42,577 nucleotides of DNA from a virus. The DNA is taken from the IMG/VR virus record IMGVR_UViG_3300028837_000409, positions 1 to 42,577 of that record; one strand, written 5' to 3'. Position 1 is the stretch's first letter. Every line of letters begins with the position of its first letter. The notes beneath the pieces are model-generated. The model searched no databases and had not been told where the DNA came from. It was given only the letters and a program-made list of their open reading frames with translations. Shown here in pieces: positions 1 through 42,577 of the stretch. The position numbers were made by a program, and so were the translations under genes.

Positions 1-144
1 ACGATTCAATTACAGAAATGTGACCACCGCAGGGGCAGTAAGCAGAATCCGAAATGTACTCTTGGTTTAAGCTGCCCAGTACAACAGGCTAAGCAGGCTG
101 ACATGTTCGGGAAGACGGAAGACGGTCAAGCTATGGAAAGCCTA
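1..144. repeat. terminal direct repeat, left copy
   Basis: Bases 1-144 are identical to bases 42434-42577. The methyltransferase reading frame that reaches the right end continues in phase here, so the repeat marks closure of a circular or circularly permuted genome in the assembly. It lies inside a coding sequence, so it need not be a true physical end of virion DNA. Confidence 0.95.
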
Positions 145-387
145 TGCCTGCATTACGTTAATACATCACCCAAACTAATACAAGAGGATATTCTGGTTTT
201 CAGGAAGAGTGGCAACGGAGGCATAGTCGATGAGGTGGTTATGAGCCCGCCTTACTCTGAACAATCGGATTTTCGGTTGAAAGGTGGATTGCGGAATGGT
301 TCAAACGTTAGGAATGTGTGCCACAAATTTGGACAAGTTAACAACATAGGCAACCTCCCTTATGGTGAGATAGATAAGGTGATATGA
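1..387 (+). CDS. multi-SPPY DNA methyltransferase, C-terminal part (continues from the right end)
   Basis: This is the last 128 codons of the gene that starts at 40676; reading frame 1 is open from base 1 to the TGA at 385-387. It contains EDILVFRK, which resembles the usual C-terminus of this methyltransferase type. After it comes an additional module with a fifth catalytic-type motif (MSPPY, SPPY codons at 244-255), ending in NIGNLPYGEID, which also occurs upstream of other SPPY motifs in the same protein. The gene stops just where the next TSPPY would be expected, so the last module looks truncated. An internal ATG at 103 is not a separate start. The next gene overlaps the stop codon. Confidence 0.85.
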   Translation, partial: TIQLQKCDHRRGSKQNPKCTLGLSCPVQQAKQADMFGKTEDGQAMESLCLHYVNTSPKLIQEDILVFRKSGNGGIVDEVVMSPPYSEQSDFRLKGGLRNGSNVRNVCHKFGQVNNIGNLPYGEIDKVI

Positions 388-548
388 ACACAGACCAAGC
401 CTATAAACAATTCCTTATGGAGCAGGCCCGCAAGCACTTTGAAAAAGTTTCGGAAGCGGTAGCAGAAGCTCTCTGTGAGCATGATAAGGAACTGACGCTG
501 AGGCAATATGACCCTCGGAGATTGAGGGAAAGGATAGGAAAGAATTGA
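384..548 (+). CDS. small hypothetical protein (54 aa)
   Basis: The ATG overlaps the TGA of the methyltransferase gene (ATGA at 384-387), which suggests translational coupling. The product is charged and probably helical, with ARKHFEKVSEAVAEAL near the middle and a basic C-terminus. No family is recognised. The tight overlap and the following gene 16 nt downstream support it as a real member of the early operon. Confidence 0.55.
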   Translation: MNTDQAYKQFLMEQARKHFEKVSEAVAEALCEHDKELTLRQYDPRRLRERIGKN

Positions 549-563
549 GACAGGAGACACCGG

Positions 564-1418
564 ATGGCTAATCCACAACTAGAGAATGGCTATCTAAGAA
601 TCGCTAACCAGATAAACGAGCAGATGATGGTTAGCCATTTCACTGAGCAACAGCGGCGACTTCTGGATTTAATTCTTCGACTCTCTTACGGTTGTGGCAA
701 GAAAGAGGCCATCATCCCCCACCAAAAGGATTTTGAGGTTGTCGGTATCTGGGAAAGTCACATCAAGGGGCACTTAGACTGGTTAATTGAGGCGAAGGTC
801 ATCCAGAGGACCAACAACTCTTACTCATTCAACAAAAACTATGATCAGTGGCGGGTATCTAGGGCGTTGAAATACCTGCCATCAAAACTTACGGAATTAG
901 TAAGACTTAACCTTAATCACAATAAACAAAACTTACCTAAAAGGGAAGCGGGCGCTTACCTAATAGGTAAGAGGGGGCTTACCGAAAAGGTAAGAGCCGT
1001 AGATACGAAATTAGCTATGGGTAAAGACAATATTAAAGACAATATTAAAGACAATATATATATAGATATTTTCAATCATTGGAATGACCAAAAGGTATTC
1101 ACTCACAAGAAACTAACAGCCGATCTTCAAAGAGTTATTAAGGCTAAATTGCAAGATTATTCCGCTGCCGATTTGGTCATAGCGATTACCAATTATGCTG
1201 AGATTGTCCATGGTCAAGAATACTACTGGAAACACAAGTGGACATTAAAGGACTTTCTGAATCGAGGGATAGATAAATTCCTGGATGCCGAAGTTGCCAA
1301 GGAAAACTACAAGATAATAGGAGAAGCAAATGGAACACATAAGCACAGTGCTAAAGGATATCACGAAAGGGTCCCCAAGCGATACCCAACACCCGAAGAA
1401 ATCTACCGAGCAGACTGA
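564..1418 (+). CDS. replication initiator, phage O-like (284 aa)
   Basis: The N-terminal ~90 residues (NPQLENGYLRIANQINEQM, then LSYGCGKKEAIIP) match the winged-helix start of phage replication protein O. That family binds origin iterons and recruits the helicase loader. The C-terminal ~85 residues, with WKHKWTLKDFLNRGIDKFLD, resemble the tail common to phage replisome organisers. The middle of the gene holds an array of inverted-repeat iterons followed by an AT-rich stretch, as in lambda O, so the gene probably contains the origin it recognises. A GGAGACACCGG ribosome site precedes the ATG. The next gene encodes a DnaC-type ATPase, the expected partner. Confidence 0.75.
   Translation: MANPQLENGYLRIANQINEQMMVSHFTEQQRRLLDLILRLSYGCGKKEAIIPHQKDFEVVGIWESHIKGHLDWLIEAKVIQRTNNSYSFNKNYDQWRVSRALKYLPSKLTELVRLNLNHNKQNLPKREAGAYLIGKRGLTEKVRAVDTKLAMGKDNIKDNIKDNIYIDIFNHWNDQKVFTHKKLTADLQRVIKAKLQDYSAADLVIAITNYAEIVHGQEYYWKHKWTLKDFLNRGIDKFLDAEVAKENYKIIGEANGTHKHSAKGYHERVPKRYPTPEEIYRAD
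888..1075. other. probable replication origin: iterons plus AT-rich region inside the initiator gene
   Basis: Two perfect palindromes of the form CTTACC-N5-GGTAAG lie at 955-971 and 978-994. A related CTTAC-N7-GTAAG lies at 888-904, and degenerate copies begin near 911 and 932. Start-to-start spacing is 21-23 bp, about two helical turns. Immediately downstream, about 1000-1075 is very AT-rich and contains a 12-bp unit repeated about three times (around 1024-1060, encoding KDNI repeats). Iterons followed by an AT-rich unwinding region inside an initiator gene is the lambda ori plan. The origin role is inferred. Confidence 0.6.
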
Positions 1419-2067
1419 GTGGATGGATTATAACTGTGACGCGTGCAAGGACGCGGGATTTGTCCATCCTATAGGGAGTGACGGCAAGGGAAAATGGGAT
1501 CAAGTTGTCCCGTGTCCGGTATGCGGAGGTTGTCAGAATGGCGATATGCTTCTGGAAAACTTTAACCACACTTTGCCTGGTGTGGGCGATGCGTTCAGGG
1601 CAACCTCGGATATGGCTATCAGTCAGGCGGATTTTATCTGGTTGATTCTTACGGGACAGCCGGGGAATGGGAAAACGCACTTAGCAAAGGCCGCCGCTAC
1701 TGAGCTTACGAAACGGGGTAAACAAGTCAAATATTATTATGTGCCTAATCTGCTTGCTGAGATGCGAAAGGGCATGGACCTAGAAAAGTACCCCGGCGCC
1801 ATGCCGATTGAGACTATAGTTGATAAGGCTTGTATCTGTGAATTTCTTATCCTTGATGATCTTGGGGCCGAAAACTTCACGGCGTGGACTGGTGCCCGTA
1901 TCGAGGAGATTATTAATAATCGCTATGAGAAAAATAACTACCTGCTTGTGACAACCAACAAGGATTTAAGGAAACTTCCAAGGCCGATACTGAGTCGGTT
2001 TCAGGATACAGCAAAATGTCGGATTGTGCTGAATGACGGTGCCGATTATAGGAAAACGAAACAATGA
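1330..2067 (+). CDS. DnaC/IstB-type helicase loader ATPase (245 aa)
   Basis: An AAA+ ATPase with Walker A GQPGNGKTH (about 109-117) and Walker B LILDDLGAE (about 173-181). An N-terminal zinc site is formed by CDAC (36-39) and CPVC (62-65). The family loads the host replicative helicase at the origin marked by the initiator, which is the adjacent upstream gene. The start at 1330 has a good AGGAG site (1319-1323) but overlaps the initiator gene by 89 bp. An in-frame ATG at 1423, just past the initiator stop, would give a 214-residue protein beginning right before the zinc site and is a real alternative. Confidence 0.8.
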   Translation: MEHISTVLKDITKGSPSDTQHPKKSTEQTEWMDYNCDACKDAGFVHPIGSDGKGKWDQVVPCPVCGGCQNGDMLLENFNHTLPGVGDAFRATSDMAISQADFIWLILTGQPGNGKTHLAKAAATELTKRGKQVKYYYVPNLLAEMRKGMDLEKYPGAMPIETIVDKACICEFLILDDLGAENFTAWTGARIEEIINNRYEKNNYLLVTTNKDLRKLPRPILSRFQDTAKCRIVLNDGADYRKTKQ

Positions 2068-2165
2068 TATATCCACCTAAACTTAGCGAGGCTGGCTTGG
2101 TTACTAGGAGCGGGAACACATCTCATAGGAACTGTGAAAACGGGACAAGAGGAACACCTAGGTGA
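2064..2165 (+). CDS. possible small protein (33 aa)
   Basis: The ATG overlaps the stop of the helicase-loader gene (ATGA at 2064-2067), and the frame ends at TGA 2163-2165, two bases before the next short ORF. The product begins MIYPPKLSEAGLV and has no recognisable motif. It is supported only by the overlap arrangement, so it may be spurious. Confidence 0.25.
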   Translation: MIYPPKLSEAGLVTRSGNTSHRNCENGTRGTPR

Positions 2166-2167
2166 AA

Positions 2168-2263
2168 ATGAGCCAAGCGAGAAGCAAGCGATTGGTGGAT
2201 TATGCTGGCTACCTGAAAGGGCAGATAGACAGACAGGAGAGGAAGGTGGACACGATATGGTAA
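2168..2263 (+). CDS. small basic/charged protein (31 aa)
   Basis: The ATG follows an AGGTG motif, and the short helical product ends RQERKVDTIW. Its stop overlaps the start of the next gene (ATG at 2257), which fits the overlapping style of this operon. No family is recognised. Confidence 0.4.
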   Translation: MSQARSKRLVDYAGYLKGQIDRQERKVDTIW

Positions 2264-2451
2264 AGCATAGTGAAATGTATCATGCGCCTCTCCCGCTGGT
2301 AGTCGGGAAAAGGTCAAGTGAGAGAGAGACTCACATGTGGTCGAATCATCATACCACACTATTGTCCTATACAATTAATAAGGCGAGACTACTAGCCAGC
2401 AAAGTTGGGGGTTGCCAGTGCGTAAGTCCTGTGGAACTGGACGCAGTATGA
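2257..2451 (+). CDS. hypothetical protein (64 aa)
   Basis: I place the start at 2257, which has a GGAAGGTGG ribosome site a few bases upstream. An in-frame start at 2134 would overlap two short ORFs. The product contains two histidine-rich patches (HSEMYH, SNHHTT) and two cysteines near the C-terminus (GGCQC). No family is recognised. Its stop overlaps an ATG at 2448 that is one possible start of the following gene. Confidence 0.4.
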   Translation: MVKHSEMYHAPLPLVVGKRSSERETHMWSNHHTTLLSYTINKARLLASKVGGCQCVSPVELDAV

Positions 2452-2507
2452 CAGGGTGCTCAAAGCCGAAAGGTAGGCAACCTCCAATGAAAGGAGGTAG
2501 CGAACGG

Positions 2508-2702
2508 ATGACTTGGATTGAATTAGTGAAAGAGTATTTCCCAGACGCATCAGATAAGGAGTGTGATGCTATCTTGTGGGGAGAGACGGGCTTCCCAGAC
2601 TTTTGGAATATCCCAGAAGATGGTGATACACCCGAGGCATGTTGTCGAAAGCAGTTGCAGCAATTGAAGGATAAGATAGCGAAGAACAAGGCAAAGAGAT
2701 GA
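2508..2702 (+). CDS. small acidic conserved-type phage protein (64 aa)
   Basis: The ATG at 2508 follows an AGGAGGT site. An alternative in-frame ATG at 2448 overlaps the previous stop (ATGA) and would add 20 residues. The product has an acidic N-terminal half with ECDAILWGETGFPDFW, a pattern seen in small phage proteins of unknown function, and a basic helical C-terminus. Its stop overlaps the HNH gene start by 4 nt. Confidence 0.5.
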   Translation: MTWIELVKEYFPDASDKECDAILWGETGFPDFWNIPEDGDTPEACCRKQLQQLKDKIAKNKAKR

Positions 2703-3142
2703 TTAAGACAAGAAAGAAACGAACCGAACGACAGAAGATGATACCCCACCTGGATGGTCTGTTTCGGGAGTTTATCCGAAAGAGGGCGATGCTTAGGGCT
2801 GGTGGCTGTGAAAGGCCAGAGTGTCGACATCCCCAAAAAGTCTCGTATTTAGAACTGGACACAGCACACAATGAGAGCCGTGTTCATAGGTGCACTCGAT
2901 GGGATGAGGACAACGCATTAGGTTTGTGTGGTGGCTGCCACAGATTTATTGACCGTGAGCGCAAAGAGAAAGAGAAGCTATTTGTAGGGAAGATAGGGCA
3001 AGCAGCGTATGACAGATTGGATTTGCTTGCTCATACCCACTGCAAACCTGATTACGCAGCTCTCGAAATCTATCTTAGACAGAAGATAGAGGAACTTCAA
3101 GAGGCGATAAGTGTGGATAAGGGATGGAAAGATGACGATTAA
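2699..3142 (+). CDS. HNH-type nuclease, NinG/Rap-like (147 aa)
   Basis: The protein has a CERPEC cysteine pair, then LDTAHNESRVHRCTRWDEDN and LCGGCHRFID, ending in a helical region. This order (CxxxC, AH, tRWD-DNa, LCxxCH) resembles phage NinG/Rap-type HNH proteins, which act on recombination or Holliday intermediates in lambdoid phages. It sits in the early replication operon next to the helicase loader, as ninG does relative to replication genes. A free-standing HNH endonuclease is the main alternative. Confidence 0.6.
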   Translation: MIKTRKKRTERQKMIPHLDGLFREFIRKRAMLRAGGCERPECRHPQKVSYLELDTAHNESRVHRCTRWDEDNALGLCGGCHRFIDRERKEKEKLFVGKIGQAAYDRLDLLAHTHCKPDYAALEIYLRQKIEELQEAISVDKGWKDDD

Positions 3143-3254
3143 ATTTTATTGGTGGCCAGATTGGGAATGGTCGATGTCAAGGCATGAAGGCATAAGGATA
3201 AATTACTTTAGCATGAATCTTGGGCGTCTCGAGATAGTAATCTTTGTGAGTTAA
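3132..3254 (+). CDS. small tryptophan-rich protein (40 aa)
   Basis: The ATG lies 11 nt inside the end of the HNH gene, and the frame runs to TAA at 3252-3254, five bases before the methyltransferase start. The product begins MTIKFYWWPDWEW and ends in the hydrophobic strand LEIVIFVS. No family is recognised, but the fit between neighbours supports it. Confidence 0.45.
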   Translation: MTIKFYWWPDWEWSMSRHEGIRINYFSMNLGRLEIVIFVS

Positions 3255-3258
3255 TAGC

Positions 3259-3948
3259 ATGAACTGGAATAATCTACAGCTACCAGATAATCCGTATTAC
3301 TCCGATGAGGCTGTAGTGATATACAACGCTGATTGCAGAGACATCCTGCCTTTGATACCTGACAAGAGTGTGGACTTGGTGCTGACTGACCCGCCTTATG
3401 GTATAGGATTCTCTGAATATCTATCGTATCGGGATAAGGAATTGGATTACCATCGATTCCTATGGCAGATACTTGAAAGATGTGAAGCAACTATTGTGAA
3501 TGGTTGGATGTGTGTTTTTCAAGCTGGGAAGCAATGTACTGAGTGGCATATTACTATCCCGCGTAATTGGCGAATAATATCCTGCCCAAAGACCTTTGTG
3601 CAATTATATCAAGTGCATGGGCCAACATGGGCGACTGATTTTGCTTTGTTGTGGGAAATAGGCAATGCAATTCAAAGAGGAAAGGGAAGAGATTGGATAG
3701 TTTCTGATACGGCTAATATGAAATTTGACCGTGGGCATCCTTGCGCTAGACCAGAGGGCCAGATTAGCTACCTTGTCGAAATCTTATCAGAATCAGATGA
3801 TTTAGTCCTAGACCCCTTCCTTGGCTCAGGAACAACCGCCTACTGTACCAAGAAGCTAGGCCGCAAGTGCATTGGGATTGAGATAGAGGAGAACTACTGT
3901 GAGATTGCGGCGAAACGATGTTCCCAAGGAGTGTTATTGACAGCATGA
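3259..3948 (+). CDS. DNA (N4-cytosine/N6-adenine) methyltransferase, Dam/beta-like (229 aa)
   Basis: The catalytic motif TDPPYG (about 43-48) lies near the N-terminus, and the AdoMet-binding motif LDPFLGSGTT (about 184-193) near the C-terminus, followed by GRKCIGIEIEENYCEIAAKR. This order is that of beta-class amino-methyltransferases such as MboII-type and CcrM. No restriction endonuclease gene is adjacent, so it is an orphan enzyme. Likely roles are protection of phage DNA from host restriction or control of its own replication. The target sequence cannot be read from the protein. Confidence 0.85.
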   Translation: MNWNNLQLPDNPYYSDEAVVIYNADCRDILPLIPDKSVDLVLTDPPYGIGFSEYLSYRDKELDYHRFLWQILERCEATIVNGWMCVFQAGKQCTEWHITIPRNWRIISCPKTFVQLYQVHGPTWATDFALLWEIGNAIQRGKGRDWIVSDTANMKFDRGHPCARPEGQISYLVEILSESDDLVLDPFLGSGTTAYCTKKLGRKCIGIEIEENYCEIAAKRCSQGVLLTA

Positions 3949-4352
3949 TAGCAACGATGGAATTATTAAACCGAGAGCCTACAAGTTCCGACTTCGATGG
4001 CTACCAGGAGTTGGCAGCGGAGGTCTTGAAAGGGGCAGCAGAGGATTGGATAGACCCATCCCGGAGCCCTCATTCTAAGAATGACTTTGCGCCTAGCCGT
4101 CTTGACATTTTCGATTTTGTTTACAGTAAGCGATTTACCTTATTCGTGGCGTGCCTTGATTGGGTCAAAGATATTGAGGTAGAGAGAAAGTCATTTAGGA
4201 AGAGGCTATTAGCACTGCTGAAAAAGGGAGAGAGAAACAGGCTGATACGCGAAGGCTACGATACCGGTATGAGCCTAGAGCACTTGGCTTTGATGTTCGG
4301 AAAGAACAGAGAGGCTATACGTTCAGTGATAAGGAGGAGCGGTAATGGATGA
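3945..4352 (+). CDS. hypothetical protein with HTH-like C-terminus (135 aa)
   Basis: I choose the ATG at 3945, which overlaps the methyltransferase stop (ATGA). An upstream in-frame ATG at 3918 would overlap by 31 nt. The C-terminal ~45 residues, with RLIREGYDTGMSLEHLALMFG followed by basic residues, look like a helix-turn-helix. The N-terminal part is acidic and helical. A DNA-binding regulatory role is possible but not demonstrated. Confidence 0.5.
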   Translation: MIATMELLNREPTSSDFDGYQELAAEVLKGAAEDWIDPSRSPHSKNDFAPSRLDIFDFVYSKRFTLFVACLDWVKDIEVERKSFRKRLLALLKKGERNRLIREGYDTGMSLEHLALMFGKNREAIRSVIRRSGNG

Positions 4353-4533
4353 TGGATGCCTAAAATCCTTTGATTGGGCATTTGAGAAGGATATCCCATT
4401 GCCCCAGTTTACAGTCGAGCTTGCCCTGCGAGCAAAACACGAAAGGGAAGTAATTATGGCACTGGTAAAGCTCTGCAGAGAAGCAGGTTTACAGATTAGT
4501 GATATTGCGATAATACCAAAGGAGGGAAAATGA
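4345..4533 (+). CDS. hypothetical protein (62 aa)
   Basis: The ATG lies 8 nt inside the previous gene, and the stop overlaps the next ATG (ATGA at 4530-4533). The product is mostly helical, with ALRAKHEREVIMALVKLCRE in the middle. No recognised family. Confidence 0.5.
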   Translation: MDDGCLKSFDWAFEKDIPLPQFTVELALRAKHEREVIMALVKLCREAGLQISDIAIIPKEGK

Positions 4534-4841
4534 CTAAACAGGAAGAGGTACAGGAAGGGTACGCTAGATTCTTATATGAGCGTACTGAACATGATGGGAG
4601 GTACTGTGCCAAAAACTATGATGACTTGAAGAATAAGGAGTTCTGGCTATGGTTAGCGTATCAACACTTAGAATACCTCCACGCTCAGGGGGTGGTGATA
4701 GTGGATAGGGAATTGCCTTATGCTCAGACTAATATTAGGGGTAATAAGGATTGGGAAGAGGGATTTGAGCATGGCACTTGTTTAGAAAGACATAATATGC
4801 TCCAAGCTGGTTATGTAGCATTGATAAAGGAGGAGAAATGA
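4530..4841 (+). CDS. hypothetical acidic protein (103 aa)
   Basis: Coupled on both sides by ATGA overlaps (4530 and 4838). The product is acidic and aromatic-rich, including KEFWLWLAYQHLEYLHAQG and FEHGTCLERHN. No family is recognised. Confidence 0.5.
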   Translation: MTKQEEVQEGYARFLYERTEHDGRYCAKNYDDLKNKEFWLWLAYQHLEYLHAQGVVIVDRELPYAQTNIRGNKDWEEGFEHGTCLERHNMLQAGYVALIKEEK

Positions 4842-5029
4842 GTGATTTACAAGAAACGCTAAGAGCTGCAACTAGACCTATAGTAACGGTACTCTTCGCC
4901 ATTGCCATTGTCTTTGTTGTGGTAGCTCAGATTGATGCGCCAGCATGGTTTATCAGCCTGGCTATCCCTATCATCCTCTGGTGGTTTGGCGAAAGAACAG
5001 TTAAAGCTATTAAGGCAAAGGGGGAATGA
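4838..5029 (+). CDS. small two-helix membrane protein (63 aa)
   Basis: After a short charged N-terminus there are two hydrophobic segments (about 14-33 and 36-52, with IVTVLFAIAIVFVVVAQID and WFISLAIPIILWWFGE) and a basic C-terminus ending KAIKAKGE. Size and topology are compatible with a holin-like protein. However, it lies in the early operon rather than beside a lysin, so the function is open. The GGAGAA ribosome site lies in the end of the upstream gene. Confidence 0.5.
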   Translation: MSDLQETLRAATRPIVTVLFAIAIVFVVVAQIDAPAWFISLAIPIILWWFGERTVKAIKAKGE

Positions 5030-5032
5030 ATA

Positions 5033-5590
5033 ATGGACAAGATTGAGAGCATCCTGAATGAATACGATTGGCGGTGTGAGTATGAATTGTCACTTAATAA
5101 GACTCAATCTGCTCATGCCAGACAAATTTGTAGTGATTTAATAGACCAAATCTGCCAGCTATTTGAGACTGAGGCTGAGGAGAGCAGGTTGCTGACAGTG
5201 TGCCAGGAGGAGATTGGAAAACGAGATAACTATATTGATTACCTAAAAGAATCTCTTAAGGATATGGTTTGGCAGTTCGGCTATAAGAACGTGAAGGACG
5301 GTAAGCCTGTTATCCATACTGCTGGATTGAGTGCGCTAGAAAGTGCCTTTGAGGCATTAGGGTGGGACGATCCTAAGTACTTACCTGAAGAAGGATCTAC
5401 CTGTGAGATTCAAGGCTGTTTTGAGACAATTGCCCTTGGCACTTATTGGGGTGATGGTCTTTATCTACATCTTTGCTCTAAACATCACGGAGATTATTGC
5501 CGAGGGAAAGAAAGACCACCAGTAAAGCAATACGCCCTTGATAGAGAAGCTAAACGGGGGCCTGACGGCATATTAAAGGGGGATAAATGA
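5033..5590 (+). CDS. hypothetical protein with C-terminal cysteine/histidine cluster (185 aa)
   Basis: The N-terminal ~100 residues are helical and rich in Glu and Lys. The C-terminal half contains STCEIQGCFETIALG, then LHLCSKHHGDYC, a probable metal-binding cluster. No family is recognised. The stop overlaps the next start (ATGATG at 5587). Confidence 0.5.
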   Translation: MDKIESILNEYDWRCEYELSLNKTQSAHARQICSDLIDQICQLFETEAEESRLLTVCQEEIGKRDNYIDYLKESLKDMVWQFGYKNVKDGKPVIHTAGLSALESAFEALGWDDPKYLPEEGSTCEIQGCFETIALGTYWGDGLYLHLCSKHHGDYCRGKERPPVKQYALDREAKRGPDGILKGDK

Positions 5591-5778
5591 TGGATAAGCC
5601 AACGTATCTAAGGGCAGCTATAGAGGACTGGAAGGCTGATAGGATTAGCCTTGAAAAGTTGTGCGAGCTTTGGCATGTATCGGTCTATGCACTTGGAGCT
5701 TTGAATTTAGAAAGAGATGCGTGGCGTACGACTGCTGGCATGAAACGGATAGAGGAAATGCTTGAAGGGTTGAGATAA
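5587..5778 (+). CDS. small HTH-like protein (63 aa)
   Basis: Helical product containing DRISLEKLCELWHVSVYALGA, which fits a short helix-turn-helix of the kind found in small phage regulators, followed by a charged C-terminal helix. Overlaps the upstream stop by 4 nt. The regulatory role is inferred only. Confidence 0.4.
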   Translation: MMDKPTYLRAAIEDWKADRISLEKLCELWHVSVYALGALNLERDAWRTTAGMKRIEEMLEGLR

Positions 5779-5784
5779 AGGAGA

Positions 5785-6021
5785 ATGAGATTTAAGCCTA
5801 CAACGCCACTTCATATTATTGCAGGGTTTCTCACTGTGCTTGCGGGCTATTTCCTTAGCCCTGAACTCGGTGTTGTGCTCTGGCTTAGTTTCCTAGCTAT
5901 AGAGGTGTGGAACAGGAAAGAATGGGAGACCTCACAGCATGACTTTTGGGAGTTTGTTCTTGGAGTGTTTTGCTGTGCCGGAATCCTTCTGATATGTAAG
6001 GCAATGGCGTGGATAGTGTGA
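5785..6021 (+). CDS. small membrane protein with about three hydrophobic segments (78 aa)
   Basis: Hydrophobic stretches fall at about 8-23, 27-41 and 56-77, interrupted by a charged loop (NRKEWETSQHDFWEF). An AAAGGAGA ribosome site lies directly upstream. The size suits a phage holin or superinfection-type membrane protein, but there is no adjacent lysin and no diagnostic motif. Confidence 0.45.
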   Translation: MRFKPTTPLHIIAGFLTVLAGYFLSPELGVVLWLSFLAIEVWNRKEWETSQHDFWEFVLGVFCCAGILLICKAMAWIV

Positions 6022-6052
6022 GAGGCAAAGACTTAAACAAAGAGGAGGGCGA

Positions 6053-6094
6053 ATGAAATCAGAGCTACAGGCACAGATGGAAACTGCCCTATAA
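6053..6094 (+). CDS. possible 13-residue leader peptide
   Basis: A strong GAGGAGGG ribosome site stands before an ATG that opens only 13 codons (MKSELQAQMETAL), ending 11 bp before the next real gene, which itself has no strong ribosome site. It may be a translational leader for the 6106 gene or a decayed gene start. Confidence 0.25.
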   Translation: MKSELQAQMETAL

Positions 6095-6105
6095 GGCGTT
6101 AACAG

Positions 6106-6510
6106 ATGAGGACTGACGAGAGAGAGCCATATAAACTGTATGAGATAAAGTTCACCTATGACCAGGTAATCTGGCTCTTAGGGATTTTACCGTTGCTCCA
6201 TAATGGTTGGTGGCCGGAGAGCGAGGATTGCCAAGGGGCGCATTCCAGGCGGGCCTATTGGCAAACGCCGATAGAGATTGCTATGGAGTTGGATGCCAGG
6301 CTAGAGAAGACGGGGATTGACGGAGCGATGGCAGAAGGCCACTATACCCTACTCAAATCCTATGAAAGTTTAGCAAAGCAATACCGCATGGACGAGGATG
6401 TCGTTACTTGGCGGATTGAGCGGGCTATAAAGTATATATCGGGTTGGAAGCGGAAGAGGTTTTCATATCAAGCATTTAAGAATCGCAGGGGATGGAAACA
6501 TTCCTGCTAA
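6106..6510 (+). CDS. possible late-transcription regulator, sigma-/ArpU-like (134 aa)
   Basis: The protein contains FTYDQVIWLLGILPLLHNG, ELDARLEKTGIDGAM, a helical segment YESLAKQYRMDEDVVTWRIE and YISGWKRKR, ending strongly basic. The layout (acidic helices, then an HTH-like segment and a basic tail) resembles small phage late-gene activators that close early operons. Its position, last rightward gene before the late control region, is where lambda Q or RinA/ArpU-type genes sit. The assignment is by position and general look, not by a diagnostic motif. Confidence 0.4.
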   Translation: MRTDEREPYKLYEIKFTYDQVIWLLGILPLLHNGWWPESEDCQGAHSRRAYWQTPIEIAMELDARLEKTGIDGAMAEGHYTLLKSYESLAKQYRMDEDVVTWRIERAIKYISGWKRKRFSYQAFKNRRGWKHSC

Positions 6511-6515
6511 CAATA

Positions 6516-6550
6516 AAAAGAGGAGCCAGCGATTAACTAGCTCCTCCTTT
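6516..6550. terminator. bidirectional intrinsic terminator between convergent genes
   Basis: The inverted repeat GAGGAGC (6520-6526) / GCTCCTC (6540-6546) has AAAAA on its left, giving a U-run for the minus strand, and CCTTT on its right. It lies between the convergent ends of the rightward early operon (stop at 6510) and the leftward three-gene unit (stop at 6537). It should be strong for leftward and weaker for rightward transcripts. Confidence 0.7.
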
Positions 6551-6773
6551 GATTTGATACTTTCCACATTAAGTATTTTCGGGTAGCTAAGGGAATTCCG
6601 TCTGGTAGCGGCCCATAGATATGTTCCAATTGTGCTTGACACCCAAGGCATCCGCAATTCCTGTCTAGAATTTCCTCCTCGGTTGGCCAGGGATCAGTTT
6701 TCAGATGCCAGTTATAGCCTCCACCATGTTCAGGTCTGAGTTCCATGCTATTTGGGTCAACTTCTTGTAACAT
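6537..6773 (-). CDS. hypothetical protein with CxC-xx-C cluster (78 aa)
   Basis: Last gene of the leftward unit; it overlaps the preceding HTH gene by 17 nt. Central NCGCLGCQAQLEH may bind a metal; the rest is polar with Pro and Trp. Its last codons form part of the terminator stem. No family recognised. Confidence 0.5.
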   Translation of the reverse strand: MLQEVDPNSMELRPEHGGGYNWHLKTDPWPTEEEILDRNCGCLGCQAQLEHIYGPLPDGIPLATRKYLMWKVSNQRRS

Positions 6774-6933
6774 TGCTTCTCCTTTCCTTGAATTTCTCCA
6801 CCTCGTCCTCGGAGATCATGAAGAATCGTCCGAGCTTTTGATATTTCACCCTACCCTGGATGAGATTGAGCCATAATCCCTGTCGGCTCATACCTACGAG
6901 GCGGGCAGCCTCTGTGAGCGTGTATTGTTTCAT
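6757..6933 (-). CDS. excisionase/MerR-type HTH protein (58 aa)
   Basis: The product reads YTLTEAARLVGMSRQGLW near the N-terminus, then a wing with KLGRFFMISEDEVEKF. This is the classic pattern of the small HTH_17/excisionase family. The start overlaps the stop of the upstream leftward gene (ATGA at 6930-6933). It may be a recombination directionality factor or a regulator acting on the 7.6 kb control region. A second HTH protein of this type is at 35448, and both transcription units begin near related palindromes. Confidence 0.75.
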   Translation of the reverse strand: MKQYTLTEAARLVGMSRQGLWLNLIQGRVKYQKLGRFFMISEDEVEKFKERRSNVTRS

Positions 6934-7538
6934 GCTGTCACCTCATCTCTTAATGGGCTTAGGAAAGCTAGGTCAACCTTAACTGTGGCGGTGCCGCTTG
7001 TCCCAGCACTCCCTATAATCGCCGTTTTCTTGTTTAACTTCACAATAGTACCCTTACCATATATCCCTGTCTGTACCACATCGCCAACCTTGAAGCGACT
7101 TGAATTGAGGTCGCGTAGTGCTTGCCATCGCTTCTCAGCATCGCCTTTGACATGGACATGGCGCAAACTATCAGCCTTAGATTTCATTCTCTCTGCTACT
7201 TGTAGGCTTTCGTATGCCTTGCCGTCAGCCCTATTCATCCTGTCTCGAAAGGGTATCCTTCCAGGTTGCGTGCAAAATGCTATGTCGTGGCGTATTTCGG
7301 GGTAGCTGTTAAGCTGTGCTGTTGCTACCTTTATGCGTCTAGCTGCCCAGTCCTCATATTTGTCAGCTTTATGGTCTGTTGCCTCTTGGCGATAAGTTCT
7401 TATTTCCTCAGTATCGGTTGGAGCACAGGTTGGACAGAATATGCCAATATGCCTTTCGTATATGGCACTCTCTCCAATAGCTAAAGTAGCCCCACACTTC
7501 CGACACTCGCCTTGATACTTAACTATTATTGATCTCAT
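6930..7538 (-). CDS. zinc-ribbon plus DUF3560-like protein (202 aa)
   Basis: The N-terminal ~45 residues hold a zinc ribbon (CRKCG, then CPTC). The middle, with AARRIKVATAQLNSYPEIR, GRIPFRDRMNRADGKAYES and VAERMKSKADSL, resembles DUF3560 proteins found on phages and plasmids. The C-terminus has a small beta domain (FKVGDVVQTGIYGKGTIVKLN) like a KOW/SH3 fold. First gene of the leftward unit, with an AAGGAGGGTG ribosome site and a consensus-like promoter at 7565-7593. The molecular function of DUF3560 is not established. Confidence 0.55.
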   Translation of the reverse strand: MRSIIVKYQGECRKCGATLAIGESAIYERHIGIFCPTCAPTDTEEIRTYRQEATDHKADKYEDWAARRIKVATAQLNSYPEIRHDIAFCTQPGRIPFRDRMNRADGKAYESLQVAERMKSKADSLRHVHVKGDAEKRWQALRDLNSSRFKVGDVVQTGIYGKGTIVKLNKKTAIIGSAGTSGTATVKVDLAFLSPLRDEVTA

Positions 7539-7564
7539 TTCACCCTCCTTGATTTGATGCTTTT

Positions 7565-7593
7565 AGTTTACAATATGCCTTGATATTTGTCAA
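7565..7593 (-). promoter_or_regulatory. leftward promoter for the 6.5-7.5 kb unit
   Basis: On the minus strand, TTGACA (7593-7588) is followed after 17 bp by TAAACT (7570-7565), about 26 bp before the start codon at 7538. The same TTGACA-17-TAAACT pair is found at 35402-35430. Confidence 0.65.
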
Positions 7594-7604
7594 TAGGGTA
7601 AGCC

Positions 7605-7624
7605 AAGAAAATGAGCATTTTCTT
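7605..7624. promoter_or_regulatory. 20-bp palindromic operator candidate
   Basis: AAGAAAATG-AG-CATTTTCTT is a perfect inverted repeat with 9-bp arms, placed 11 bp upstream of the -35 of the leftward promoter and about 65 bp before the rightward one. A close copy (AAGAAATGAGCGTTTTCTT) lies at 35371-35389 just upstream of another promoter. The recurrence suggests one phage regulator binding both sites. Confidence 0.6.
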
Positions 7625-7651
7625 TCTCTCAGCTACAATAATAGAGATTCC

Positions 7652-7683
7652 AAAAAAGTCGCTACTTAGCTATAAACAGCGAC
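7652..7683 (-). terminator. leftward intrinsic terminator or inverted-repeat site
   Basis: GTCGCT (7658-7663) and AGCGAC (7678-7683) form a 6-bp stem with a 14-nt loop. The A6 run on its left becomes U6 on the minus strand. It would stop leftward transcription from the late region before it reaches the 7.5 kb promoter. An operator role is the alternative. Confidence 0.45.
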
Positions 7684-7688
7684 ACTAT

Positions 7689-7717
7689 TTGACAAATATT
7701 ACGAGGTGTGATAGGCT
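7689..7717 (+). promoter_or_regulatory. rightward promoter ahead of the late operon
   Basis: TTGACA (7689-7694), a 17-bp spacer, then TAGGCT (7712-7717) preceded by TG in the extended -10 position. The -35 is perfect and the -10 is weak, as expected if an activator or antiterminator is needed. It is followed within 60 bp by a terminator and then by the packaging genes. Confidence 0.55.
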
Positions 7718-7721
7718 ATTC

Positions 7722-7776
7722 CTTCGGGGTAACTACGCCCTGAAGACAGTTTAGAGCCCGTGATGCGGGCCTTTTT
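7722..7776 (+). terminator. late-leader stem-loop and intrinsic terminator
   Basis: A first stem CTTCGGGG (7722-7729) / CCCTGAAG (7738-7745) with one G-U pair is followed by GCCCG (7756-7760) / CGGGC (7766-7770) and a CTTTTT tract (7771-7776). It lies between the rightward promoter and the first late gene (7798), so unmodified transcripts should stop here. This is the arrangement of lambda pR' and tR', where antitermination turns on late genes. Confidence 0.6.
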
Positions 7777-7797
7777 GTTGCCCTTGAGGAGGATTAA

Positions 7798-7953
7798 ATG
7801 ATTGAGTTGTTGGAGTACATTAGGAACTGGCTCTGTGCTTTCCTTTGCGACGATTATTGCTATTGGAAGTACATAGACCATCTGAACAATATGTATAAAA
7901 TCGGTTATAAGGACGGTAAAGAGGGTGAAGAGCCAATGGTGCCATTGCCGTGA
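7798..7953 (+). CDS. small hypothetical protein, first late gene (51 aa)
   Basis: A strong TTGAGGAGG ribosome site precedes the ATG. The product is hydrophobic and cysteine-containing at first (IRNWLCAFLCDDYCYW) and ends acidic. Stop overlaps the next start (GTGA at 7950-7953). No family recognised. Confidence 0.5.
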   Translation: MIELLEYIRNWLCAFLCDDYCYWKYIDHLNNMYKIGYKDGKEGEEPMVPLP

Positions 7954-8144
7954 AACATACAGACGATGTTCATATCCTAAGCCAATTCCCCCACGACTAT
8001 CCGGTAGCGGTTGAGCGACGTATCGCTATGGCATTGGATAGAACTGCCTTTAACAAGGCTGGTTGGCATAAGCAGCCTGAGATGCCCACGAGCGATAGCA
8101 CATGGCCTGGTGTGCAGGTAGAGGGTACAAAAGAGAATTTGTAA
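7950..8144 (+). CDS. hypothetical protein (64 aa)
   Basis: GTG start overlapping the upstream stop. The polar product contains AVERRIAMALDRTAFNKAGWH; no recognised motif. It ends five bases before the small-terminase start, within the packaging module. Confidence 0.45.
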   Translation: MKHTDDVHILSQFPHDYPVAVERRIAMALDRTAFNKAGWHKQPEMPTSDSTWPGVQVEGTKENL

Positions 8145-8149
8145 AACAG

Positions 8150-8506
8150 ATGAATAATAAGATTGAAAAACACGGAAAAAACAAAGGCGGCAATCCGAAT
8201 TGGGTGAAGGGCGTTAGTGGGAATCCCAATGGGCGGCCCAAAAAGATAGCTAGCCTGACTTCTGAAATGAAGGAGCAGTTGGCCAAGGTCTGTCCTTATG
8301 ATCAGCAGGGTAGGACTTGGCTGCAATACCTTGTTGAGAGGTGGTTAGCGCACTCAATCCAAAATGCCGGTTATTTTAGGGAGCTTATAGAGCGTCTTGA
8401 GGGCAAGGTAACACAGCCAATAGAAGCTGAGGTAAAGGCTGATATACATTGGACGATAGGGAAAGGTTATGCCGGTGATAGAGCTGGAATACAACCCAGT
8501 AAATGA
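8150..8506 (+). CDS. terS: terminase small subunit-like protein, DUF5681-type (118 aa)
   Basis: The N-terminus is basic and contains GVSGNPNGRPKK, the hallmark of DUF5681-type proteins that often precede phage large terminase genes. The rest is helical (EMKEQLAKVCPYDQQ, YLVERWLAHS), suited to DNA recognition and oligomerisation. I start it at 8150 rather than an in-frame ATG at 8102, because the later start is next to the upstream stop and gives the usual N-terminus. The terminase large subunit overlaps its end by 38 nt. Confidence 0.6.
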   Translation: MNNKIEKHGKNKGGNPNWVKGVSGNPNGRPKKIASLTSEMKEQLAKVCPYDQQGRTWLQYLVERWLAHSIQNAGYFRELIERLEGKVTQPIEAEVKADIHWTIGKGYAGDRAGIQPSK

Positions 8507-9725
8507 GGCCCAAGGTGGCTTTGTTGCGTCTACAGCACCTAGGGTGTTGTTCTCTGGCGCGTTCGGTGCTGGCAAGAGCATTGCGCTTTGCACAAAAGCC
8601 CTCAAGTTAAGCCAAGGCCATTTAGGCAACTTCGGGCTGATATGCCGCAAGACACGAGCTACGCTGGGGCAAACGACTCTAAAGACATTCCTCGACCTAG
8701 TATGCCCAAGAGAACTCATAGCGGATTACAATAAGTCGGAAGGGCTTATAACACTAACCAACGGTAGCCAAATATTGTTTGGTGGTCTTGATGACCCCTT
8801 GAAGCTAGGATCGCTTAATCTAGGCTGGGCTGGCATAGATGAGGCCATAGAGACCAACGAGGAAGACTGGAAGATGCTGGAAGGCCGTTTGCGATTGCGG
8901 GACGTGCCTCACCAGATATTTGCCGCTACTAACCCCGGCCCACCTACTCATTACCTGCATAGAATGTTCTTTGAGCAGAAACGGGGTGAGGTATTTCAAG
9001 CAAGCGCACTGGACAATCCAGAACTCCCCGAGGACTACAGGGCAAGGCTTAGTGAGTTTGACGGGACCTACTATCGGCGCTATGTGCTAGGGCAATGGGC
9101 AGGGATGGAAGGCCTTGTCTATTCTGCTTTTGACGAGACAACATGCGTCATTCCCAAGTTTGAAATACCTAAACGGTGGCTGGTACATTCTGGGCACGAC
9201 TTTGGTTCGGCTAACCCAGCGGCACTGTTCTATGCTCAAGACACTGATACTGGCAACTTCTATCTGTTTGCTGAGTATCTGCCGGGTGCGGGGTATGGCA
9301 TTTATGATCATGTGCAGAAGTTTAAGGCAATTACCGAGGGATATAACGTCATCAAGCGTGCCGGTGGTTCTCATCAAGAAGATGAGATAAGGCAAGGCTA
9401 TACAGCGCAAGGGTGGCCAATCAGTGAGCCGAAATATAGTGGTGACCGTAGGTATCAGATGCAGAAGGTCCAGGGGATGCACAGGTTAAACAAAGTCCTC
9501 GTTTTCAATGACCTCAAGGAATACTTGAAAGAGAAGTTGAGTTTCGCTTATCCCAAAGTAGGGGATCAACTTGGTGATGACCCACAAGACGAGAAGCGTT
9601 TCCACCTTATGGCGGCTGAACGCTATATCCTGAGCGATTTCACACCTGAAACCGTCTCGATGGGCAAGATGCAACCGATAAAGGTAGTCGGGAGCGCACC
9701 TATTGAGACATATACGATGACATAG
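8469..9725 (+). CDS. terL: terminase large subunit (418 aa)
   Basis: DNA-packaging motor ATPase and nuclease. Walker A is SGAFGAGKS (29-37); Walker B is GWAGIDEA (119-126); the coupling motif is ATNPGPPTHYLH (153-164). The nuclease domain begins with HSGHDFGSANPAALF, whose first aspartate (about 244) is the expected metal ligand, and the C-terminal DEKRFHLMAAERYIL region supplies further acidic residues. At 418 residues it is a compact but complete terminase. It overlaps the small subunit and is followed by the portal, the standard order. Confidence 0.92.
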   Translation: MPVIELEYNPVNEAQGGFVASTAPRVLFSGAFGAGKSIALCTKALKLSQGHLGNFGLICRKTRATLGQTTLKTFLDLVCPRELIADYNKSEGLITLTNGSQILFGGLDDPLKLGSLNLGWAGIDEAIETNEEDWKMLEGRLRLRDVPHQIFAATNPGPPTHYLHRMFFEQKRGEVFQASALDNPELPEDYRARLSEFDGTYYRRYVLGQWAGMEGLVYSAFDETTCVIPKFEIPKRWLVHSGHDFGSANPAALFYAQDTDTGNFYLFAEYLPGAGYGIYDHVQKFKAITEGYNVIKRAGGSHQEDEIRQGYTAQGWPISEPKYSGDRRYQMQKVQGMHRLNKVLVFNDLKEYLKEKLSFAYPKVGDQLGDDPQDEKRFHLMAAERYILSDFTPETVSMGKMQPIKVVGSAPIETYTMT

Positions 9726-9734
9726 TGAGGATAT

Positions 9735-11477
9735 ATGGCACATAAAATTACAGTAGATGAGATTATAAAGCTCCGTACCGAGCGAGAAGGCTATTACGAA
9801 AAACTGCACAAGCAGCAGAAGGAGGATAATAAACTCTATGAGCTTGCTTTTGATGCTAAAATCCCCAAAAAGCTAGGGTACCGGCAGATAACGCCACCGA
9901 CAGCCCGTGACTGGGTAGACATCGGGGTAAACCATTTCACACTAGACAATCCCAAGTCGTATGTACCTCCAACAAAAGATAGTGATGCCGCAAGGGCCCA
10001 AGCGGGCAAGCTTGAGAATTTTGACAACTTCTGGCTAAAACAACTTACTAGGCAAATCAAAGAGAATGCGAGGAAGCTACTCGCAAGAGGCGAGTGCTTC
10101 TGGAAAACCATACTAGATGATACTTACTACGCGGTAGATAGCTCCAAGCTGCCCGAAGATGAAGCATCAGCGTTAGAAGCCAGCAAACTACTACACTTCC
10201 CCTTGATAGTAACAACTCCTGACCCTATTAACGTCCTCGCTTCCCCAATAGAGCATGATTATATCCCCGAAGACGTGATTGAATATTACGGCAGGATGGT
10301 TGCTGAGGTTAGGGAACTGTGTCGTAGGAATGGGTGGAAGTGGGATACTAACAAGAAGTCTACTGATACTGTGATGTGGACTTCTTACTACTCGGATAAA
10401 TGGCGCTGTTTCCTAGTTGATAATGAGGCATTGTTGAAAGGTGGAGTGCAGGGCAACTACTTAAAGCTGTGTCCTTATGTCCATGTGCCTGCCGGTTATG
10501 GCCTTGAATCGTATGAAGGGAAGCCTGAATATACGTACCGCTCTGTTTTATACCGTGTTACCGATATGATAAAGGCGGAAGCCAGGGGGCTGTCACAACA
10601 CGATGCTATTGCGGCTAGATATGCGTGGCCTTGGCCCAAGCTTTCAGGTGATATGGACAAGGCTAAAGCATTTTACGGTGGTGAAATGCCTACCTTTAGC
10701 CCCGATGAGGTGGCTCAGGTTCCCGATGGGGTAGAACTTGAATTGATACAAGGGCAGCAAGCGCCGCCTGGGCTTTTTGAGCATGCGACCAGGATAGGCA
10801 TGAGAGCACAGCCACCGCCTATTATGAGTGGTTATAATCCAACTGGCGTCCATTCTGGCGTTCATGCTGAGGACCTGGTGGCTACAGCTAAACCTCACTA
10901 CAAGGACGCTTTCAAATATCATGAGATTGGCTTAGCTAAGGTCTTAGGTGTAGGGAAACGGCTCCTAGAAACTGTATTTAAGGATACCGTTACCGTAAGA
11001 ACCTTCGGTGTGGGTGATGAGGGTCATTCCACTAATTACGAAACTTTGAAACCTGAGGATATTAATGGTCATTATTACTGCGAGGTAACCTTACTAGCTG
11101 ATCCGCCCGAAGCCCTTGATGTGAGAAAGACGCTAGGGGCTAATCTGCATAGAAGCGGTGATATTAGCCTTCGGACTAGCCTTATCCAGTATCAAGATAT
11201 GACTGGTGATGAGGCAGATGACGAGATGGCTGAAATGAGGGCTGAGAAGCTGTTAGACCATCCTGCTATGCTGGAAATGATGGGCTTGGATGCCATGAAG
11301 CGTCTTGGGATGGAACAGACTGAAGATTTGATACGCCAGAAGGCTAAGCAACAGGCGGGCAGTGAGCAAGAATCAGGCACAAAATCAGTGCCAAGGTTAA
11401 AACGTCGTATCCCCGGTATGGAAAGGGCTGAAACTCCTAGAGGAATGGAAGCTGCGGAGATACCTATGGAGCCATGA
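9735..11477 (+). CDS. portal protein (580 aa)
   Basis: Position directly after the large terminase, length and the long alpha/beta pattern indicate the portal dodecamer subunit through which DNA is packaged. The N-terminal ~60 residues include a charged helix, followed by GVNHFTLDNPKSYVPP. The central part has RVTDMIKAEARGLSQHDAIAAR and PPPIMSGYNPTGVHSGVHAED, and the C-terminus is Glu/Met/Arg-rich. No signature residue proves it, but no other gene in the window fits as portal. The start has a weak GAGG site nearby; the stop overlaps the next gene (ATGA). Confidence 0.8.
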   Translation: MAHKITVDEIIKLRTEREGYYEKLHKQQKEDNKLYELAFDAKIPKKLGYRQITPPTARDWVDIGVNHFTLDNPKSYVPPTKDSDAARAQAGKLENFDNFWLKQLTRQIKENARKLLARGECFWKTILDDTYYAVDSSKLPEDEASALEASKLLHFPLIVTTPDPINVLASPIEHDYIPEDVIEYYGRMVAEVRELCRRNGWKWDTNKKSTDTVMWTSYYSDKWRCFLVDNEALLKGGVQGNYLKLCPYVHVPAGYGLESYEGKPEYTYRSVLYRVTDMIKAEARGLSQHDAIAARYAWPWPKLSGDMDKAKAFYGGEMPTFSPDEVAQVPDGVELELIQGQQAPPGLFEHATRIGMRAQPPPIMSGYNPTGVHSGVHAEDLVATAKPHYKDAFKYHEIGLAKVLGVGKRLLETVFKDTVTVRTFGVGDEGHSTNYETLKPEDINGHYYCEVTLLADPPEALDVRKTLGANLHRSGDISLRTSLIQYQDMTGDEADDEMAEMRAEKLLDHPAMLEMMGLDAMKRLGMEQTEDLIRQKAKQQAGSEQESGTKSVPRLKRRIPGMERAETPRGMEAAEIPMEP

Positions 11478-11746
11478 ACGATAAAAACTTAATGACAAAG
11501 ACAATGGATAAAGCCTTCGGGATGATGTCTCGAACAAGCAAGAAGTTTGAGCAGATGGGGCAGATTCCGTATGGTATGGAGAAGGCTACCCGCACTGAGA
11601 GAAGACAGATGTCTGAGCAGATGCGGCAGTCTATTGAAGGCTTAAGACCTGAGCAATGGCAGCAGATGATTAATGAGGTCGGTCCCGAGAAGGTTGAAGA
11701 ATTCCTGGAGAACTATGTGAGGGCATATCAAAATGGCAACTTATGA
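11474..11746 (+). CDS. hypothetical helical head-associated protein (90 aa)
   Basis: Start overlaps the portal stop. The product is Met/Gln/Glu-rich and helical (RTERRQMSEQMRQSIEGLRP). It could be an adaptor or assembly factor by position; no family recognised. Confidence 0.5.
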   Translation: MNDKNLMTKTMDKAFGMMSRTSKKFEQMGQIPYGMEKATRTERRQMSEQMRQSIEGLRPEQWQQMINEVGPEKVEEFLENYVRAYQNGNL

Positions 11747-12482
11747 TTGGTGGGCTAAAACATCTACGCCTCCTCCTGGTGAGCGGGCGACTACGAGTAC
11801 AGCAAATATACCTGAAGGCCATGAGATGAGAAATGGGCAGCTTGTTTATACAGGGTTCCCTATCTCTTATGACCCCAATGACCTTCGCCGTACTGCTTTA
11901 CTGAGAGAACAACGGGACAAGAGTGCTAGACTTCAAGCTGAGATGGCGGCTATTCAACAGCTTATAGATACCTTTGCGGGCCCTGAGTATTGGGCCTTGC
12001 GCTGGGTTTTGGGCAATGATTATGAGGCAGTGCGGAGAAGGGCCTCCAGGGTAGGACAGACTAGCTCTGAATGGGCAGAGCCTAAGCCCATTGGTGGCTT
12101 ACCTATCCCAGCTTGGATGAGTGAGTTTATCACTGGGGAGACTGGGGGCGCTATACCAGGTCAAGGGGGGCGTGAAGAGGCAAGGGCGAAAAAGACTGCT
12201 GTGGCTAGTGCTACCGCAGGATGGCCCGAGGAGGAACCTTCACAGTGGGGGTTAGCTCCACTAAGTGCGCAAGCTGAGTTAACTCAAGAGCAGATGAAGG
12301 GGCTAGGTGGTCTTCTAGGATGGTTAAAGGCAGGAAGACCGACTACAGGTGGCGTAGGCTTTGCACAAGCATTAGGGACATCTTCGGCAGATTGGTGGAC
12401 TGATTATGTGAATCTATCTCAGGGGATGTTCCCGTCAACATATAAATCTAAGGCTTGGTGGAGACCAACTAAACAGAGATAA
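11733..12482 (+). CDS. hypothetical structural-module protein (249 aa)
   Basis: Overlaps the upstream gene by 14 nt. The product begins with a Pro/Thr-rich segment, then a helical region (LLREQRDKSARLQAEMAAIQ) and a Trp/Gly-rich C-terminal half. No family is recognised; it lies between the portal and the large internal protein, so a virion role is likely. Confidence 0.5.
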   Translation: MATYDWWAKTSTPPPGERATTSTANIPEGHEMRNGQLVYTGFPISYDPNDLRRTALLREQRDKSARLQAEMAAIQQLIDTFAGPEYWALRWVLGNDYEAVRRRASRVGQTSSEWAEPKPIGGLPIPAWMSEFITGETGGAIPGQGGREEARAKKTAVASATAGWPEEEPSQWGLAPLSAQAELTQEQMKGLGGLLGWLKAGRPTTGGVGFAQALGTSSADWWTDYVNLSQGMFPSTYKSKAWWRPTKQR

Positions 12483-12497
12483 AAGGAGAGTTGAATA

Positions 12498-12596
12498 ATG
12501 GCTAAAGGATGCCCTGGTTCTAAAATTCGTTCACATGGGAAAGGGCGTGGATTGGGTGTTGGGAAAGGACAGGGCCCAATCGGTAGGAGAAAGTAA
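12498..12596 (+). CDS. small Gly/Lys/Arg-rich basic protein (32 aa)
   Basis: AAAGGAGAG ribosome site precedes the ATG. The product contains GKGRGLGVGKGQGPIGRRK and is strongly basic. It ends at TAATG, coupling it to the next gene. Possibly a DNA- or RNA-binding virion minor protein; unproven. Confidence 0.5.
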   Translation: MAKGCPGSKIRSHGKGRGLGVGKGQGPIGRRK

Positions 12597-12751
12597 TGCC
12601 CGCTAAATTTGAGAAATGTGTTAGAGAAGGCGGCAGAGTAAGAACTATTAAATCTAAAGGTGAGAAGGCAACTGCCTATGTCCCAGTGTGTTTCCCCAAA
12701 GGCGGAGGCCCATCTGTATCTGGTGAAGTAAAGCATCGTAAGAAGAAATAA
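12596..12751 (+). CDS. small basic protein (51 aa)
   Basis: TAATG overlaps at both ends link it to its neighbours. The product has two cysteines (EKCVREGGR and PVCFPKGGG) and a basic tail ending HRKKK. No family recognised; tight packing supports it as real. Confidence 0.55.
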   Translation: MPAKFEKCVREGGRVRTIKSKGEKATAYVPVCFPKGGGPSVSGEVKHRKKK

Positions 12752-15700
12752 TGGCAACAAAGTGGTTTACAACTATCCCGACATTAACACGATCGGCTAA
12801 TAGCGTTTGGGCTGCCCTCAAGCAGTACGAGTCTCAGAAGAAGGCTATCGAGGAAAAGCGTAAGACGGCTGAAGATTATATGCGTGAGACTCGTACTATG
12901 CTTGGGCAGCAAGCTGCTGAACGTATGAGGAGCGAAGCTATTACGAGTGGCCGCATGTTGCCTGGCGGGAAGTATGGCCCGGCTATTACTGAGCCATTTG
13001 AGCACCAAGAAAGGGAACGAGACCTAAGAGCTAAGGCGATAGCCGAGGTCAGTGGCGAGATTGAGGGGATGAACCCTAATGAGGCTGAGCTTATTATCCA
13101 GCAAGAATTGAACTATCTCAGAGGAGAGCAAGCTGAAAAAGCGGGTGGTTATGCTGGCAAAACGGCAGACTGGTATTACCAGTTATCTCGTTGGATTGCG
13201 TCTAATAAGATGCTACCTCCATTCCCAATAAGTGCTGAGGAGGGAGCCAAGTTACCGTCTTCCTGGGGTGGATTGCCTGGCTGGAAGTCTGAGGAGGTAG
13301 AAGCTTTGAAAGCTTCGCAGGCTAAGCAGAAAACAGGTAAGGCTGTGGAAGCTATGGAGGCTTTGCCTGGGTATTACAGTCCCGAAGCTATAGAGAAACA
13401 ATATGGGGAGTATGGGCAAGTTGCCGGTGCTGAAAAGCCCTGGTGGGAGAGTAAACGGGGGCAATTTCAGCATGGCGTTGAGCAAATCCATGAAGCTGTG
13501 GATGTTCCGACGAATCTCTATGTTTACTATACGGTTGTGAACAAGGCAGTTATGAAGGGCGGTAAGTTAAAACCTGCGGACCAAGCCTTTTATGAAGAAT
13601 ACCAGAAACAGAAAGGCGACAGAGCTTGGCCTGTTACGAAGCCAAGTAAGGAATTAGTCGCCTTATATGAGAAGGCTGCGCCTACCTCTGTAAAGGTCTT
13701 GCAAACTATCACTGAGCCAACTACTGCGCCATTGTGGGCTTTGCCTGGCGGTGCTGCTAGTAGAACCGCTTTGGCGGGTCGTGCTGCTAAGTTAGCTCAG
13801 GTAGGAACAAAGGCAGCAAAAGCTGAGGTTATCGGGATTAAGGTAGCTCGTGGCGCATTATTACCAGTAGAAGCGGTGGAAAGGGTTATTACCTTGCCCT
13901 TTGAGGGTGCTGCTAAAGCAATACAAGGCCGACGGATCGCCTTGAAGTGGAATAAGCTTGACAAGGCATTCCGTGGAGAGGTTGAACCCATCCTAAAGAA
14001 AGTCGATGATGGTGTTCCTTTGATAGAGGCAGATTATGCCAAGCTGACAGCATTTGACGATACCTATAGCAAAGCCCTGAAAGATATGGCAGCTAGGACC
14101 GAGGCTAAAGCTAGACCAGTTGAAGTTGCTCCCAAGCCAGTTGCGGAAGTCAAACCTCCTGCAGCAAAAGCACCTGTTACGCCAGAGGTTGTAGGGAAGT
14201 CGACTGAGGCAATCCCTAAAGCCAAGGTTACGCCTGTAGCTGCTAAGGCCGTTAAAGAGCCTTGGCAGATGACGAGGGAAGAATTTAATAGGACTGCTGA
14301 GACAGATTGGTTTAAGGGTAAAAAATGGATAGCTAAAGACAAACAATTAACTAATATGAGGGAAGAAGTTGTGAAGGATGCAGTTTCCGAAGGCAAACCA
14401 GTTCCCGAAGCAGTCTTGAAGGACTATCCTGACCTGGCTAAGGCTGTCCCTGAAGCTGAGATTGGCAAGGGCATTGCGCCCGAAGCTGAGGTTACTAAAG
14501 CTCCAAAGATTGAGTCCGTAGTTGATGAGGTTAGGGCAACTACTGGCATAACACCTGAACAGCAAGCAAGGGTAGGAGAAAGACCGGCTGGTGGTGAAGC
14601 TTACGAGTTCTATAACAAGCTATTCGATGTTGAAGATTCAGCCGATATTCTGAAACGCCTATATCCCAAGGGTTATGAGCAAAGGGCTGCTAAGTTACTT
14701 GGCAAGGCAAAGCTTGGTGGTGCTGTTAAGCTTATCAATCCATCGTTAACGCCCAGGGCAACGATGGAAGCCACAAGAGTACAAGAAGCTGCTGTGATTT
14801 GGGCTGATACTACCACGAGGCGTAGTCAGGGCATGAGTGCACTTGTGGGCGATATGCTTCGTGATGTTCTACCTGAGAAGGATGCTCTCAAACATTTTAA
14901 GATTAAGAATGGCATCCAAACTGCTTTCAGTCCTAAGTCTGGGTATGAGAAGGCGAGTACAGCTATCGTGGATGTTATGGAACATCCTTACAAATGGGAG
15001 CTCGATGATGCAGCCCTGAAGTTTAGTGAGCTATGGAGGCGCACGCTTGCTTCTAGCGTTAAGAAGCTTGAACAAGAAGGCATCAAGGTTAACAAAGCCT
15101 TCTACGAGGAAGGGGCTGGCTACTTCCCGAGATTAGTTAAAGAGGCTCATGGCGAACCTGTGAAGGTTGTCAGGGCTAGATTTGAGAAGCCACGATCCTA
15201 TGCGAGCCAGATTGACGCCATAGAGAATAATGTTGTTTACACGGAAGACCCTGTTCAGAATGTCCAAGCCTTCGTAGAACACACGCATGAGCTCATAGCT
15301 AACAAGCGATTTCAGGATATGGTTAATCCCATTGGCAGAACAGCCAAAGATGTAATGCCGATGGATCTTGTGGTTGCTAAGGAAGAAGGGCGAGAGAAGG
15401 TTAAAAACCTCATGTACGCTCTCAATGCTGTGCGCAGGGCAAAGCGCGGAGAGCTATTACCGGCACAAACTACGGCAGCACTCGAAAGGAAAGCACCTGA
15501 AGTGGTGGCAACTGCTAAGAGCTTACCGAACCTTCTAGGCAAGGAAAGAGGCGAAGCTGCTACTAAAGTTATCAAGGAGCTTCAAGGAAAACTGGCAGGC
15601 GCTAGGGCTGAAAGCCTGAAGGCAAGTAGAGAATACGCTAAGGCTATGGAGGTTGCTCGTTCCCCAAGATTAGGAGAATTCGAGAAGAGTACAAAGCATT

Positions 15701-17079
15701 TCCTTTTCAGGAACCGTGTATTCCCAGAAGAAGTTGCGAAAGTCTTAGATGACTTTGCTGTTAGTAAGCCTCATGCTTTTTGGAGAGCTACGCAAAGTGT
15801 GAGTAGTACGCTGAGACTTATTGTAGCAGCTCTGGACTTTTCCCCGATGTTTATTCAGGGTGTGCCTATGCTTGGCAGGATGCCTCATAAGTGGGCCAGA
15901 ACTACTCTGAGAGCTTTTGATGTTTTGTTTACTCCTAAGAACGCTGTGAAGCTTGCTTCCACACCTGAAAGGTTAGCTTTAAGAGCAAGGCATCCTGATA
16001 TTGTCCAGGGGAAGCCTTTTGAGTATTTTGAGGCATTAGAAAAGCTCGGCAAAGCGAAAATTGTTGGTAGGGGTATATCAAAAGTCTATAGCCCGTTTGA
16101 GAGATTCTTTACTATGTGGGGTAATGAAGCAAGATTAACGCTTGCTGAAAGCTTAGAGTCAACGTTCGTAAGGGCTGGCAAAGGTGAACAGCTTGGTACT
16201 TTTGTTAATAGAATGACTGGGGTGATGGAGAGCAGAGCGATTGGAGTGGGCACTACGCAAAGAGCTATTGAGACCGGTTGGGTGTTCTTTGCCCCAAGAT
16301 ATACTAGGGCCTGCGCAGCTTATATCGGCAATCTATTTAAGACTGGCGTTGTGGGTAAAGAGGCTTGGAAGAGTGTAGGTGGACTTGCTGCTGGTGGAAT
16401 GACATTTTATATCGGTGTCTGTAAGGGTTTAGGGCAAGAGCCACACTTAGACCCCCGTTATCCTACGTTTATGACAGTTAAGATTGGTGGTAGGGATATG
16501 GGAATAGGTGGATTTTATTATAGCTTCCTTCGATTTGGCACCGATGTTTATACGAGTATAGTAGGAGATGGCCCAGATAAGCGGCAAGATTTCACTAGTT
16601 TGTCTCGTAAGGATAATCCATTCATCAAGTTTCTTTACAGTAGAACTGCACCATTAACTGGCCTTCTTACTCAGGCCATTGATAGAGCCGATTACTTTGG
16701 TGATCCATTGCAGACTCCCCAAGATTGGGCACATTGGCTTTTTGTGGAGCACATGATGCCTATTGCGATGCAGTCTGCAATCACTAAACCGACTGAGACT
16801 GTAGAATATGAGAAACTACCAACACTTGCGGCAGAGATGCTTGGCCTGCGTACTTTCCCCGCTGATCCTTATTATGAACTTAGGGATAAGTATGCTCAAC
16901 AGATATATGGGCAAGATTGGGATGAGCTTTGGAAGTATGATAGTGAGGGAGAATGGGTAGGTTTGTCTCGGCAACAGGAACGGTTACTTGACCGACATCC
17001 TGATTTAAGGGAGGCCTATGAGAAATATAGGGTCAGGAATGCTGAAAGATGGAAGCACGCTCATGGCTTATTGGATTAA
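12751..17079 (+). CDS. very large internal-virion/polyvalent-type protein (1442 aa)
   Basis: The longest protein of the phage, downstream of the portal. The first ~200 residues are helical and charged. A low-complexity Ala/Pro/Lys/Val linker spans about 450-510. Long helical regions follow. The last ~270 residues contain FFAPRYTRACAAYIGNLFK, a glycine-rich hydrophobic stretch (GGLAAGGMTFYIGVCKGLG) and HWLFVEHMMPIAMQ. This build (huge, helical, linker-divided, with a membrane-compatible C-terminal region) suits an ejected internal protein or a polyvalent protein of podovirus-like phages. No transglycosylase, protease or tape-measure heptad pattern was seen. The start overlaps the upstream stop (TAATG). 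Confidence 0.55.
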   Translation: MATKWFTTIPTLTRSANSVWAALKQYESQKKAIEEKRKTAEDYMRETRTMLGQQAAERMRSEAITSGRMLPGGKYGPAITEPFEHQERERDLRAKAIAEVSGEIEGMNPNEAELIIQQELNYLRGEQAEKAGGYAGKTADWYYQLSRWIASNKMLPPFPISAEEGAKLPSSWGGLPGWKSEEVEALKASQAKQKTGKAVEAMEALPGYYSPEAIEKQYGEYGQVAGAEKPWWESKRGQFQHGVEQIHEAVDVPTNLYVYYTVVNKAVMKGGKLKPADQAFYEEYQKQKGDRAWPVTKPSKELVALYEKAAPTSVKVLQTITEPTTAPLWALPGGAASRTALAGRAAKLAQVGTKAAKAEVIGIKVARGALLPVEAVERVITLPFEGAAKAIQGRRIALKWNKLDKAFRGEVEPILKKVDDGVPLIEADYAKLTAFDDTYSKALKDMAARTEAKARPVEVAPKPVAEVKPPAAKAPVTPEVVGKSTEAIPKAKVTPVAAKAVKEPWQMTREEFNRTAETDWFKGKKWIAKDKQLTNMREEVVKDAVSEGKPVPEAVLKDYPDLAKAVPEAEIGKGIAPEAEVTKAPKIESVVDEVRATTGITPEQQARVGERPAGGEAYEFYNKLFDVEDSADILKRLYPKGYEQRAAKLLGKAKLGGAVKLINPSLTPRATMEATRVQEAAVIWADTTTRRSQGMSALVGDMLRDVLPEKDALKHFKIKNGIQTAFSPKSGYEKASTAIVDVMEHPYKWELDDAALKFSELWRRTLASSVKKLEQEGIKVNKAFYEEGAGYFPRLVKEAHGEPVKVVRARFEKPRSYASQIDAIENNVVYTEDPVQNVQAFVEHTHELIANKRFQDMVNPIGRTAKDVMPMDLVVAKEEGREKVKNLMYALNAVRRAKRGELLPAQTTAALERKAPEVVATAKSLPNLLGKERGEAATKVIKELQGKLAGARAESLKASREYAKAMEVARSPRLGEFEKSTKHFLFRNRVFPEEVAKVLDDFAVSKPHAFWRATQSVSSTLRLIVAALDFSPMFIQGVPMLGRMPHKWARTTLRAFDVLFTPKNAVKLASTPERLALRARHPDIVQGKPFEYFEALEKLGKAKIVGRGISKVYSPFERFFTMWGNEARLTLAESLESTFVRAGKGEQLGTFVNRMTGVMESRAIGVGTTQRAIETGWVFFAPRYTRACAAYIGNLFKTGVVGKEAWKSVGGLAAGGMTFYIGVCKGLGQEPHLDPRYPTFMTVKIGGRDMGIGGFYYSFLRFGTDVYTSIVGDGPDKRQDFTSLSRKDNPFIKFLYSRTAPLTGLLTQAIDRADYFGDPLQTPQDWAHWLFVEHMMPIAMQSAITKPTETVEYEKLPTLAAEMLGLRTFPADPYYELRDKYAQQIYGQDWDELWKYDSEGEWVGLSRQQERLLDRHPDLREAYEKYRVRNAERWKHAHGLLD

Positions 17080-17327
17080 GGCAAGTAGCGATAACGGGAA
17101 TCTGGCATTAAGTCGCGGTCATGTTCGTAGGCCCAACGCTCGATTTCCAGCTGTTCTTCTGGCGTAAGAGAATTCCACCAATCATCGTATTCCTGCTGTT
17201 GCTGTGCTTGTACCTCTGAAGTATGCCAGATAGCTTCATTTAGTGCTGGTATAGAGATACTTGCCACATAAAACAGTGCACCAACGAAAGCTAGAATGAT
17301 TAACCCAATAGTGATTTTACTTTCCAT
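17076..17327 (-). CDS. small membrane-anchored protein (83 aa)
   Basis: One N-terminal transmembrane segment (about 4-25) is followed by a polar acidic domain with QAQQQQEYDDWWNSLTPEEQ. Last gene of a three-gene leftward insert in the late region; it overlaps the end of the 1442-residue gene by 4 nt. Function unknown; it could modify lysis or exclusion. Confidence 0.5.
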   Translation of the reverse strand: MESKITIGLIILAFVGALFYVASISIPALNEAIWHTSEVQAQQQQEYDDWWNSLTPEEQLEIERWAYEHDRDLMPDSRYRYLP

Positions 17328-17517
17328 CTCTCACCTCCTGAGAAATTGCCAGTGTTAGTAATACTAGGAATACTACCCAGAAAGTCCAGTCCTTCACTAA
17401 GCTTTTGGGCCGTGGCTTATTGTCGATAGAAGAGTAGTCGTTGTGGACAATAGCCCAAAGAACCGTTTTGGGTGTTAGGATTTTCTTTGCGCCTGAATCT
17501 GGGTCCAAGCGTTTCAT
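17317..17517 (-). CDS. small C-terminally anchored membrane protein (66 aa)
   Basis: Start chosen at 17517, which overlaps the upstream stop (ATGA) and has GGAGG just before it; an in-frame ATG at 17529 adds four residues. The N-terminal ~40 residues are polar and basic, then one transmembrane segment (about 43-59, with FWVVFLVLLTLAI). Middle gene of the leftward membrane cluster. Confidence 0.5.
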   Translation of the reverse strand: MKRLDPDSGAKKILTPKTVLWAIVHNDYSSIDNKPRPKSLVKDWTFWVVFLVLLTLAISQEVRDGK

Positions 17518-17669
17518 AACTTCCTCCATAGCAGGTAAGCACCTTGTAGTGCTACCGCTACCCCAAGTCCTATAAACAATAGAGCTAGGTCACTTTTCCC
17601 AATCCACGCCAGCTCTTTGATAACGATAACAGCGGCGATGACTATGGCAATCCATAGCAGAGCCTTCAT
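17514..17669 (-). CDS. two-helix small membrane protein, holin-like topology (51 aa)
   Basis: Two hydrophobic segments, about 2-19 (LLWIAIVIAAVIVIK) and 28-47 (ALLFIGLGVAVALQG), are separated by a short loop, with a basic end. The ATG lies exactly where the promoter at 17676-17703 predicts the transcript to start, and no ribosome site is present, so the mRNA is probably leaderless. Holin or antiholin is possible from topology. Membrane exclusion protein is the alternative. Confidence 0.5.
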   Translation of the reverse strand: MKALLWIAIVIAAVIVIKELAWIGKSDLALLFIGLGVAVALQGAYLLWRKL

Positions 17670-17675
17670 ACATTT

Positions 17676-17703
17676 AGCATAACACTAAAATAGATTTTGT
17701 CAA
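17676..17703 (-). promoter_or_regulatory. leftward promoter giving a leaderless transcript
   Basis: On the minus strand, TTGACA (17703-17698), a 16-bp spacer, then TATGCT (17681-17676). Six bases separate the -10 from the ATG at 17669, which puts the A of the ATG at the expected +1. Confidence 0.6.
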
Positions 17704-17707
17704 TAGA

Positions 17708-17738
17708 CCCCGATTTTAGGTCGATAATCGGGGTTTTT
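17708..17738 (+). terminator. intrinsic terminator before the scaffold-capsid genes
   Basis: CCCCGATT (17708-17715) and AATCGGGG (17726-17733) form a perfect 8-bp stem, followed by TTTTT (17734-17738). It would end rightward transcription from the packaging genes unless antiterminated, so it helps set the ratio of portal to capsid messages. Confidence 0.8.
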
Positions 17739-17781
17739 GTTATTGGGGAAAGATTTAATCATAACCCAAAGGAGGATTTTC

Positions 17782-18468
17782 ATGGAAGAAGACACGCAAA
17801 GCGAGGTAACGCAAGAAGCTGACGGAGCTCAGGCGGAAACTCCAAGTGCTGTCGAAGAAGCACAGCCTTCCCTAGCAGACATTATATCTGAAAGGGACAG
17901 GATTCTAGGACAACTAAAGGATTTCCAGAGGAAGGAATCGAGACTAGCTGAACGAGAGCGTAAGCTTACTGACATTGACGAGATTAAGGGCACGGTCGCC
18001 GTACTTGAGGAAAGGATTGCTCTCATACTGGATAACCAGAGTGAAATACTGGGAAAGGCAGTAGAGCAACCATCAACTCAGCCCCTAAGCTATCAAGCAC
18101 AGCTACGGCAAGATAGGGAGACGAAGGCGCAAGGGAAAAAGACTACTGAGGAATATGTGCCATCGTCTGAAGATACTGTTGCTGCCTTTCGAGTAGAAGC
18201 CTTAATGCAAGAGATGGGATGGGATGAGTCTCACCCGAATGTTGTAAAGATTAAGGCGCAACCTACTGCTCAGAAAGGGCTAGAGGTAGCTCGGAAACTA
18301 GCTAAAGAAGACCGAGACAAACAAACCAGTGAATCAGTCAAGCGACAGCTAAAGGAAGCTGGATTGACAACGCCTGAGACTGGCGGGCCTAGTGCTTCAA
18401 GTGTTGCCTGGAAAGGTTTGTCTGCCGAGGAGAAGATTCGGCGGGCAGTCCAGGGCAAAGAAAACTAA
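17782..18468 (+). CDS. capsid scaffolding protein (228 aa)
   Basis: Highly charged, helical, Glu/Gln/Lys-rich protein immediately before the major capsid gene, the usual place and composition of a phage scaffold. The N-terminus is acidic (EEDTQSEVTQEADGAQAE); the middle has a coiled coil (RKESRLAERERKLTDIDEIK); the C-terminus is basic. An AAAGGAGG ribosome site supports the start at 17782 rather than the in-frame ATG at 17737. Confidence 0.75.
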   Translation: MEEDTQSEVTQEADGAQAETPSAVEEAQPSLADIISERDRILGQLKDFQRKESRLAERERKLTDIDEIKGTVAVLEERIALILDNQSEILGKAVEQPSTQPLSYQAQLRQDRETKAQGKKTTEEYVPSSEDTVAAFRVEALMQEMGWDESHPNVVKIKAQPTAQKGLEVARKLAKEDRDKQTSESVKRQLKEAGLTTPETGGPSASSVAWKGLSAEEKIRRAVQGKEN

Positions 18469-18484
18469 AGAGAGGTAAACGAAC

Positions 18485-19459
18485 ATGGCTTATACCCTAG
18501 TAGACGCAGCGAAGCTGTCAAATGACAGCTTGCAAGCTGGCGTGATTGAGCTGTTGGTCAGGGATGACCCTGTTCTGGAACGGCTCCCTTTTGTAGACAT
18601 TGTGGGTAACGGATTTACCTACAATGTGGAAACTACTGAAGCCGGTGCTCAGTTCTATGAGGTGGGTGACACCTGGGTGGAATCCACTCCGACCACGACT
18701 CCACACACGGCCATCCTGAGGATTCTTGGCGGCGATGCTGACGTAGATAACTTCCTCAAGGCTACCAGGTCTAACATAAATGACCTGAAGGCAGAGGCAA
18801 TCGAGGCCAAGGTCAAGGCTATAAAGAAAGAGTTTATGGATGCTTTCTATTATGGCTACAACACTGGCTCTCCCAAGGAGTTCGACGGGTTGCATTACTT
18901 GATTAACAGCTACCTAGCCGTCGACAGTAGCTACAATGTAGTTCCTATCGCAAGCGATGCAACTACCCCTGTTCTCTTGCACCTTAGCAAGTTAGAGGAA
19001 ACGATAGACAAGGTTAAGGGTTTCAAACCTGACCTGATGATGATGACCAAGATGATGAGGCGCTATATCAATGTCTATCTACGCGCTGCCGGTGGTATTA
19101 CCTACGATGATAGGGCCAACAAGCGTATCCAAACCTTGTTTGATATTCCCGTAGGTGTCAGCGACTATATCAAAGACACTGAGAATTGCGACAAGGACTT
19201 TGGTACATATTTTGGTTATCAACCTACCACTCCTGCCGCTACAGCCGATGGTGCTACGTCAATCTTTATCCTCAGCTTTGGCCCCAAGGCTTGCTGCGGC
19301 TGTCACAACGGTGGCATAACCACAGTCCCCCTGGGAGACCTGGAGACCAAGGACGCCAATCGCTACAGAGTTAAGTGGTATGTGAGCATGATGCTTCAGA
19401 ACATTTTATCCTGTACGAAGATAACTGGCGTCGACCCTGACGGCACCGTAGCTGCATAA
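18485..19459 (+). CDS. major capsid protein (324 aa)
   Basis: Follows the scaffold at 16 bp with a GAGAGG ribosome site, and has the size and composition of an HK97-fold capsid protein. Readable features are an early ALPHA-rich segment (DPVLERLPFVDIVGNGFTY), the helical KAEAIEAKVKAIKKEFMDAF that resembles the spine helix region, and a beta-rich C-terminal half. An unusual cysteine-rich patch (KACCGCHNGG) lies near residue 270. Identification rests mainly on gene order. Confidence 0.75.
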   Translation: MAYTLVDAAKLSNDSLQAGVIELLVRDDPVLERLPFVDIVGNGFTYNVETTEAGAQFYEVGDTWVESTPTTTPHTAILRILGGDADVDNFLKATRSNINDLKAEAIEAKVKAIKKEFMDAFYYGYNTGSPKEFDGLHYLINSYLAVDSSYNVVPIASDATTPVLLHLSKLEETIDKVKGFKPDLMMMTKMMRRYINVYLRAAGGITYDDRANKRIQTLFDIPVGVSDYIKDTENCDKDFGTYFGYQPTTPAATADGATSIFILSFGPKACCGCHNGGITTVPLGDLETKDANRYRVKWYVSMMLQNILSCTKITGVDPDGTVAA

Positions 19460-19555
19460 CCAAGAAAGTTGATTAGGTCGAGAAATCGAGCAATCGTAGG
19501 CGTTACTGGCTAGGCCGACAAAACTAACCAGAAATCTTTTAAGGAGAAAAACGAA

Positions 19556-20530
19556 ATGGGTTTTACATATACCGACAAAGCTGGAAAGATAATCCTCCAC
19601 AGTTGGGGGAGATTCCGAGCAGTGGTGCTGGCAGCGGTTGAAGTTGGTGACTTACTTAACAGGTATGCCACTACCAATTCCTCTGCCATACAGCTTGCAG
19701 ACTCGACTGGCAGCTTGGCTGCCTCAGCCGTAGCTTGCCAAGATGGAGATGCAGGCGAAGAGATTTGGTGTTGCTTGGCCGCTGAGGTTAAAGCACCACC
19801 TACTGTTGGTACTGGTGGGGTAGTAACCCCAGTCTATTTTGCTGCCGAAGCTGACTTCCTTGGTACTGCCTTGTATCTTGGAGACGCTGGAAAAGCATCA
19901 TCCAGTGCTGGAGTTCTAACACAGCTTGTAGGCTGGCTTCTGTCTCGTGACAGAATCCTCTTGACCCCTGGTGGTGGAATTCTGACTGGTGCCGGTGCGT
20001 TTTCAACCATAAGTGCCAGTGGTGCTGTTGCCCTTAGCGATGCTTTGACTGTTACTGGTGCGACTGCCTTGAATGGTGGTCTTACAATGGACACCGATAA
20101 GTTCACCGTTGAGGATGACACTGGGAATACGGGTATTGCAGGAACCTTGGCGGTTACTGGCGTGGTAACTCTCAGCGCTGTCCCCGTTTGTAGTGCGGGA
20201 GTTTCTATTGCAGCTAATAAAACGCTGGTAATGGCAGTAACGGATAATCCTGCTGATGCTGCAGTCACACCTAAAGGTATGCAGACTCTAAGCAAGGGTA
20301 GTGCAGGGGCTTATACTCTGGCTGCTCCTACTGCGGGCGAAATCTGTGTTATTGCAGCTAAAACTGCTCAGGCCCACGTTGTAACTACCGCAGCTGGCGT
20401 AACCTACGATGGAACCAATAACACGGCTACCTTCGGTGGGGCAATTGGAGATTGCATTGTGCTGGTTGGCATTTCTGCTACTAGATGGCAGGAACTCTCT
20501 AACACTAATGTAACCCTTTCATCCGTGTAA
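19556..20530 (+). CDS. capsid decoration / head-fibre protein (324 aa)
   Basis: The first ~130 residues resemble small capsid-stabilising (DUF2190-like) proteins that follow major capsid genes. The rest is Ala/Gly/Thr/Val-rich beta structure with fibre-type phrases (GALDUF-like repeats are absent, but ALTVTGATALNGGLTMDT and GTLAVTGVVTLSAV are typical of trimeric fibre shafts). The C-terminal ~110 residues form a separate beta domain. It therefore looks like a decoration protein extended by a surface fibre. An AAGGAGAAA ribosome site is present. Confidence 0.55.
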   Translation: MGFTYTDKAGKIILHSWGRFRAVVLAAVEVGDLLNRYATTNSSAIQLADSTGSLAASAVACQDGDAGEEIWCCLAAEVKAPPTVGTGGVVTPVYFAAEADFLGTALYLGDAGKASSSAGVLTQLVGWLLSRDRILLTPGGGILTGAGAFSTISASGAVALSDALTVTGATALNGGLTMDTDKFTVEDDTGNTGIAGTLAVTGVVTLSAVPVCSAGVSIAANKTLVMAVTDNPADAAVTPKGMQTLSKGSAGAYTLAAPTAGEICVIAAKTAQAHVVTTAAGVTYDGTNNTATFGGAIGDCIVLVGISATRWQELSNTNVTLSSV

Positions 20531-20590
20531 CCAAAAAGGCTTCGTGGGGGTGTGCCTTGAAACATCCCCATAATTCATTAAGGGGGATTT

Positions 20591-20773
20591 ATGAAAGAAG
20601 TTTCGTTAACAGAGCTAAAGAAGTTAAGTGCTGAGGGGTTGAAGGATAGCCCGTGCTTTCAGGTAACAGTGAATTGTGAGCCAGTGGCTATCGTGATTGT
20701 GGGGGCTATGGAGGGTATGAAAGACAGGATACGTGTTTTGGCATCCCAGCTTGATGCTGCAAGGGGGAAATGA
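20591..20773 (+). CDS. small Phd-like-fold hypothetical protein (60 aa)
   Basis: Contains SLTELKKLSAEGLKDSP then FQVTVNCEPVAIVIVGAMEG, which looks like the N-terminal beta-alpha-beta layout of Phd/YefM antitoxins. No toxin gene is adjacent, so an antitoxin role is not supported. An AAGGGGGA ribosome site is present. It lies in the head/neck gene region. Confidence 0.4.
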   Translation: MKEVSLTELKKLSAEGLKDSPCFQVTVNCEPVAIVIVGAMEGMKDRIRVLASQLDAARGK

Positions 20774-20774
20774 T

Positions 20775-21107
20775 ATGCACTTTTGGCAAGCAAAAGAGGG
20801 GCAGAGGGTACTAACCACAGATGGCATTCCTTGTGTTGTGGGCAAAAGATATGGTGAGGAAAGCGGGAATAACTGGGGTATTTGGCTTCATGCTGTTGAC
20901 CAAGATGCTACGAATCTTAAGGATATGGTTGTTCACGATTCCTCTTGTGTTGCCCCCTACTCTGAGACATTAGAGCACGAGTTGAAGGAATTATGGGGTT
21001 CTATGGAAGAAGCTCGACAGGTGTGGGAACAAAGATTAAGAGAGGTGGAATATCATTTACTCCAAGCCAACATGAAAGCAGCAGAGGTAAATAATGCCTA
21101 TCTATGA
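20775..21107 (+). CDS. hypothetical protein (110 aa)
   Basis: I start it at 20775, directly after the previous stop with a GGGGGAAA ribosome site, not at the in-frame ATG 20733 that overlaps the upstream gene. The N-terminal half is beta-rich ([19 protein letters not shown]), and the C-terminal half is a Glu/Arg coiled coil. No family recognised. Confidence 0.5.
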
Positions 21108-21264
21108 GTATGTTTGCAAGGAATGTGGGCATAAGTTTGAGACATTGGCGCTGGAGCCTAAATGCCCTCAATGTGGCAGTAAGGATCTGGAACGCAAGTT
21201 CTCTACATTCTCCTACCGACTCGGCAATTACTTCCAAAATCTCAAAGACGAGGGGCTGGATTAG
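21094..21264 (+). CDS. FmdB-type zinc-ribbon protein (56 aa)
   Basis: The sequence [16 protein letters not shown], then [17 protein letters not shown], matches the CxxC-CxxC FmdB/regulatory zinc-ribbon family almost word for word. Its role in phages is unknown; in bacteria the family is linked loosely to transcription regulation. It overlaps the upstream gene by 14 nt and abuts a minus-strand gene at its stop. Confidence 0.75.
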
Positions 21265-21426
21265 TTATGTACGACCTCCCCATTTGCTTTCAAGGAGTTT
21301 GATTATTTCATCCTTCGTGCTTAAGCAGCTCTTGTAATGAGCATCCATCTCGTTAAGGAAAATAAGCAATTCCTCTTTAGTTAATTCCTCAATGGGTTTG
21401 CCTTTATAGGTTGCTATCGTATCCAT
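21265..21426 (-). CDS. small minus-strand protein, moron-like (53 aa)
   Basis: A single short gene inverted within the late operon. The product is acidic and helical (PIEELTKEELLIFLNEMDAH). Its own promoter (21433-21461) puts +1 at the ATG, and no ribosome site exists in that orientation, so it is probably leaderless. Independent promoter, reverse orientation and small size fit a moron expressed in the prophage state. Function unknown. Confidence 0.55.
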   Translation of the reverse strand: MDTIATYKGKPIEELTKEELLIFLNEMDAHYKSCLSTKDEIIKLLESKWGGRT

Positions 21427-21432
21427 AGTCTA

Positions 21433-21461
21433 ATTCTACAGGAGGTTAAGGTTTCTGTCAA
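21433..21461 (-). promoter_or_regulatory. strong leftward promoter giving a leaderless transcript
   Basis: On the minus strand, TTGACA (21461-21456), a 17-bp spacer, then TAGAAT (21438-21433). The ATG at 21426 begins after six bases, at the expected transcription start. The -35 sits just before the ATG of the rightward gene at 21463, so the two signals interleave. Confidence 0.7.
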
Positions 21462-21462
21462 A

Positions 21463-22788
21463 ATGTACGATTTTCTTGTCTATATCTGCGGGCATGGGGA
21501 GACCAAAGACCTGACAACAGTTAGCTTATGCCGTCTCTATAAGTCGGGCTTTCATTTCGATGAGCCGAGATACGTAGGTCCCGAGGCCATGATAGCACGC
21601 TCACGAAGTCGAGCGTGTACGCAGTTCCTGAAGGATGAGACTGCACCTTACATGATATTCGTAGATAGCGATATTGTGTTTACCTCGGAAGACATAGGGA
21701 AACTCTACAGTGCCCTGCAGAAAGGCTATGACATAGTAGCTGGGGGTTATCCTATGCGGGGAGGTCAGGCTTTCCCTATACGAAGCTGGAATAAGCCCAT
21801 AACGTTCAATAATGAGGTGAACGAGGTTGAATACGTCTCTGCTGGTTTCATGGGGATTTCCCGAAGGGCTTTAGAGCAAATAAGGGACAAGCTCGATTTG
21901 CCTCTCCTCCATGAAGGTAGTGTTATGGAGTGCTACCCGTTCTTCGAGAATGGTCGCTACCTTCCAGAAATGTTCTATCTCAGTGAGGACTGGGATTTTG
22001 TGGTGAAAGCCAGACAAGCTGGCTTCAAAGCCTATTTCCATACAGGCGTTCTGGTTAACCATATTAAGGAGATAATGTTTGCTGGTGTTGATACTGCAAG
22101 GCAAATGCTTCAAAAGCAAGATCGGCCTATGGAACGGCCCCTTGCCCAAAGTACCTTGCTAGGGGATGCTGCGGACATCTTGGATATTTCCGAAGCTCTC
22201 TTGGTTGAAAAACTATCTCAGGATTGCGCTGGTCATGTAGCGGATGAGTGGAACCAGTGGCAGGGTAACACAGAGGATTTCTACAAACAGAGCAAAGCAC
22301 AGTTGATGGACTTGATTAAGTTCAATCTCAGTGATGCTTACTGGTCAGACAGGATGAATCCTCTCAAAGACGAGACGGATAAGAATGTTCTTGACATAGG
22401 CTGCGGTATAGGGACTGCGGCCTTATACCTGGCTTCCAATCGAAACAAGATAGTTGGATACGAGCTTAACGATAATCTCCTGGAATTTGCTAAGGCAAGG
22501 CAAGAGAAATTCGGTTTGTCCAATATCTTCTTCACCGATTCGTTACCGCCAAGACACAGGTTTGACCTTGTTGTGGCTATTGATGTCTTGGAGCATATCG
22601 AGGACTTACATGGTTTCTTATTGGATCTAAGTGATGGTATGAAACCAGGTGCGAAACTATATCATGCTGATGCGTTTGAGAAGAACGAGGCTTATCCCAT
22701 GCACTTCGACCATTCAGAGCATATTGACGAGTGGTTAGAAGAAGCAGGGCTTGTGATTTTCGATAAACGATGGGCCATTAGGAAATAA
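21463..22788 (+). CDS. glycosyltransferase (GT-A) fused to SAM-dependent methyltransferase (441 aa)
   Basis: Residues 1-210 form a GT-A type glycosyltransferase with the metal-binding IFVDSD (DxD at 68-70), a VSAGFMGISRRAL acceptor-type segment and an EDWDF motif (175-179). Residues about 300-441 form a class I methyltransferase with VLDIGCGIGTAA (309-320) and FDLVVAIDVLEHIEDL. The fusion suggests addition of a methylated sugar, perhaps to a virion surface protein or the host surface. It lies among structural genes. The nearest good ribosome site (AGGAGG) is 17 nt before the ATG, unusually far, and overlaps the minus-strand promoter. Confidence 0.8.
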   Translation: MYDFLVYICGHGETKDLTTVSLCRLYKSGFHFDEPRYVGPEAMIARSRSRACTQFLKDETAPYMIFVDSDIVFTSEDIGKLYSALQKGYDIVAGGYPMRGGQAFPIRSWNKPITFNNEVNEVEYVSAGFMGISRRALEQIRDKLDLPLLHEGSVMECYPFFENGRYLPEMFYLSEDWDFVVKARQAGFKAYFHTGVLVNHIKEIMFAGVDTARQMLQKQDRPMERPLAQSTLLGDAADILDISEALLVEKLSQDCAGHVADEWNQWQGNTEDFYKQSKAQLMDLIKFNLSDAYWSDRMNPLKDETDKNVLDIGCGIGTAALYLASNRNKIVGYELNDNLLEFAKARQEKFGLSNIFFTDSLPPRHRFDLVVAIDVLEHIEDLHGFLLDLSDGMKPGAKLYHADAFEKNEAYPMHFDHSEHIDEWLEEAGLVIFDKRWAIRK

Positions 22789-22803
22789 AACACAGGAGGT
22801 ATT

Positions 22804-23091
22804 GTGCCAGAAGGGAAAGTAGGCAGTGGATCGAAGGCTATTGGTTATACCAAAATCAGGGACGGTGACGGTAATTTACTTGTGGCCTTTAACTCGGGAG
22901 ATGCAGACGACTACTGGGGAAACGAGTACCAAAGAGAGAGGATAGATTATTGTATGAGGCATAGACGAGATAATATCCCGAAGCATCTCAGAACTGGAGC
23001 AAAGCCTTTAATCTCCAGAATTTTAGGATGGGATGTGGAACGAGAGGCGAAGAAGTTAATAGAATTGAATAAGGAGGAAAGCAATGGCTGA
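22804..23091 (+). CDS. hypothetical protein (95 aa)
   Basis: GTG start after a CAGGAGG ribosome site. Polar protein with YTKIRDGDGNLLVAFNSGDA then a basic helical C-terminal half. No family recognised. Stop overlaps the next gene by 8 nt. Confidence 0.5.
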   Translation: MPEGKVGSGSKAIGYTKIRDGDGNLLVAFNSGDADDYWGNEYQRERIDYCMRHRRDNIPKHLRTGAKPLISRILGWDVEREAKKLIELNKEESNG

Positions 23092-23470
23092 ACGATGTAT
23101 TCCCACAGCGTTATTGTTCCAGAGCGTGAGTAAGCTCCTAAAGGGCGATGCCCCGGCGAGCTTTACTCATCTGAGTCTATCTGGTGAGTCTATGGCTGGC
23201 TTCGATAAAGACACGACAGACATCACCGATGAGATCACCAGGGAAGCAGTCTCACCCACGCTGGAGAAGACCACCGAGACGGACGACACCGTAGTGATGT
23301 CGAAGGCAAGCTGGAAGCCCGGTGCTGACACTATCTATGGTGGTGCGGTGTTCTGTGGCCTGGCAGATGCCACTATGCAGGTATTCCATGAATGGGCTGC
23401 AAGTGTGGCTTTTGAGGCCGACGACACAGTCACGGAAACCATCAAAGTGCAATCCAAGCTGGGTTCGTAA
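23084..23470 (+). CDS. hypothetical virion protein (128 aa)
   Basis: Ser/Thr/Asp-rich beta-type product with EKTTETDDTVVMSKASW and GGAVFCGLADATMQVFHEW, of the kind often found between head and tail genes. A GGAGG site precedes the ATG. A 9-bp stem-loop follows the stop. Tail or connector function is inferred from position only. Confidence 0.45.
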   Translation: MAERCIPTALLFQSVSKLLKGDAPASFTHLSLSGESMAGFDKDTTDITDEITREAVSPTLEKTTETDDTVVMSKASWKPGADTIYGGAVFCGLADATMQVFHEWAASVAFEADDTVTETIKVQSKLGS

Positions 23471-23473
23471 TGC

Positions 23474-23510
23474 TAAAAAAAGGGGGGGTAGGATTAGCCT
23501 ACCCCCTCTT
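23474..23510. terminator. stem-loop after 23470, bidirectional terminator candidate
   Basis: GGGGGTAGG (23484-23492) and CCTACCCCC (23498-23506) form a 9-bp GC-rich stem with a 5-nt loop. An A7 run lies to the left, giving U7 on the minus strand, and only TCTT on the right. It is a good leftward terminator and a weak rightward one, so it may attenuate expression of downstream tail genes. Confidence 0.6.
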
Positions 23511-23521
23511 GGGTTCTAAGC

Positions 23522-24136
23522 ATGATTTCACTAGATAGCGGCGAAACAAAGCTATTCTCACGATATTGGGGAAGGGAAGATCTGATTGACGATGAGGACT
23601 TCTGGCGGGATGTCTATGATTATTACTCTCAGGACATTGGTGATGCACCTTTACCGCTAACATACAACCCTAATACGGTCAGGATGGTATTGGAAATGTT
23701 GGACTGCCGCCCTGGGGTGTGTAGTAAATGTTGTCATTATCCGAACACTCAGCTTAACCTGAACGATATTAGACGGATAGTTGAAAACACTCGCTATACA
23801 CAGGAGGACCTGGGCAAGCTGATAGTGACCAAGGAGAATAAGTTGTCCTTGAATTGTAAGAATGGTTGCCCTTTCCTCAAGAAGCATAGATGTACGATAC
23901 ATGAATATAGGCCAGACGCGTGTTTTTTCTTCCCGATAAGTGGCAAGGCGGCTATGATTGGAGACGAGAAGGTTAAACAAATGCAAATAAGGGTCATCTG
24001 TAAGCCTGCTTTGGCCGTGGCAAGAAAGATAATCACCGAGGCAATAAGCAAGGGGAAGAGCCTATTACTGCCTGACCTGACGATAATTCCGAAGGAGATT
24101 ACAAAGCCGCATATCCCAGACCCACAGCAAAGGTAG
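23522..24136 (+). CDS. YkgJ-type cysteine-cluster protein (204 aa)
   Basis: Cysteines in the order C62, CSKCC (67-71), CKNGCPFL, CTIHEYRPDACFFFP and a later C match the zinc/iron-chelating YkgJ family (putative Fe-S or zinc cluster). An N-terminal ~60-residue acidic extension is not part of that pattern. Its place among tail genes is unexpected; it might modify a virion protein or be a cargo gene. No clear ribosome site precedes the ATG, which lies just after the stem-loop. Confidence 0.65.
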   Translation: MISLDSGETKLFSRYWGREDLIDDEDFWRDVYDYYSQDIGDAPLPLTYNPNTVRMVLEMLDCRPGVCSKCCHYPNTQLNLNDIRRIVENTRYTQEDLGKLIVTKENKLSLNCKNGCPFLKKHRCTIHEYRPDACFFFPISGKAAMIGDEKVKQMQIRVICKPALAVARKIITEAISKGKSLLLPDLTIIPKEITKPHIPDPQQR

Positions 24137-24148
24137 GACAGGAGATAA

Positions 24149-27100
24149 TTGATAGAAGAGATTATCCAAAAACGCACTAGGAATAGCAAGACGTTCCACC
24201 TTGCACCCAACAAGTATGCTTTGGATTGTGCTATAGGTGCTATCCACTACAAGGATAACTATACTGACAAATTTGAACCCTGGAAAGATATTGACCTTAC
24301 GTGGCAAGGCAACCGCATTACCAAAGCTCCTTACGAGCTAACTCATGAAGGTAAGAAACTCACTCTCAAAGATAAGAAGACTGGTGGAATCTCCACTATT
24401 GAGTTACTAGAGATTGGTGGCAAGGCCATTCCTCCTATTCCTGAGATTGCCTGGCAGAGGTCAAAGTGCTTAGTAAAAGCACTTGGGATAGCCCAAAATA
24501 CCGACCTTGAGATAGTAATTGAGAATAGTGCTGTTAGATTTAGGCGTATTCTCAAATCAGATAAAGCTCCGCACGAGGCCAAGTTCAAGGTTACTGGTGA
24601 TACTAGCCTGATTTCAGTTAAGGCTTCAGATGAAGATGGGGATTTACCTGTAGAAACAAGTCTGGAAGATGGAATACTAACTGAGACCTTAAAACCTGAT
24701 AAAGAAGTTAAATATCCTGTTAAGTGTGACCCTACTCTTAACTTACAGGTTGGGGCTAGCACTGATGATTGCCGCCGAAGACTAGATACTTCGTACTGGA
24801 ACTTGAGCGATAATTACGTAGGAGTTGGATATGCGGGTAGTTCTAATGCTCAATGGGGTAGTGGGATACGCTTTACTAACATCACAATCCCACAAGGAGC
24901 TACGATTGATACTGCTTATTTGACACTTCGCAGTATCCTAGCTAGGGCTGGTACTACATCTAACACAAGAATAAGTGCTGAGGATGTTGATGATGCAGCC
25001 ACCTTTGCTGATGATTCCAGTGCCTTTGATACCCGTTGGGCAGCCAGGACAACCGCCAGAGTGGATTGGGATAATATACCAGCCTGGTCAGTTGATGAAG
25101 AGGGTGCTGATACAATTAGTCCAGAGATAAAGACGGTAATTAAGGAGATTGTTGATAGAGGTGGATGGGCTTCTGGACAAGCTATAGTTATCTTTTGGGA
25201 GGACTTTGAGGATAGGAGCGCTCATGCTACTGATTGTGACAGGTGGGGTTATAGCTATAATGGCTCGTCAACTTATGCTCCTAAGCTTCATATTGAATAT
25301 ACAGTTGCCTATATCCGTTCGGCTACTGCCTTACTTGGCTTAACTTCAACAGCTTCTAGGGTTAGGGTTGCTATAAGAAGCGACACTGGATTATTGGGGA
25401 TACTCCCCACAGCTTCAAGAATAGGAGTTCTTACCAGAAGTGACTCAACATTGATTGGCCTATTATCAACTGCGTCAAGAACTCTAGTATTAACTCGTGC
25501 TGACACCGCCTTATTAGGATTATTGGCAACTGGTACTAGGGCTATAACCTATGCTGCCCAAATAGCAACTGCTCTATTAGGGCTGCTTTCTACAGCTTCG
25601 AGAGCGGTGGCATATACAAGGGCAGATAGCACCTTATTGGGGCTATTACCAACGGCATCAAGAACGCTAACATTGACTCGCCTCAAATCTGCTTTGCTGG
25701 GCCTGAAAGCCACAGCGTCAAGGGCAATAGTATTTACGCCTAAGAGTGCCACAGCATTGCTTGGGCTTAAAAGTACTGCAACCCGCACAATGGCACTTAC
25801 TAGAACTGACACTAGCCTATTAGGACTGAAAGCCACAGCATCTAGGGTTGTCGCTCTCGCCCGAGGCGATGCCTTGCTGCTAGGATTGAAAGCCACGGCT
25901 TCAAGGTTAGTGGCACGGGTGAGAAGTGATACCGCTTTGTTAGGCGTAAAGGCTTCGGCTACCAAAGTCGTAGTTCTAACCCGTGCTGATACTGTATTGT
26001 TAGGTCTCAAAACCTCTGGAAGTAGGGCGATAGTATATACGGCCCAAGTAGCAACCGCTCTATTGGGATTAAAGACAACCGCATCCCGCGCAGTAGCCTA
26101 TACGAGAACCGAATCTGCATTGCTCGGATTGAAGGCTAGTGGAGTGAGATTACTAGCATTGACACGGGCTGATAGCCTTTTGTTAGGGCTAAAGAGTACG
26201 GCATCAAGGCTTCTGTCATATCCTCGAACAAGCACGGCGTTACTAGGTCTCAAAGCATCACCTTCTAGGATAGTAGCTCTTTCAAGAGCTAATACTGCCC
26301 TATTAGGCCTGAAGGCTACCGCTTCTAGGGTTATTACCATAAGCAGATTGGATACAGCATTGCTTGGGCTAAAGACCACAGGCGAAAGAGAGGGCTTTTA
26401 CTTCTTCACTGGTGTTGCTCTCTTGGGGCTGAAAGCGACAGCCACCAAAACGGTAGTGCTCACTAGAACCGACACGGCTCTACTAGGACTGAAAACTGCC
26501 TATTCTAGAGTGGTTAACCTCACTCGCTCAGAGGATACATTACTAGGATTATTGCCGACTGCAAGCAGGGCGATAGCATATACTCGCAGCAATGCATTGC
26601 TGTTAGGATTGAAAGCCACTGGCGATAGGATTATTGCTCTTACGAGGATAGATACCGCCTTACTAGGTTTAAAGGCAACTGGTAGTAGGGCGATAGTCTA
26701 TACTGAGAAGGCTGCAATGGCATTGGTGGGATTGAAAACGACAGGCTCAAGATCGGTAGCCTATTCCAGAATTGATACTGCCTTGTTGGGTTTGAAAAGT
26801 ACCGCTTCAAGGGCAGTGAGTTTGATTCGTACTGATACCGCTTTGCTAGGATTGAAGTCCAGTGCCACTAGATTAGTGGCATATACCAGAGTCAAAACTG
26901 CGCTATTGGGACTAAAAGCTACTGGCTCAAAGGGATCTATCTATACTAAGGCAGCTACGGTATTGTTGGGTTTGAAGGCTACCGCGACAAGAACTGTAGT
27001 CGTGACTCGCTTAGATACGACCCTACTGGGCTTAAAGGCGACCGCTAGTAGAGTAATGACTTTAAGCCGTGCTGAGGCTGTGTTACTAGGACTCAACACA

Positions 27101-28117
27101 GCAGCCTCAAGACTGGTAGCATATAGCAGAACGAATATAGCTTTGCTAGGATTGAAGTCCAGTGCCACTAGAATTACTGTTCTCACAAGGGTCACTGCTG
27201 CCCTGCTAGGCTTAAAGACTACTGCCACTAGGCTTGTGGCTTATACCAGAATAGATACCACTCTTTTAGGATTACTCCCCACAGCATCCAGAATAGCAGT
27301 CTTCAGCAGGGTTCAGACTGCTCTACTAGGGCTGAAAACTACGGCTTCCAAGATAACGGGACTAAGTTTTGTTGGAACAGCCTTATTAGGGTTGGCAACC
27401 ACGGCGTCAAGGTCAATAGCTTATACGAGAGTCAATACTGCCTTGGTGGCACTTAAAGCAACTGGGAGCAGAATATTGGCCCAAGTGAGGAGTGATACGA
27501 CCTTGCTTGGACTAAAATCTACAGCCTCTAGGGTTGTGGCATATACACGAAGTAACTCAGCACTTGTTGGGCTTAAATCAACAGCCTCAAGAATAATCGC
27601 ATTGAGTCGAATTAATACTGCCCTACTCGGATTTAAGTCAACTGCAAGCAGAGTAATAGCTCTTATTAGGAGTTACACTGGCCTATTGGGCTTAAAGAGT
27701 ACTGCAACTAGACTCATATCTTATTCCAAGGTGGCAACTGCGTTACTGGGATTAAAGGCAACAGGTGTGAGGGTAGTAATCCTTGCCCGAAGCGATACGG
27801 CGTTGCTTGGCGTGAAAACAACTGCTAGTAGGGTACTAGGTTTGTCCAGGGCTAAAACTAGCCTTCTCGGCCTGAAAGGGACGGCCACAAGGGTTATCTC
27901 TATTAGCCGCTCAGATAGTGCGCTGGTTGGTCTAAAGGCAACGGCATCAAGGGTGATAGCCCTAACTCGTACTGGCACGACTCAACTGGGGCTGAAAGCC
28001 ACGGCGGAATCAGTGTTTTGGCGTATGTTGAAGATTATAACAGCCTTGGGAAGAGTGCATGCGTTGAAAGCGGCGAATGGGGTGATTTATCGAATCATTG
28101 GAAAGGAAATGAAATAG
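24149..28117 (+). CDS. giant repeat-containing tail-fibre/adhesin-like protein (1322 aa)
   Basis: TTG start preceded by CAGGAG. Residues 1-210 are beta-rich and unrecognised. Residues about 210-390 read as a beta-sandwich with GIRFTNITIPQGATIDTAYL, AWSVDEEGADTISPEIK and APKLHIEYT, like DNRLRE/CBM-type surface-binding domains. From about residue 395 to 1300 there are 44 complete and one degenerate copies of a 20-residue unit with consensus LLGLKATASRVVALTRTDTA (four copies have 21 residues). The last ~25 residues form a short cap. The repeat region is strongly basic (typically K, R, R and one D per unit). A long shaft or beta-solenoid carrying a receptor-binding head is the likeliest role; other readings are listed in the findings. 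Confidence 0.6.
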   Translation: MIEEIIQKRTRNSKTFHLAPNKYALDCAIGAIHYKDNYTDKFEPWKDIDLTWQGNRITKAPYELTHEGKKLTLKDKKTGGISTIELLEIGGKAIPPIPEIAWQRSKCLVKALGIAQNTDLEIVIENSAVRFRRILKSDKAPHEAKFKVTGDTSLISVKASDEDGDLPVETSLEDGILTETLKPDKEVKYPVKCDPTLNLQVGASTDDCRRRLDTSYWNLSDNYVGVGYAGSSNAQWGSGIRFTNITIPQGATIDTAYLTLRSILARAGTTSNTRISAEDVDDAATFADDSSAFDTRWAARTTARVDWDNIPAWSVDEEGADTISPEIKTVIKEIVDRGGWASGQAIVIFWEDFEDRSAHATDCDRWGYSYNGSSTYAPKLHIEYTVAYIRSATALLGLTSTASRVRVAIRSDTGLLGILPTASRIGVLTRSDSTLIGLLSTASRTLVLTRADTALLGLLATGTRAITYAAQIATALLGLLSTASRAVAYTRADSTLLGLLPTASRTLTLTRLKSALLGLKATASRAIVFTPKSATALLGLKSTATRTMALTRTDTSLLGLKATASRVVALARGDALLLGLKATASRLVARVRSDTALLGVKASATKVVVLTRADTVLLGLKTSGSRAIVYTAQVATALLGLKTTASRAVAYTRTESALLGLKASGVRLLALTRADSLLLGLKSTASRLLSYPRTSTALLGLKASPSRIVALSRANTALLGLKATASRVITISRLDTALLGLKTTGEREGFYFFTGVALLGLKATATKTVVLTRTDTALLGLKTAYSRVVNLTRSEDTLLGLLPTASRAIAYTRSNALLLGLKATGDRIIALTRIDTALLGLKATGSRAIVYTEKAAMALVGLKTTGSRSVAYSRIDTALLGLKSTASRAVSLIRTDTALLGLKSSATRLVAYTRVKTALLGLKATGSKGSIYTKAATVLLGLKATATRTVVVTRLDTTLLGLKATASRVMTLSRAEAVLLGLNTAASRLVAYSRTNIALLGLKSSATRITVLTRVTAALLGLKTTATRLVAYTRIDTTLLGLLPTASRIAVFSRVQTALLGLKTTASKITGLSFVGTALLGLATTASRSIAYTRVNTALVALKATGSRILAQVRSDTTLLGLKSTASRVVAYTRSNSALVGLKSTASRIIALSRINTALLGFKSTASRVIALIRSYTGLLGLKSTATRLISYSKVATALLGLKATGVRVVILARSDTALLGVKTTASRVLGLSRAKTSLLGLKGTATRVISISRSDSALVGLKATASRVIALTRTGTTQLGLKATAESVFWRMLKIITALGRVHALKAANGVIYRIIGKEMK
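25331..28044 (+). repeat. 45 tandem 60-bp coding repeats (20-aa units)
   Basis: Period 60 bp; 44 units from 25331 to 27982 total 2652 bp, the sum of forty 60-bp and four 63-bp units, then a degenerate unit. Amino acids are conserved (LLGLK, T/S-A-S-R, T-R), while synonymous codons vary widely, so the array is old and selected at protein level. One 33-base stretch is identical at 26840-26872 and 27140-27172, exactly five units apart, a trace of recent conversion. Confidence 0.95.
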
Positions 28118-28119
28118 AG

Positions 28120-28443
28120 ATGGAAACATATCGAAGACTTGAAACGCCTAAGATTTGGGGACTTGTTAAGACCCAGAACATAGATTCAAACGGCAATCTT
28201 TCTGACGGCTCATTAGTAGACCCCGCGACCTCGCAGCAAATTATCATTGAGGATAGTTCAGGACAAATTGTGCAAGCCCTGGATGACATGACGAAATCGG
28301 TCACGGGCAAGTATTACTATGATGGTTACACAATCGCCTCGGATGCTCTTCTAGGCACATACCATTACGAGATTAGGGTTAAGGACGGTACGAAAACAAG
28401 TGTAATCCGTGGCGCATTCAAAGTGGAGGAGCAAATTGCATGA
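28120..28443 (+). CDS. hypothetical tail-associated protein (107 aa)
   Basis: I start it at 28120, right after the upstream stop, rather than the in-frame ATG at 28018 that overlaps the repeat protein by 100 bp. It has a beta-sandwich look with KYYYDGYTIASDALLGTYHYE and VKDGTKTSVIRGAFKVEE, like small phage immunoglobulin-type or chaperone-like proteins. Stop overlaps the next start by 4 nt. Confidence 0.5.
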   Translation: METYRRLETPKIWGLVKTQNIDSNGNLSDGSLVDPATSQQIIIEDSSGQIVQALDDMTKSVTGKYYYDGYTIASDALLGTYHYEIRVKDGTKTSVIRGAFKVEEQIA

Positions 28444-29504
28444 GCATAACTTTAGCTTCTATAACAGCAAAGCTTGATACCATCCTCGGAGATATTATAA
28501 GTGGCACTACAACAAGTGCAGGGAAAAGCGATAAAACTAGCCTTGTTGATTCAGGTTTGGCCCACTACCCGGATGATTATTTTGTTGGCTACACGGCATT
28601 TCTAACAGCCAGTGAGCAAGAGCAGCACATTAAGGAATTTCTTTCCCCAAGCGGAACCTTAGTAGTCTGGAAGGCGTTTTCTGCCCAAGTAGAATCTAGT
28701 ATAGCCTATAAGCTATATCGCTTCAGCCAGGCCGATAAGAAGCTGGCCTTAAATCAAGCATTGTTCGATTCCTTTCCCTCCTTCTATAAGTATGTGAGGG
28801 ATGAGACATTGTGGGGGCAGAACGCTTATGGCGAAGAATCAGAGGACGCAGAGTTCGACAAGTACAAATATGATGTCCCTTCAGGCTTCTATGGATTTCC
28901 TGACCAGATTTGGCTCCGTGAGTGTTATAAAGGAAAGCATACTGGCAGCGATGCTGCTGCTGCTTTGACTGACGGAGCCGCTAATTGGGAAACTGACGAG
29001 CTTGTAGGGGAAACCATAAGAAACAAGACCGATGGCTCAACGGGAACGGTAACGGCCAATACGGCCACAACGGTTACTGCGACTCTATCTGGTGGCACGA
29101 ACAATGACTGGGATGAAGATGATGAGTATATTGTCCCCAAGCCCAATAAGAAACCCGAAGGCTTCTACGATTTCAAGCCCCTCAAGAAGAGCGATGGCAC
29201 ATGGGAGTTCTATGCCAGTATTGGTGAGAAATACGCCATAATCCTTCTGGGTAAGCAGCAACTCACTCAGTTTACTAATGCCGCCTCTACCACAGAGCTT
29301 GATAATGCTCAGGCTGAGATATTGCGTTTCGGGGCTGCCGCTAATCTCTTCCGTATGTATGCCAACAAGATAGATGTTCAGGATACAGGAAGATTTGAAT
29401 CACTGGCTGACAGATGGGAAGCTAAGTTTTATGCGCTTATAAAGGAACATCCTATGGGACAGATGTACCCGAAAATGAAAGTAGATTGGAGTTGGGCTGA
29501 ATGA
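28440..29504 (+). CDS. hypothetical structural protein (354 aa)
   Basis: Mixed alpha/beta protein. The N-terminal ~115 residues are largely helical, and a Thr/Gly/Asp-rich beta insert lies around 165-225 (GSTGTVTANTATTVTATLSGG). The C-terminal ~60 residues are helical with FRMYANKIDV. Composition and position suit a neck, tail-completion or baseplate component; no family recognised. Coupled to both neighbours by 4-nt overlaps. Confidence 0.5.
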   Translation: MSITLASITAKLDTILGDIISGTTTSAGKSDKTSLVDSGLAHYPDDYFVGYTAFLTASEQEQHIKEFLSPSGTLVVWKAFSAQVESSIAYKLYRFSQADKKLALNQALFDSFPSFYKYVRDETLWGQNAYGEESEDAEFDKYKYDVPSGFYGFPDQIWLRECYKGKHTGSDAAAALTDGAANWETDELVGETIRNKTDGSTGTVTANTATTVTATLSGGTNNDWDEDDEYIVPKPNKKPEGFYDFKPLKKSDGTWEFYASIGEKYAIILLGKQQLTQFTNAASTTELDNAQAEILRFGAAANLFRMYANKIDVQDTGRFESLADRWEAKFYALIKEHPMGQMYPKMKVDWSWAE

Positions 29505-29743
29505 CTAAAGAAGATAGGATAGTAAAGGCGAAGAAGGACTTAAAGGATACGCTTGAGCTGCCCAATGGCAAGTTCAGGTCTATATCGGCCCAGGGCTTTA
29601 AGCATCTTGACAATGATGAGCGGGAAGCATTAAGAGAAGTCATTGAGGAAGCCGCGCTTAGTTACGAAGACTGGGAACAACAAGCTAAACGATTGTGGCC
29701 TAAAGAAGTGGTGATGAAGCCGATAGTTTGGAGGAAGAGGTAA
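29501..29743 (+). CDS. small charged protein (80 aa)
   Basis: Lys/Glu-rich helical product (LKDTLELPNGKFRSIS, DNDEREALREVIEEAALS). Overlaps both neighbours (ATGA at 29501, TAATG at 29741-29745). No family recognised. Confidence 0.5.
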   Translation: MTKEDRIVKAKKDLKDTLELPNGKFRSISAQGFKHLDNDEREALREVIEEAALSYEDWEQQAKRLWPKEVVMKPIVWRKR

Positions 29744-32067
29744 TGGCGAACACGTATGACCTAACGATTGCGTATGGCGAGACTACCCGTAACTTCATGC
29801 TCGTTAAGAATGGCAAGAACAAACTATGGCGTGTTTCGGACGCTCCGTTGCTACCACCCTCTATTATGACTACTGAGGCTTCACCTTCAAGCCTTAACCC
29901 TGAAAGAGAGATACAGGAGATTCAGGCAGATTGGCGCAGGGGTTTTCAGGACTTGATATTTGAAGACGAGAGGAAGTATTACGCCTCTTACAATTGCGAT
30001 GCCAGGTTCAAGGGCAAAGTGATGCTCAGCCCTAAGAAATTGACAGCTTTGACTATGCCCACCAGTGGCTACAGGGCAATTGACGACCCTGGTATGGAGG
30101 AGTGGGACGATGCAGCGAATTTAACATATTGGACTAAGGTTCTTGATGGGGCGACGTTAGCGAGAAGTGAAATTGAGCATGGGGGAAGTTATGCAGCTTG
30201 GCTCCAGGGTTCGAGCGGGGATAATGCCGAAATCTATCAAGACTTGCCATTTAGCACAAGCGACAGAGGAGTAGAGTTCACACTAAAGGCTTGGTGCAAG
30301 ATTGAAACTGGCATTCTTACAGCGAGAATCGGTATTGACGACGGCATAGGCGATCCAACCTGGACTGATGTTAGTGAAACCAGTTACACGCAGAAAACTT
30401 GTGTTCGCACACTTGATGCAAGTGCTACCAGGCTTCGTGTCCGTTTCTATACTGCTAGTTCTGCTAGCGTAAAAGATATGTGGATTGATGATGTAACTGT
30501 TGAGGGGGGGCTTAACACTGGTGCTTGTACCAAGATTATCAACTTTGGCTCCACAATAGTGCTTGCCTCTGGCGCATCGCTTATTAAAGAGGATTCAGGC
30601 TCTTTAACACACTTGATTGATTTTGGGGTTGACATTACCGACCTCTGCGTTTTTGAGAATCGCCTCTATATCGCTTTAGGCTGGAGCAATGCTTACTGGT
30701 ACACCTCCGATTTAAGCACATTTACAGAATCCACATTGACCAAGAATACAGCAAAGCACATGGCGGTAGTCGGGGCTAATTTCTGGATTTCCGATGCTGC
30801 CAATACTGTGACGGATAGCGATGATCCTATCAATGGTGGCACAGAGTTTGCAGCTCCCTCATATACCTTGCCAAACTCAGCATACGACATTACCGGGTTG
30901 GTGGATGATGATACAGTCGTTTTCGTTAGAAAACAGGACCAGGTTTATTATCTATCGGGTAGCGATGTCTTTCCGCTCATACCAGAACTAGCGACAGAAG
31001 TAAATACCAGTATTAATTACAAGCTCTACAAGTGGCAAGGAAAGCTTTATATCCCATCCGGCATTAACTCACTCTACGAGTATGACGATGGAGTAATAAC
31101 AAATATATCGTTGCCTCGTTATGCTCCTGCTAGTGAGGAATTTGACGAAGCCATACATGCTATTTGTGGCGATAACGAATATCTCTATGTAAGTGAAAAC
31201 TGGTCTGCTGGAGTTGATTATAGTGAAATTGTAGCAGGGCACTGGGAAACAATTGAAGGAGCGACGGATTGGGTGTGGCATCCCATCTATCACGCTGCCG
31301 ATACAAATCCCTTTGAAGTCATATTCATTTCCAACGTCACAGGCACCAAACGGTTATATGTTGGCACAGACACAGCTTCGGATGGTATTTTCCCCTATGT
31401 TATGCCAGTTGGTTATTCAGACCCATTATCTGAAAGTGGCTATGAGGTGTATAGTGTAGGGTATTTTTACACGCCCTGGTATAGAAGTAACTTTGCCAGT
31501 GAAGACAAATACTGGAAGACAATTGATGTAACGAGTATCTGTATAACGAGCAAAACAAGCATTACTGTCTATTACCAGAAGAAAGGTGATACAGGCTGGA
31601 CTGAATTAGGCAGTTGCACCACCAGTGCGCTTGCAGGTAGTGACTATCCTGCTGAAGTTACCGATACATTTAGTATAGGTGTTTCCTCAGAGAGAATAAG
31701 ATTTATGTTTTGTCTCAGTGCTACGCAAGATGATGATTATTCGCCTATTCTCTACGGTCTGGGTGGTGGTATATGCGTCAAAGGGAAGTTGCAACCTGAA
31801 CGCAAGAAGCAAATAGATGCCACGATCCTTGTTGCTCCAACCTACCGAACTCGTAACCTGGCCTATGAAGCAGTAGCAGTCTCCACGACTCTCGGCTATT
31901 TAAGAGCTATATACGCTCTCACGAGCGCAATTACCGCGACTGGCCCAGACGGAACGGCTTATACCGTTTTAGTTGACAGGGAAGGTTATGTGGAACAATT
32001 GACCTATGAGGAAGAAACTGAAAAGCATGAGAATTACTGGGTGACCTTGAAAATGCTGGAGGTGTAA
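29743..32067 (+). CDS. tail/baseplate protein with carbohydrate-binding-like and propeller-like regions (774 aa)
   Basis: The first ~35 residues (YDLTIAYGETTRNFMLVKNG) and last ~60 residues (GPDGTAYTVLVDREGYVEQL, NYWVTLKMLEV) match the two halves of the next two, much smaller, proteins. Between them lie a jelly-roll-like segment (about 105-250, with WTKVLDGATLARSEIEHGG and MWIDDVTVEG) and beta repeats resembling a propeller (FENRLYIALGWSN, DNEYLYVSENWSAG, TGTKRLYVGTDTAS). It therefore looks like a baseplate-type domain carrying a large receptor-binding insertion. The start at 29743 follows GAGGAAGAGG; an in-frame ATG 15 bp upstream is less likely. Confidence 0.55.
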   Translation: MANTYDLTIAYGETTRNFMLVKNGKNKLWRVSDAPLLPPSIMTTEASPSSLNPEREIQEIQADWRRGFQDLIFEDERKYYASYNCDARFKGKVMLSPKKLTALTMPTSGYRAIDDPGMEEWDDAANLTYWTKVLDGATLARSEIEHGGSYAAWLQGSSGDNAEIYQDLPFSTSDRGVEFTLKAWCKIETGILTARIGIDDGIGDPTWTDVSETSYTQKTCVRTLDASATRLRVRFYTASSASVKDMWIDDVTVEGGLNTGACTKIINFGSTIVLASGASLIKEDSGSLTHLIDFGVDITDLCVFENRLYIALGWSNAYWYTSDLSTFTESTLTKNTAKHMAVVGANFWISDAANTVTDSDDPINGGTEFAAPSYTLPNSAYDITGLVDDDTVVFVRKQDQVYYLSGSDVFPLIPELATEVNTSINYKLYKWQGKLYIPSGINSLYEYDDGVITNISLPRYAPASEEFDEAIHAICGDNEYLYVSENWSAGVDYSEIVAGHWETIEGATDWVWHPIYHAADTNPFEVIFISNVTGTKRLYVGTDTASDGIFPYVMPVGYSDPLSESGYEVYSVGYFYTPWYRSNFASEDKYWKTIDVTSICITSKTSITVYYQKKGDTGWTELGSCTTSALAGSDYPAEVTDTFSIGVSSERIRFMFCLSATQDDDYSPILYGLGGGICVKGKLQPERKKQIDATILVAPTYRTRNLAYEAVAVSTTLGYLRAIYALTSAITATGPDGTAYTVLVDREGYVEQLTYEEETEKHENYWVTLKMLEV

Positions 32068-32459
32068 TGAGAGCTTACGATGTGTCCTTTGAAATCTCAG
32101 CAGGGACCAAATATGGCTTCGTGCTTGCCGTTGCTGCCGGTAGGAAAGCATGGGAAGTTACGAGGCTTTATACTAAACCGCCGACTCTGATTAAGCAAAG
32201 GATTGACATGGTTATAACGGCCAGTGAGGATGATATTACGGCAAGTGGCGCAAGGCAATTAAGACGGATGGCTAAGATACTGGCTGATTTAGAGGTCTTA
32301 ATGACAGAGACAGATAATATAACGCTTACCGGCTTAGACAACGAAAGCTATCAAGTCTTACTTGACAAAGAGGGGCTGACTATCAAGACATTAATTCACG
32401 AGAAGAGCAAAGAACCAGAATACCAGGTAAGCCTCCTATGTTGGGGCTTATACACTTAA
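32067..32459 (+). CDS. baseplate-like small protein, paralogue A (130 aa)
   Basis: Paralogous to the 32476 protein and to the ends of the 774-residue protein: SAGTKYGFVLAVAAGRKAW at the N-terminus, GLDNESYQVLLDKEGL near residue 90, LLCWGLYT at the end. The central part is helical. The function of this domain is not known; the genes come right after the large tail protein, so they probably assemble with it. The start overlaps the previous stop (TAATG). Confidence 0.5.
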   Translation: MRAYDVSFEISAGTKYGFVLAVAAGRKAWEVTRLYTKPPTLIKQRIDMVITASEDDITASGARQLRRMAKILADLEVLMTETDNITLTGLDNESYQVLLDKEGLTIKTLIHEKSKEPEYQVSLLCWGLYT

Positions 32460-32475
32460 AAGGAGGTAAAAGACA

Positions 32476-32880
32476 ATGGCGAAAACAGGCGATGTCGAGT
32501 TCAATATCAATGTAAATACTGTGTACAACTATATGTTGGTTGAGCGAGACGGGAGGAAGGCATGGGGTCTTCAGCAACTATATCGGGTCACACCATCCTT
32601 GATTAAAACCAAGCTTGATATGATTATCGAGGCAAAACCATCCATGCGACAAGTAGACGGGAATGTAATCGTTACCAGGGATATAGCAAATGTGATTACT
32701 GAGCTCAGAACACTGTCAGATGCAACTAGTGTGATAGCACTAGATGGCTTCGATGGACAAACGTACAATGTTCTATTTGACCCGAAGGCAACTACAATAA
32801 CACAGGTACTAGACGAAACTGGTCGTGAGACGCAGCGTTACGAAGTTGCCATATCTTGTTGGGGCTTATACACAGCATAG
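32476..32880 (+). CDS. baseplate-like small protein, paralogue B (134 aa)
   Basis: Same layout as the preceding gene: VNTVYNYMLVERDGRKAW, a helical centre, GFDGQTYNVLFDPKATTI and a C-terminal SCWGLYTA. The shared ends and differing middle point to duplication followed by divergence. A strong AAAGGAGGT ribosome site is present. Confidence 0.5.
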   Translation: MAKTGDVEFNINVNTVYNYMLVERDGRKAWGLQQLYRVTPSLIKTKLDMIIEAKPSMRQVDGNVIVTRDIANVITELRTLSDATSVIALDGFDGQTYNVLFDPKATTITQVLDETGRETQRYEVAISCWGLYTA

Positions 32881-32891
32881 CGAGAAATGAG

Positions 32892-33146
32892 ATGCCGAAG
32901 GGAAATCACGATAATCACCCCAACAAAAAGTATGCCCAAGTTAAAGACCTAGAACGGTTAGAGGGCAAGTTCGACAAGTTCCTTGATAATGAGCATCCTC
33001 ATCTTGTCGAGAAAGTTGACGACGTGCTTGGCAAAGTTTCTCGCATGAATCGCCAGCAGTGGATTACCACTGGCATACTTATCGTGGGTGTTCCCCTTCT
33101 GATCATGTTAGTGCAAATGGTCATTCAGGGCTTTATCAAGCCCTAA
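32892..33146 (+). CDS. single-span membrane protein with N-terminal coiled coil, XhlA/holin-like (84 aa)
   Basis: Start at 32892 (MPKGNHD) rather than the in-frame ATG at 32856, which overlaps the previous gene. The N-terminal ~50 residues are charged and coiled-coil-like (VKDLERLEGKFDKFLDNE), then one transmembrane segment (about 57-78, ITTGILIVGVPLLIMLVQMV) and a short basic end. This matches XhlA-type or related small holin/lysis-associated proteins in layout, but no lysin gene is adjacent. Confidence 0.45.
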   Translation: MPKGNHDNHPNKKYAQVKDLERLEGKFDKFLDNEHPHLVEKVDDVLGKVSRMNRQQWITTGILIVGVPLLIMLVQMVIQGFIKP

Positions 33147-33261
33147 ATCCCCTATCATGCACAGAAAGGCACTTTCCTGGCGTTTATTTCCACAATCAAT
33201 ACTATTTCCCAAGGTTATGGGTGAAATATGAAGAATGATAAGGGTTTAGTAAGGAGGGGAC

Positions 33262-33468
33262 ATGGACATAGAAGACAGGCACGAGATTAGGATGATGGTT
33301 AGGGAGGAGTTAGACGAGCGATTCCCAGCGAAGCATTGCTCTGAGTGCAAGGGGTGGCAACGTATGGTGGCGTTCACGAAATACCATGATGAGAAAGACG
33401 AGTACGTGACTTCCTTCAAGTGCCTCTATTGTGGCAGTGAATTTGTAGAAGAGCTACGCAAGGTGTGA
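33262..33468 (+). CDS. small zinc-ribbon protein (68 aa)
   Basis: CSEC followed ~30 residues later by CLYC, flanked by charged stretches (MMVREELDERFP), indicates a one-zinc ribbon. Strong AAGGAGGGG ribosome site. Function unknown; it is the first of several cysteine-pair proteins here. Confidence 0.55.
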   Translation: MDIEDRHEIRMMVREELDERFPAKHCSECKGWQRMVAFTKYHDEKDEYVTSFKCLYCGSEFVEELRKV

Positions 33469-33469
33469 A

Positions 33470-33700
33470 ATGAGATACGGAAACATTGACCAAGGCTTAG
33501 TTTATGGCTATTGCGATGTTTGCGACAAACGGGGTGATGTTAAGGAATTCCGTCAACTGACCGGCAAGGTTGTCCGATTGTGCCTGAAATGCCTTGGGCC
33601 TGGTTATCACCAGCTAGTCAGGAAAAAGACTCATGGCAAGGCTCGACGCAAGGAGGGTGACAAACCGCACCCACCATTTAGGCATACCCAGGTTGATTAG
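33470..33700 (+). CDS. small zinc-ribbon protein (76 aa)
   Basis: YCDVCDKRG then LCLKCLG form a probable zinc ribbon, followed by a basic tail (KKTHGKARRKEGDK) that could bind nucleic acid. Starts one base after the previous stop. Confidence 0.55.
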   Translation: MRYGNIDQGLVYGYCDVCDKRGDVKEFRQLTGKVVRLCLKCLGPGYHQLVRKKTHGKARRKEGDKPHPPFRHTQVD

Positions 33701-33715
33701 GAGGTGGCGCTTCTA

Positions 33716-34084
33716 ATGGCAGAGCATCGAGAGACACTAGAGGAGTTTCTAGGTCAACTGGATTCAGAATTGGAGTTTATTCCTGCTGCTGACTCTGCTC
33801 CTATTAGCGAAGCACTTGCGAAAGCTAAGCGGATATTGGAAGGCTCTGAATGGATAACTCAATTAGATCGAAACTGGATTGAGGCTCTCAAATATCAAGC
33901 TATCAAGTATCTACCGCAATCGAGCGATGTTGCAAACCTCTATATCTTGGCTAACGAGCTGGCTCAAGCAGGATTGCCCCGCGGGGCAGAAATACTACGC
34001 GCTATCTCCTATGGCATGGCATATCAAGCGAGGTTGGGCAAACATTATGAAAGCACAAACGATGAAACGACACCTGGAAAGTGA
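33716..34084 (+). CDS. hypothetical helical protein (122 aa)
   Basis: ATG at 33716 follows AGGAGGT; an in-frame GTG at 33704 is less likely. Mostly helical and acidic (LEEFLGQLDSELEFIPAAD). No family recognised. It is overlapped by the next short gene. Confidence 0.5.
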   Translation: MAEHRETLEEFLGQLDSELEFIPAADSAPISEALAKAKRILEGSEWITQLDRNWIEALKYQAIKYLPQSSDVANLYILANELAQAGLPRGAEILRAISYGMAYQARLGKHYESTNDETTPGK

Positions 34085-34265
34085 CGGCTGGTGGACCATA
34101 GCTAATAAAGGCTGGCCGCTCTATGTCTGTTTCGATGGCAAACAGATTGTCATGGCGTTGATGAAGGAGTGTAAGCGCACAATAGCCAAAGCACTCAAAG
34201 GGAACCTCCGTTGTTATAAGCGTAATGATAAGAACGACTATGAGATGGTGAAGGATGTCGAATAG
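34047..34265 (+). CDS. hypothetical small protein (72 aa)
   Basis: In-frame ATG at 34047 within the end of the previous gene; a start at 33879 would overlap much more. The product, with LESDGWWTIANKGWPLYVCFDGK and a Lys-rich end, is of unknown family. Its stop overlaps the metallophosphoesterase start. Confidence 0.4.
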   Translation: MKAQTMKRHLESDGWWTIANKGWPLYVCFDGKQIVMALMKECKRTIAKALKGNLRCYKRNDKNDYEMVKDVE

Positions 34266-35181
34266 GCTTTTGCCCCCGCGAGAAAGTGAAGAAGCGCTGA
34301 AGTGCATTCAAAGGCACAGCTTGGGAGTTGCCAGAGATACACTCTTCAAAGAGTTTGGAAGAGCATGGGGATTCAGAACAGTTAAGTCGTTCAGTGATTC
34401 CCTCCGGGATACTTGGGAGTTACGGAGACCAGTTCCGGCATCCGAAAAGCATAAATGGGATGACCCACCGAAGTTACATGGCGACATTCTCATCCTTTGC
34501 GACTTACAGATACCATTCCACGATGCCGACTTCATTAACAAATGCATGGATCTAGCTTATGCCTGGGGGATTCTGAAAGGCATCGCCGCTGGGGATATGA
34601 TGGATATGACTGCTTTCTCGATTTTCGCCACAAAGCCAGAGGATACTTGGGCTGACGAACGGGATATGGCGGAACAGATAATGCAAGCGATGACTGATTC
34701 TGTCCCAGAGTGGCTTATGCTTGCCGGTAATCACGAGTATTTTCTTATTAAGAGACTGGCGGAGCAATTCGACATGAAGGATGTCCTTAGATTATTAGAT
34801 AAGCCCAAGGGTTTCACAGCTAGCGATTATTATTTCTGCATTGCTAACGGTGATTGGCGAATTTCACACCCTCGAAATGTAAGCGTCATTCATGGGCGGG
34901 TGGCCCAAAGGCTTGCCACCAAGCTGTCTATGAATGTTGCGTCAGGTCATGGCCATTTGTGGGGCCATGTGCTTAGTGAAGGTGGCAAGTACGATGCTAT
35001 AGATATTGGTGTGTGTTGCGAGCCTACAGCCCTGGATTATGCCTCACAGAGAGACACGTTAAGACCAGCAATGAACAAAGGAGATTTGATCCTGAAGAAA
35101 GTCGATGGGAAGACAATTCCCTATACTTTGCGTCCTGGGATGGATTGGGATGCTATGAGACATCTTTATCAGAGAGGTTGA
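34255..35181 (+). CDS. calcineurin-type metallophosphoesterase (308 aa)
   Basis: The N-terminal ~75 residues are HTH-like/helical; the rest carries phosphoesterase motifs: LILCDLQIPFHD, IAAGDMMDM, MLAGNHEYF, ISHPRNVSVIHG and SGHGHLWGH. First-motif DxH appears as DxQ, so metal binding there may be altered; the others are intact. Such phage enzymes may act on nucleic acids or nucleotides. It ends the late operon, with a strong terminator following. Confidence 0.8.
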   Translation: MSNRLLPPRESEEALKCIQRHSLGVARDTLFKEFGRAWGFRTVKSFSDSLRDTWELRRPVPASEKHKWDDPPKLHGDILILCDLQIPFHDADFINKCMDLAYAWGILKGIAAGDMMDMTAFSIFATKPEDTWADERDMAEQIMQAMTDSVPEWLMLAGNHEYFLIKRLAEQFDMKDVLRLLDKPKGFTASDYYFCIANGDWRISHPRNVSVIHGRVAQRLATKLSMNVASGHGHLWGHVLSEGGKYDAIDIGVCCEPTALDYASQRDTLRPAMNKGDLILKKVDGKTIPYTLRPGMDWDAMRHLYQRG

Positions 35182-35266
35182 ATTTCAGCACGCTGAATGT
35201 CAAGCATAACAGTGCTATGAAGCGAATGTATCCGTAAATTAACTCCGAGCTCGGGTTAATGAACCA

Positions 35267-35307
35267 GCCCCTGGTAGTCCCCCTGCCAGGGGCCCTCTTT
35301 TCTTTTG
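35267..35307 (+). terminator. intrinsic terminator ending the late operon
   Basis: GCCCCTGG (35267-35274) and CCAGGGGC (35286-35293) form a perfect 8-bp stem, followed by a pyrimidine tract with TTTTCTTTT. It lies about 85 bp after the last late gene. Confidence 0.85.
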
Positions 35308-35347
35308 TCAACATTCCACAGGGTCATTGTCAACATTGTATACGATT

Positions 35348-35364
35348 GAATACAATTTGTATTC
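35348..35364. promoter_or_regulatory. 17-bp palindromic operator candidate
   Basis: GAATACAA-T-TTGTATTC is a perfect inverted repeat. An additional TTGTAT half-site lies just upstream (35336-35341). The pattern of several half-sites before a promoter is typical of phage repressor/Cro operators. Confidence 0.55.
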
Positions 35365-35370
35365 ACGGTT

Positions 35371-35389
35371 AAGAAATGAGCGTTTTCTT
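35371..35389. promoter_or_regulatory. second copy of the AAGAAA-type operator
   Basis: AAGAAATGAGCGTTTTCTT differs from the perfect palindrome at 7605-7624 by one missing A and one A-to-G change; the arms here are AAGAAA/TTTCTT. It sits 12 bp before a TTGACA box. Confidence 0.55.
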
Positions 35390-35401
35390 TCCCAAAGAGA
35401 C

Positions 35402-35430
35402 TTGACAAATAAAATAGGCTATGTTAAACT
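35402..35430 (+). promoter_or_regulatory. rightward promoter of the HTH-integrase module
   Basis: TTGACA (35402-35407), 17-bp spacer, TAAACT (35425-35430), the same boxes and spacing as the leftward promoter at 7565-7593. The first gene starts 17 bp after the -10. Confidence 0.65.
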
Positions 35431-35447
35431 TGCAACAGGTGTAGCAG

Positions 35448-35645
35448 ATGGCAACACAAGCAATGCGACAACCTAGAGTAACTTTATCCTTTGACAATGT
35501 ATTTACAGTGGCTGATGCTGCCTCACAACTCCATGTCCATCGCACTACAGTCTATCGGTGGATTAAGTCTCAGCAGATATTGGCTTCAACAATAGGCCAT
35601 ACACTTCTGATACCCAAGAGCGAAGTCGAGAGGTTGAAGGGGTGA
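35448..35645 (+). CDS. excisionase/MerR-type HTH protein (65 aa)
   Basis: FTVADAASQLHVHRTTVYRW followed by a wing (IGHTLLIPKSEVERLKG) is the HTH_17/excisionase pattern. It lies next to attP and the integrase, where a recombination directionality factor or lysogeny regulator is expected. An AGGTG site precedes the start. A distant HTH of the same type is encoded at 6757-6933. Confidence 0.75.
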   Translation: MATQAMRQPRVTLSFDNVFTVADAASQLHVHRTTVYRWIKSQQILASTIGHTLLIPKSEVERLKG

Positions 35646-35902
35646 CTAGGGAAATGGAAGCCAAAGCGTTTGAAAGACTCAGGGAAGCGTTCAAGGACGT
35701 GGCACTTAAACGCTTTGGCTGGGAAATTGACCGCGGTACATTCGATTCGTATATACGAAGTTTTACGGACGGGGACACTTACATCCTGAAATTTGCCTTC
35801 GACTTACTGCCTACCGACATTATATTTATGAGGAAGTTGGCAGGTTTCCCTGAAGAGCCTGGCGTATTCGAGAAAGTCAAGGCTATGTGGAGCGAAGAAT
35901 GA
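35642..35902 (+). CDS. hypothetical protein (86 aa)
   Basis: GTG start overlapping the previous stop. Mixed charged product with ERLREAFKDVALKRFGWEID and a hydrophobic middle (YILKFAFDLLPTDIIFMRKL). No family recognised. It ends 20 bp before the attP core. Confidence 0.5.
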   Translation: MTREMEAKAFERLREAFKDVALKRFGWEIDRGTFDSYIRSFTDGDTYILKFAFDLLPTDIIFMRKLAGFPEEPGVFEKVKAMWSEE

Positions 35903-35923
35903 CTCCTGAGAAAGTGAGCACAA

Positions 35924-35967
35924 GACTTTTAATCAGGGCGTCGTGGGTTCGAATCCCTCACGGCCTA
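35924..35967. other. probable attP core: 3' half of a tRNA-Lys(UUU)
   Basis: The segment reads as an anticodon loop CTTTTAA (35926-35932, anticodon UUU), 3' anticodon stem, variable region, T arm with GGGTTCGAATCCC (35945-35957) and the 3' acceptor strand ending at about 35967. The 5' half of a tRNA is absent: the bases before the loop do not pair with the 3' stem. A tRNA 3' half next to a tyrosine integrase is the classic phage attachment site; after integration it would restore the host tRNA gene. One T-T mismatch (35944/35958) is seen in the T stem. Confidence 0.75.
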
Positions 35968-36061
35968 CTCTCTAATCTTCGATTCCCCATAACAAAACCC
36001 CACAAACTAGGGTATTCCCCCTATAATCCCTTTTGTGTGCTAACGCACAAAGGGGGTACTC

Positions 36062-36898
36062 ATGGAAACAACGAGAGCTATACGTATGTTTTTGGCCAGT
36101 AAGAGGGCAAAAGGATTGAGCGAAAGAACTATCGAGTTCTATAGCTCGAATCTACATCGCTTTGCCCAGGTACATCCTAACTTGCCCGATGATGCTTTCT
36201 TGATTGAGAGCTTTATCGGAGCGATCCCCGGTAGTCAAGAGACGAGGCACGCTTACTATCGTTGCCTCAGGACACTCCATAACTATCTCCTAAAACGGCA
36301 ACTCATCCAATGGAATCCAATGTCTTTAGTAGAACCACCGCGCTTACCACGTAAAGTCATGCCTACTCTAGAGGCGATAGATATTAATCTGTTGCTTCTG
36401 TTTCTAGGGGCCAAGCCACTGAGAGACAGAGCATTGATTACTCTGTTACTCGACACTGGTATCAGGTCAGGCGAACTGGTTGGGCTTAGAGTAGGGGATA
36501 TTCGAGATGGCTCCATTCTCGTTACTGGTAAGACGGGGCAGAGGAAAGTTCCAATTAGTGAGCCTACACAGGGACTACTCAATCAATTGACGTATATGCT
36601 CGACATTTCGAGTTTTGTTTTTGTGGGACAACACGGCAGACTAACCCGAAGTGGCGTTTATCGGCTTATAAGACAATGCCATAAGCAGGTTGGGGTATTC
36701 GGCAGCAAGCTCGGTGCGCACAGAATAAGACATACTTTCGGCCGTCACTACCTTGTGAATGGCGGTGATATAAGAAGCCTCCAATTGATTCTAGGACATT
36801 CTAACATTCACACCACTGAGAAATACGCTTCCTTAGCTGACACAGAAGTGGCAGAGAAGCATAGGCAGTTTAGCCCTTTGAGGAGGGTTTATGCATAA
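36062..36898 (+). CDS. int: tyrosine-type integrase (278 aa)
   Basis: Site-specific recombinase. The N-terminal ~95 residues form a core-binding domain (ERTIEFYSSNLHRFAQ). Catalytic residues read in order are R135 (TGIRSGEL), K157 (TGKTG), H220 and R223 (GAHRIRHTF), H246 (LGHSNIHTTEKY) and Y255, so the enzyme looks intact. It is short, with no arm-binding domain evident. attP lies about 95 bp upstream. A hairpin (TTTGTG/CACAAA, about 36030-36050) precedes the GGGGG ribosome site and could limit translation. Confidence 0.92.
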   Translation: METTRAIRMFLASKRAKGLSERTIEFYSSNLHRFAQVHPNLPDDAFLIESFIGAIPGSQETRHAYYRCLRTLHNYLLKRQLIQWNPMSLVEPPRLPRKVMPTLEAIDINLLLLFLGAKPLRDRALITLLLDTGIRSGELVGLRVGDIRDGSILVTGKTGQRKVPISEPTQGLLNQLTYMLDISSFVFVGQHGRLTRSGVYRLIRQCHKQVGVFGSKLGAHRIRHTFGRHYLVNGGDIRSLQLILGHSNIHTTEKYASLADTEVAEKHRQFSPLRRVYA

Positions 36899-37073
36899 CC
36901 TAAAGATACTTCATAAATATGGTTTTGTCTTAATTAAATTTGATGAATCGCGATCTTTTACGGCAGTAAATTGTCTGCGTGATGGTCATTCTCTTCATGC
37001 GGCAACTGATCCCAATTATCTGTGGTGCTCCAAATGTGGAGAGTATTTCCATATACCAAGCGTAAGAAGGTAA
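36891..37073 (+). CDS. small zinc-ribbon-like protein (60 aa)
   Basis: Start overlaps the integrase stop. The product has a beta-rich N-terminal half and a WCSKCGEYFHIP motif, with another C about 28 residues before. Possibly a small zinc ribbon; function unknown. Confidence 0.45.
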   Translation: MHNLKILHKYGFVLIKFDESRSFTAVNCLRDGHSLHAATDPNYLWCSKCGEYFHIPSVRR

Positions 37074-37080
37074 AGGAATA

Positions 37081-37119
37081 ATGGGCAGAGCTAAGAGGGA
37101 ACGGAGGAATAGGAAATGA
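37081..37119 (+). CDS. possible 12-residue basic peptide
   Basis: MGRAKRERRNRK; ATG 7 bp after the previous stop, with its TGA overlapping the next ATG (ATGA at 37116-37119). It may serve only to couple translation of the next gene. Confidence 0.3.
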   Translation: MGRAKRERRNRK

Positions 37120-37691
37120 AAGCATATCGGTTTGTGACTGATGACCTGAAGAGCCAGCACGGGGACACACGGTGGGTTGTTGGTGAGTGGCAGAAGTGTG
37201 AGGGCAAGTTGGGGTTATGCGCGAATGGCCTCCACGCCTCGAAGAAACCACTTGATAGCCTCAATAATGTGTTTGGCACACGCTGGTTTCTGTGTGAGGT
37301 TAGGGGTAAGGTTTTGGAGGGCAGAGACAAGCTCTGTGCTGAAGAAATGCGTATTCTACAAGAGATTCCCTTATCTATCGTTGTGCAATTCGCTGCTGAT
37401 TGTGCAAAACGAGTTGAGCATTTACAAAACAGTACTGCTACTTCGAATGCCTGGAGGGCTGCTGCTTGGGCTGTTAGGGAGGCTGCTTGGGCTGTTGGGG
37501 AGGCTGCTGGGGAGGCTGCTGTGAGGGCTGCTGGGGAGGCTGCTGCTGGGGCTGTTAGGGAGGCTGCTTGGGCTGTTGGGGAGGCTGCTGGGGAGGCTGC
37601 TTGGGAGGCTGCTTGGGAGGCCGAGCGCAAATGGCAGAATAGACACTTCGTAAACTTAATTAGGAAAAGTCTAAAGTCAACGGAGGAATAG
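37116..37691 (+). CDS. DUF7666-like protein with Ala/Gly/Trp tetrapeptide repeats (191 aa)
   Basis: Residues 1-105 contain KLGLCANGLHASKKPLDSL, a CEVRGKVLEG strand and EEMRILQEIPLSIVV, the pattern of DUF7666-type phage domains (a Cys-x-x-Gly-hydrophobic-His-Ala core). Residues about 110-170 are tandem four-residue units of the AVGE/AAWA/AAGE kind, then a short basic end (KWQNRHFVNLIRKSLK). The protein at 38600 has the same plan with different repeats. The repeats would form a long amphipathic helix. Function unknown. Confidence 0.55.
   Translation: MKAYRFVTDDLKSQHGDTRWVVGEWQKCEGKLGLCANGLHASKKPLDSLNNVFGTRWFLCEVRGKVLEGRDKLCAEEMRILQEIPLSIVVQFAADCAKRVEHLQNSTATSNAWRAAAWAVREAAWAVGEAAGEAAVRAAGEAAAGAVREAAWAVGEAAGEAAWEAAWEAERKWQNRHFVNLIRKSLKSTEE
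37441..37622 (+). repeat. 12-bp tandem coding repeats (GAGGCTGCTTGG-type)
   Basis: About fifteen imperfect 12-bp units rich in GAGGCTGCT and GGGCTGTT. The DNA is repetitive at nucleotide level, unlike the ancient 60-bp array, so copy number should change easily by slippage or unequal recombination. Confidence 0.85.
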
Positions 37692-37716
37692 GAAATAAAC
37701 AAAAGGGGGGACAGAG

Positions 37717-37941
37717 ATGAAACAGTTAACAGCGGAAACACAAGACGAAGTCAGGGCAATTGCGCCTACGTATGGGAACATGCCAGCAGAATCAAAGGGT
37801 ACGGTCTACACGCCGGAAGCACAGATAGAAGCTCTGGTGCGAATAGCTCAGGCAGCAGAGAAGGTAGCGTCTATCTTGGCTGCTTGGGATAACGGTGCGA
37901 GAGTCCTAAGCGTAAGGGTAAGCAATCTTAAGTATTTCTAA
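37717..37941 (+). CDS. hypothetical protein (74 aa)
   Basis: An AAAGGGGGG ribosome site precedes it. Product has a Gln/Glu/Ala-rich helical middle (EAQIEALVRIAQAAEKVASIL). No family recognised. Confidence 0.45.
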   Translation: MKQLTAETQDEVRAIAPTYGNMPAESKGTVYTPEAQIEALVRIAQAAEKVASILAAWDNGARVLSVRVSNLKYF

Positions 37942-37956
37942 AGGGGGGATAAGCTA

Positions 37957-38607
37957 ATGGTTGATAACCCACAGTTAGCAATAATGGAGCTACAAACTAG
38001 GGAATCAAGTCTATTGAAGTGGCTCGGCAATGTCCAGGTCACAACAAGGGAGGAGCAAAAGTACGCTGAGGACATGCTCATTAGTGCCAAGCGTGCTGTT
38101 AAGGAAGCTGAGGAGGCACGGAAAAGACTCACTCGCCCAATTGATGAATCCAAGGCCGGGATCATCGAGATGTTTAAGCCCTACGTGGAGAGGTTGCTAA
38201 AGGGCATTGAACTGCTCAATACAGCTCTCTATCAGTACCACGACAAGCAGCGGATAGAGGCTGAGGCAGTCCGACTAGCGGCACTAGCGGAGCAAGCTGC
38301 TAGGATAGCGGCTGCTGGAGAAGGGGAAATCATAGAACCCCTGGCTCGGTCTACACTACCTGAAGTCAGCAAGACAAGCCACGCTCATCTGGGGACGGTC
38401 ACCTATAGGGGAGGCTACGATATTCAGATTATCCGTCCAAACGATGTGCCCCGCGACCTATGCGAGCCGTCAATGAGCAAAATCACGGCTCGGGTCAAAT
38501 CAGGGATCACCGACATTCCCGGCGTTCTTGTCTCAAAGAAATACGTCTCAGTGGCAAGGACGGAAGGTAGCTACAGGAAAGAGGAAAGTGAGGTCGAGGA
38601 TGAATAA
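37957..38607 (+). CDS. coiled-coil phage protein of recombination-module type (216 aa)
   Basis: The N-terminal ~110 residues form a long coiled coil (TREEQKYAEDMLISAKRAVK, RLTRPIDESKAGIIEMFKPY). A linker follows, then a C-terminal domain with TVTYRGGYDIQIIRPNDVPR and ITDIPGVLVSKK. Proteins of this layout often neighbour single-strand annealing or exonuclease genes in phages. No annealing protein was recognised beside it, but the ssDNA-binding-like gene at 39510 is in the same unit. An AAAGGGGGGA ribosome site is present. Confidence 0.5.
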   Translation: MVDNPQLAIMELQTRESSLLKWLGNVQVTTREEQKYAEDMLISAKRAVKEAEEARKRLTRPIDESKAGIIEMFKPYVERLLKGIELLNTALYQYHDKQRIEAEAVRLAALAEQAARIAAAGEGEIIEPLARSTLPEVSKTSHAHLGTVTYRGGYDIQIIRPNDVPRDLCEPSMSKITARVKSGITDIPGVLVSKKYVSVARTEGSYRKEESEVEDE

Positions 38608-39388
38608 GCTAGTCCAGTGTTACAAACTTGCACAGCCTGATGGGTGGGATTTCTACACGGGACATACAATCAACTACAGGGGCGGGGGAGTTTTCCCGCA
38701 CGTGGTTAAATGTCCCAAGCCAAATTCCAAACTGGGAGTATGTAGTTCTGGTGTAATCCATGCAAGCCTTAATCCCAATGATTGCTTCGCAGGTGCAAAA
38801 ATCCCCTGTTCAGCATATAGAGTTGAGGGTTACTCGGTATGTGGGACTAAGGAAAAATATGGCTTTAGCGCATTGACTGTACTTGAGGAAATAGCTGACC
38901 TAGCCGCTCTGTTTGGTTGGCGATATGAAGAAGCGGTTACTCCCATTAACCCATTGCGACGAAAGCGAAGCCCTACAGAGAAGCATTTGGAACTATTAAG
39001 GCAGTGGGCTTCTGTCAGGGCTTCTGTCGGGGCTTCTGTCTGGGCTTCTGTCTGGGATTCTGTCGGGGCTTCTGCCAGGGCTTCTGTCAGGGCTTCTGTC
39101 AGGGCTTCTGTCGGGGATTCTTTCTGGGATTCTGTCTGGGATTCTGTCAGGGCTTCTGTCGGGGCTTCTGTCTGGGCTTCTGTCGGGGATTCTGTCGGGG
39201 CTTATATTGGCTATATCTTCAGCTCTCTTGTTAAGAGTTGGAAATACATCAAGCATGAGACTGGTCAATATCCCTTCCAGCCAGCCGTTGACTTATGGAA
39301 AGCTGGCTTAGTTCCATCCTATGACGGAAAGATTTGGCGACTTCATTCTGGAAAGAAGGCGACTATTGTTTATGAGGCGGTATTATGA
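38600..39388 (+). CDS. DUF7666-like paralogue with Ser/Val tetrapeptide repeats (262 aa)
   Basis: Start at 38600 overlaps the previous stop by 8 nt; a start at 38528 would lie inside it. Residues 1-115 contain KLGVCSSGVIHASLNPNDC and LTVLEEIADLAALFGW, paralleling the 37116 protein. Residues about 135-205 are 4-residue units ASVR/ASVG/ASVW/DSVG, followed by a folded-looking C-terminus (YPFQPAVDLWKAGLVPSYDG). The two paralogues share the head domain but carry unrelated repeat motifs. Function unknown. Confidence 0.55.
   Translation: MNKLVQCYKLAQPDGWDFYTGHTINYRGGGVFPHVVKCPKPNSKLGVCSSGVIHASLNPNDCFAGAKIPCSAYRVEGYSVCGTKEKYGFSALTVLEEIADLAALFGWRYEEAVTPINPLRRKRSPTEKHLELLRQWASVRASVGASVWASVWDSVGASARASVRASVRASVGDSFWDSVWDSVRASVGASVWASVGDSVGAYIGYIFSSLVKSWKYIKHETGQYPFQPAVDLWKAGLVPSYDGKIWRLHSGKKATIVYEAVL
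39006..39213 (+). repeat. 12-bp tandem coding repeats (GGGCTTCTGTCN-type)
   Basis: About seventeen imperfect units of GGCTTCTGTCGG or GGATTCTGTCTG. Period 12 bp equals four codons, so length changes keep the frame. Variation is mainly at the codon for the fourth residue (R, G or W). Confidence 0.9.
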
Positions 39389-39534
39389 CTGACCTGGAGC
39401 GTGATGTTCTAAGGGCACGGGATAGTGGATTCACAGAGGAGGAGATAGCCCTCTACATACTAACCAGCGAGGACAAGGTGCGGCGCATTATCGAGATAGA
39501 GGAGGCAACATGCCAATCGTCAGGCAAAAGCTAA
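39385..39534 (+). CDS. small HTH-like protein (49 aa)
   Basis: Start overlaps the previous stop (ATGA at 39385-39388); it runs 25 nt into the next gene. The product, with LRARDSGFTEEEIALYILTSE, reads like a short sigma-type helix-turn-helix. Function unknown. Confidence 0.5.
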   Translation: MTDLERDVLRARDSGFTEEEIALYILTSEDKVRRIIEIEEATCQSSGKS

Positions 39535-40268
39535 CAATCAAGCAAGTCCACGAGCCTAAATCCTTCGGCACGAAAGGTGGGCAGAAGGTAGAGTTTACGT
39601 GTGACGATGGCAAGAAGTGGATCACGTGGAAAAAATCATTGTTCCCCTACATCGTCGCTGGTGCCACGATTGATGCCGACACCGAAATAAAGGATCGCAA
39701 GACAGAGGATGCAACCTATACAGATCGAATCCTGCATGAGATTTATGTGGAGGGCAAAGCTGTTGCTTGGCAAGCGAAGCAGACTTACCGGAGCGATGGA
39801 GATTCGCCTGAGAAACGATCATCAATTGAGGCCCAACAAGCAGCTCAGTTTGTCACTCAATTGTGGATTGCTGGGAAAGTCCAGGATGATTCGCCCGAGG
39901 TCAAAGGACTCAAGGCATGGCTGCTGGCACGGCTCAATCCGGAAGGACCACAGAAGCCAGCGGAGCCAGCTAAGACGAAGCCGCCTGCTAAGGCAGGAAT
40001 AGAGGTAGCGACGCCAGGTGAAATCACCCTGGCAGTCCCGAAGGAACAGGTATCATCGGAACAAACAAAACCAAAGGCCAAGCGTGACCCGATGACTATC
40101 AAAAACTATACCCAGCTTTGCAAAGCCTGTCATGAGGATTGGGGCATGCAGCCGAAGGATGTGCTGGACGACTTGAATGTTGGCTCACAGAGTGAGATTA
40201 CTCAGACCATGCCGGAGTGCTACATAACAATAGCAGCCGCGAGGGAAGTGCCAAAGGAGCAAGAATGA
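39510..40268 (+). CDS. probable ssDNA-binding/OB-fold-type protein (252 aa)
   Basis: The N-terminal ~110 residues are beta-rich with KLTIKQVHEPKSFGTKGGQK, DDGKKWITWKKSLFPYI and AVAWQAKQTYRSDG, an OB-like pattern. A proline-rich linker (KPAEPAKTKPPAKAG) leads to a small helical C-terminal domain (about 195-245, with LCKACHEDWGMQPKDVLDDL). Its place in the recombination module supports a role in DNA handling. The fold is inferred, not shown. Confidence 0.45.
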   Translation: MPIVRQKLTIKQVHEPKSFGTKGGQKVEFTCDDGKKWITWKKSLFPYIVAGATIDADTEIKDRKTEDATYTDRILHEIYVEGKAVAWQAKQTYRSDGDSPEKRSSIEAQQAAQFVTQLWIAGKVQDDSPEVKGLKAWLLARLNPEGPQKPAEPAKTKPPAKAGIEVATPGEITLAVPKEQVSSEQTKPKAKRDPMTIKNYTQLCKACHEDWGMQPKDVLDDLNVGSQSEITQTMPECYITIAAAREVPKEQE

Positions 40269-40600
40269 GCGATGTAGAACTCAATAAGAAGCTGGCTGAG
40301 TGGGCAGGATTTGAGTTCAATGCAGATTGGTCACAGGATAACCCTTATAAAGACCCTAACGGTGTTATCTTGCAAGACTGGGAGCCCTTTACTGAGTCCC
40401 TAGACGCCTGTTTCAAGTGGCTAGTGCCAAAACTAAGGGGGGAAATGGAAAAGGAGCATCCCAATGGGATTGATGGCAGGCATTATGTTTTTATGGTTCT
40501 CTGTACTTGGTTGAGTAGAGTATTGGATGGAGATGACCCAGCCCTAGCCCTCTGCCTAGCTATAGAGAAAGAGTTTGATGTCGGTAAGGAGCAAGAATAG
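40265..40600 (+). CDS. phage ABA-sandwich-type protein (111 aa)
   Basis: Start at 40265 overlaps the previous stop (ATGA); the earlier in-frame ATG at 40217 is inside that gene. Begins ELNKKLAEWAGFEF, then DPNGVILQDWEPFTESLDAC, like the small ABA-sandwich proteins found in phages, whose function is unknown. A strong terminator follows. Confidence 0.5.
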   Translation: MSDVELNKKLAEWAGFEFNADWSQDNPYKDPNGVILQDWEPFTESLDACFKWLVPKLRGEMEKEHPNGIDGRHYVFMVLCTWLSRVLDGDDPALALCLAIEKEFDVGKEQE

Positions 40601-40631
40601 ATTGACTCTATATTCCTCCTTTCGTTGGGAC

Positions 40632-40670
40632 GGGGCAGTAGTCATTCGACCAATTACTGCCCCACTTTTT
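40632..40670 (+). terminator. strong intrinsic terminator
   Basis: GGGGCAGTA (40632-40640) and TACTGCCCC (40655-40663) form a perfect 9-bp stem, followed by ACTTTTT. It lies 32 bp after the previous stop and ends only 6 bp before the methyltransferase ATG, so that gene must rely on readthrough, circular-genome context or an unseen promoter. Confidence 0.9.
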
Positions 40671-40675
40671 GAATA

Positions 40676-42577
40676 ATGCAAGTAAAGTTTAGGAGTGATA
40701 CCAAATACAGAAAGGAATGGTTGACGGGGTTACACTTTTCGCACCCGGCAAAAATGCACCTGTCCCTTCAGCTTTGGTTGGTTAATAGATATACCAAGCC
40801 TGGTGATGTGATCCTTGACCCGATGGCTGGGTCTGGCACGATTCTAGTAGCCTGCTCTATGGGGAGGGATGTCATAGCTGTTGAATTGGAGGACAAGTTT
40901 GTGAGGATGATGGAGGGCAACTGGCAGAAGATTCAACAAAGAGGGCCACAGCTAGGGTACCAGATGGGACAAGCCACAATCTTGCAAGGCGATGCTAGAA
41001 AATTAGAAGGAGTGTGTGACCAGATAATCACGAGCCCGCCTTATGCCGAAAGTGAAGTTGCCCACGATCCAAATTTCAATTACCAACGCAATGGCAAGAA
41101 AGATTGGGGTATTTCGATGAGCTACAGAGTAGATAATCCCTCCAACATCGGCAACCTTCCCTATGGTGAGATAGACAAGATAATCACCTCACCGCCCTAC
41201 GAAGGGACTATTTCGCCACACGATGTAGGGCCGATTCGCGGGACAGGCAAAGTTGGAAGACGAGAGGATAGACGGCAAGGTTATTCCGTTGACGCTGTGG
41301 TAACAAGCCCGCCTTATACAAACCGCATGGATGGCGGTATAAGAGGCGCTCAGGCTGGCATGGTTCCTTATACAGATGAATCCCCCGATTCTTGGTTCAC
41401 ACAACGAGACCAGAAGAACATTGGCAACCTACCCTACGGTGATATAGCCGACTGTGTGATAACGAGTCCACCATACGGTTTAGGCGAAGGTCTTGGGCAT
41501 TCCGAGGCCACGCAGGGCCGAATACGCAAAGACAAATACGCTAGTTGCTTATACGGCCAGTGTGAAGGACAAATCGGCAACCTAAAGGGGGGAGATATTG
41601 ATGCCATTATTGCTAAAGATAAGTTTACCAACATTGCTAATAAGTGCTATAATATAGACAAATGCCTACTGGAGTTTATCCTAGAACCGAAGAGAACCAA
41701 AGAAAGCGAACTGAAGCCTTGCGAGCCAAAAGAGCAGGCGGGTGGTCAAACGCTTGGAAACACAAGTGTCAAGATTGTGGGCATAAAATTGATAGACGCT
41801 CAACAATCTGTAAATCTTGTAGCCAGCGAAAACGAATGCTTGGGAAGCCCTTATCTGAACAGCATAAAGCAAGCCTTCGTGAACATCATAAGGGAATGCT
41901 GGGCAAACGACATACAGTTCAAGCAAGAATTAAAATGTCTATCGCCCTCCTTAAAGGTAGAGAACCTAGAACTCCTCTTAACAAACGCTATCACAACACA
42001 CCTGAATGGCGAGAATGGCGGAAACAAGTCTTTGAACGAGATAAATATACCTGCCAACTTTGTAAAGCAAAATCTAAAAGAGGGCAAACTGTATATCTTG
42101 AGCCACATCACATTTTCTCAATTGCTGAATACCCAGAACTTGTCTTTGAAGTCTCTAATGGATTTACCCTCTGCCGAGACTGCCACAATAAAACAAAAGG
42201 CGACAAAGGAAAGTCAGAACTCGCCAAACTACTTATCCGAAATGTTGGCGGTATACAAAGAGTGTTGGAAGTGCCTCAAGCCTAGTGGCTTACTCATTTT
42301 AGTCCTCAAGAACTTCATCCGAGACAAGAAGATTATAAGGCTAGACCTCGACACTATGAAACTATGTCAGCAAGCAGGGTTCGTCTTAGAAGAGCAGCAT
42401 TACAGGAAGCTAACTCAACAATCCTTCTGGCGGACGATTCAATTACAGAAATGTGACCACCGCAGGGGCAGTAAGCAGAATCCGAAATGTACTCTTGGTT
42501 TAAGCTGCCCAGTACAACAGGCTAAGCAGGCTGACATGTTCGGGAAGACGGAAGACGGTCAAGCTATGGAAAGCCTA
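40676..42577 (+). CDS. multi-SPPY DNA methyltransferase, N-terminal part (continues at base 145 to 387)
   Basis: Open from ATG 40676 to the window end and, through the terminal repeat, to TGA 385-387: 714 codons. The AdoMet motif is LDPMAGSGT (about 47-55). Catalytic-type SPPY motifs are at residues about 120, 172, 211, 264 and 668, most in modules of the form GNLPYGEID-xx-ITSPPY. Residues about 329-517 are encoded by DNA that also encodes the HNH endonuclease in another frame. Conserved methyltransferase sequence resumes at YLSEMLAVYKECWKCLKPSG and ends with NFIRDKK, then EQHYRKL. Motif order (I then IV) fits alpha/gamma-type amino-methyltransferases. The ATG has no clear ribosome site and sits 6 bp after a terminator. 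Confidence 0.8.
   Translation, partial: MQVKFRSDTKYRKEWLTGLHFSHPAKMHLSLQLWLVNRYTKPGDVILDPMAGSGTILVACSMGRDVIAVELEDKFVRMMEGNWQKIQQRGPQLGYQMGQATILQGDARKLEGVCDQIITSPPYAESEVAHDPNFNYQRNGKKDWGISMSYRVDNPSNIGNLPYGEIDKIITSPPYEGTISPHDVGPIRGTGKVGRREDRRQGYSVDAVVTSPPYTNRMDGGIRGAQAGMVPYTDESPDSWFTQRDQKNIGNLPYGDIADCVITSPPYGLGEGLGHSEATQGRIRKDKYASCLYGQCEGQIGNLKGGDIDAIIAKDKFTNIANKCYNIDKCLLEFILEPKRTKESELKPCEPKEQAGGQTLGNTSVKIVGIKLIDAQQSVNLVASENECLGSPYLNSIKQAFVNIIRECWANDIQFKQELKCLSPSLKVENLELLLTNAITTHLNGENGGNKSLNEINIPANFVKQNLKEGKLYILSHITFSQLLNTQNLSLKSLMDLPSAETATIKQKATKESQNSPNYLSEMLAVYKECWKCLKPSGLLILVLKNFIRDKKIIRLDLDTMKLCQQAGFVLEEQHYRKLTQQSFWRTIQLQKCDHRRGSKQNPKCTLGLSCPVQQAKQADMFGKTEDGQAMESL
41624..41653 (+). promoter_or_regulatory. 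promoter candidate for the nested HNH gene
   Basis: A perfect TATAAT (41648-41653) with TTTACC (41624-41629, 4 of 6 matches) 18 bp upstream. Eight bases separate the -10 from the ATG at 41662, so the message would be leaderless or nearly so; no ribosome site is present. The boxes lie inside the methyltransferase frame. Confidence 0.5.
41662..42285 (+). CDS. HNH homing endonuclease with NUMOD3-like motif, nested in the methyltransferase gene (207 aa)
   Basis: Begins MPTGVYPRTEEN, a typical start of phage free-standing HNH homing enzymes. A zinc-ribbon-like segment (C36, C39, C50, C53) is followed by two NUMOD3-like basic DNA-binding units (GKPLSEQHKASL, GKRHTVQARIKMS). The HNH domain reads CQLC (131-134), EPHHI (148-151), NGFTLCRDCHN (166-176), with all expected residues. 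It is read in a frame different from the host gene, and the host frame is open throughout. Its last ~14 codons use the conserved methyltransferase sequence. This fits a mobile gene inserted into a conserved site. Confidence 0.85.
   Translation: MPTGVYPRTEENQRKRTEALRAKRAGGWSNAWKHKCQDCGHKIDRRSTICKSCSQRKRMLGKPLSEQHKASLREHHKGMLGKRHTVQARIKMSIALLKGREPRTPLNKRYHNTPEWREWRKQVFERDKYTCQLCKAKSKRGQTVYLEPHHIFSIAEYPELVFEVSNGFTLCRDCHNKTKGDKGKSELAKLLIRNVGGIQRVLEVPQA
42434..42577. repeat. terminal direct repeat, right copy
   Basis: Identical to bases 1-144. The methyltransferase frame enters the repeat in phase and, read on from base 145, ends at 387. The unique circular length is 42,433 bp. Confidence 0.95.

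Follow-up and report, generated by a model that had tools for sequence, protein, structure and literature searches.

The analysed window, a circular phage contig of 42,577 nucleotides with a direct terminal repeat of 144 bp, also encodes an integrase, a large terminase, a GP7-like capsid protein and a helicase-loader, and these genes suggest that its source is probably a temperate tailed phage. A DNA methyltransferase ORF runs to the end of the contig (40676..42577, + strand), and an HNH endonuclease gene (41662..42285, + strand; 207 amino acids, ATG to TAG) lies wholly within it, out of frame. The open frame at 40676..42577 supplies codons 1–634 of 714; because the contig carries the 144-bp terminal repeat, the frame resumes directly after it, across the circular join, at 145..387 (+), and joining the two segments recovered the 714 residues given in the earlier note. 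The methyltransferase TGA overlaps the ATG of the next gene (ATGA). The 145..387 segment holds an extra SPPY unit ending NIGNLPYGEIDKVI, beyond the usual C-terminus of these enzymes, and in the closest C-terminal homologue (L033) similar sequence is present on either side of the circular join, with a matching C-terminal extension.

The upstream part of the methyltransferase (40676..41613, +) comprises motif I (DPMAGSGT) and four SPPY units and ends with IGNLKGGDIDAII, while the conserved downstream part (42230..42451, +; YLSEMLAVY...SFWRTI) displays 59–70 % identity to homologues. The protein matched the Pfam family N6_N4_Mtase (PF01555, E 1.3e-18) and would be expected to have methyltransferase activity. 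It was 46–58 % identical overall to 20 homologues of 315–496 residues from other viral contigs. A structure model predicted an ordered core, with low confidence for residues 120–458. No matches were obtained when viral contigs were queried with the full-length methyltransferase, by blastn against phages, or when the methyltransferase alignment and the HNH protein were searched in bacterial and archaeal genomes.

Alignment to homologues lacking the HNH gene, which the earlier note had proposed as a check, was used to set the borders of the insertion. In the 20 homologues the variable middle of the protein ends in NIGNLK(G/S)x and is followed directly by YLxAMLxVY; in the window, the order at this site is QIGNLKGGDIDAII, then the insert, then SPNYLSEMLAVY. 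The insert extends from approximately 41614 to 42222, give or take a few codons. It begins with a leader (41614..41661, +) that is 75 % AT and open in the methyltransferase frame, its left border being uncertain by a few codons, and only about 48 bp of the insert fall outside the HNH ORF. At the other end, dual translation compared with the homologue alignment showed that conserved methyltransferase DNA supplies the stop of the HNH gene and roughly the 20 codons before it (approximately 42223..42285, +; NYLSEMLAVYKECWKCLKP). The insert was absent from all 20 homologues, with the flanks conserved on both sides, and none of them is split at this site. A second methyltransferase scan, using the C-terminal domain, returned the same viruses and no other carrier, leaving one carrier genome for this insertion, and no close copy of the HNH gene was found elsewhere. 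Read in the methyltransferase frame, the insert matched no Pfam family. The segment of about 190 residues is thus, as originally proposed, not an ordinary methyltransferase domain, being missing from the homologues and without a family in that frame.

The insertion falls in the stretch linking motif IV to the conserved helix that follows. This span ranges from 69 to 228 residues in the homologues and reaches 399 in the window, or about 195 once the insert is subtracted, so that, judged from the aligned sequences, the insertion fell in a region that is already hypervariable in the family. The upstream flank includes GDIDAII, the usual lead-in to another TSPPY unit, and the insert therefore probably replaced or interrupted the last such unit. 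The enzyme may therefore be altered, having apparently lost this unit through the insertion.

The nested gene is a complete HNH gene, as first described, with an exact 207-codon ORF offset by 2 nt relative to the methyltransferase frame. The Pfam models HNH and HNH_2 both scored above their cut-offs (HNH, PF01844: 22.2 bits against a gathering cut-off of 21.4), and PHROG HNH families matched with E-values down to 1.4e-16. All positions invariant among 22 HNH relatives are retained. The earlier description of intact zinc, catalytic and NUMOD3-like residues held for the zinc and catalytic positions, whereas NUMOD3 was matched only below threshold (E 0.045). AlphaFold predicted a core with pLDDT of about 95, and the nearest PDB structure was the GVE2 HNH endonuclease (5h0m, E 3e-3). 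A fortuitous HNH match was rejected on the basis of the PHROG E-value of 1.4e-16 and the intact motif. The protein is a putative homing endonuclease that would confer mobility on its gene.

The methyltransferase frame is unbroken across the HNH gene, with no stops, while the third sense frame has 26. The earlier note had cautioned that this DNA is poor in stops and that antisense frames are also fairly open; the latter did not hold, the antisense frames of the HNH gene being closed by 6, 9 and 11 stops, and the former was addressed with control HNH genes. Approximately 68 full-length relatives of the HNH gene in other viruses, a set that leaves out two zero-stop extraction fragments of 18 and 4 codons, each contained at least six stops in the corresponding frame, and their longest open run was 82 codons compared with 206 here. 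A Poisson fit to 64 control HNH genes, with length and GC as predictors, gave 11.7 expected stops for the nested gene and a probability of zero stops of 8e-6 (~1e-5). Elsewhere in the phage, none of 1017 windows of 187 codons from other genes had an open alternative sense frame of either kind. Synonymous recoding with phage codon usage gave 5.9 expected stops and an open frame in 0.06 % of 5000 trials (P 0.0006), while reshuffling the HNH gene's own codons left the frame open in 19 % of trials. The openness of the frame therefore stems mainly from the codon choice of the nested gene. Leu, Ile and Val codons ending in TA or TG, together with Met, are the only codons from which a stop codon can begin in the other frame; the share of such Leu, Ile and Val codons is 27 % in the nested gene, whereas related HNH genes average 60 %, and a share this low recurs in only 1 of 64 controls. 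Given the 19 % of own-codon reshuffles that stay open, this codon bias could have another origin, and since openness was the reason for choosing this case, the statistics need discounting for selection, although the margin remains large. The open methyltransferase frame is very unlikely to be due to chance. Selection for dual coding is its best reading, because at 43 % GC a second frame would very seldom stay open for 200 codons.

We looked for a Shine–Dalgarno sequence before the HNH ATG and found none, whereas most genes of this phage carry a purine-rich Shine–Dalgarno-like sequence. The AT-rich leader does contain a promoter-like site (41624..41653, +) that consists of TTTACC, an 18-nt spacer and the extended -10 element TGCTATAAT (41645–41653), which ends 8 nt upstream of the HNH ATG. 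The site is a consensus match only, was noticed after the fact and presumes a sigma-70-like polymerase in the host; when the leader was shuffled by dinucleotides, a -10 element was comparably placed in 0.1 % of the shuffles. If used, this candidate promoter might yield a near-leaderless transcript starting within about 3 nt of the HNH ATG, a lead that could be tested as an explanation for the translation of hidden HNH genes, which the published work left open.

A comparable arrangement was first reported in 2025 in mycobacteriophages. The ShiLan domain is an HNH gene lying out of frame in a mycobacteriophage methylase (ShiLan gp65) with no stop in the host frame; it spreads between divergent methylases, and no intron or intein was detected (Arsenault, Gosselin and Gogarten 2025, PMC11855218). 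The same authors described a second, unrelated hidden HNH-like insertion in Pacc40 gp60, for which they regard the HNH assignment as less certain (PMC11855218). Like ShiLan, the window has an out-of-frame HNH of about 200 codons within a phage DNA methylase whose frame is stop-free, and the HNH has the same offset (2) to its host frame; in neither case was a Shine–Dalgarno sequence, intron or intein found. The two differ in methylase family and site, HNH class (HNH_3 in ShiLan, HNH/HNH_2 here), start codon (GTG against ATG) and GC content (65 % against 43 %). The ShiLan HNH stop lies at the end of the insert, whereas here about 20 codons of conserved host sequence precede it, and a disjunct distribution was shown for ShiLan, as opposed to one carrier here. 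BLAST detected no similarity between either the HNH proteins or the host-frame segments of the two, and with the difference in HNH class this points to an independent origin. The Pacc40 insertion likewise arose independently and lies out of frame in a phage methylase; its frame relationship to the host is the same and the host frame has no stops over 159 codons, but the host is a helicase–methylase fusion with a GC content of 63 %. Four features of the ShiLan type, namely an insert absent from homologues, a stop-free host frame, an HNH in an alternative frame and no intron or intein signature, are all found in the window, which on sequence grounds is an independent case of the published arrangement and not a new category.

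In ShiLan, Pacc40 and the window alike (three of three), the HNH lies in one common frame relative to its host. Across 63 HNH genes, the density of stops was 0.068 per codon in this shared host frame and 0.126 in the other sense frame, and this roughly halved density offers a simple reason why the shared frame survives. Under the same recoding test ShiLan gave P 0.04, which makes the window the stronger statistical case. Beyond the published cases, what is new here comprises the open-frame statistics, the shared frame with a likely explanation for it, the candidate promoter and the hypervariable insertion region.

We consider it probable that the phage methyltransferase gene was invaded, out of frame, by a mobile gene for an HNH homing endonuclease, that both frames were kept and that the HNH is separately translated and promotes homing; the complete HNH gene, its out-of-frame nesting and the unbroken methyltransferase frame all stood up to analysis. 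The ribosome would read the methyltransferase straight through, adding about 200 probably unstructured residues that would be tolerated where the family already varies by 69–228 residues. Both proteins would thus be made from overlapping frames, the HNH from its own ATG, most likely via the short near-leaderless transcript from the extended -10 promoter or, alternatively, by internal initiation. The HNH would then cut uninvaded methyltransferase alleles, and its gene would be copied in by repair.

Homing endonuclease genes are known to split their hosts, as documented for mobE in nrdA of phage Aeh1 and mobA in T4 gene 60 (PMC2988022). These resemble the window in that an HNH homing gene sits, intron-free, inside a working phage gene, but the host genes there are split into separate coding regions. 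A methyltransferase made in two separate pieces, its open frame being incidental, could use the in-frame ATG at 42242 (EMLAVY), which opens the conserved C-terminal part, as a possible restart. We nevertheless regard this as unlikely, since the host here is a single continuous frame and not two ORFs, the insert length keeps the methyltransferase frame, and an open frame across the insert would be unneeded, yet about 12 expected stops are missing. Very unlikely, in our judgement, is that the openness is the luck of a recent HNH insertion with unusual codons, only the HNH being expressed and the methyltransferase dead. The own-codon reshuffles and the choice of the case for its openness speak for such luck, but no control HNH gene comes near a stop-free frame, the conserved methyltransferase motifs are intact on each side of the insert, and the methyltransferase stop at 387 still overlaps the start of the next gene.

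Removal of the insert as an unrecognized intron or intein seems more improbable still. In the methyltransferase frame the last residue of the insert may be N, with S next to it (SQN|SPNY), as at intein borders, and a similar border feature exists in ShiLan (PMC11855218); here, though, the borders are uncertain, and neither intein motifs, a Pfam intein profile match nor any splicing-domain sequence was found in the host frame. For an intron, Rfam returned no match at E-values up to 5, the HNH ORF nearly fills the roughly 600 bp and leaves no space for a ribozyme core around it, and an open frame would be unnecessary. These results agree with the earlier note, in which neither element was seen.

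The probable out-of-frame insertion with both frames retained extends the hidden-HNH arrangement beyond GC-rich mycobacteriophages, where stops are rare anyway, to a 43 % GC gene, so that the arrangement recurs in an unrelated phage. If selection for dual coding is the correct reading, a homing gene can live within a host gene by means other than splicing. A more general model is tentative and, in our view, rather doubtful: out-of-frame homing genes might be recurrent splicing-free mobile elements confined to the +1 sense frame (the host reading HNH codon positions 2-3-1), with stops purged by selection, insertion tolerated in methyltransferase loops, and an own promoter giving a near-leaderless mRNA.

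The methyltransferase family (window 41000–41600 and 145–387; L013–L035) displayed variation of its own. Between motif I and the C-terminal part, members carry one to five 'SPPY...(NIGNLPYGxID)' units of 33–92 residues each, and distinct unit types reappear across viruses in differing order and number, as if they were shuffled cassettes with a repeated catalytic motif IV. No description of methyltransferases with repeated TSPPY motifs turned up in a literature search, and this variation is possibly more novel than the nested HNH. One homologue (L023:3971-5227) has an in-frame, helix-turn-helix-like insert (DILRARRHPYEDLWLKYPKLDFATIKSIRRHNKLPLKNAR) close to its GDAR motif, and another (L035:3971-5356) has about 100 additional residues in the N-terminal domain; a near-identical sequence (L037:3971-5356) contains a single in-frame stop at 4565–4567. 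Contig L022 encodes tandem methyltransferase paralogues (2097–3083 and 3935–5077) that differ in their SPPY units.

Elsewhere in the window, a terminator-like element, made up of an apparently perfect inverted repeat (GGGGCAGTA...TACTGCCCC) and a T run after it, lies directly upstream of the methyltransferase ATG (40631–40670), and two long ORFs overlap on opposite strands (37091–37741, −; 37116–37688, +), the latter matching DUF7666. Contig L005 carries two HNH genes (2595–3167 and 4108–4728) scattered among structural genes, the first of which comes after a huge serine-threonine-repeat ORF.
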